This document shows positions 1-40,373 of a DNA stretch of 40,373 nt, in pieces; within the stretch, counting starts at the first letter, position 1; the number at the start of each line of letters is the position of its first letter. The notes beneath the pieces were generated by a model, which was not told where the DNA came from, ran no database searches, and worked only from the letters and a program-made list of their open reading frames with translations. Both the position numbers and the translations under genes were made by a program. The stretch is from Ignavibacteriales bacterium (lineage in GTDB: Bacteria; Bacteroidota; Ignavibacteria; UBA10030; UBA8401), in assembly GCA_016182545.1 (NCBI GenBank), contig JACPGG010000050.1, forward strand, positions 5,323-45,695, given 5' to 3'.

Positions 1-1311
1 CCTGATTCTGCATCGTTTAAGAAAGTATTTGTCTGGATTGATACCCTTGTCGGTGGTGGAACAAAACCATACTATCGTTCACACACTGTCAGTATCGAAA
101 AGAATTTTCTTTACGTCAACGGCGGTGATTTCGGCGGAACCCGCATTATGGATATCTTCGATCCGCTCAATCCTTTGCAAGTCGGTTCATACGGAAAAGG
201 GAGCACCCCGTATGTTCACGATGCGATCATCAGGAATGATACCCTTTACGCTTCAGCAATTAACGGAAACCGATTGGATATTGTGGATTTTTCAACGAAA
301 GGTCACTACACACAAAATACAACCGGGAAGATCGTCAGCAAAACAACGACAGCCCCTGAAGGAAGAACACATCAGGCATGGTTAACTGAGGATGGAAATT
401 ATATGTTCGTCGCTACCGAAGTAACCGGCGGACATCTGCACATTTATGACATTACAAATAGAACCAGTCCAATTGAAATAGCAACCTGGTCCTCTGATCC
501 AATAGCGAGCATCCACAATGTTTTTGTGAAGGGCGATTTCCTCTACATTGCATATTATGGTGAAGGCTTCAGAGTGCTTGATATTAAAAATCCTTCCAAT
601 CCGATCGAAGTGGCATTCTATGATACGTATCCCGGCTCAACTCAACCCGGCCACAACTCTGTTTTTCACGGAGCGTGGGGTGTTTATCCTTATTTCCCAT
701 CAGGAAAAATTGCTGTCTCAGATATGAATACAGGTTTGTATGTACTGACAGTGAATGAGAAGCATGGCGGAAATGTAACCGGCGTCGTTCGTGATGCCGG
801 CACAGGTCAAGTGCTGGAGAATGTAGAAGTGCTTGTTCAGGAGATGGGGAGAAAGTCACTCACAAATGTTTCCGGAAGATATGCGTATGGAAGCGCCTCG
901 GGTGCGCATACGATAAAATTTTCAAAGAGTGGATATATTGCACGACTTGACACTGTGGTCACCATAGCAGGAACAATGGACACAGTTGATATCTCACTTA
1001 CTCCCGTCTCAACCGGTGCGGATATCGTACAAAACCACGACGTGCCGAGAGAATATTCTCTTTTGCAAAATTTCCCAAACCCGTTCAACCCGGAAACACA
1101 GATTGGTTTCACAATTCAGGTTTCAGGTTTTACGTCTCTGAAGGTGTTCGATATGCTCGGACGTGAAATTGAATCGTTCGTGAACCGAACTGTTTCCCCC
1201 GGCTTCTATACTATTACAATGAATGCAGGGAGTCTTTCAAGCGGTGTATACTACTATACACTGACATCAGGAACATTCTCCTCAACCAAAAAAATGGTCG
1301 TCACTAAATGA
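1..1311 (+). CDS. Choice-of-anchor-B / LVIVD-type secreted protein with carboxypeptidase-like regulatory domain and T9SS C-terminal sorting domain (5' partial; frame is open from base 1)
   Basis: Frame 1 is open from position 1 (PDSASFKKVFVWIDTLVGGG...); LHIYDITNRTSPIEIATW and FRVLDIKNPSNPIEVAFYD repeats; C-terminus NFPNPFNPETQIGF...VFDMLGREI...[22 protein letters not shown]. Confidence 0.85.
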   Translation, partial: PDSASFKKVFVWIDTLVGGGTKPYYRSHTVSIEKNFLYVNGGDFGGTRIMDIFDPLNPLQVGSYGKGSTPYVHDAIIRNDTLYASAINGNRLDIVDFSTKGHYTQNTTGKIVSKTTTAPEGRTHQAWLTEDGNYMFVATEVTGGHLHIYDITNRTSPIEIATWSSDPIASIHNVFVKGDFLYIAYYGEGFRVLDIKNPSNPIEVAFYDTYPGSTQPGHNSVFHGAWGVYPYFPSGKIAVSDMNTGLYVLTVNEKHGGNVTGVVRDAGTGQVLENVEVLVQEMGRKSLTNVSGRYAYGSASGAHTIKFSKSGYIARLDTVVTIAGTMDTVDISLTPVSTGADIVQNHDVPREYSLLQNFPNPFNPETQIGFTIQVSGFTSLKVFDMLGREIESFVNRTVSPGFYTITMNAGSLSSGVYYYTLTSGTFSSTKKMVVTK

Positions 1312-3653
1312 AATCATTCGTCTGCCTCCTCTTCCTTGGTTCTCTTCTTTATTCTCAAGAACGATACAGTCAAGTCCGGATCCCCGTCCACTCTGCGGAG
1401 GAGTTCAAACGGATCGCCGATCTTGGTATTGCAATTGACCATGTTGAGGGAAAGATCGGCGGAACAATATCGGTTTTCCTGAGCGAGACCGAATTGAAGC
1501 AGTTGGATGAAGCAAATGTTCCGTATTCGTTCATCATCAAGGACTGGATACAATTCTACGCCGAACGGCAACGCCGGAAAATCGGATCCCTGCAAAAATT
1601 CTCATCAACCGCACCGAAAAATTTCAGGTACGGTGCCATGGGTGGATTCCTGACGTACGCCGAAGTGATTCAGCAATTGGATTCAATGAAACTTCTCTTT
1701 CCGGCTCTCATCACTTCAAAGGATTCCATCGGTCACACCCACGAGGGACGAGCGATTTACGCACTCAAGATCTCCGACAATCCCTCGACCACCGAACCGT
1801 CCGAACCGGAAGTACTTTATACCGCACTCCATCATGCCCGCGAGCCGCAGGGAATGATGACAGTGATCTATTACATGTGGTGGCTGCTTGAAAATTACAC
1901 CACAGATCCGGAAGCAAAATACCTTGTCGACAATCGACAGATGTGGTTTATCCCCGTCGTCAATCCGGATGGCTATGTATTCAACCAAACACTGCAGCCG
2001 AACGGCGGCGCGATGTGGAGAAAGAACCGACGTGACAATCTTAACGGAACATTCGGAGTCGATCTGAACAGGAATTACGGTCCCGAGTTCATGTGGAATG
2101 CTCCGAATGGAGGATCAAGCACGAGCACTAGCAGTGACGTCTATCGGGGAAGTTCACCATTCTCCGAACCTGAGACGCAAGCGATCGATGCGTTCATGCG
2201 GGCACATGTTATAAAGACTTGTTTCAATTACCACACTTATAGCAATCTATTGATCTATCCGTGGGGATACAAATCGATGGAAAGTGAGGACTCGATCCTT
2301 TTCCGTGATTGGTCGTTCGATATGACATCGGTGAATCGGTATGCGACGGGAACAGACCTTCAAACGGTCGCGTACTCTACCAGAGGCAATTCAGACGACT
2401 ATATGTTCGGAGATACTTCCGGTGCAAAAATACGGACGTATGCGCTGACGCCCGAAGTAGGCGCCACAGGATTCTGGCCATCGATCGAAGAGATCTATCC
2501 TCTTGCAGAAGAGAATTTAAACGCAAATAAGTACCTGGCATTTGTTGCAGGAGAATATCTTTCTGTTCAGACTTTTTTGAATAATGGCGTAAACAGCGGA
2601 ATGGTCATCGATAATAAGGGCCTGAGTGAATCGCAACCTCATCTCTTTCACTTTCAAACTTCCGATGGCGTTGTCAGCTCATCTGCCGCATCCGGCACTA
2701 TTCCTTCTCGGTCCAGCGATACAATACAGTTCGCCTTCGTCCTTGGAAATCCTATCCCATCACCAACTGCAAAAATTTATATCAAGGACGCAGTTGGCGG
2801 AGCGATGGTAAACGACAGCGTTATGTTCCTTACAGGATCATCGACGATAGTATTTCACGACAGTGCAAACTCCACCTCACAATGGTCCACCGGCACAGGA
2901 TGGAGCGGCGTCGATGATCTTCTTGCGAACTCAAAAGTATTCACCGACAGTCCGAACGGAAAGTACGCTGCGAATGTCGATAATTCTCTCACGCTCCTCT
3001 CTCCCATCGATCTTACCTCTTATCAGTTCGCTGAACTGCAATTCAAAACAAAATGGTCGATCGAACCGGTGTGGGATTTCGGCGTGGTGGAAATTTCGAC
3101 CGACGGCGGTTCGGTGTGGAAACCGGTAAAGACGCGATATTCGCGAAAAGGATCTGAACGATTCGGCAGCAAGCAGCCCGCGGGAAGTTTCGGATACGAT
3201 GCGTTCTCCCCTACCAGTGGATGGATCGATCAGAGAGCGGACATTTCAGAATTTGCCGGCAAGCAGATAGCGATCAGATACCGACTATCATCCGACGGAG
3301 GTGAAGAACGCGATGGATGGTATCTGGATGATATACAGGTCATCGGATATTCACACCCTCCTCTGTCAGTTACGGACAAAGAAATTCCATATTCATTTAT
3401 ATTATTGCAGAATTACCCGAATCCATTCAATCCTGTCACGCGAATTAACTATGGAATTCCTCGCTCAGGTTTCGTAACATTGTATGTGTATGATGTGCTG
3501 GGAAGAAGGATTGCGGAGTTGGTGAACGGATATCAAGAAGCGGGAAATCACAGCACCTACTTTGATGCATCGGGGAATTCCTCAGGAATATATTTTTACC
3601 GGTTATCAACCGGTTCGCACTCTTCCGTGCGAACAATGACAGTACTCAAATGA
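1308..3653 (+). CDS. M14-family zinc carboxypeptidase with T9SS C-terminal sorting domain
   Basis: HHAREPQG (HxxE), [21 protein letters not shown] (His ligand), [12 protein letters not shown] (catalytic Glu region); C-terminus [20 protein letters not shown]...[14 protein letters not shown] overlap with the upstream CDS. Confidence 0.93.
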
Positions 3654-4525
3654 ACAGACAAGAGATCATTGAAAAGCTTATTGCGGAGCTCCTGAAGGAG
3701 CAATCCGCAGAACACAAATGCCTTTGCAAGGATGGCATCTGCGCAGACGGGCATTGTGTCATCCATAACAAAGAAGGGGTCCGTTCCATTGTTGAGAACG
3801 GAGCGACACGCATCTCGGCGGGATACGGCGTTGAAAAAGAAGGGGGCGTTGAACCGAACCTCGCGCGGATGATCGACCATACGTTATTGAAGCCCGAAGC
3901 GACCGTCCAACAGGTGGAGCAATTATGCGCCGAGGCAAAGAAATTCCTCTTTGCCAGCGTCTGCATCAATCCTTCGTATGTGCCGTTGTGCGCATCCCTG
4001 TTGAAAGATACTGCCGTAAAGGTCTGCACGGTGATCGGATTTCCTCTCGGCGCCACATCGACCGAAACAAAAGCGTTTGAAACCGAGAATGTGATCAAGA
4101 ACGGCGCAACGGAAGTTGATATGGTGATCAATGTCGGCAGGTTGAAATCGGGCGATTACGAATATGTGGAACACGATATCTTTGCCGTCGTCAGTACGGC
4201 AAAACGGTACGGCGTGCTGAGCAAAGTGATCCTTGAAACCGGCTTGCTCACCGACGACGAAAAGGTCGTTGCCTGCATGCTGTCAAAACGTGCCGGGGCG
4301 GACTTTGTAAAGACATCGACAGGATTCTCCAAAGGAGGAGCAACTGCCGGAGACATCGCATTGATGCGCTACGTTGTCGGCAGTGCCATGGGGGTGAAAG
4401 CATCCGGCGGCGTCCGCACACGCGAAGATGCACTGAAGATGGTCGCCAGCGGCGCAGACCGAATCGGTGCAAGTGCGAGTGTTGCCATTGCAAGCGGTGC
4501 AACAGCGACCGGAGGGGGATATTAG
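3650..4525 (+). CDS. deoC: Deoxyribose-phosphate aldolase with N-terminal amphipathic/Cys-rich extension
   Basis: [102 protein letters not shown]. Confidence 0.96.
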
Positions 4526-5060
4526 AAATTTTTTACATATCGGACTCTTTCTTGGTGCAGTACTGGTCGCCGGCTGTACTTCGTCAGGCTATTCTACTTT
4601 TGGTAGAAGCGACGGCGAGTACGTGACTGAAACCGAGCCCGACGACACCACGACGGCAGCGGAAGAACCATCGGAACAGGAAGAGACGCAAACTACAGCA
4701 GCTCCTCCCTCAACAACGCAACGATTCAATGTTCAGGCAGATACGCTGTCGGCTCATACGCGGAAAAAGACGAACGGCGGGAATGCCACCATTTCTGTCC
4801 GCGCAGCAGCACCGACGAAATATTATAGCGTGCAGATCGGTGCGTACAGAAAGAAGATCAATGCCGACCGGAATTACACAGTGACGCAGAAACGCTTCAA
4901 GTTACCGATGATCAGGCTGTATGAAGGGGGGATTAAGATGGAACGGATCTGTGCCGGGCGATTTGCAACGAAGAAACAGGCGGAAGATTTTCTGAAAAAG
5001 ATTCAAGAACAATATCCGAAAGACTACACCGAAGCATGGGTCTGCATGTTCAAAAAATAA
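4521..5060 (+). CDS. SPOR-domain lipoprotein; start probably ATT at 4521 (the ORF track's ATG at 4467 lies inside deoC)
   Basis: [18 protein letters not shown] lipobox; [21 protein letters not shown]...[25 protein letters not shown]-like; GGAGGGGG at 4511-4518 spaced 5 nt (from GGAGG) before in-frame ATT. Confidence 0.75.
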
Positions 5061-5617
5061 AGCAATTCTCCCTCTCTCTCACTTTATTCCTCTTTGTAAT
5101 CGGCGTATCGGGATTTTACCCATCGGGAAATTTATCACTGGAATCCGATTCGCTGCAGTATCAACCACACAAAGAAAAGTTGAGTACATTCGAACGATCG
5201 TTCAAGCCGTCATTTTACGATACTGAAGTATATCGCTATAAAAAAAATGATACGCCAAAAGCATCCGGCATTGCGATCGATAATCCGACCTCCGCACAAC
5301 CCGAAACGCTGCAGGGATTCCGCGTTCAATTGATCGCCACGAGCGAGTACGACCAGGCGATCACGCTGCGGAATGAACTGAACCTCAAATATCCCGACCT
5401 GTGGATCTATACCGTGTACGAAGCGCCGATGTATAAAGTGCGGGCGGGGGATTTTTCAAACAGGTATGAAGCAAAAACGCTGCTGGATAAAATTCAGACT
5501 GACGGATACCGCGCTGCGTGGATCGTGCCGGATAAAGTGATCAAGAACCAACCTCCTAAACCTCCCCTTCCTGCGCAGATCGACAGCACGGCGGTACAGA
5601 GCAACATCGAAGAGTGA
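5036..5617 (+). CDS. Secreted SPOR-domain protein (second of a tandem pair)
   Basis: Signal peptide [47 protein letters not shown]...YKVRAGDFSNRYEAKTLLDKIQTDGYRAAWIV. Confidence 0.78.
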   Translation: MGLHVQKIKQFSLSLTLFLFVIGVSGFYPSGNLSLESDSLQYQPHKEKLSTFERSFKPSFYDTEVYRYKKNDTPKASGIAIDNPTSAQPETLQGFRVQLIATSEYDQAITLRNELNLKYPDLWIYTVYEAPMYKVRAGDFSNRYEAKTLLDKIQTDGYRAAWIVPDKVIKNQPPKPPLPAQIDSTAVQSNIEE

Positions 5618-7283
5618 TCATTTTTCTTTGAAGATCACCCCATCCACAGGCCAACGGGGACGAACCCGAATCGTATCTTTGTAATGAGAAAATTGTTCCG
5701 CACGGAGAAACGGAAACGGCTTCCCCGCATCGTGCATAAAGTTTTTGTTCAGATCGTCGAATGCTTTCAGGACATATCTCCCCTCCGGCAAACGGCTGAA
5801 TGAGAATTTGCCTGCGGCAGATGTCTTCACTTTTTTTTGCGGCTGCTTTTTGTCAACAATGTTCTCTGTCTGTATCACGGAAGTCTCGCTCCGGAATCCG
5901 GCAAAATTCCCTTCGATAGAACCGTAATTCTCCGGATCATCGATTGAAAACTGAACTGTCGTGATGCTGTCTTTGCGCATGTTTCCCGCCAAATCGGCAA
6001 TATAATTCCACACGATGCTGAGTGAGTACGTTTCATTGACTGCGAACGGTATTGTCGGTTTGACCGAGACGGCGGCAGGATCCAGCCACGTGAAAATACA
6101 TGGAACCGATGATGAATCTTTGTTCCTCAATATTCTAAATATCGAATCTGCCTGTGCTCGACGGATAACATCGGAGAACCGTACCATGATGCTGTTATCG
6201 CTGAAGATCTTTGACGACGAATCTTTGATGGAGAGGAAGAGTATCGATGCGGGAATCGTATCTTGCACTCCGCTGCCGGTAAAGAGTTTGCTCTGCGCCA
6301 GCGGACTCATCCCGTATCCTGCTTTATCTTTCACTGTTTCCTGCACATGAAGAAGATACAACGAATCGCCATACTGCCGATCTGTTATGAGTGTATAAGC
6401 CGTTAGTTGGAAATTCGTAGGAAAGAGTTCGAGTACGTTGACGAGCGTTCTTCCCATTGTGTCGGTGATCGCGAATGACGAAGATCGTATTGTTGTGGTA
6501 TCCATCGGTTCACTGAACTGCACCGACAAATGGCTGCCGTCAACCGGCTGCGCCGATGTAATACGCGGCGCGGTCGTATCCTCTTTTGCAATGATGAATT
6601 TCAATCCTGACTTCATACTATCGGATTCAGTCAGCGTAACATCATCCGTTGTGCCGACACCATCGGTTTCCGGATCGTAGAGCAGATTGCGGAACTCGTC
6701 GCGGACAGCAAAGAGCCGGTACATTCCCGGCGCAATGTTCGTCAACCGGAATTCGCCATCCTTCCCTGTCTGTGTCAGGTAATCGGGTTTCGTGTACTTC
6801 GGGTCGAGCGTGTCCGCTTTGATATCATTCAATCGGTACGAAAAGATCATCACGCCATCCGGCTTTTCGTCGAACACCTTCCCTGTGATCATGCCGTTGT
6901 CGATCTTGTCCCCCGTTGCAAACGAAAGGGAAAATGAATTCGCCATGCGGTTCGATGCCCGCACATCTCTCACGTCGGTACCGATCGTAATGACGTACGT
7001 CGTGTTCTTCCTCAACTCTTCGTGAAAGATCAGTTCAACTTCGGTCCCGCTCCAATCGAATTCTTTGTCTTGAATATTTGGTGAAATGAAGATCGCCTCT
7101 TCCGTCGACCGGCGGTCGACGTATTCGCTGAATTCCAATACGATCTTGTTGTCCGTAAAATTTGTCGTCTGCGGAAGAGGATAGACTGAAGTGATCTCCG
7201 GCGGAAACGAATCGACCGGCGCAGCCGGAGAGGAACATCAGAAAGAATGCAAATGATATTGTCGTTTTAAGTATCGACTTCAC
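5618..7283 (-). pseudogene. Ig-like (SbsA/Big_5-type) domain lipoprotein, frame-disrupted near 7217-7223: signal peptide in one frame, mature protein in another
   Basis: ORF 5618..7138 lacks a signal peptide; manual extension upstream gives ...APVDSFPPEITSVYPLPQTTNFTDNKIVLEFSEYVDRR in the same frame, while MKSILKTTISFAFFLMFLSGCA (GTG at 7283) is in the adjacent frame. Confidence 0.75.
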
Positions 7284-7297
7284 CAAAAACAATTCTG

Positions 7298-7419
7298 TGT
7301 CATTCTGAACGGAGTCCCGACGATTTTTGTCGGGACGGAGTGAAGAATCTGGTTTGCGGGGGGGATTCACTTTGCTTCTCTGCGCTGCAACCAGATTCCT
7401 CGCTTCGCTCGGAATGACA
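7298..7419. repeat. Composite palindromic intergenic repeat, copy A
   Basis: tgtcattctgaac...aatctggtttg...tgcaaccagattcctcgcttcgctcggaatgaca; outer TGTCATTC/GAATGACA and inner ATCTGGTTTG/CAACCAGAT arms; related copy at 15288-15419. Confidence 0.85.
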
Positions 7420-7516
7420 CATGATCTTTTTTCCTTTACCATGGTTTATTATACCCATAAATCACGAGAGATAAAATATTGAATTTCAGAATAGTGTTGA
7501 CTACATTGAGACAGGA

Positions 7517-7549
7517 AACCTTGCGAAGGTTCTAAACCTTCGCAAGGTT
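7517..7549. repeat. Perfect 15-bp-arm palindrome immediately upstream of porQ-like gene
   Basis: AACCTTGCGAAGGTT-cta-AACCTTCGCAAGGTT. Confidence 0.95.
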
Positions 7550-7574
7550 AGTGAAAACATACGAGGAGATTTCG

Positions 7575-8513
7575 ATGCGAACGAATAAAAGTATTGCCGC
7601 ACTATTCTTTATCCCCTTCTTTCTTATTTCCGGCGAGCGCCCCACATACGATTTCCTGCGGCAGGATGTCAGCGCGAGAGCATCGGCAATGGCAGGAAGT
7701 TTTGTATCGATGAACGGCGATCCGACCGGTGTTTTTTATAATCCCGCAAGTATTGGAACCGCATTATCCCCGCAGGCGGTCTTTGGATATACAAATCATC
7801 TGCTCGATATCAACGCTGGATTTGCCGTCTACTCTCAAGAACTTCCGGATATCGGCGTGTTCGGATTGGGTGTTAATTATATCAACTACGGCACGTTCGA
7901 TGAAACAGATGTCCTCGCAAACAAACTCGGCACATTCGGCGCGGGGGACATGGCATTGTCGTTATCTCTTGCACGCCTGTATGACGAGAATATCTATTAT
8001 GGCGTCACTGCAAAACTGATCTATTCATCCATTGCAGATGTCAGTTCATCTGCAATTGCAGCAGATATTGGTCTGCTCTATTTGATTCCCGGTGATGATC
8101 CGATGTCATTCGGTATCTCACTGTCAAATATCGGAACGCAACTCGATCCGTACATGGAGACGAAGGAATCTCTCCCCTTTGAATTGAAGATCGGCGGAAC
8201 GATCAAGCCGCAGCATCTTCCTCTTCAGTTGAATCTGAATTTCCACAAGTTGAATGAAGAACGCGATTCGTTCGCCGAACGGTTCAACGCATTTTCCCTC
8301 GGCGGCGAGTTTACACTGAGCAAAGCATTGCGATTCCGATTCGGCTACAACAATGAGCGGAGAAAAGAATTGAAGATCGGCACATCGGCAGGTATGGCGG
8401 GCTTTTCACTCGGCGGCGGACTGGTGCTGAACAAATTGCGTCTCGATTACAGCTTCAATTCCCTCGGCAAGATCGGCAGCATGAGCCGAATTACCGTGGC
8501 GCTGGATGTATAG
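7575..8513 (+). CDS. porQ: PorV/PorQ-family protein, T9SS PorQ-like (alternative GTG start at 7551)
   Basis: FLRQDVSARASAMAGSFVSMNGDPTGVFYNPASIG; FALHYTN-type outer-membrane beta-barrel pattern to C-terminal SMSRITVALDV. Confidence 0.75.
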   Translation: MRTNKSIAALFFIPFFLISGERPTYDFLRQDVSARASAMAGSFVSMNGDPTGVFYNPASIGTALSPQAVFGYTNHLLDINAGFAVYSQELPDIGVFGLGVNYINYGTFDETDVLANKLGTFGAGDMALSLSLARLYDENIYYGVTAKLIYSSIADVSSSAIAADIGLLYLIPGDDPMSFGISLSNIGTQLDPYMETKESLPFELKIGGTIKPQHLPLQLNLNFHKLNEERDSFAERFNAFSLGGEFTLSKALRFRFGYNNERRKELKIGTSAGMAGFSLGGGLVLNKLRLDYSFNSLGKIGSMSRITVALDV

Positions 8514-8562
8514 AATATCTTTGTAAGTGATGTTACACAAAACAATAAAAAAGTCATGGTGA

Positions 8563-8606
8563 GCCTGCCTGCACGAAGCCTATGCTTCGTTTCGGCTAAG
8601 GCAGGC
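8563..8606. repeat. Nested hairpin repeat
   Basis: GCCTGCC..CGAAGC ctat GCTTCG..GGCAGGC. Confidence 0.75.
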
Positions 8607-8661
8607 AAGGCGCAGGCTAAGTTATTGAAGTCATCTTTCGGTGCATCCTTCAAATTCATTA

Positions 8662-8705
8662 GTCATGCTGAGCGAGCGTAGCGAGTCGAAGCATGCTCAG
8701 GATGG
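8662..8705. repeat. Short GTCATGCTGAGCG...CGAAGCATG-type repeat, related to outer part of copies A/B
   Basis: gtcatgctgagcgagcgtagcgagtcgaagcatgctcag. Confidence 0.6.
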
Positions 8706-8770
8706 CTGTTATTCCTGCGCCGCGTCGAACCACTTCCCAACTCTCTGCACAACATGAATTTGTAATATGT

Positions 8771-8803
8771 AGATGGGCTCCACCTGACAGGTGGAGCCCA
8801 TCT
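8771..8803. repeat. 33-nt perfect palindrome with a single central base
   Basis: AGATGGGCTCCACCTG-a-CAGGTGGAGCCCATCT. Confidence 0.95.
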
Positions 8804-8810
8804 GAGTGTA

Positions 8811-8841
8811 GCCGGACAACACGTTCCGGCTTTTCTTTTTT
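8811..8841 (+). terminator. Candidate Rho-independent terminator
   Basis: GCCGGA-caacacgt-TCCGGC followed by ttttctttttt. Confidence 0.6.
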
Positions 8842-8998
8842 GAACAAAGAAGATGTCTGACATCTCACCTCAACAAAATTTCCCACCTTCTCTGTTGATT
8901 TAGTGATGCATGCTTTTTAGATTAGCGCAATCCTTTGGCGACAGGGCTAACGTGCAGCGAACCATCTAAATTAATTTTGACAATCAATAATTACCGAA

Positions 8999-9349
8999 AT
9001 GGATAATACTAGAGTATTCAAAATGTCTTTTGCCAGCATCTATCCGTTATATATACAAAAAGCGGAGAAGAAGGGACGCACAAAAGCGGAAGTCGATGTC
9101 GTTATCTTTTGGCTAACGGGGTATGATAAAAAAACATTGAAACAACAGATCGACAAGAAGAACGATCTTGAAACATTTTTCGCTCAGGCACCGCACATGA
9201 ATCCGAATGCTTCAAAAATTACCGGCATGATTTGCGGTTATCGTGTGGAAGAGATCGAGGACAAACTGATGCAAAAGATCCGTTATATGGACAAGCTGGT
9301 CGATGAACTGGCAAAAGGAAAGACAATGGAGAAGATATTACGGGAGTAA
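8999..9349 (+). CDS. DUF2200 domain-containing protein
   Basis: [43 protein letters not shown]...[43 protein letters not shown] matches the DUF2200 pattern. Confidence 0.85.
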
Positions 9350-9407
9350 GGAGAAATACCTTATCCTGAAAATTAATAAAGATCTCTCCCCTAAATTATA
9401 ATCTCAA

Positions 9408-9884
9408 ATGAAAAGTTCAATTCACTTGATGTTGTCAACAATTTCCCTGCTGATGTGCCAGTGCCAAACAAAGGAGACATCATTTATGAAAGATGAAGAA
9501 CAGGCAATCTTAAAGGAAGCAAGAGCCTTCGCTGAATGCTGGAATAATGGCGATGCAAAGAGCGCCGCTTCCTTTTACACCGACGATGGAATCCGGGTCG
9601 GAGCATTCGGCGATGTCCAACATGGCCGAACAGAAATCGCGATCGCCTACAACAGGCTTTTACACGAAACGATGCCCGGCGCGCGGGTCAATCAAGATGA
9701 AGGGACGGTTCGCATGCTTTCGCATGAGTTGGCAATATGGCAAGCAGCAATTGAAATCGTCCCTCCGGATAACCGCGGAGTTCTCAAGGGTCATGTAGTT
9801 CAAGTGATGAAGAAAGTTGAAGGCAGATGGCTAATTCTGGAAGCACATCCGAAGATTTTTCCACCGCCTCCGGCAAAACGATAA
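9408..9884 (+). CDS. NTF2-like / SnoaL-DUF4440-type protein, possible lipoprotein
   Basis: ILKEARAFAECWNNGDAKSAASFYTDDGIRVGAFGDVQHGRTEIAIAYNRLL...GRWLILEAHPKIFPP. Confidence 0.75.
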   Translation: MKSSIHLMLSTISLLMCQCQTKETSFMKDEEQAILKEARAFAECWNNGDAKSAASFYTDDGIRVGAFGDVQHGRTEIAIAYNRLLHETMPGARVNQDEGTVRMLSHELAIWQAAIEIVPPDNRGVLKGHVVQVMKKVEGRWLILEAHPKIFPPPPAKR

Positions 9885-9941
9885 TGAAAAAAACGTAGAC
9901 GGTATTCATGATAAATCAACCGAATGAATCTTTAGATTGAA

Positions 9942-10328
9942 ATGAAAAATATGGAAGAACAACGTTCATTGCCAAAATGGATACTGATCGTATCGGGACT
10001 GTTTGCGTTGCTTGAACTGATGGTGAGCGTGCAATTATTCTTTTCACCTCAATCGGTGTTGGAAACAGTTGACCTTACCGCAAAAGGGATTGACTACGTT
10101 ATTTCCATGTGGGCGGCACGGCAATTTGCCCTCGGCTTTATCTTTGGGTTTGCGACATTGAAAAGATCGATTCCTATGCTGACTCTTGCATACATTTTCT
10201 TCCTCGTCATGTTTGTCGGCGATATCTTTATCGGAATTTCGCAAAAAGAGAGCTCATTGATCGTTGCTGCCGTCGTCATGTGTGGTATTTCTTCGGCAAT
10301 GATCTACAGACTCAATAAGAAAAGATGA
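9942..10328 (+). CDS. Small polytopic membrane protein of unknown function
   Basis: 128 aa with four hydrophobic segments (WILIVSGLFALLELMVSVQLFF, FALGFIFGFATL, MLTLAYIFFLVMFVGDIFIGI, LIVAAVVMCGISSAMIY). Confidence 0.65.
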   Translation: MKNMEEQRSLPKWILIVSGLFALLELMVSVQLFFSPQSVLETVDLTAKGIDYVISMWAARQFALGFIFGFATLKRSIPMLTLAYIFFLVMFVGDIFIGISQKESSLIVAAVVMCGISSAMIYRLNKKR

Positions 10329-10359
10329 CGAAGGTTGGGAAACGAGAGAAAAAATCCAT

Positions 10360-11118
10360 TCAATGCCCTATCACCTCATGCACCAACAACCCGCTCAGAT
10401 AAAACAACACCATCCCGCCGAAGACAACTAACGAGAGTCTGCGGTTATCCGAACGGTTGATCTCAGGGATCAGATCACTGGCGCTCACATACAACGCCGC
10501 ACCGGCTGAAAATGCGAACGCATATCCGGTAATTTTCGGATCGACGTTCTGTAAAAAGAAGATCATCAAAATTCCGATCATCGTCCCACCGGCGACTCCC
10601 GCCGAAGCGCGAAGCGCGGTCTTTTTGGTTTGCTGCGATGCAAGCATGATCGATGCGATCGTGAGCCCTTCCGGAAATTTGTGCAATGTGATCGCGAGGA
10701 ATATCATGATACCGAGTGAAAAATCAAAGTACATTCCCGCGGAGATGGCAAGCCCGTCAAAAAATGCATGGATGAACAATCCCCAGAATGCCGAATAGCT
10801 GGCGATCTTTGAGATCATGATATCGGAATGTGTCTCTTCGCCGAAATGCAAATGCTTCACCACCGTATGTTCCACAAAGTGGATCACGCTGAATCCGAAC
10901 AACATCCACAACGGAGCCGTTGCGCCCAGATGGGCTATACTTTCGGGAAGCAGATCGATCATCACCAGTGCGAGCAGGAATCCGGCGCCGAGCGCGATGA
11001 GATACTCCTGAATTTTTTTCGATACGTCTCTTCTCCATGCGACAAACGCCCCGCCGAGAATCTCAGCACCAGCCGCAACAATACCCGCAATAATGATGAA
11101 AATCGTCACCTCGTTCAT
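10360..11118 (-). CDS. ZIP-family metal transporter
   Basis: HKFPEGLTIASIMLAS (ZIP TM4-like), HAFFDGLAISAGM, SDLIPEINRS (ZIP TM-type motifs); 8-TM pattern; ATGA overlap with the upstream TPR gene. Confidence 0.88.
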   Translation of the reverse strand: MNEVTIFIIIAGIVAAGAEILGGAFVAWRRDVSKKIQEYLIALGAGFLLALVMIDLLPESIAHLGATAPLWMLFGFSVIHFVEHTVVKHLHFGEETHSDIMISKIASYSAFWGLFIHAFFDGLAISAGMYFDFSLGIMIFLAITLHKFPEGLTIASIMLASQQTKKTALRASAGVAGGTMIGILMIFFLQNVDPKITGYAFAFSAGAALYVSASDLIPEINRSDNRRLSLVVFGGMVLFYLSGLLVHEVIGH

Positions 11119-12266
11119 TGTCCGTACGGCTCCTTTAAATATTGATCTGCAAGTTCATGGGCGTTCTCGTAATTTCTCATCTTCTTCACTTTTTGGTACT
11201 GCATCACGGCATAGTCTCTTTTTTTCTGGAGATCGTAGATGATCCCGATCCGCAAATTCGTCAGCACCATATACCCGGATGTCTCGTCCTTATCGATCGT
11301 CCGGCATAATTTATCACATTGGTAAAAATATTTCAAGGCTTCAGCGTACCGTTGTTTGCTCATCTCCACCATGGCAAGATAGAATGCCGCCTCGCGCTGC
11401 GCGTAGTTGCCATAGCCGCGCTTCTTCAGTTCGCATCGAAGGGTGATCTGCTGGAATGCTTGTTCCGCTTCGGCGTATTTCGAAAGCACGTATGCACTTC
11501 TGCCGACGTACCGATGGAACAATACATTGTTCGGGAATTGCTTCAGCAGCGAGGTCGCCAATGCATATGCCGTATCGAACTGTCGTTCGTAATTGTAATG
11601 CAGTTGAAGCAGGAAGTACTTCGCTTCAAATGCAGCATACCGCGCATGTTCGGACGCCTCCCTGAGCTGCTCGATCCCCTTTTTTTTATCTCCCGCAGGA
11701 AAGAAGATCATCACCGGCTTGACAATCGGATATCTTTCGGGGATCGTTGAGGCATAGTAATTATAAATTCCAATACCGAGAAGGATATCATAATTGTCCG
11801 GAGCGAGTTTGAATGCGCGCTGCACGATCGGGAGCGCGAGCCGTCCGTCATTCGCCGCTTTGATCCAGCTGCTGCGGTTTGCCCGCAACCTGCCTTGAAA
11901 ACCGAGCGCTCCTCCTTTGAAGAAGAGCGCGCTGACATCGTTCTCGTTCACATCCAGCAGACTGTCGCACAGATCGATCACATCGTCCATTTTTTGTATG
12001 AAGAGGTCGTCCCGCGACTCGTCGTCAATATCGATCAGGATCTTCCACCATTCGATCATACCGAGAAAAAATTTTCCGGCAGGATGAGACGGATAGTGCT
12101 GTGCGAGCTCTTCAAATTCCTTTTCCGCATTTTCAAATTCAAGATTGTACACGAAATTGATGCCGCGTTGCGCGCGGTCGTCAAAATCCGGTGCAGTCAC
12201 CCATTGGGAAAATGAAACGGAGGAGATAAAAAGAAGGAAACAGCCGGTTTTGTACACACTCTTCAC
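11115..12266 (-). CDS. TPR-containing secreted protein (start GTG 12266 overlapping CPBP stop as GTGA)
   Basis: Signal VYKTGCFLLFISSVSFSQ; repeats INFVYNLEFENAEKEFEELAQHYPSHPAGKF, RYVGRSAYVLSKYAEAEQAFQQITLRC; ORF-track start at 12368 would overrun the CPBP gene. Confidence 0.75.
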   Translation of the reverse strand: MKSVYKTGCFLLFISSVSFSQWVTAPDFDDRAQRGINFVYNLEFENAEKEFEELAQHYPSHPAGKFFLGMIEWWKILIDIDDESRDDLFIQKMDDVIDLCDSLLDVNENDVSALFFKGGALGFQGRLRANRSSWIKAANDGRLALPIVQRAFKLAPDNYDILLGIGIYNYYASTIPERYPIVKPVMIFFPAGDKKKGIEQLREASEHARYAAFEAKYFLLQLHYNYERQFDTAYALATSLLKQFPNNVLFHRYVGRSAYVLSKYAEAEQAFQQITLRCELKKRGYGNYAQREAAFYLAMVEMSKQRYAEALKYFYQCDKLCRTIDKDETSGYMVLTNLRIGIIYDLQKKRDYAVMQYQKVKKMRNYENAHELADQYLKEPYGQ

Positions 12267-13216
12267 GACTGAACCGGCACCTGTTCCTGAGATTGTTGCG
12301 CCAGTTGCTGCTTCCGGTCTGCGACCCAATTCCGGTACATCCATGCACCGTCGGCAGATTTGAACCAATCGAGTTTATAAATAAGCGCGATCGAAATAAT
12401 CAGCATCAATGTTGCAAGCGCTCCCCCTTCGGGACCGAATGTTCCGCCGGTCAGCCATTCAGGACCGGTGACGATCGCTTTGCCGATCTGTTCTTTGTCG
12501 GATGTTGTTCCGCTCACCGGAAGAGAATACACGAATCCCTGGAAGAAATTCCACGAGATGTGTAAACCGATGGCAAGCCAAAGCGCATTCGTTTTGTAGT
12601 ATGCAACGGAAAGCCACAATCCCGCAAGCCCGACATTGATGAGTCCGAATATCGATACGTTCGGGTTCTTTGCATGCGCGAATGCAAAGAGGATCGAGAT
12701 TGTCAGAGCGGCAATAAGCCGGTTTGTCCCTTCGGCAAACACTTGCAGGATGTATCCGCGAAACATCAACTCCTCGCCGTAACCGACCACTGTATAGAGT
12801 GCAGCGCTGTTCAGGAAAATCAGCATGATACTCCCTATCTCCAATTCACGAAATTCAATGGTGATCATCCCGCCAGCGAAAAAAATGATGACGATCGTTG
12901 TCATCATTCCTGCACCGAGCAGGATCCCCTGGAACAATTCTTTCCCCCAGCCTCCATGAAACAAAAGCCCGACGGAGTACAGTGGACGCTTATCTACAAA
13001 CCGAAGCGTGATCCATGTCGCCAATGTCAGTGCAACATACGTGGCAAACGTCGGCACCACGGCAATTTTCAATACTTCAAATTGTTTTGCAAGGAGAACG
13101 AGCGGTCCGCCGATGACCAATGAACAGGCGGAAAAAATCAGAACAAAAATTCCGATCCTCCACCCGGCACGCATGTATTGCAGTTCGGGATTGATGAAGA
13201 TGGTTTTCATAATCAA
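12263..13216 (-). CDS. CPBP-family intramembrane glutamic endopeptidase (CAAX protease-like)
   Basis: GEELMFRGYILQVFAEG (EExxxR), FAFAHAKNPN, GLHISWNFFQGF motifs; multi-TM. Confidence 0.92.
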   Translation of the reverse strand: MIMKTIFINPELQYMRAGWRIGIFVLIFSACSLVIGGPLVLLAKQFEVLKIAVVPTFATYVALTLATWITLRFVDKRPLYSVGLLFHGGWGKELFQGILLGAGMMTTIVIIFFAGGMITIEFRELEIGSIMLIFLNSAALYTVVGYGEELMFRGYILQVFAEGTNRLIAALTISILFAFAHAKNPNVSIFGLINVGLAGLWLSVAYYKTNALWLAIGLHISWNFFQGFVYSLPVSGTTSDKEQIGKAIVTGPEWLTGGTFGPEGGALATLMLIISIALIYKLDWFKSADGAWMYRNWVADRKQQLAQQSQEQVPVQS

Positions 13217-13250
13217 TGTAGTAGTGAAGAAAACTCCAAATCACAATAAA

Positions 13251-13351
13251 CAAATTCCAAATAATATCAAATCACCAATGAATCAAAGGCTGAAATTGGA
13301 GATTGAAATTTGAGTTTTATTTGTTCTTTGGAACTTGTTATTTGGAATTTG
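13251..13351. repeat. Inverted repeat, 14-nt perfect arms, ending at the glyS stop codon
   Basis: CAAATTCCAAATAA (13251-13264) / TTATTTGGAATTTG (13338-13351). Confidence 0.85.
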
Positions 13352-14776
13352 CTAAATCTTCTCAAGCAAATACTCTTTCACTTTGCTCATCGCAATCCGC
13401 TCCTGCCTCATCGAATCGCGCTCGCGTACAGTGACTGTTTGATCCTGCAGTGTCTGCGAATCGACCGTAAAGCAGTACGGCGTACCGATCTCATCCTGAC
13501 GGCGATACCGGCGACCGATCGCGCCGCTGTCGTCGTAGAAGACGCGGAAATATTTCTGCAAATCTTTGGTCATATTATGTGCGATGTCGTCCATTCCGTC
13601 GCGATTGACCAACGGCAGGATCGCCGCTTTCATCGGGGCGAGTTTGGGATGAAGATGAAGCACTGTGCGCATCTCACCTTCGACCATCTCTTCATCGTAC
13701 GACGCGCAGAGGAACGCCATGAACGAACGGCTCGCACCGACAGATGTTTCGATCACGAACGGGACGAACTTCTCTTTCGTCTGCTCGTCGAAGTACTTCA
13801 TCGCTTTGCCGGAGAATTTCTCGTGGTTCCCCAGATCAAAATCGGTGCGGCTGTGGATCCCTTCGATCTCACCCCAGCCGAACGGGAATTTGAATTCGAT
13901 GTCGAACGCCGCTTTTGCGTAGTGCGCGAGTTTCTCATGCTTGTGCCATTGCAGGTTCTCCTGCTTCATACCGAGTTCGAGGAACCACTTCATCCGCTCT
14001 TCGCGCCAGTACTCGAAGAATTTATCCTCTTCTCCCGGCTTCACAAAGTACTGCATCTCCATCTGCTCGAATTCGCGGGTGCGGAAGAGGAAATTCTTCG
14101 TATTGATCTCGTTCCGGAATGCTTTCCCGCTCTGCGCGATGCCGAAGGGGAGTTTCTGTCTCGATGCACTCTGCACATTCATGAAGTTGACGAAGATCCC
14201 CTGCGCCGTTTCGTGACGGAGATAGACGACGTTGTTCGTATCTTCCACTGGTCCGACGAATGTCTTGAACATCAGATTGAATTGGCGTGCTTCGGTGAAT
14301 GTCCCTTTGTTGCCGCAGTTTGGGCACGGGATGGATTTTTTGAGAGCATCCGTCACAGTCGCCTCGTTGGAGAATCGTGTACTAAATTCAGATTCAATCC
14401 GCTCGTCTTTTTGCTGCCCTTCAAATTCAGTCGGGAACATCTCGCGAAGAATATCTTTTTTCTTTTTAAGAGATAGTTCGTCCATCAACACATCCACGCG
14501 ATATCTTGCTTTACACTGCTTGCAATCGACCATCGGATCGGTGAAGTTTGCAACGTGACCTGATGCTTCCCACACACGCGGGTGCATCAGGATGGATGCA
14601 TCAACTCCTTCAACATCGTCGCGGAATGTCATGGAACGCCACCACGCCTGCTTGAGATTGTTCAGCATCTCAACGCCCAATGGACCGTAATCCCAGCAGC
14701 CGTTCAGTCCGCCGTAAATTTCGCTTGATTGAAAAACAAAACCGCGACGCTTTGCGAGCGAGACGATCTTTTCCAT
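13352..14776 (-). CDS. glyS: Glycine--tRNA ligase (single-chain class II type)
   Basis: MEKIVSLAKRRGFVFQSSEIYGGLNGCWDYGPLGVEMLNNLKQAWW; YLRHETAQGIFVNF; FGIAQSGKAFRNEINTKNFLFRTREFEQMEMQYF; SVGASRSFMAFL. Confidence 0.97.
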   Translation of the reverse strand: MEKIVSLAKRRGFVFQSSEIYGGLNGCWDYGPLGVEMLNNLKQAWWRSMTFRDDVEGVDASILMHPRVWEASGHVANFTDPMVDCKQCKARYRVDVLMDELSLKKKKDILREMFPTEFEGQQKDERIESEFSTRFSNEATVTDALKKSIPCPNCGNKGTFTEARQFNLMFKTFVGPVEDTNNVVYLRHETAQGIFVNFMNVQSASRQKLPFGIAQSGKAFRNEINTKNFLFRTREFEQMEMQYFVKPGEEDKFFEYWREERMKWFLELGMKQENLQWHKHEKLAHYAKAAFDIEFKFPFGWGEIEGIHSRTDFDLGNHEKFSGKAMKYFDEQTKEKFVPFVIETSVGASRSFMAFLCASYDEEMVEGEMRTVLHLHPKLAPMKAAILPLVNRDGMDDIAHNMTKDLQKYFRVFYDDSGAIGRRYRRQDEIGTPYCFTVDSQTLQDQTVTVRERDSMRQERIAMSKVKEYLLEKI

Positions 14777-14790
14777 GATTGCCGTTTGAT

Positions 14791-15234
14791 TTACTTCTTT
14801 ACCGATGGTGATGCTCCTTTCTTCACTGCTTGAACAGGTTCTTTACTGAATATAAAACTTTTGAGAATGATGTCGCCGTTCTTGATCTGCACGATAGAGG
14901 TCTTTTCGCGGGCATTATCGACTGAAAAAACCTCTGCGTTGTAATCGTCGAGTGAGTCTTTCATCGCACCGATGAAATTCAAGACATCGAACTTTGCGGG
15001 ATACAGAACGCGAACATCGTTCCTGTTCTTGATAGGTCGAATATATTTCTTGTCGATTCCAAGCGCACGAAGCGTCGTATCTGCCATCGTGAATACACGA
15101 TCCGCCGAAATATCCTGCTTCGACGAAAACGGAAGTGACATCGGTTCCGATTGCATCCCGCCCGATTCCCGTATGACCGTGAGGATGACTGCAAGAACAG
15201 CAAGAGCGGCAATGATATAAATTCGTTTGTCCAT
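14791..15234 (-). CDS. Hypothetical protein with N-terminal membrane anchor
   Basis: MDKRIYIIAALAVLAVILTVIRES TM segment; no family recognised. Confidence 0.6.
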   Translation of the reverse strand: MDKRIYIIAALAVLAVILTVIRESGGMQSEPMSLPFSSKQDISADRVFTMADTTLRALGIDKKYIRPIKNRNDVRVLYPAKFDVLNFIGAMKDSLDDYNAEVFSVDNAREKTSIVQIKNGDIILKSFIFSKEPVQAVKKGASPSVKK

Positions 15235-15287
15235 GCCTTGAAATGTAGAAAACGTTAACGCGATCGAATCAACAAAAAAAAATTACA

Positions 15288-15419
15288 TGTCATGTTGAGC
15301 GAAGTCCCGATGCTTACTATGCGAAGCATCCTTCGGATCGGGACGAAGCGAAACATCTGGTTTGTGTGTTGGTGCTTGCCCATGCTGCAACCAGATTCCT
15401 CGCTGCGCTCGGAATGACA
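15288..15419. repeat. Composite palindromic intergenic repeat, copy B
   Basis: tgtcatgttgagcgaagtcccga...tcgggacgaagcgaaacatctggtttg...tgcaaccagattcctcgctgcgctcggaatgaca; 3' portion near-identical to copy A. Confidence 0.85.
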
Positions 15420-15449
15420 AGATTTATTTGGCGCGGTTTTTCACTACCC

Positions 15450-16247
15450 TTAAATTTTCACTTCACTTCGAACTCTTTTCGAGAAAAGGGAAATCTTCCC
15501 ATTTCCGTACTTCTCAACCAGTTCCCTTGCAACATCAAAATCCCTTCCGACGTCGGTCGGTGTGTGTGCATCGGAACCGAGCGTGAGTGGAATGCCGAAT
15601 TCCGAAACGATCTTCAGTATCTGTTCACTCGGGTAGACCTCTTTCACCGGTTTCCTCAAACCTGACGTGTTGATTTCCACCGCCATGCCCGATTCTTTTA
15701 CCACCTCGAATGTCGCGCGGAGGATCTCTTCGATGTTCTTCTTGGGACGGTGTCCGAACTTCTTGACAAGGTCGCAGTGTCCCACAATGTCAAACAATCC
15801 GCTCTGCGCGGAGCGTTTGATATGATCGTAGTATGAGATGTACAATTCATCGATATCCACATGATCGAACTTGCCGACGTACAACGGATTGTCAAATCCC
15901 CACTCGCCAAGATAATGCACAGAGCCGATGACATAATCAAATTCATTTTTACCGTTGAATTCTTCCACCCACTTCTCCGTCCCGGGGAAAAAATCACCTT
16001 CAACGGCAAACTTGACCGTAATTTGATTTTTGTACTTTTCTTGAAGCGCCAGAACAGTCGGTTTATAGTCGGTCCAGAACTGCTCTTCATACATCCTCAC
16101 CTCAATATCCCAATCGTTCGGCATCGGTGTGTGGTCGGCGAGACCGATCTCATTCAATCCTAGTTGTATTGCATGCTGCACATACTCTTCAAGAGCGCCG
16201 TCCGCATGTTTGCATAATTGATTGTGAGTGTGGTAATCTACGAGCAT
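15450..16247 (-). CDS. PHP-domain histidinol-phosphatase (HisJ-type)
   Basis: MLVDYHTHNQLCKHADGALEEYVQHAIQLGLNEIGLADHTPMP; YVIGSVHYL; DIVGHCDLVKKFG; EINTSGLRKP; LGSDAHTPTDVG. Confidence 0.9.
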   Translation of the reverse strand: MLVDYHTHNQLCKHADGALEEYVQHAIQLGLNEIGLADHTPMPNDWDIEVRMYEEQFWTDYKPTVLALQEKYKNQITVKFAVEGDFFPGTEKWVEEFNGKNEFDYVIGSVHYLGEWGFDNPLYVGKFDHVDIDELYISYYDHIKRSAQSGLFDIVGHCDLVKKFGHRPKKNIEEILRATFEVVKESGMAVEINTSGLRKPVKEVYPSEQILKIVSEFGIPLTLGSDAHTPTDVGRDFDVARELVEKYGNGKISLFSKRVRSEVKI

Positions 16248-16310
16248 TATTTTTTATGAGGTGAAGCCCACCCTTTTACATTGGCGTGGTAGATCGGCAT
16301 TAATGCGTGC

Positions 16311-17132
16311 CTACCGGATTTTTTTCTTCCGTGCCAGCCGCGCCGTTTCGATCCCCAGTGCGGAATAGAGCGGCACGAGATAGTTCAATTTTTTTCCGGA
16401 GAGTGCTTCCAAATGTCCGGCAACCGTTTCCACATCTCCCCGCGCGATCGGACCGGTCAATGCCTCTGCGGGTGAGGATGAAAGAACATTCTCCAGTGTC
16501 TGACGGATGATGTTCCCGTAGATCTTCCACAGGTTCTTTCGTTGAATGCCGCTTTCGATCGCAATTCGCTCAACAACCGATAGCAGCGTTACAAGATAGT
16601 TGGATGCAAAGACTCCCGCAGCATGATACAGAACTTTTTCTTCTTTAGAAATGGTAAAAGTCTGCGCATGAAAGATCTTTGCCAGCTGCTTTGCAAACTT
16701 CAAGGCGCTCCTTTCCCCTTCTACGGCGCACCAAACGCCTTTCAAAGAGATCCTTTTGTTTGCGGGGAATGTTTGCATCGGATGGAATGAACCGATTGAA
16801 GCCCCTTTTATTTTGACCGGCAACAGCTCGCTGCTTGAGTGCGCACCGGAAGTATGAAGCACGATTCTGCTTTTCAATGAACGGCATTGCTGCGTGAGTA
16901 TTGTTGCAACAGAAGCGATCTCCTTGTCCGGAACGCAGAGAATCACACGCTCCGAAACGTCCGACAACGCTGATATCGGACCGGAGATCCGCGCTTTCAC
17001 TTTTTTTGACAGCGCACGCGCAGTTTTTCCGCGGAGAGAGTAGATACCGTCAATTTTCACTCCCCCGTAAAACAACGCAAGGGCTATTGAATGTCCAACA
17101 GCCCCTGCACCGATGATCGTGATCGGTTTCAA
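16311..17132 (-). CDS. Rossmann-fold / DUF2520 domain-containing protein
   Basis: MKPITIIGAGAVGHSIALALFYGG; VILCVPDKEI; VLHTSGAHSSSELLPVKIKGASIGSFHPMQTF; HAAGVFASNYLVTLLS; ALTGPIARGD. Confidence 0.88.
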   Translation of the reverse strand: MKPITIIGAGAVGHSIALALFYGGVKIDGIYSLRGKTARALSKKVKARISGPISALSDVSERVILCVPDKEIASVATILTQQCRSLKSRIVLHTSGAHSSSELLPVKIKGASIGSFHPMQTFPANKRISLKGVWCAVEGERSALKFAKQLAKIFHAQTFTISKEEKVLYHAAGVFASNYLVTLLSVVERIAIESGIQRKNLWKIYGNIIRQTLENVLSSSPAEALTGPIARGDVETVAGHLEALSGKKLNYLVPLYSALGIETARLARKKKIR

Positions 17133-17136
17133 TTTC

Positions 17137-18108
17137 TTACTTCACCAGCAACATCTTCTTCGTCGAGACAAGATTCCCTGCCTGGAGCCGGTAGAAATAC
17201 AATCCGCTCGGCACTCCCGATGCATTCCATTCCTGCCTGAATGTCCCAGCGCTTTTCACACTGTTCACCAGCGTTGCAATTTCATTTCCCAGAACGTCGA
17301 AGACCTTGAGCGAGACATGTCCCGACACAGGAATCGAATACCGAATCGTCGTAGCGGGATTGAACGGGTTGGGGTAGTTCTGATGAAGTGCAAATTCTAT
17401 CGGCTGAACCGGGTTATTGCCCACACGATTGACAATACTATACTTGAGAATGAGTTTAGGACGATTTGCAGCAGTTACATCTTCCCGCGAGCTGATAACC
17501 TTAACAGACTGTGATGAAACCTCATCGCCAACAATCATCCACCCAAAGTTTGTCGATGTATCGCTTAGCCATCCCTGCACATCACCGATCAGCAGTGATG
17601 TTGAATCAAACGAATACGCTCCGGTGCCGGCAATATTGACCGTTGAACTGGCATTGGCAACAAAATCTCCTCCAAGGGTTCCCCAATCGACGGTGTTAAA
17701 GAATCTGTGCTTCCATGTTGCATCGCCTGTTGTCGCTGCCGCACCCTGCCCGGTCGCACCGCCATCGGAGGTCCCTTCGCCCCATTCTGACGTAACACGG
17801 TGCAACTTTGTTACTCTCGCCGTTGAGTTGTTCACCTTCTTAACATCCACGACAACCTGTGCGCTGACGATTTTTGCGTTTTCCGGCAAATCTGAGAGAT
17901 TGAACTTGACAAGAGCCCTTCTGAGTTTTTCCTGTCCGTTCGGACCGATCTTTCCGACGAATAACGATGCACCGGTTCCGCTGCTGAGGGAGCCGTCAGC
18001 TATTTCATAAATGCCACAATCTTTCGTAGCCGTCAAAGTTACTTCCTGTTGTGAAAGACCAATAGAAACAATACACAACAGGGCGAGCAGTGGCAGTGAA
18101 GTCCTCAT
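17137..18108 (-). CDS. DNRLRE-domain secreted protein with T9SS C-terminal sorting domain
   Basis: TLTATKDCGIYEIADGSLSSGTGASLFVGKI...RALVKFNLSDLPENAKIVSA; C-terminus [43 protein letters not shown]...GLYFYRLQAG. Confidence 0.9.
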   Translation of the reverse strand: MRTSLPLLALLCIVSIGLSQQEVTLTATKDCGIYEIADGSLSSGTGASLFVGKIGPNGQEKLRRALVKFNLSDLPENAKIVSAQVVVDVKKVNNSTARVTKLHRVTSEWGEGTSDGGATGQGAAATTGDATWKHRFFNTVDWGTLGGDFVANASSTVNIAGTGAYSFDSTSLLIGDVQGWLSDTSTNFGWMIVGDEVSSQSVKVISSREDVTAANRPKLILKYSIVNRVGNNPVQPIEFALHQNYPNPFNPATTIRYSIPVSGHVSLKVFDVLGNEIATLVNSVKSAGTFRQEWNASGVPSGLYFYRLQAGNLVSTKKMLLVK

Positions 18109-18201
18109 ACATCTCCCTAATAATTATTATTGAAAGTACTGCAGGAATGTACCCAAAATTTATCTTTTTACAAACGACCACGACGTAATCGTTAATTTTT
18201 T

Positions 18202-18723
18202 TTATTTGGATTTTAGATACTGTTCTTTCCCATGTCGTACCGCTTCAAGGGCGACAAGCACATTATCCCAGCCGAAACTCTCCACATGCTTGTTCTCGAG
18301 CAATTTATAACTGGTAAAGAAATGTTCGATCTCAACCAGCAAATGTTTCGGTACTTCGGTGACGTCATTGATGTTGCGGTAGGTGGGATCGTTGACCGCA
18401 ACGGACAATAATTTATCGTCGGGTCCCTTTTCATCTTTCATGCGCAGGATGCCGATCGGTTTTACTTCAACAATGACCCCGGTAAAAAGCGGTTGGTCGA
18501 TGAAGATCAAAATATCGAGCGGATCACCGTCATCCCACAGCGTGCTCGGGACAAATCCGTACGCCTCGGGATAGTGCATGGAAGAGTAGAGGACGCGATC
18601 GAGTTTGAACACACCCAGATCCACATCGTATTCATATTTGTTCCTGCTCCCTTTCGGTATTTCGACGACGGCATTGATGATGCGGGGAAATTCATTGCCG
18701 ATCGGCAGATCTTTGTAATTCAT
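18202..18723 (-). CDS. ppa: Inorganic diphosphatase
   Basis: VVEIPKGSRNKYEYDVDLGVFKLDRVLYSSMHYPEAYGFVPSTLWDDGDPLDILI. Confidence 0.95.
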   Translation of the reverse strand: MNYKDLPIGNEFPRIINAVVEIPKGSRNKYEYDVDLGVFKLDRVLYSSMHYPEAYGFVPSTLWDDGDPLDILIFIDQPLFTGVIVEVKPIGILRMKDEKGPDDKLLSVAVNDPTYRNINDVTEVPKHLLVEIEHFFTSYKLLENKHVESFGWDNVLVALEAVRHGKEQYLKSK

Positions 18724-18738
18724 GGTGAGTTGCCTTCA

Positions 18739-18777
18739 TAAAAAAAGAACCCCGAAATGCTCACCATCCCGGGGTTC
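18739..18777 (-). terminator. Rho-independent terminator downstream of the Ton/Exb-PstS-TPR unit
   Basis: Minus strand GAACCCCG-GGATGGTGAGCATTT-CGGGGTTC-TTTTTTT. Confidence 0.85.
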
Positions 18778-18796
18778 GGATATACTCTCAACAATA

Positions 18797-19805
18797 TTAT
18801 TTAAGCTTCAACGATGCAACTACATTCTCAAATGCAGGCTGAAAATCAGACGACATCGGCTTGTACCACGTCAGGATCACCTGGTAGATCTTCTCTCCCT
18901 TCGCAACAAAATAGACTCTGCGATCGATCTGGGGCGTCGGGGCTGCGGTCAATACTTTGGCGTCAAGTCCGTCAACTTTTCCTGATGCAGTCGATTTCGG
19001 TTTGAACTTCCCTTTGTTGTCCTCAAAGAACCGTTCGAATTTCACTTCACCCTTGTCTGTCTTTGTAGCAAAGACACTGATATCGATTGTGCAATCTTTT
19101 CGCAACCCTTCAACGTGGAGCGAATGTACCGCTCCCCCTTTCTTTTCACTCACGGGTGTGACTGTAAAGTTATCCGGATGCATGAATTCGAGAAAATCGT
19201 TCGCAAATTTGGTCACTTCGGGGGAGGGCTTCGATGCCGCATTCGGATCGGTATATCGTTCCTTCGGGCGCGGTAATTTGATGGACGCGACGATCTTGTC
19301 GAGCAGAGGTGAATACACATCAAAGTATTCATTGAATCCTGTAACGCTCACCGTATAGAAAGCGCTGTCATGCGCCACAATGATCTTCTTGCCTGCCATG
19401 ACAGTATTCTTGCTCACTTTCACTTTGTATGAATACGAGACTCCGTTTTCTTTACCCACCGTGACAGGTTGTTCATTGGCAAGGTTCAATGAATTTTTCC
19501 CAGGCAATGGTAACCTCCACGCCGCTTTCATCCTCCCCGGCTTCGCCGGTACCGGTTGAATACACTTCATAGAATTTATCTGCGACGACCTGTGAGGAAT
19601 AGACACGCACGCTTTTTGGATCGGCATTCAACAGCCATCCTTTAGGATATTGGATCTCCATTCCGTTGATGGGGTCTTGATGCGTATCCCATTCCGTAAC
19701 ATTCGGCAGTTCCGCTTTTTTCTTACAGGAGGAAAATGTGCCGGCGATGAGAACGATCAGGACCATCAGTCCGAGAGACGAAATATGTGTCAATTGTTTT
19801 TTCAT
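18797..19805 (-). pseudogene. Lipoprotein of unknown function, one gene split by a frame disruption at the A5/T5 run 19494-19498
   Basis: ORF 19473..19805 carries MKKQLTHISSLGLMVLIVLIAGTFSSC lipobox and ends ...VTIAWEKFIEPCQ; ORF 18797..19627 continues ...SLNLANEQPVTVGKENGVSYSYKV; one fewer A gives VTIAWENSLNLANEQPV. Confidence 0.75.
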
Positions 19806-19833
19806 AGATCACCTTTTGTGGTTGAATGAATAC

Positions 19834-21570
19834 TTATTTATCACAATTCATCTGTGCCGATTCCTTTTTTGCCGCAGCGTTCTTTGGGTTCAATTTCAGT
19901 ACTACCCCGTATTCCTTGCATGCTTTTTCTCTGTACTCCTTCGCTTCAGAAGCGAGAAGTTCCTTATCGCCGCTCTGCACCGCGTACATCTGTGCCAAAA
20001 AGAGATGAAGGTTTTCATCCTTCTTATCTTTTTCGTAACCGATCGCCTTCTCCAATTTATCGATCGCATCTTTTACTTTCTTTTCCTTCCAGTCGAAGGA
20101 AGCTATCATCCTGTATCCGTTGATGGACATCGCGTTATGTTGTACCACTTTCTTTGCATCTGCTTTGTCTGCGGCTGCAGCGCTATCTGCAAGTTCAACA
20201 AGTTTATTACCGTAATATCGCCCCTGCTCAATGGAATCTTGTAAGCTGTATATCTGTCCGAGAATTTGGTAGGCTTGCAAAATATTCGGGCGGTGGATGA
20301 TTAATTTTTTGTAATTCACCTTTGCACATTCATACCGTTCAAGAATATAACAGCCAAATCCTGCATAGAATAGCGCGGTAATGTTGTCAGGATCTTTCGC
20401 TAAGATTCGTTCGTACTGCACAACAGCAAGATCATACTTTTTTTGAGATACATAGATGAATGCAAGCGTCCCCACTGCATCCATATACTCCTGATCCATC
20501 GACAATGTCTTTTCCAAAAATTTGATCGCATTGATCGTATCTTTCAATTGAAAGTACGAATATCCCATTCGGTACACTTCATCTTTGCCGAGCGAATCAG
20601 CCGGAAGCGATTTGTACAAGTCGACCGATTTTTTGTATTCCTTCGTGAGATAGTAGCAATGAGCGAGCATCGGTTTAAGTTCGAAACTCTTCGGATTCAA
20701 TTTGATTGCTTTTTCCAGTCCGGGAATGGCGTCAGGATACGCTTTTGCATTGTAGGCTGAAATGGCATACTTTTCCCACGCTTCGGCATTATCCTTCACC
20801 ATATCGTTGAACTTCTTAAAGAACTCGGCTGCTTCGCGCCAATACTTGATCCGGTAAAATATATTCGCGGCATCAAGCACCGCCTTCGTGTTCGCAGGAT
20901 CAAGATCGATCGATTTTTGAAGTGCAGCGATGATCTCCCGTATCTGATCGGCATTCAACACGCGGTTTTTCAAAATCGTTGTCGCCAAACGATACCACAA
21001 TGCCGGGTCATTCGGCCGTAATTGCGTGGCTGTGCGGAGATTATCGACAGCGAGAACGATCACGTTCTGACGTGCGTAGACTTCGGCAAGACCGATGTAG
21101 GCATCGGCATTTTTCTCGTCGACCTCTTTCACTTTCGAAAAGTAAATGGATGCTTTGTCGACTGAATCGGCATCCAGGTATGTTTGCGCATACGCCAGCG
21201 GTGCGGCAATTCCTTTTTTATGATACTTTGCGGCTTCGTTGTATGCTTTCTGTGCTTTGTCCCATTGTTTCAATCCGCCATAGACGCGGATGATCGATGC
21301 AAGCGCCGGCTCGTACTCGTCGTCAAAATCCAGCGTCCGATCCAGCTGTTCATACGCTTTTTGGAGATCGCCTTTCATTCGGTACGACTCGCCGAGAAGG
21401 AAGTTCGCTTCAACATGGCGCGAATTGCTGACGAGATATTGCTGAAGGAGCGGGATCGCCGCATCGTACTCTTTATTGTTGAATGCTGTCCGTGCTTTTG
21501 TAAGATCATCCTGTGCCAGGAGATTCCCTGAGCAGAGAATGAGAAGTAGTGCGGTAAAAAACTTCATCAT
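19834..21570 (-). CDS. TPR-repeat protein, secreted
   Basis: MMKFFTALLLILCSGNLLAQ signal; many TPR units (FNNKEYDAAIPLLQQYLVSNSRHVEANFLLGESYRMKGDLQKAYEQLDRTL etc.). Confidence 0.9.
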   Translation of the reverse strand: MMKFFTALLLILCSGNLLAQDDLTKARTAFNNKEYDAAIPLLQQYLVSNSRHVEANFLLGESYRMKGDLQKAYEQLDRTLDFDDEYEPALASIIRVYGGLKQWDKAQKAYNEAAKYHKKGIAAPLAYAQTYLDADSVDKASIYFSKVKEVDEKNADAYIGLAEVYARQNVIVLAVDNLRTATQLRPNDPALWYRLATTILKNRVLNADQIREIIAALQKSIDLDPANTKAVLDAANIFYRIKYWREAAEFFKKFNDMVKDNAEAWEKYAISAYNAKAYPDAIPGLEKAIKLNPKSFELKPMLAHCYYLTKEYKKSVDLYKSLPADSLGKDEVYRMGYSYFQLKDTINAIKFLEKTLSMDQEYMDAVGTLAFIYVSQKKYDLAVVQYERILAKDPDNITALFYAGFGCYILERYECAKVNYKKLIIHRPNILQAYQILGQIYSLQDSIEQGRYYGNKLVELADSAAAADKADAKKVVQHNAMSINGYRMIASFDWKEKKVKDAIDKLEKAIGYEKDKKDENLHLFLAQMYAVQSGDKELLASEAKEYREKACKEYGVVLKLNPKNAAAKKESAQMNCDK

Positions 21571-21582
21571 GCTTCCTTCACG

Positions 21583-22512
21583 TTATTGTTGATTGAGTTG
21601 GACTAACCGTACCGGCATCGTTGCAGGAACAAGGCCGTTCTTGACGATGATCTTCTGACCTTCGATCCCCGCCGCAAACGATGAAAAACCGAGAGCCACA
21701 CCTCTCCCTGCCTTATGAGTATAAATATAAATGGTCCTGCTCAAAGGATAATAATTCCTGTAGATATGCGCCTGATGGGGTGGAAAATATTCCAATACTG
21801 TCGATGTGCTGTCCCTTTTAAAATTCGGATCCCCGATATCAAGCACGCGGATATTGTCGGAAGCATGCGTTAGCCAGCTTATTCCGACAAAGCCGATGGC
21901 ATTGGGACGGCTACTGACGACGGAAAGAATTTCATCCGTTGTGGCGCACGGTAACATCGCCGTTGAGAGGTCCGCCGATCCGGCAATTCTTGTTCTGAGA
22001 TATTCTTGAACGCCGCTGTTGGCATCTCCCATTGCGATGATGATGGCGCTGGAAAGATTCGAGCCTTTCACATCTGTCCACCGCTTCATATCGCCGGTTA
22101 AGATCCTCTTCAGATCTGCAACGGTGATTTTTTCGAGCCCATTTTTCTTATTGACAATCACAGCAATAGCATCGTACGCTATTTTTGTTGTCGAGACATC
22201 AAGATCGTTCTCAGCGATGACTTTTTTTTCTTCGTCGTTGAATTCCCGGGGACTGACGATCAATTTGACGCTGTCGTTCAATAATTGTACGATCGCGTCG
22301 CGTGTCGACGATGCCAGGTGGGTGATCTTTACCTCTTCGTACACCCGTGAAAAATCCTTCACCTGCAGGTCGATGACAGGAAAGATATCTTCGGAAGTAA
22401 TGATCGTAAGGCTGCCGCGCGTCGGCGATTCACGTTGTTCTTCTTGGCATGCTGACAGTGCGATGACGAGGAAGCAGATGAGAGTCGGTATGGAGGATTT
22501 AGCGATTTTCAT
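21583..22512 (-). CDS. PstS-family phosphate-binding-like lipoprotein (start MKIAKSS at 22512)
   Basis: LICFLVIALSAC lipobox; KIAYDAIAVIVNKKNGLEKITVADLKRILTGDMKRWTDVKGSN; GDANSGVQEYLRTRI; NAIGFVGISWL; YPLSRTIYIYTH. Confidence 0.88.
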   Translation of the reverse strand: MKIAKSSIPTLICFLVIALSACQEEQRESPTRGSLTIITSEDIFPVIDLQVKDFSRVYEEVKITHLASSTRDAIVQLLNDSVKLIVSPREFNDEEKKVIAENDLDVSTTKIAYDAIAVIVNKKNGLEKITVADLKRILTGDMKRWTDVKGSNLSSAIIIAMGDANSGVQEYLRTRIAGSADLSTAMLPCATTDEILSVVSSRPNAIGFVGISWLTHASDNIRVLDIGDPNFKRDSTSTVLEYFPPHQAHIYRNYYPLSRTIYIYTHKAGRGVALGFSSFAAGIEGQKIIVKNGLVPATMPVRLVQLNQQ

Positions 22513-22711
22513 CTTCGTGCTGACGTTGCTTGAGTCGGGTCGATAAGGCTCGGTAACTACCATAGAGGAGCAGCACAACGCCAAACATTACCCGGAATTT
22601 TTCAGGGACGCGAAATTCCGGGGGGAAAAAGAACAGAATATATGCGCCCATGAAAATGAACAACCCTGCCATCGCGTACCCGAAATACGCAAACATTTTT
22701 GAGGGGTCCAT
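22499..22711 (-). CDS. Small membrane protein of unknown function (70 aa, two TM)
   Basis: MFAYFGYAMAGLFIFMGAYILFFFPPEF and FGVVLLLYGSYRAL; overlaps the start of the PstS-like CDS. Confidence 0.65.
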   Translation of the reverse strand: MDPSKMFAYFGYAMAGLFIFMGAYILFFFPPEFRVPEKFRVMFGVVLLLYGSYRALSTRLKQRQHEDENR

Positions 22712-22720
22712 CAGATGAAA

Positions 22721-23455
22721 TTACCGCCCTTGGTTTAATCTGAATTTGAACGGAATCGACACCCACACTGCCACCGGTCCGTTATTCATGATTGCCGGAG
22801 TGAATTTCCATTTCATCGCGGCATCGATCGCCGGTTGATTAAACAACTCTGCATCGGATTTCAATACCTGTGCTCGCTTGGGATTTCCTTCTTTATCGAC
22901 CCAGATTTTCACCCACACGGTTCCTTCGACCCCAGCACGTCGCGCAATCTCCGGATAGACCGGTGAAGGATTATTTCCGGGAATCGGGTTCGGTTGCTTT
23001 TCAACGGGAACGAAATCCGGTGGCGGACCTTCATCTTCGATCCTGACATCCTGTTCGATTTCAACAGGACCGCCCTCTCCCGCTCCTTCTCCGATAGGAC
23101 CGACAGCAGCCATTTCTTCTTGTGTTGCAATTGTCTGCTCGGGATTAATTTCCGCATCCGGTACGGGAACAGGCGTTCCCACTGTGGGCTTTGCCACCGG
23201 ACCCTGAACCGATACCGCGGGTGCTGCCTGCGAATTGGTAATAGACGGCGGCGGACCAAGATCGCTGTACTTCATGATGCGTACGGAATAGACCGGTTCA
23301 TCTTCCTCCAATAATGCTTCCAAGCCGTAGTAGGCACCCATACCACCGGCGTGTAACAGTCCTGCTGTTACAAGCGCCCATGAAGAGTACTTCCGCGTCA
23401 AGATGCGGAGTTCTTGAAAGCCATAGGACGAATTTACTGCTGCAGTTGTTGCCAT
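22721..23455 (-). CDS. tonB: TonB-family energy transducer
   Basis: N-terminal TM, Pro-rich linker, C-terminal YPEIARRAGVEGTVWVKIWVDKEGNPKRAQVLKSDAELFNQPAIDAAMKWKFTPAIMNNGPVAVWVSIPFKF. Confidence 0.93.
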   Translation of the reverse strand: MATTAAVNSSYGFQELRILTRKYSSWALVTAGLLHAGGMGAYYGLEALLEEDEPVYSVRIMKYSDLGPPPSITNSQAAPAVSVQGPVAKPTVGTPVPVPDAEINPEQTIATQEEMAAVGPIGEGAGEGGPVEIEQDVRIEDEGPPPDFVPVEKQPNPIPGNNPSPVYPEIARRAGVEGTVWVKIWVDKEGNPKRAQVLKSDAELFNQPAIDAAMKWKFTPAIMNNGPVAVWVSIPFKFRLNQGR

Positions 23456-23477
23456 AGTTTCTTCTTACCCTAATTTG

Positions 23478-23987
23478 TTATAGCGTTCCAATTATTCTTC
23501 GATCATCGTCAAGCATAGGCGCAAGACTGAAGCGGGTGATATCGTTGATATTCAACTCATCCATGATATCGACCATATCGATATATTTTGCTTTCCCGTC
23601 CACTTTGATCAACGTGATCAATTTGGGATTGGCGCGGTTACGATCCTTCAACAATTTCCCCAGGTTGATCAGCTTTTCTTTTTTGTCTGTCCCATCTACT
23701 GTAACAGGTTTTTCAGTTCCGACATTCCAGAATAACCTGAAATCTTCAGTGACTCTGAGGGTCAGCAAATTTGATTCTGCCACTTCAGCTTTTGTCTCAG
23801 ACGGCGGGAGGTTAATTTCCATCGTCTGAGGTTTATTCATAGTCGTCGTGAGCATGAAAAACGTCAACAGCAAGAATGCAACGTCGACCATCGGTGTCAT
23901 ATCAATTCTGACACCGACACGCTTCGATTTCTTTTTACCTTTATGTTTTTCTTTTCCCTTCGACTGGGATACTTGTACATCTGCCAT
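23478..23987 (-). CDS. exbD: ExbD/TolR-family biopolymer transport protein (paralogue 1)
   Basis: RIDMTPMVDVAFLLLTFFMLTTTM; KYIDMVDIMDELNINDITRFSLAP. Confidence 0.93.
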   Translation of the reverse strand: MADVQVSQSKGKEKHKGKKKSKRVGVRIDMTPMVDVAFLLLTFFMLTTTMNKPQTMEINLPPSETKAEVAESNLLTLRVTEDFRLFWNVGTEKPVTVDGTDKKEKLINLGKLLKDRNRANPKLITLIKVDGKAKYIDMVDIMDELNINDITRFSLAPMLDDDRRIIGTL

Positions 23988-24003
23988 GACGGTCTCTCTT
24001 AAA

Positions 24004-24528
24004 TCAGATTGATGAAATTAATTTTTTATCTTCATCTTTCATTGAAGCAATGCTGAATCTTGTGATATCGTTGACATTCAGCTCATCCATAATATCCACC
24101 ATATCAATATATTTTGCCTTATTATCGATTTGAATAAGTGTTATCAATTTCGGATTAGCCTTATTATGCTCCTTCAAAATTTTGCCTAAACCAATTAATT
24201 TTGCTTTACGCTCGGAACCATCAACAACTGCTGGTTTATCCCTTCCGATATTCCAAAATATCTTAAATCCGTCCAAAACTCTCACCGTCAAAAGATTGGA
24301 TTCTGGCACCTCTACAATTGGCTGTTTTCCACTTGGATCATTTGGTGGGAGGTTGATCTCCATTGTTTGAGGCTTATTCATCGTTGTCGTGAGCATGAAA
24401 AACGTCAGCAGCAAGAATGCGACGTCGACCATCGGTGTCATATCGATACGGACACCAACACGTTTCGATTTCTTTTTGCCTTTATGTTTTTCTTTTCCCT
24501 TCGACTGCGATACTTGTACATCTGCCAT
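24004..24528 (-). CDS. exbD: ExbD/TolR-family biopolymer transport protein (paralogue 2)
   Basis: First 62 aa identical to paralogue 1; KYIDMVDIMDELNVNDITRFSIAS. Confidence 0.93.
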   Translation of the reverse strand: MADVQVSQSKGKEKHKGKKKSKRVGVRIDMTPMVDVAFLLLTFFMLTTTMNKPQTMEINLPPNDPSGKQPIVEVPESNLLTVRVLDGFKIFWNIGRDKPAVVDGSERKAKLIGLGKILKEHNKANPKLITLIQIDNKAKYIDMVDIMDELNVNDITRFSIASMKDEDKKLISSI

Positions 24529-24545
24529 ACTAAATTCTCCTCAGG

Positions 24546-25001
24546 TTATTTTTCCAAGTCCGTTACAAGGTTGAAACGCGTGATATTCTCCCGCTGGAGA
24601 GTTTCCATCACACCCTGGATGACGGCGTACTCGGATTCACTGTCTGCCTTGATGACGGTTCTGAGTTTTGGGTTACGAATACGGGCTTCGCGCAACAGCG
24701 GACCCAATTCCGTTAATTGTACCTGAACACCCGCTTTCAATTTATTCTGTACGCCAAAGATCGCTTCCCGGATCGGCTGAGCATCAAACCCCAAATAGAC
24801 GTTCCCTTCTTTGTCAACGGTGACAGTCATAACATCGGAATCCGGAAGTTTGAAAACAGAATGCGATGAAGGAAGGACCACTTCGGCGACATCAGAGGGT
24901 TTGAACTGCGTCGTCAGCATGAAAAATGTCAGAAGCAGGAACCCGACATCCACCATCGGCGTCATATCAAGTTTAAATCCAACCCGTTTTGTTTTCGACA
25001 T
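24546..25001 (-). CDS. exbD: ExbD/TolR-family biopolymer transport protein (paralogue 3, divergent)
   Basis: FKLDMTPMVDVGFLLLTFFMLTTQFK; SEYAVIQGVMETLQRENITRFNLVTDLEK. Confidence 0.92.
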   Translation of the reverse strand: MSKTKRVGFKLDMTPMVDVGFLLLTFFMLTTQFKPSDVAEVVLPSSHSVFKLPDSDVMTVTVDKEGNVYLGFDAQPIREAIFGVQNKLKAGVQVQLTELGPLLREARIRNPKLRTVIKADSESEYAVIQGVMETLQRENITRFNLVTDLEK

Positions 25002-25022
25002 AACAACTCCTTCGGGTTTACT

Positions 25023-25745
25023 TTATTCGTGTTTCGATTGTAAGTTCATTAAGATATCTTTGCTTGCTTCGTCGATCATGTAGGTCATGCCGTCGATCTT
25101 CGTTGTAAAAAAGTTGTACGCCACGATCGCGCAAATAGCGATCGCAATTCCGCCTGCCGTGTTGATCAACGCTTCGGAAATACCGAGTGACAACTGTGTT
25201 GCATCGGCAGCGCCCGCTTTTGCAAGGGCGGCAAATGAACGGATCATACCAAGCACCGTTCCAAGCAATCCCCACATTGTGGCGATCGATGCGATCGTCG
25301 AGAGGGCGATCAGGTTGCGTTCCAGGATCGGCATCTCAAGCATGGTCGCCTCTTCGATCACACGTTTCACCTCTTCCATTTTTTCTTTCTTGCTCATATC
25401 CTTTTTTGTGCCGAGTTCTTGATACCGTTCGAGTCCGGTCTTGACGATGTTCGCCATCGAACCGCGTTGTTGGTCGCAGACGGAGATCGCTGCGGAAATG
25501 TCGTTTGAATTGAGGTTGGTCACGAGAGATTTAAGGAATTTCGGGAGCGGTCCGCGGCCTCCGGCTTTCTTCAACGAAAGAAGGCGTTCAATGACGTATG
25601 TAACGACCATAATGGAAAGAGCCACAAGACCGGCAACCAGTGGTCCACCCTCTTTGATGAACTGCGGCAACATAAATTCGTAAATCAAATACCCGATAAC
25701 TGCGGCACCAAAAATGATGACCATGTTTAGTGAACCTTGTTTCAT
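25023..25745 (-). CDS. exbB: MotA/TolQ/ExbB proton channel family protein
   Basis: LERNLIALSTIASIATMWGLLGTVLGMIRSFAALAKAGAADATQLSLGISEALINTAGGIAIAICAIVAYNFFT. Confidence 0.95.
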   Translation of the reverse strand: MKQGSLNMVIIFGAAVIGYLIYEFMLPQFIKEGGPLVAGLVALSIMVVTYVIERLLSLKKAGGRGPLPKFLKSLVTNLNSNDISAAISVCDQQRGSMANIVKTGLERYQELGTKKDMSKKEKMEEVKRVIEEATMLEMPILERNLIALSTIASIATMWGLLGTVLGMIRSFAALAKAGAADATQLSLGISEALINTAGGIAIAICAIVAYNFFTTKIDGMTYMIDEASKDILMNLQSKHE

Positions 25746-25792
25746 AGAACGACTCCTTTGATATGAAATAGTTTATTGTATAATGAAGTAAT

Positions 25793-26140
25793 TTACTTAG
25801 CGATAGCGTAGATCGCGTCTTCACGCGCCTCCGCTGTACTGAAGATTGTTGACAGTTTTGTGACGACAAAAACGTTTGTAATGCTCTTGTTGACATTGCA
25901 CAGTATCATTTTGCCTTGACGATTCATGTACGACGTATGTGCCGATACCAACACCCCAATAGCGGAAGAATTCAGATATTCAACATCGCCAAGATCGACG
26001 ATCAATTTCCGATTTCCTTGTTCCAGAAGCGTATGAACTGTTTTCTTTAACTCGTCCGTTTCATCCCCGCCTACAAGGGAACCCTTTGGTTCGAGCACAA
26101 CAACACGGCCTTCGTCAACGGTTGAGGATTTTATTTTCAT
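25793..26140 (-). CDS. STAS-domain protein (anti-sigma factor antagonist-like)
   Basis: VVVLEPKGSLVGGDETDELKKTVHTLLEQGNRKLIVDLGDVEYLNSSAIGVLVSAHTSYMNRQGKMILCNVNKSITNVFVVTKLSTIF. Confidence 0.92.
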   Translation of the reverse strand: MKIKSSTVDEGRVVVLEPKGSLVGGDETDELKKTVHTLLEQGNRKLIVDLGDVEYLNSSAIGVLVSAHTSYMNRQGKMILCNVNKSITNVFVVTKLSTIFSTAEAREDAIYAIAK

Positions 26141-26193
26141 TTCCGAATCCTTTTTGGTGGTTTTACATGCTGCTTTGACAGCCGTCTATCTTT

Positions 26194-26224
26194 AGTATAG
26201 AGAAGATAAAGAGAGAGAAGTCAA
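26194..26224 (-). promoter_or_regulatory. Candidate sigma70-like promoter upstream of STAS/exbB/exbD/tonB unit
   Basis: Minus strand TTGACT - 19 nt - TATACT; spacing slightly long. Confidence 0.35.
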
Positions 26225-26319
26225 GTTGCAATAAGAAATTTTGAAGAATTTAGAGATGTACGCTGTTCAACTTGAAATATACCACCCGTACTTAACCGGA
26301 CAGAATTGTTATCGTATTG

Positions 26320-28428
26320 TTACCTCACTTTGGACAATAGTTGACGCTCAATCTCTTCCGGATCGTTTGTCGGAAGCTGACAAGTATACTGTGTACAATA
26401 ATATGCCGAAACTTTTGTTGTTTTTAACATTTCCTGCATAAAAGGAAATTTTTGGACGAAATATTGGGACGTCCCGCGCTGTAATTCAATAATATTCAAG
26501 TTCGGTAAAAAGTTTTTCGAAACAATCGAAAGAAACGGAGCGGTGCTCTTATTATCCGTCGAGACAAGAATGAGATGTTCCGGAGACGAGAGAAAATATT
26601 CAACTGCCGCCATGCCGTGAGGCATGATCTGCGGGGACTGGGCGAGAAGAGTACTATAATATTGCAACGAAGATTGGGCGTAATTCTTGTATGACTCATT
26701 GTTCGTTCGGTGATACAATCGTATGAGATCCATAACCGCGACAGCATTCCCCGTCGCTTCTGCACCGTCGTATGTTTCTTTCATTCTCACAAGTATCGAA
26801 GCATCTTTCCCCGATGTATCAAAGAACCCGCTCTCGGATGAATCCCAAAATAACGTGATCGTCTTCCCCATCAGTTCATCTGCCCATTGCAGCCATCGAA
26901 GATCGAATGTCGATTCATACAGGTCGATCAAACCTGAGATCAAGAACGTGTAGTCGTCAAGATGTGCCTCAAACTTTACTTCGCCGTCACGATAACGCCG
27001 GGAAAGCAGCTGCTTTTCTTCGTCATACATGTGTGATCGGATAAATTCTGCGGCGTCGAGTGCGGCTTTTCTGTATTTGTCGTTTGCAAAGACCAGCCCC
27101 GCCCGCGCAAATGCACCGATCATCAATCCGTTCCATGCCGTCAGTATCTTGTCGTCAAGATGAGGACGGGGGCGCTGATTTCTTGCCGCAAATAATTTTT
27201 CACGCGAACGCTCAAGCAGCATCTTCACCTTCTCAACCGACATGGAAGCGAATTGTGCCGTTTGTTCAACGGTGAATGGTGCAAACAGAATATTTTTTCT
27301 GATAAAGTCATTGTGCGGGTCGGACAATGCGTTCCCTGATTCTTCAACGGAAAAATGATGACAGAATACCTTCGATTCATCGGATGTCAGCATTCCATCA
27401 ATCTCCGATTTTTTCCAAATATAGAATGCCCCTTCGGATGTATGGTCGGGATTTTCATTGTCGGTGCTGTCCGCATCTTCTGCCGAATAGAATCCTCCTT
27501 CTTTCGAAGTCAAATCCCGCAATACGTAGTCGAGCGTCTCTTTTGCTATTGTCGCGAAGAATTCATCATGTGTAATTTGATAGGCGTCGAGATACGAGTG
27601 CACCAACTGCGCCTGATCGTACAACATTTTTTCAAAATGCGGCACGCGCCATTGTCCGTCAACGGAGTAGCGATGAAACCCGCCGCCGAGATGATCATAC
27701 ATTCCGCCGCTTGCCATTGCCATCAACGTGGTCAACGACATCCGTAAGGCTTCCTGATCTTTTGTTCGATAGTAATAACGGAAAAGAAAATTGAATACTA
27801 CTGGACGGGGAAATTTCGGTCCCGCACCAAATCCAGCAAATTTAGGATCGTAACCGGCGGCGATTTGATGATACGTGCGCTTCAGAATTGTTTCGTCAAT
27901 TTCAGTATTCTTGCTCTCTATGTAATGACGGTGCTGAAGTGAATTAGTAAGCTCTTGGCTCGAATGAACTACGTTCTCTCTTTCATTCTGCCACACTTCG
28001 TGAATGCGTTCGAGCAATGTTGGAAATCCCGGTCTCCCGTATCCATCTTTTGGAGGGAAATATGTCCCGCCATAAAATGGTTTTAAATCCGGTGCTAAAA
28101 ATACCGACAGAGGCCATCCTCCTTGTCCCGCCATCGTCTGAACCGCTGTCATATACACCTTGTCCACATCGGGACGTTCTTCGCGGTCAACTTTGATGTT
28201 GACGAAGTATTTGTTCATCAACTCCGCCGTTGTTTTATTTTCAAACGATTCACGCTCCATCACATGACACCAATGACATGTCGAATATCCGATCGATAAA
28301 AATATCGGTTTGTTTTCCGTTTTTGCTTTTGCAAATGCTTCTTCTCCCCACGGAAACCAATCGACGGGGTTGTCTTTATGCTGAAGAAGATAGGGGGATT
28401 TTTCTCTGCTTAGTCTGTTCATTTTCAA
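26320..28428 (-). CDS. DUF255 / thioredoxin domain-containing protein (YyaL/SPATA20-like)
   Basis: [75 protein letters not shown]. Confidence 0.95.
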
Positions 28429-28429
28429 A

Positions 28430-28477
28430 ATTACAGTATTCTCACGATTATCAAAATTGCATTATTCTCAAGATTGA
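28430..28477 (-). repeat. 9-nt-phased repeat island 1 (consensus GATAATCYT, minus orientation)
   Basis: Minus strand reads ...AATCTT GAGAATAAT GCAATTTT GATAATCGT GAGAATACT GTAATTTT GAAAAT. Confidence 0.7.
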
Positions 28478-28481
28478 TGAC

Positions 28482-28850
28482 TTACCGTATCGATTTGCGT
28501 AGATATTTTTCAAAGTTTGAAATTTGTAGCGAAACATTAACACATTTGTCATACAACTCGATAAACTTACTTGCAGTAATATATTCCTGATCCTTTGCTA
28601 CACACAATAAATTTCTCCCTTCACCAGCAGATCCTTTTGCATAGCCCAAGAATTTCGCAAACTCACGCTTGCTATCTCGTTCATATCCTTCTGCGATATT
28701 CGACATAATTGAAACACTCGCCCGCTGAATTTGATCTCGCGGACCATAATCACGTGAAAATTTGCCGACCTTTGAAATATCATAAATGTGTTTTGTAAGT
28801 ATCCGAGCATCCTGCCAAACCTTTATCTCTTCAAAACGTTTAATCAACAT
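28482..28850 (-). CDS. Four-helix-bundle protein (23S rRNA intervening-sequence-protein family)
   Basis: FEEIKVWQDARILTKHIYDISKVGKFSRDYGPRDQIQRASVSIMSNIAEGYERDSKREFAKFLGYAKGSAGEGRNLL. Confidence 0.92.
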   Translation of the reverse strand: MLIKRFEEIKVWQDARILTKHIYDISKVGKFSRDYGPRDQIQRASVSIMSNIAEGYERDSKREFAKFLGYAKGSAGEGRNLLCVAKDQEYITASKFIELYDKCVNVSLQISNFEKYLRKSIR

Positions 28851-28940
28851 TTAAAACCCCTTTCTGTAATTTTAATAATGTTGAATTAAGAATCTGCAAA
28901 TATTTTGTCTAATGGTCTTTCAACATCACGACCCGGTTTT

Positions 28941-28985
28941 GATAATTTTGATAATTTTGAAAATCCTGAGAATCTTGATAATGCT
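28941..28985 (+). repeat. 9-nt-phased repeat island 2, five exact-length units
   Basis: GATAATTTT GATAATTTT GAAAATCCT GAGAATCTT GATAATGCT. Confidence 0.9.
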
Positions 28986-31580
28986 TTAGAGTCGATCATT
29001 ATTCTGCTTCGTCACTTTGATGTCCTGCAATTGAGGTGCCTTCACACGGATCTCGAATCGATAACCGGAATACACACCGAGCGGGGTCCACGAAAAATTC
29101 ATCAACCAACAATGAAGGTCACGGGAGATGTTGATTTGAGGAGCGGCTAATTGTTTTGCAACAAGGTCGTAACTCGAAGAAGCAGTGAATTTCCAATTCT
29201 CTGTCAGATTAAAGTCCAAACTGCCGCTGACGTTGGCGGAACGGAACTTGCGCGCCGGATTTTCCTGACTCTGCGAGAAATTAAAACTGAGCGACAGACT
29301 CCACGGAATGCTGAAGTCCGGTTCCGGAGTATCATAGATGCCACGGTAACTGCTGAAGTTCTGATTCCGCTGATGCTCGGCAACGCGCGCACTGTCATCG
29401 ACCTGTTGCTGCGTCTCCGCTGCTTTCCGTTCTCCGCGCAGAGATGTGGAGAGACTCAACGATACAGCGGTCATCTCGACAGGAAATTTGCCGCTTTCAA
29501 ACAAATATTTGTTGACGCGTCCCCCCGTCGCTCTGTTGAACTCATAAAATCGGTATGAACTGCTGCCGCTGATGCCAAGATATTCGCCGATGCTCGTCCT
29601 GTAACTCAGCGAAAGATCGGAGAGGTTCATACTGTCCGCAACAAAGTTGTAACCGACGGAAGCGTTGAGATTCAACAACTGATACTTTTGTTCTTTTTCC
29701 GTCGTGTCTTTTGCCGACGTTTTCATTTCAAAAATATTTCCGAGAGACAGACTCACTGCCTGCTGTTCACCCGCAGGTGCGCCGCCATAAATTTCCTTTT
29801 GAAAGCGGTTGAATTTTTGCTCCTGTCCCAACTTGTCTTTATAAGCGATGTAATAACCGAATTTCGGATCGGAAAAATCAGGCTGGTAATTATATGTAAT
29901 AGAAGGGAGTACGGTATGACGGAGACCGGCGACTCCCGGAATCGGCGGTTGTAAAATGCCGTACAATTTTGTCGACATGCTCACTCCCGTATTGAATGAA
30001 CGGACCGCTTCGAATCCTTTCCGGTCTTCCGCAATGGCAAAACCTCTTGACGTATCGTATCCTGCAATTATTGAACTTTTATCATACCACTTTTCATTGT
30101 AACTGAAGTATGGGGAGATTGTGAAGTATCCGGCTTTGGGTGCCGCATTGAATGAAAGAGAATGATTGATTCCTTCTCGTTGATAGAAATTGAACGGAAG
30201 TGTATCAGCACTACGGGTTCTATTATCGACTCTTTGTCCGCTTGCTCCATAACTCATCCCGATCATTTCATACCAGGCGTAATCGGTTTCACCTCCCCCA
30301 TTTTTTCTGCCGAACCGGAACGGGTAACTCTGCGAATGCGAATATGAGATCGACGGCAGTGTATTGGTGATCGAACCGTTGATCAGATTCTGACGGCGAT
30401 TGACATTGATACTCATGCTGCTGCCGGTTCCTTCCCAGCTTTTACTGAGTGTGGCATTGGAGGTAATTTCCTGATTCAGGTATTCGTTGAGCGTCAACGC
30501 ACGACGAAAATTTTCAGAACTGGCAAATGTGAAATTCACATCCAATCGTGTTGTGGGATTGAACGTCTGATTGTGTGTAAGGTTTGCAAAGTAGTCCGCG
30601 CGATCAACATAATCGGGATCACGCGGTTCGTTCTGAATCGCGCGCTGATAGTAACCGGAAAGCGAGCCGGAGAAATTATACCTCTTCACATACCGGAAGT
30701 TCGGACTGACGCGCCATGTGCCGCTCGTGAGCCAATCGCCAACAACTGCAAGATCGGTGTAGTCGCTGAGTGCAAAATAGTAACCGAAATGTTCCAGCCC
30801 CGTGCCGCGCGAACCTTTGTCGACAAACGCCGGGGCGAGAATTCCCGATCGCCTGCCGCCTTGACTCGGAAAGACACCGAACGGCAATGCAAACAGCGGC
30901 ACATCGGCGATATATAAATAGATGGGACGCGCGACAATCTTGTCACGGATTGTGACGCGCATTTCGGGACTATAAAAATAGAAGTGAGGATGCCCAAGTT
31001 CGCAAGTGGAATAAAATCCGTTCGCAATGAACATCATGTCCTTATCAACCTTCTTGATCTGTTCTCCCTGGTAATATCCCTGATCCTCTTCCGTCTCGCC
31101 GAGCGTCACTCTCCCTTTTTGCGATTTAAAATTGTACGCGATCTTCCATCCTTCATACACATCGCCGCCATCTTTCATGACAGGCATACCTGTGTAACGT
31201 TGTTTGAGCGAGTCCGATGTCTTCGCTTTGACAGAATCGAGCACGCCGTACGCGGAGATATCGTTCGTGTTCCAATTCACTTCGATGATCTCCGATTTGA
31301 GCGACAGTTCTTTATGCTTCACATCGCTCTTGCCGAACATCTTCATGTTTTTGTTATCGAACGTAAAGATGATGGAATCGGTCGCAGTATAATTGACAAC
31401 GGAATCGATGCCGCCGGAGGGCTGTTTTAAAGTGTCGATGCTTGTGATCGTCGTGTCGGATCGAAAGGAAAGAGTATCTGAAATTTGAGCGGACGACAGA
31501 TTAATTATCGAGATTATCAGGATTATCAAAATTCCAACATTCTTTTTCTCTGCGTTTAATTTTATGCGACGTTCCATCAT
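28986..31580 (-). CDS. LptD/OstA-like outer-membrane LPS-assembly protein (start likely ATG 31580 or 31577)
   Basis: IIEVNWNTNDISAYGVLDSV...GWKIAYNFKSQKGRVTLGETEEDQGYYQGEQIKKVDKDMMFIANGFYSTCELGHPHFYFYSPEMRV; PLFALPFGVFPSQGGRRSGILAPAF; long C-terminal beta-barrel. Confidence 0.88.
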   Translation of the reverse strand: MMERRIKLNAEKKNVGILIILIISIINLSSAQISDTLSFRSDTTITSIDTLKQPSGGIDSVVNYTATDSIIFTFDNKNMKMFGKSDVKHKELSLKSEIIEVNWNTNDISAYGVLDSVKAKTSDSLKQRYTGMPVMKDGGDVYEGWKIAYNFKSQKGRVTLGETEEDQGYYQGEQIKKVDKDMMFIANGFYSTCELGHPHFYFYSPEMRVTIRDKIVARPIYLYIADVPLFALPFGVFPSQGGRRSGILAPAFVDKGSRGTGLEHFGYYFALSDYTDLAVVGDWLTSGTWRVSPNFRYVKRYNFSGSLSGYYQRAIQNEPRDPDYVDRADYFANLTHNQTFNPTTRLDVNFTFASSENFRRALTLNEYLNQEITSNATLSKSWEGTGSSMSINVNRRQNLINGSITNTLPSISYSHSQSYPFRFGRKNGGGETDYAWYEMIGMSYGASGQRVDNRTRSADTLPFNFYQREGINHSLSFNAAPKAGYFTISPYFSYNEKWYDKSSIIAGYDTSRGFAIAEDRKGFEAVRSFNTGVSMSTKLYGILQPPIPGVAGLRHTVLPSITYNYQPDFSDPKFGYYIAYKDKLGQEQKFNRFQKEIYGGAPAGEQQAVSLSLGNIFEMKTSAKDTTEKEQKYQLLNLNASVGYNFVADSMNLSDLSLSYRTSIGEYLGISGSSSYRFYEFNRATGGRVNKYLFESGKFPVEMTAVSLSLSTSLRGERKAAETQQQVDDSARVAEHQRNQNFSSYRGIYDTPEPDFSIPWSLSLSFNFSQSQENPARKFRSANVSGSLDFNLTENWKFTASSSYDLVAKQLAAPQINISRDLHCWLMNFSWTPLGVYSGYRFEIRVKAPQLQDIKVTKQNNDRL
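31501..31536 (-). repeat. 9-nt-phased repeat island 3, lying inside the signal-peptide coding region of the LptD-like CDS
   Basis: Plus-strand units ttaattatc gagattatc aggattatc aaaattcca, each 9 nt. Confidence 0.85.
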
Positions 31581-31581
31581 C

Positions 31582-31622
31582 GAATCTTGATAATCCTGCA
31601 ATGTTGCAATCTTGATAATTAT
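31582..31622 (+). repeat. Repeat island 4, near-9-nt-phased, in the leader of the LptD-like gene
   Basis: GAATCTT GATAATCCT GCAATGTT GCAATCTT GATAATTAT. Confidence 0.75.
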
Positions 31623-31625
31623 GAT

Positions 31626-32576
31626 TTAGAGAACCATTCCCGCCGCGCCGAAAATTCCGGCATCGTTGCCGAGTTCAGCACGGATCACTTTAATGCCGTC
31701 ACGCAGCGGCTTCTGAACATTCTTCTTTACAGACTCAGTGATCGCGTTATAGACAAAATTCCCCACTGCAGACACTCCGCCGCCTATCACCGTCAGGCGG
31801 AAATCGAGCGTGTTCATTACGCCACCAATCATCACACCAAGTAACGTACCTGCTTCAACAAGAATATCGGTCGCAAGTTTGTCTCCCATCTCTGCCGCTT
31901 TGGAAATATAGACAGGTGCGACCTTGTCAAGATCCCCGCCGACAACTTCCATGATCTTCGAGTTCGGATTCGCCCTTAACTTTTCGATGGTCCGGTTCGA
32001 CAAGTATTTTTGTCCGATATACGCTTCAACACATCCGCGAGTTCCGCAGTTACACAACAATCCTTCATAATTAATGGAGATGTGCCCGACTTCTCCGGCA
32101 CCGCCGCTCGGTCCGCGATAGATCTGATTATTCATGATCACTCCCCCGCCGACACCGGTCCCCCAAATGATGAACAGGAAGTTCGGATAATCTTTTCCGG
32201 CTCCGAACTTTGCTTCGGCGACAGCAGCAACATTGGCGTCGTTATCCACTTCAACCCGCATCTTAAATTCTTTCGCTATCTCGTCGGCAAGCGGAACGAC
32301 GTCCCATCCTTTCAGGTTCGGCGGATTTTTTACAATGCCGCCGGGATTTTGAATCAGACCCGGCGCACCGATACCGATACCGGCAACCGTGGCGCCATTT
32401 GTGCTTTTGAGAACTTCGCTGACCGATTTTTTTATCTGCTCAATGACCGCCTGCGGATTTTCATCGGCGCGGGTGGGAAGTTTTGATGTTGCAAGAATAT
32501 TTCCGTCAGCGCTGATCAGTCCCGTTTTTACCGTGGTGCCGCCAAGATCGACACCGATTGCGAGTTGTTGTGCCAT
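31626..32576 (-). CDS. ROK-family protein (glucokinase-like)
   Basis: MAQQLAIGVDLGGTTVKTGLISADG; GIGIGAPGLI; WGTGVGGGVIMNNQIYRGPSGGAGEVGHISINYEGLLCNCGTRGCVEAYIG (ROK CxCGxxGCxE). Confidence 0.95.
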   Translation of the reverse strand: MAQQLAIGVDLGGTTVKTGLISADGNILATSKLPTRADENPQAVIEQIKKSVSEVLKSTNGATVAGIGIGAPGLIQNPGGIVKNPPNLKGWDVVPLADEIAKEFKMRVEVDNDANVAAVAEAKFGAGKDYPNFLFIIWGTGVGGGVIMNNQIYRGPSGGAGEVGHISINYEGLLCNCGTRGCVEAYIGQKYLSNRTIEKLRANPNSKIMEVVGGDLDKVAPVYISKAAEMGDKLATDILVEAGTLLGVMIGGVMNTLDFRLTVIGGGVSAVGNFVYNAITESVKKNVQKPLRDGIKVIRAELGNDAGIFGAAGMVL

Positions 32577-32584
32577 AGTGTTCT

Positions 32585-33346
32585 TTATTTTGTCGCAGTT
32601 GTCTGCGGATGTGTGTTGAGTAAGAAAATGTAGTTCGATTGAATATACTGTAAAATTTTTTCCGCTATCACTTTGTGTCCTTCTTTGTTCGGGTGGATGC
32701 CGTCGTCGCAAATCAGCGTTGAGTAATTTTCATTCTGTAAAAATGCAGAGCGAATATCAATCAACCGTGTTTTGGTTTCTTCTGCGACGCGCAGAATAGC
32801 CGCGTTATATCGTTCATGCCACGAATAAATCCGCGAGACATTGCCGAGGAATTTCAGAATATTATTTTTCGCCTGATCTTTGTTGTGGCTGATCCAGCGA
32901 AAATATTTTTCAGGATCGAGCGGAGGGAGCGACACAAGGACCGGAACAATGTCCAGCGTGTTCAGCTGTTGCACCAGACCGAACAGTTTTTCGTAGAATG
33001 TCGAGCAGTCGGTGTTCGGATGGAACTCTCCCGAAGGATTTTCTGCGATCTCGTCCCAATGAAAGTCGCAGTCGTTGCCGCCGAATTCGATCAGCACGAT
33101 GTCCGGTTTCCTTTTAAGAACATCGCTCTGCAGCCGCTGCAGACCTTCGATGATCGTGCTGCCGAATTTTGCCGCATTATAGACGACACCTTTCAGATGC
33201 TCTCGCACGAGATTTGTAAAACTTTCGAGAAGCAAAGAATGTTTTTGTTTTTCTGTATCGTAGATGATTCCACGTGAAATGGAATCGCCGTAGACGACGA
33301 TGGTGTAATGGTCTTTCTGTGGTCGAGATTCTTGTTCTGTTTTCAT
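32585..33346 (-). CDS. SGNH/GDSL hydrolase
   Basis: IVVYGDSISRGIIYD; VLIEFGGNDCDF; ICDDGIHPNKEGHKVIAEKIL. Confidence 0.9.
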   Translation of the reverse strand: MKTEQESRPQKDHYTIVVYGDSISRGIIYDTEKQKHSLLLESFTNLVREHLKGVVYNAAKFGSTIIEGLQRLQSDVLKRKPDIVLIEFGGNDCDFHWDEIAENPSGEFHPNTDCSTFYEKLFGLVQQLNTLDIVPVLVSLPPLDPEKYFRWISHNKDQAKNNILKFLGNVSRIYSWHERYNAAILRVAEETKTRLIDIRSAFLQNENYSTLICDDGIHPNKEGHKVIAEKILQYIQSNYIFLLNTHPQTTATK

Positions 33347-33420
33347 ATTACGTATTTGTTTTCCTGTATAATTCTATTGTATTCTTCTGCGATCTGAAGG
33401 TCGCGGCTACCCAACGGCAA

Positions 33421-34713
33421 TTATTTTTTCCTTTTCTTCCAGAGACTTTCCAATCTTTCCTTGATCTGTTTTTCTCTGCCGTTCTCTGTCGGTTCATAAT
33501 AGATTTTATTTTTCAATTGATCGGGCAAGTTCTGCTGCTCGATAAAATTCTTATCGTAATCGTGCGCGTACTTGTATTCTTTCCCGTAATTTAATTCTTT
33601 CATCAACTTCGTCGGAGCGTTGCGCAGATGAAGCGGTACGGGAAGATTCGGCAATCGTTTCACATCTTCCATTGCTTCACCTATCGCAGCAACTGCTGCA
33701 TTGCTTTTCGGGGCGGAGGCAAGATATGATGCAACATGCGACAAAATGATTTGTGCTTCGGGCATTCCAACATAGTCGACGGCTGTAAACGAATCGACCG
33801 CAAGCATTAATGCGACCGGATCGGCATTACCTATATCTTCCGATGCAAGAATAATCATGCGGCGCGCGATGAATTTCGGATCTTCGCCACCTTCGAGCAT
33901 CCGTGCAAGCCAATAGACGGCGGCATCGGGATCGCTCCCCCTCATACTTTTGATGAATGCCGAAATGATGTCGTAATGCTGTTCGCCTTTCTTATCATAG
34001 AGCGAATAACGACGCTGAAATGCTTCTTCAAGAATTTCTTTTGTGAGATGACGGATCCCTTGTGCGTCGGGGGTAGAAATCTGAAAAGCGATTTCGAGTC
34101 CGTTCAACAATTTTCTCGCATCGCCGCCGGAGAGAAGATAAAAATAATCTTTGTCGTCGATCTCGAGCGAATCTTTTGTAATGATCTCATCTTGTTCGAC
34201 GGCTTGATTCAGAATTTGTTCCAACTCTGCTTTTCCCATCGGTTCCATCACGAACACTCTCATCCGCGAAAGGAGCGGTGAAATAACTTCGAACGAAGGG
34301 TTCTCGGTTGTCGCGCCAATCAGGGTGATCGTTCCTTTTTCAACGCTATGCAGGAGCGCATCTTGTTGCGCTTTGTTGAACCGATGGATCTCATCGATGA
34401 ACATGATCGTTTTTTTGAACGCCCGCTGAAATTCTTCTGCCTGTGCGATCACCTCACGAACATCTTTCACGCCGGATGAGACCGCATTCAATGCGAAGAA
34501 TTCCGATTTGGTCTGGTTGGCAATAATGCGGGCGAGCGTTGTCTTTCCAACGCCGGGCGGTCCCCATAAAATGAACGATCGCAACTCATCCTTTTCCACC
34601 ATCAAGCGAAGCGGTTTTCCATCGGCAAGCAAATGCGATTGACCGACGAACTGATCGAGCGTTTGAGGGCGGACGCGTTCAGCGAGGGGAATGTTTTTAA
34701 TTTCTGTATTCAA
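33421..34713 (-). CDS. rarA: Replication-associated recombination protein A, AAA ATPase (RarA/MgsA)
   Basis: [114 protein letters not shown]. Confidence 0.96.
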
Positions 34714-34732
34714 TTTTTTTTGCCAACATTAC

Positions 34733-34797
34733 AAAATTACAAGAGTATCAAGATTGGATGACTATTCTGTTCTATAATTTTGTACTCTTGCAATTTT
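34733..34797. repeat. Inverted repeat with 15-nt arms in the rarA leader
   Basis: AAAATTACAAGAGTA (34733-34747) / TACTCTTGCAATTTT (34783-34797), one G.U-compatible difference on the minus strand. Confidence 0.75.
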
Positions 34798-34820
34798 TGA
34801 AATTTCGATAATCGTGAAAA

Positions 34821-35159
34821 TCATTTTTTCGGCGCAACTTTATATACCTTTTCGTTCTCTCTCACCATCCCGTACTTTTCGCGCGCCACTTTTTCTATCG
34901 CCTTCGGATCGCCGTCGAGCGCTTTTGACTGGTCTTTCAGTTTCGCCTGCTCTTCCTCCGCCTTCTCGATCTTCTCGATCATTTCTTTCTTCTGCAGTTC
35001 CAATCGGATACGCTGAAGAATACCGTTACTGTTGAAGAAGACGTAGAAGAAAAGAGCGATACCCCCGACGATCAGCAAAGAACCGACCTTGTTCTCCTTT
35101 ATCTTTTGGAAAAGATTCTCCGGCTCGATCTGCTTCTTTATTTTGCGATAAAAATTCAT
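34821..35159 (-). CDS. Septum formation initiator family protein (FtsB/DivIC-like)
   Basis: Single TM SLLIVGGIALFFYVFF followed by coiled coil LQKKEMIEKIEKAEEEQAKLKDQSKAL and PKAIEKVAREKYGMVRENEKVYKV. Confidence 0.88.
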   Translation of the reverse strand: MNFYRKIKKQIEPENLFQKIKENKVGSLLIVGGIALFFYVFFNSNGILQRIRLELQKKEMIEKIEKAEEEQAKLKDQSKALDGDPKAIEKVAREKYGMVRENEKVYKVAPKK

Positions 35160-35283
35160 AAATCGTTGAAATGTAGCAACATTTAGCGTAAGTTGAAACA
35201 GTTCAAAACTCAATCGCTCCAAGTTTCAAGAATCATGTTGGCGTTTGATTCACAGTACTTGAAACAGAATCCTGAAACTCGTT

Positions 35284-36540
35284 ATGATGAAAACACTCGC
35301 AGATTTATTATCTCAACAGTATTCCTCCCTCCCTCAACGCACGTTGCATACCGGTGAGTGCCAAACTGCGAGCAAAAAGAGATGTTCGCTCTGTTTTGCA
35401 GGGAAAATTGACTACCCCACAGAATTGAAATACAAACAGCAAGCGATCACCGAATTTCTTAATTCATTGAAGATCGGCGTCCCCATCCGACCGCTGATTG
35501 CCTCGCCACAGGGGCGCACCTATCGCACCGTCAGCAAGCGGAAAGCATTTTTGGTCAACAGACAGTTTTCTCTGGGACTCATTGGCGTGGATGACGACAC
35601 ATTGAAAAATTTTCCGATGACAATCGGGCAGTGCGTGATTGAACCACGGGTGCACGCGGAAGTGTACAGGACCATGCAGGAATATTTGCAGAAGAAAGAA
35701 CACCTTTCACTGGCGGAAGAATTCAATTACGTGGTTGTGAAGGGTAACGACACAGAATCTGCCGTGATCTTCAACATGAATCATTTCTCTTCCTCGAACA
35801 GGAAAGAGATCAACCACCTTTCAAAGCATCTCACGCACAAAGTAAAAAATATTGCGGGGATCTTTGTCTTTGTTGATGAAGAGCGGTCGCGCTATTACCT
35901 GCCCGGCACACCTAAAAAAGGGAATCAAACCAATTTCAGACCGCTGACAAAAATATTCGGGAAAGAAAAACTTTTCCATAAAGTGGGGAATACAAAATTT
36001 CTGCACGCTCCTCTCTCATTTTCACAGACGAATCACTCCATCCTTGAACCATTCGTCACCACTGCAAAGACTTTTCTTTCGTTGAACAAAGAGGATGTGC
36101 TCTACGACCTGTACTGCGGATACGGATTATTTTCGCTCACTCTTGCATCGGATGTTCGAAAGGTGATCGGAATTGAATTAGCGCGGACATCAATTAACGA
36201 CGCTATTGACAATGTGCGCATCAATAAAATCACGAATGCAAAATTCATCCCGGCAGACATCACGGCTGAAACGTTGAGAAAGTACCTGAAACCTGAAACC
36301 ACAAACCTCAAATTCCTGCTTGATCCCCCACGCAGCGGAACATTGCCGGATGTTATCGAAATGATCGGTGAGCAGAAACCCGAAAAAGTGCTCCACATTT
36401 TTTGCAACTCCGATATCATCGAAAAGGAATTGAAACGATGGAGCAAGTCCGGATATGCGCCTGCCGCCGTGCAGCCGTTCGATATGTTTCCAGGGACCAC
36501 TGAAATAGAAGTGATGATCCTGTTGCAACGGGCGAAATAA
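35284..36540 (+). CDS. Class I SAM-dependent RNA methyltransferase of the TrmA/RlmD (m5U) superfamily
   Basis: VLYDLYCGYGLFSLTLASDVRKVIGIELARTSINDAIDNVRINKITNAKFIPAD; LLDPPRSGTLPDVIEMI; FCNSDI; QPFDMFPGTTEIEVMILL; CQTASKKRCSLC. Confidence 0.85.
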   Translation: MMKTLADLLSQQYSSLPQRTLHTGECQTASKKRCSLCFAGKIDYPTELKYKQQAITEFLNSLKIGVPIRPLIASPQGRTYRTVSKRKAFLVNRQFSLGLIGVDDDTLKNFPMTIGQCVIEPRVHAEVYRTMQEYLQKKEHLSLAEEFNYVVVKGNDTESAVIFNMNHFSSSNRKEINHLSKHLTHKVKNIAGIFVFVDEERSRYYLPGTPKKGNQTNFRPLTKIFGKEKLFHKVGNTKFLHAPLSFSQTNHSILEPFVTTAKTFLSLNKEDVLYDLYCGYGLFSLTLASDVRKVIGIELARTSINDAIDNVRINKITNAKFIPADITAETLRKYLKPETTNLKFLLDPPRSGTLPDVIEMIGEQKPEKVLHIFCNSDIIEKELKRWSKSGYAPAAVQPFDMFPGTTEIEVMILLQRAK

Positions 36541-36685
36541 TTCGCTCATTTCCTCAATACCGACCTCGTATATTTCCGATACATAAAAACCGTATTTTCC
36601 TTCGCAACCTTTTTCGACGAGTCGAGTCTTACCTAATGACAACACAAGCGAGGATTCTCTGAAATCGACACTGGCAGACAATGAA

Positions 36686-37216
36686 TTGATGGCGCACGTT
36701 CGTGACGGGAATGTTACAATGCTTGGTGAACTGTTCGAACGTTACTCGGACAAACTGTTCGGTTTTTTTGTCCGGTATACGAACCGCAGGGACGCAAGCG
36801 AAGATCTTGTGCAGGAGGTGTTTTTAAGAATCCTCAAGTACCGGCAGACATTCCGGGGTGAAGCACCGTTCGCCGCGTGGATGTACCAATTGGCACGCAA
36901 TGCGGCGAACGATCATTTCAAAAAATCGAAAAAGGAGTTTTCCATTGATGAGTTATCGGAACAGAATGAACCGCGAAACACAATGGACGACATACTGCAT
37001 GGCCAGGAACAATCATCAAATTTACAGATCGCATTGAGCAAGATCGCCCCCGACAAAAGAGAAGTGCTGATACTCAGCCGTTTTCAGGATATGAAGTACG
37101 AGGAGATCGGTGAAATTCTTGCATGTCCCGTCGGAACAATAAAAGCGCGAGTGCATTATGCATTGAAGGATCTGCGCGAAGAATATTTCAAACTGACCGG
37201 CGAACGTACTAAATAG
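36686..37216 (+). CDS. ECF RNA polymerase sigma factor (start uncertain: TTG 36686, ATG 36689, or further upstream)
   Basis: LGELFERYSDKLFGFFVRYTNRRDASEDLVQEVFLRILKYRQTFRGEAPFAAWMYQLARNAANDHFKK; ILSRFQDMKYEEIGEILACPVGTIKARVHYALKDLRE. Confidence 0.93.
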   Translation: MMAHVRDGNVTMLGELFERYSDKLFGFFVRYTNRRDASEDLVQEVFLRILKYRQTFRGEAPFAAWMYQLARNAANDHFKKSKKEFSIDELSEQNEPRNTMDDILHGQEQSSNLQIALSKIAPDKREVLILSRFQDMKYEEIGEILACPVGTIKARVHYALKDLREEYFKLTGERTK

Positions 37217-37237
37217 ATCGAAGACAAAGGTGAACCT

Positions 37238-38077
37238 ATGAACAAAGAACAACATGTGCTTGAATTCATTCCTGATTTTTTAATTGGGAATTTCGATTCG
37301 AACAAACGCGCAGCGATCCAGTCGCATCTGCAGGTATGCGAACTCTGCAGGCGCGAGTATGAAACGATCGCAATGCTGTGGAACTCTCTAGGTGAATTGC
37401 CGGCAGTGCGGCCGAGCACCGGATTGCACGAGCGATTCAACGCGATGCTTGCGGCGTACGAGCACGGTCTGCATCATGCAAAATCCAAAACTACGTTCGT
37501 CGATTCGATAAACGTTTTTATAGAAATATTCTGGCCGAAGCAGGCTGCCATCCAATTTGCGATTGCACTCCTTTTATTTGCCGGAGGAGGCTTTATCGGG
37601 ATGCAGGTCACTCGTCCGACCGAACAGAAACATCGTTCGGAATCAAATGTGGAAATCGCTGAGTTGCGGGGTGAGGTGCAGGCAATGAACCGCATGCTCG
37701 CTGTTTCGTTGATGCAGCAGCAGTCAGCAAGCGAGCGGCTTCGCGGTATCACGCTCACGTCGCAATTCCCGCAAGCGGACGGCGAACTGACTTCTGCGCT
37801 CTTCGAGGCATTGAACTACGATCCGAATGTCAACGTACGTCTTGCGGCGGTCGATGCGCTGCAGCAATTCGGCAACGATCCGGCAATCCGCAAAGGGATC
37901 ATCGACGCATTGAAGAGACAGAAATCACCCATTATTCAGATGGCACTCATTGATGCTTCGGTTTCACTGCAGGTGCTGCAAACAAAACCTGTCATGCAAG
38001 AATTGCTGAAGGATACGACACTTAATGTAGCAGTAAAATCACGCATTGCATTCGCCTTGAACGAATTGGAAAGTTGA
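37238..38077 (+). CDS. Zinc-finger (zf-HC2-type) anti-sigma factor with C-terminal HEAT repeats
   Basis: FIPDFLIGNFDSNKRAAIQSHLQVCELCRREYE (HxxxCxxC); TM FAIALLLFAGGGFIGMQV; DPNVNVRLAAVDALQQFGNDPAIRKGIIDALKRQKSPIIQMALIDA HEAT-like. Confidence 0.88.
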   Translation: MNKEQHVLEFIPDFLIGNFDSNKRAAIQSHLQVCELCRREYETIAMLWNSLGELPAVRPSTGLHERFNAMLAAYEHGLHHAKSKTTFVDSINVFIEIFWPKQAAIQFAIALLLFAGGGFIGMQVTRPTEQKHRSESNVEIAELRGEVQAMNRMLAVSLMQQQSASERLRGITLTSQFPQADGELTSALFEALNYDPNVNVRLAAVDALQQFGNDPAIRKGIIDALKRQKSPIIQMALIDASVSLQVLQTKPVMQELLKDTTLNVAVKSRIAFALNELES

Positions 38078-38089
38078 GGTGATAAATCC

Positions 38090-38932
38090 ATGGTTTCTCA
38101 TTCCCTAAAAACCGTTCTACTTGCTCTTGTCGTCACAACAGCGGCGCACTGTTTCGAGATCTACGACCGCGAAGAGATCAAGAAAACATTCTCCAGTCCG
38201 ATCATTCAAAGAATCTTCGTCGACAACATCAGCGGTTCAATAAAGATCGTCGGGAAGCCTGTGAAGGAGATCCGTATGGTCGCAAAAAGAACAATCGGAG
38301 CGGAATCGTCGGAAAAAATAGTTGAAGCCAAAGAAGATGTCGTACTGGAGTTTGTCGAAGAACGTGACCGGCTCGAGATCGTTGTCAATGCGCCGGGGCG
38401 GAACGGAGAAAATATCAACTGGAGGGGGAAAGAATTTTACGGTTACGAAGTGAGGTACGATTTTGAATTGGAAGTCCCCTTGGATTTGATCCTGTTCGTC
38501 AAAACTGTCAACGACGGGAAGATCAACATTGAGAATGTTCGGGGAAAATTCAATGTCAAAAATGTCAACGGACCAGTCATTGCAACCGGTTTGACAACCG
38601 GCGGATCGATACACACTGTCAACGGAGCGATAGAAGCAGAATTTGTCGAATCACCGAAGGAACCATGCTCGTTCAAAACAGTCAACGGCGAGATCGAAGC
38701 AATTTTTCCGAAGAACCTTGCGGGACTGGTAAAACTCAAGACATTCAACGGAAAAGCATACTCCGATTTTGAATTCAAAGAGATCTCCCCTGAACCGGCA
38801 AGTTACGAGACCAAAAGAGGACGACGGATCTATCGGCGGGGTGAGAACACCCGCGTTCAGATCGGTACAGGTGGCCCGGAAATGCGATTCGAAACGCTGA
38901 ACGGCAACATCAATATACTGCAACAGAAATAA
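38090..38932 (+). CDS. DUF4097-family beta-strand repeat protein, secreted
   Basis: IFVDNISGSIKIVGKPVKEIRMVAKRTI; VNDGKINIENVRGKFNVKNVNGPVIATGLTTGGSIHTVNGAIEAEF; FETLNGNINILQQK. Confidence 0.82.
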   Translation: MVSHSLKTVLLALVVTTAAHCFEIYDREEIKKTFSSPIIQRIFVDNISGSIKIVGKPVKEIRMVAKRTIGAESSEKIVEAKEDVVLEFVEERDRLEIVVNAPGRNGENINWRGKEFYGYEVRYDFELEVPLDLILFVKTVNDGKINIENVRGKFNVKNVNGPVIATGLTTGGSIHTVNGAIEAEFVESPKEPCSFKTVNGEIEAIFPKNLAGLVKLKTFNGKAYSDFEFKEISPEPASYETKRGRRIYRRGENTRVQIGTGGPEMRFETLNGNINILQQK

Positions 38933-38965
38933 TTCAAAAATAATTTTTATCGGACGGAGGTTCCT

Positions 38966-39802
38966 ATGAAACAAAAAATTTTAACTATTTTTTTTCTCTC
39001 ACTGCTGAGCGTCGACAAAATCAATGTGCAACTTGCCGATCCAACGAGACCTGTAACATTGAAAGTCAATCTTCTCAGCGGCAGTATCGTGGTTCAAGGA
39101 TATTCAGGCAAGGAGGTCATCGTCGAAACTTCCCCCGCCAAATTAAAACACCATAATGAAAGCGATGAAGATCACGACGAAGATGACGAAGAGGAAAAGA
39201 GCCGTCCCTTAAAACAGGGATTGCGCTTGATCCCCAACCTCGCTTCGGGATTGTCTGTTGAAGAGGATGATAATGAAGTCACGGTAAGTACGAGCTGGCG
39301 CGGGCATAATAATCCGATGGAGATCAAAGTGCAGGTACCATTCAACTGCTCGATGAAGCTGAGCACCGTGAATAATGGTGACATTGAAGTGAGCGATGTG
39401 ACGGGGGATGTCGAGGTGAACAACGTCAATGGTTCGGTCACGTTGAATCGTATCAACGGATCGGCAGTTGCTCATGCATTGAATCACGAATTGAAGGTCT
39501 CCTTCGTTAAAGTGAATCCGCAACGGTCGATGTCGTTCAGTTCGTTAAACGGCGATGTCGACGTCACCTTCCCAGCCGACATCAAGGCGACGTTCAATAT
39601 GAAATCCGAACAAGGGGAGATCTACAGCGATTTCGACCTTGACCTGGAAAAGACCACCAGCAAAGTTGAAGAGAAAGGAAAAAGCCGCGGTAGATACAAA
39701 GTGACTGTTGAACGGGCTTTAAAAGGAAAAGTCAACGGTGGCGGACAGGAGATTCTCTTCAAAAATTTTAACGGTAATATCTATATCCGCAAGGGGAAGT
39801 AG
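38966..39802 (+). CDS. DUF4097-like beta-strand repeat protein, secreted, with acidic/His loop
   Basis: LKVNLLSGSIVVQGYSGKEVIVETS; STVNNGDIEVSDVTGDVEVNNVNGSVTLNRINGSAVAHAL; FKNFNGNIYIRKGK. Confidence 0.82.
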   Translation: MKQKILTIFFLSLLSVDKINVQLADPTRPVTLKVNLLSGSIVVQGYSGKEVIVETSPAKLKHHNESDEDHDEDDEEEKSRPLKQGLRLIPNLASGLSVEEDDNEVTVSTSWRGHNNPMEIKVQVPFNCSMKLSTVNNGDIEVSDVTGDVEVNNVNGSVTLNRINGSAVAHALNHELKVSFVKVNPQRSMSFSSLNGDVDVTFPADIKATFNMKSEQGEIYSDFDLDLEKTTSKVEEKGKSRGRYKVTVERALKGKVNGGGQEILFKNFNGNIYIRKGK

Positions 39803-39828
39803 GACAACCGAAATCATTTCTTCTATTC

Positions 39829-39857
39829 ATAGCCGGCACATGCCGGCTATTTTTTTG
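39829..39857 (+). terminator. Rho-independent terminator downstream of sigma/anti-sigma/DUF4097 operon
   Basis: ATAGCCGGCA-ca-TGCCGGCTAT followed by tttttt. Confidence 0.9.
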
Positions 39858-40029
39858 CCCAGTTCTTCGTGTTCCACAATACGGCATCTCATTGTCTTCT
39901 GAGATGCGGGGTCATAGGTACCCTCATCAAAAAGAGAAAAGGGTCTGAATCTTTCTCAATCCAAAAAGCAATGGTGTATCTCCAACAAATTTTTTCGTAC
40001 ATAGGATATACATTTACTGAAAGTATGAC

Positions 40030-40373
40030 ATGAATAAGAAGAGTAAAATTGCTGTAATTGTTTTTTTAAGCCTCGCGCAATTCTCATGCGAGCATTCCTC
40101 AGAACCCTCTTCATCCGAATTAATTTATCCGCCGCTTCCGGCAATGGCGATCCAATGGAACGATCAAAATTCAATAGTCTGTTTTGGAACGAGTTTGACG
40201 TACGGATACGGTGCAGGTGAGAAAAAACCGGCAGGTCCGATTTGGATAGGCGGACATCCTGATACGAGCCATACTGGTGATTCTTCCTATCCCCGTTTTT
40301 TGCAAGAGAAATTGAAAATTAAAGTATACAACGAAGGATTTGTTGGCGCACGAATAAATTACGCTCTTTCAAT
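40030..40373 (+). CDS. SGNH/GDSL-hydrolase-like lipoprotein (3' partial, runs off window; absent from ORF track)
   Basis: Manual translation MNKKSKIAVIVFLSLAQFSCEHSSEP... IVCFGTSLTYGYGAGEKK (GDSL-like block I) ...SYPRFLQEKLKIKVYNEGFVGARINYALS. Confidence 0.8.
   Translation, partial: MNKKSKIAVIVFLSLAQFSCEHSSEPSSSELIYPPLPAMAIQWNDQNSIVCFGTSLTYGYGAGEKKPAGPIWIGGHPDTSHTGDSSYPRFLQEKLKIKVYNEGFVGARINYALS

Follow-up and report, generated by a model that had tools for sequence, protein, structure and literature searches.

A PstS-fold lipoprotein and a TPR protein in a conserved TonB-ExbB-ExbD operon of Bacteroidota

Bacteroidota feed across the outer membrane mainly by TonB-dependent uptake, which brings in SusCD-type sugars, heme, B12 and siderophores, yet models of the TonB motor usually follow the three-protein complex of E. 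coli. In Riemerella, the tonB2 locus consists of exbB-exbD-exbD-tonB followed by a "phosphate SBP" gene that was noted in passing, and the use of hemin and iron depends on tonB2 (PMC4446302). In F. psychrophilum, loss of exbD2 impairs growth under iron limitation (PMC9331221), and expression of the TonB-ExbBD genes is high under every condition (PMC9723704). The vWA-TPR-TolQR-like motors of PVC bacteria (PMC12204202) likewise place a TPR gene beside the genes of an ExbB-type motor, which include two distinct ExbD/TolR-like genes, but there a vWA transducer replaces TonB and no PstS-like protein is present. The locus analysed here, from an Ignavibacteriales bacterium, shares with Riemerella tonB2 the order of exbB, two exbD and tonB as well as a PstS-annotated gene directly downstream in the same direction, a likeness that for this last gene is one of annotation; unlike here, neither a STAS gene nor a PsbP-like lipoprotein was reported there, and the SBP and TPR genes were not discussed as parts of the system (PMC4446302). 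As the Riemerella arrangement was noted earlier, the core association is not unseen, and the "under-described" label of the first-pass annotation is fair for the PstS-like, TPR and STAS proteins. A literature search combining ExbB, TonB, STAS and Bacteroidota found no report.

Within the 40,373 nucleotides analysed (the window; contig JACPGG010000050.1), ten genes occupy positions 18739-26224, all on the minus strand, as do all features described below. Their order is STAS, exbB, three exbD, tonB, a gene for a 70-aa transmembrane protein (TM70), one for a PstS-like lipoprotein (PstSL), one for a TPR protein and one for a terminal lipoprotein. From STAS onwards, the successive intergenic gaps measure 47, 21, 17, 16, 22, 9, -14, 12 and 28 nt, the negative value marking a 14-nt overlap between the TM70 and PstSL genes. 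Pfam and NCBIfam support the assignments of STAS, MotA_ExbB, ExbD (three times), TonB_C, PBP_like_2 and TPR, and Rfam gave no match within the operon. The first-pass annotation had described this near gap-free array as one apparent transcription unit, and it does so correctly apart from a broken last gene, the start of PstSL, an exbD duplication and the promoter. Its pairing of a PstS-like protein with a proton-motive-force motor in an operon without PstCAB also stands, while the roles it had considered in phosphate-compound uptake and in T9SS or gliding find no support.

The single unit is supported by the short gaps, by a conserved promoter block ahead of the first gene and by a conserved terminator after the last. 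The Rho-independent terminator proposed after the last gene (18747..18777; 13-bp stem, then T7) is real, with a strong hairpin and T-run at the same place in 13 of 13 loci examined. A generic sigma-70 promoter scan found no excess over shuffles (12 sites vs 15.3), and phylogenetic footprinting was used in its place. Upstream of STAS, 14 aligned instances define a 46-nt block, AAAATTTCTTATTGCAACTTGACTTCTCTCTCTTTATCTTCTCTAT (26197..26242; ~57 bits of information), the conserved part of which reads AAATTTCTTATTGCAACTTGA..TTTATCTT, that is TTGCAA-N17-TATCTT (26231-26203), with the -35 element TTGCAA at 26231-26226, a 17-nt spacer and the -10 element TATCTT at 26208-26203. At up to 3 mismatches, the block has a single copy in its own genome; 15 of 22 family genomes carry one copy each, in every case between a DUF255 gene and STAS, or at the edge of the contig there. 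We infer from this pattern that the block acts as the operon promoter, in place of the TTGACT-N19-TATACT initially suggested, the TATACT of which is not conserved.

The gene order recurs far beyond chance. It is shared by 18 family genomes and by fragments of two more, and ExbB-ExbD-ExbD-TonB-PstSL(-TPR) is found at 26 of 40 further loci from many Bacteroidota genera and families, KSB1 and others, a proportion that is not an unbiased frequency because these loci were picked by PstSL score. Weaker PstSL matches in four families (f24, f7, f21 and f19) were set aside as canonical-type PstS without a motor. The core ExbB-ExbD-ExbD-TonB-TM70-PstSL-TPR recurs across Bacteroidota and KSB1, and STAS and the terminal lipoprotein are clade-restricted extensions of it. 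As this neighbourhood persists well past close relatives, none of the findings that the first-pass annotation had named as refuting its view was made.

The motor genes are of familiar type. They encode ExbB (240 aa; 25023..25745; PF01618, 1.3e-32), ExbD1 (151 aa; 24546..25001; PF02472, 1.1e-23), ExbD2 (174 aa; 24004..24528; PF02472, 2.5e-25), ExbD3 (169 aa; 23478..23987; PF02472, 3.9e-28) and TonB (244 aa; 22721..23455; PF03544, 3.9e-21), the latter with an N-terminal hydrophobic segment and a TonB_C domain that scores 67.3 bits against TIGR01352 (cut-off 27.1). All three ExbD sequences contain MTPMVDV(A/G)FLLLTFFMLT with the conserved transmembrane aspartate (MTPMVDVGFLLLTFFMLT in ExbD1). The exbD2 and exbD3 genes form a tandem duplication, with the first 180 bp ~91% identical and the remainder divergent and AT-rich; ExbD3 is orthologous to the second ExbD in relatives (64-87% identity) and ExbD2 its lineage-specific duplicate, an extra copy private to this genome, the other family genomes carrying two exbD. 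The genome holds only two ExbB-family genes and 29 TonB-dependent receptor plug domains over the cut-off; the operon's motor, one of only two of the ExbB type, would probably energise ~29 TonB-dependent receptors.

On balance, we favour a model, which we regard as reasonably probable, in which this single operon encodes a Bacteroidota-type TonB energising complex. ExbB and two different ExbD would form a proton-driven inner-membrane motor, the work of which TonB would transmit to outer-membrane TonB-dependent receptors, and the set is predicted to energise uptake. PstSL, a lipid-anchored PstS fold, would be made alongside the motor as an accessory subunit together with the secreted TPR protein and TM70; co-opted from a phosphate receptor, it would, with the TPR protein, most likely have a structural or docking role or act as a non-phosphate receptor. 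The STAS protein and a tandem PsbP-like lipoprotein would be clade-specific additions, the former as a phosphorylation-switched regulator.

PstSL (309 aa; 21583..22512; PF12849, 1.4e-35, 123.8 bits) has a lipobox with Cys22 and a conserved C-terminal tail, GLVPATMPVRLV; its start is most likely the ATG at 22512, which gives the lipoprotein signal, rather than an upstream TTG. A lipoprotein export signal after the Cys was considered and rejected, the acidic residues seen in the window and near relatives being inconsistent across the phylum. The AlphaFold2 model (pLDDT 88) finds PstS structures 4omb and 4gd5 as top Foldseek matches (TM-score to target 0.92 for 4gd5, ~20% identity), although PstSL stays below the cut-off of the NCBIfam PstS subfamily TIGR02136 (127 bits vs 206.6). 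Together with the lipobox and a location mostly beside TonB genes, this fold would suit a true periplasmic or surface solute receptor, whose ligand (phosphate, a phosphorylated compound or some other solute) is handed to, or received from, a TonB-dependent channel that the operon's motor drives. Of the alternatives, this one survives best, but we consider it unlikely, given the state of the ligand site, the genes that the operon lacks and the separate phosphate transport system.

Specifically, the E. coli ligand residues Thr10, Ser38, Asp56, Arg135 and Ser139-Gly140-Thr141 align with E41, T70, P88, G162 and S166-G167-V168 of PstSL. In a set of 44 homologues, the Arg135 site is never Arg (43 aligned) and the Thr10 site is Glu or Asp in 38 of 41 aligned, which argues against an anion; the Ser139 position, often Gly140 and part of Thr141 are retained, as a solute receptor would have it. 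PstSL keeps the PstS fold yet, by this alignment, has lost the phosphate-contacting residues. It thereby differs from type-2 PstS (4gd5, 4omb; TIGR02136) in the missing Arg ligand, the mostly changed Thr141 site and an acidic residue at the helix N-terminus, and also in its conserved C-terminal tail, its TonB motor neighbours and the lack of PstCAB. The operon contains no PstC, PstA or PstB, and neither a TonB-dependent receptor nor a permease; a search of the genome for a separate pstSCAB found, on contig C26, a full porin-pstSCAB-phoU operon that encodes a canonical PstS of its own. Because of this separate system and the lost ligand residues, PstSL is not the genome's phosphate receptor, and phosphate uptake is ruled out as the main reading. 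The residue loss suggests that PstSL has probably been repurposed for the TonB machine; with the fold kept and the anion site gone, it most likely has a structural or docking role or serves as a receptor for a ligand other than phosphate.

TM70 (22499..22711) has two hydrophobic segments and a basic tail, and belongs to a family conserved at the same position that has nothing over the cut-off in Pfam. The TPR protein (578 aa; 19834..21570; many TPR Pfam families) has a signal-peptide-like N-terminus, and its gene adjoins PstSL in nearly all loci. As PstSL-TPR sometimes occurs without a neighbouring ExbB, the two could serve a function of their own; at six more loci where ExbBD is not adjacent, TM70-PstSL-TPR stays intact, with or without TonB. 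That these proteins form a separate envelope module, sharing a transcript with the TonB motor only because both are housekeeping functions, comes next in plausibility and is likewise improbable. We infer, rather than observe, that PstSL, TPR and TM70 physically associate with the motor, which leaves such a module some room, but the TonB-TM70-PstSL-TPR order is kept throughout a phylum in which genes are heavily shuffled, TonB is retained at three loci (L115, L126 and L137) even where ExbBD is not adjacent, and PstSL and TM70 overlap. A Tol-Pal-like or gliding/T9SS motor in place of a TonB energiser would be in keeping with the TolQ and TolR models being the best-scoring ones for ExbB (an ordinary MotA_ExbB/TolQ-like protein) and ExbD, though below their cut-offs. 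It is highly improbable and was dropped, as TonB_C is over its cut-off, the gene list and Pfam/NCBIfam searches show no TolB, Pal or Gld/Por genes (GldK/L/M/N included) in the operon, and in Riemerella a comparable gene set is used for hemin/iron uptake (PMC4446302).

Two clade-specific additions complete the favoured TonB energising complex. The STAS protein (115 aa; 25793..26140; PF01740, 1.9e-14) belongs to the anti-sigma-antagonist (RsbV/SpoIIAA) superfamily and passes TIGR00377 (62.9 bits, cut-off 53.45). Its S58-S59 sit at the phospho-serine site of SpoIIAA, and Ser or Thr is present at the S59 site in 16 of 17 aligned homologues, as in SpoIIAA/RsbV antagonists. Unlike these, it is linked to a TonB motor and has no RsbW kinase, RsbU/SpoIIE phosphatase or sigma gene alongside in the operon; RsbW-like HATPase genes lie elsewhere in the genome (contigs C199 and C135). 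It is probably a phosphorylation-switched regulator. The terminal gene (18797..19805) is split into overlapping frames, 19473-19805 and 18797-19627, which together match intact genes of ~343-370 aa in relatives; DNA alignment to these reveals a 62-bp deletion after ~19483 in this assembly, which explains the frameshift. With the window copy broken, the PsbP/CyanoP fold was matched by Foldseek from the model of a relative's protein (AlphaFold2 pLDDT 84), and PF18933 (PsbP_2) is over its cut-off in 2 of 5 relatives; a PDB sequence search gave no match. The likeness to PsbP, CyanoP and PsbP_2 lies in predicted fold and a weak to modest Pfam match in relatives, whereas here two tandem domains sit on a lipoprotein in a TonB operon, with nothing photosynthetic.

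Taken together, the conservation of a PstS-derived lipoprotein and the fixed place of both it and a TPR protein in the operon suggest that the motor has further subunits in Bacteroidota. Tentatively, and with rather less assurance than for the operon as a whole, PstSL-TPR-TM70 may be an accessory complex of the Bacteroidota TonB motor that is widely conserved yet has so far gone unrecognised. Built on a former phosphate receptor whose ligand site has been lost, it would couple, anchor or gate the action of TonB; a STAS phospho-switch would control it in the Ignavibacteria/KSB1 branch. For genome annotation, the domain-based label of PstSL as a phosphate ABC transporter component is probably wrong as to function and can mislead metabolic reconstructions.

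The comparative data indicate that the ten-gene cluster described in the first-pass annotation exists and is a single transcription unit, with two amendments to its gene list. All ten genes are present, all on the minus strand, with intergenic gaps of 47, 21, 17, 16, 22, 9, -14, 12 and 28 nt. Pfam and NCBIfam assign STAS (PF01740, with TIGR00377 over its cut-off), MotA_ExbB, three ExbD, TonB_C, PBP_like_2 (the PstS-like lipoprotein, PstSL) and TPR, and no family exceeds its cut-off for the 70-aa, two-TM membrane protein (TM70) or the last gene. The first amendment concerns the third exbD, which is a private tandem duplication: every other family genome carries two. At the DNA level, exbD2 and exbD3 (window 23478-24528) share about 91% identity across their first 180 bp and then diverge; the rest is AT-rich, with a patch of higher similarity close to the 3' end, a pattern that suggests gene conversion or recombination.

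The second amendment concerns the last gene, which is broken in the window into two frames (19473-19805 and 18797-19627) that jointly correspond to a gene which relatives carry intact, at about 343-370 aa. Specifically, DNA alignment with these relatives places a 62-bp loss, and thereby a frameshift, after the codons for EKF; because the assembly is fragmented (205 contigs), the gene may either have decayed recently into a pseudogene or have been misassembled. Modelled from a relative's sequence (pLDDT 84), the lipoprotein apparently has two domains, whose best solved-structure matches are PsbP and CyanoP, and two relatives' proteins pass the PsbP_2 cut-off. Elsewhere in the window, three secreted proteins (148-1311, 1308-3653 and 17137-18108) end in an NYPNPFNP-type C-terminal sorting domain like type IX secretion cargo, and a zinc-finger anti-sigma-like membrane protein (37238-38077) is followed downstream by two adjacent secreted proteins (38090-39802) that have a repeated NVNG/TVNG pattern and are apparent paralogues of each other.

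Both ends of the transcription unit are marked. Among relatives, the flanks upstream of STAS have diverged, while a 46-nt block (window 26197-26242), consisting of AAATTTCTTATTGCAACTTGA with TTTATCTT at a constant distance after it, stays conserved and reads as a putative promoter whose -35 (TTGCAA) and -10 (TATCTT) elements are separated by a 17-nt spacer (window 26231-26203). The window's genome holds a single copy at up to 3 mismatches, and a longer 36-nt form has exactly one copy in each of 15 of the 22 family genomes, always in the interval from the DUF255 gene to STAS or where a contig breaks off at that point; a reversed-pattern control gave zero matches. More diverged copies occur in two further relatives (L040, L049), and the block is absent from genera g2 and g8. 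It scores 46-77 bits versus a shuffled maximum of 2.5 bits, with no second site near its score among the scanned loci. Since even the spacer is conserved, a regulator besides RNA polymerase may bind here. Directly 3' of the lipoprotein gene, a strong hairpin and T-run with differing stem sequences was found in 13/13 examined loci.

The order STAS-ExbB-ExbD-ExbD-TonB-TM70-PstSL-TPR-lipoprotein is kept in 18 family genomes, some of whose loci are cut by contig ends; STAS and TM70 went undetected in the two g8 genomes, fragments occur in two more family genomes, and a fragmentary genome (G020, 82% complete) showed no trace. A profile search of 297 genomes from the phylum gave matches in 226, many of the weak ones being canonical PstS, and 40 loci were taken from the better matches. 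ExbB, two ExbD, the TonB region and PstSL follow in order in 26 of these 40 (a broader profile was required to detect TonB in some), and TPR is present wherever the contig continues. Three loci keep TonB-TM70-PstSL-TPR but lack neighbouring ExbBD, and another three retain just TM70-PstSL-TPR. Named records with the arrangement outside the window's family include candidate division KSB1 (L069, L073), and in a Bacteroidales genome (L074) the arrangement has its two halves swapped. Beyond the window's order, STAS occurs only in part of the window's class (L109, L114), in KSB1 and in similar records, and fewer loci still carry the terminal lipoprotein (L069, L070, L071, L073, L112, L120). Tandem PstSL-like gene pairs without a TonB motor, a separate paralogous group, occur in other genera of the phylum (L124, L130).

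The PstSL model (pLDDT 88) best matches the type-2 PstS structures 4omb and 4gd5. The protein falls far short of the NCBIfam PstS subfamily cut-off (127 versus 206.6), and a conserved C-terminal tail, GLVPATMPVRLV, is a shared mark of the group, both in the window's family and in many further ones. The phosphate-contacting residues of E. coli PstS, namely Thr10, Phe11, Ser38, Asp56, Arg135, Ser139, Gly140 and Thr141, align in order with E41, D42, T70, P88, G162, S166, G167 and V168. Across a 44-homologue set, Glu or Asp occupies the Thr10 site in 38/41, and the Arg135 site is Arg in 0/43 and Asp or Glu in 18. A complete operon elsewhere in the genome (L051, 830-6530, on contig C26), its genes named by inspecting translations, runs porin-like gene-pstS-pstC-pstA-pstB-phoU, and its PstS retains the canonical motifs. 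With ligand residues lost and a canonical PstS encoded elsewhere, the phosphate-compound uptake first proposed for PstSL is unlikely.

In the families to which these proteins belong, it is established that ExbB, paired with two different ExbD, draws on the proton gradient to power TonB and that TonB in turn opens outer-membrane receptors. The operon's ExbB and pair of different ExbD would form such a motor. As the assembly is 88% complete, the genome's two ExbB-family genes and 29 receptor plug domains are lower bounds; the second exbB, on C134 (L157), adjoins an ExbD, a TonB_C protein, a SPOR-like protein, a beta-barrel-like protein and a 1001-aa TPR protein. Given their wide linkage to the motor, TM70, PstSL and TPR are most economically read as putative extra subunits or docking partners. 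STAS may take part in a partner switch, as Ser/Thr is kept at the SpoIIAA phospho-site in 16/17 homologues and RsbW-like kinase genes lie elsewhere in the genome. In F. psychrophilum, exbD2 loss impairs growth under iron limitation (PMC9331221), and the set of genes highly expressed under every condition includes TonB-ExbBD (PMC9723704). A literature search, with most subscription papers outside its scope, returned no paper that counts PstSL, TPR or STAS among the components of the system.

Taken together, the operon is real, coherent and widely conserved, and extends the known TonB operon rather than founding a new class of system. Its unusual aspect is the constant set of partners beside the motor: a two-TM protein, a secreted TPR protein and a lipid-anchored PstS shell that lacks the anion site. 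Its interest lies in a conserved, unstudied accessory set and in what is likely a widespread mis-annotation.
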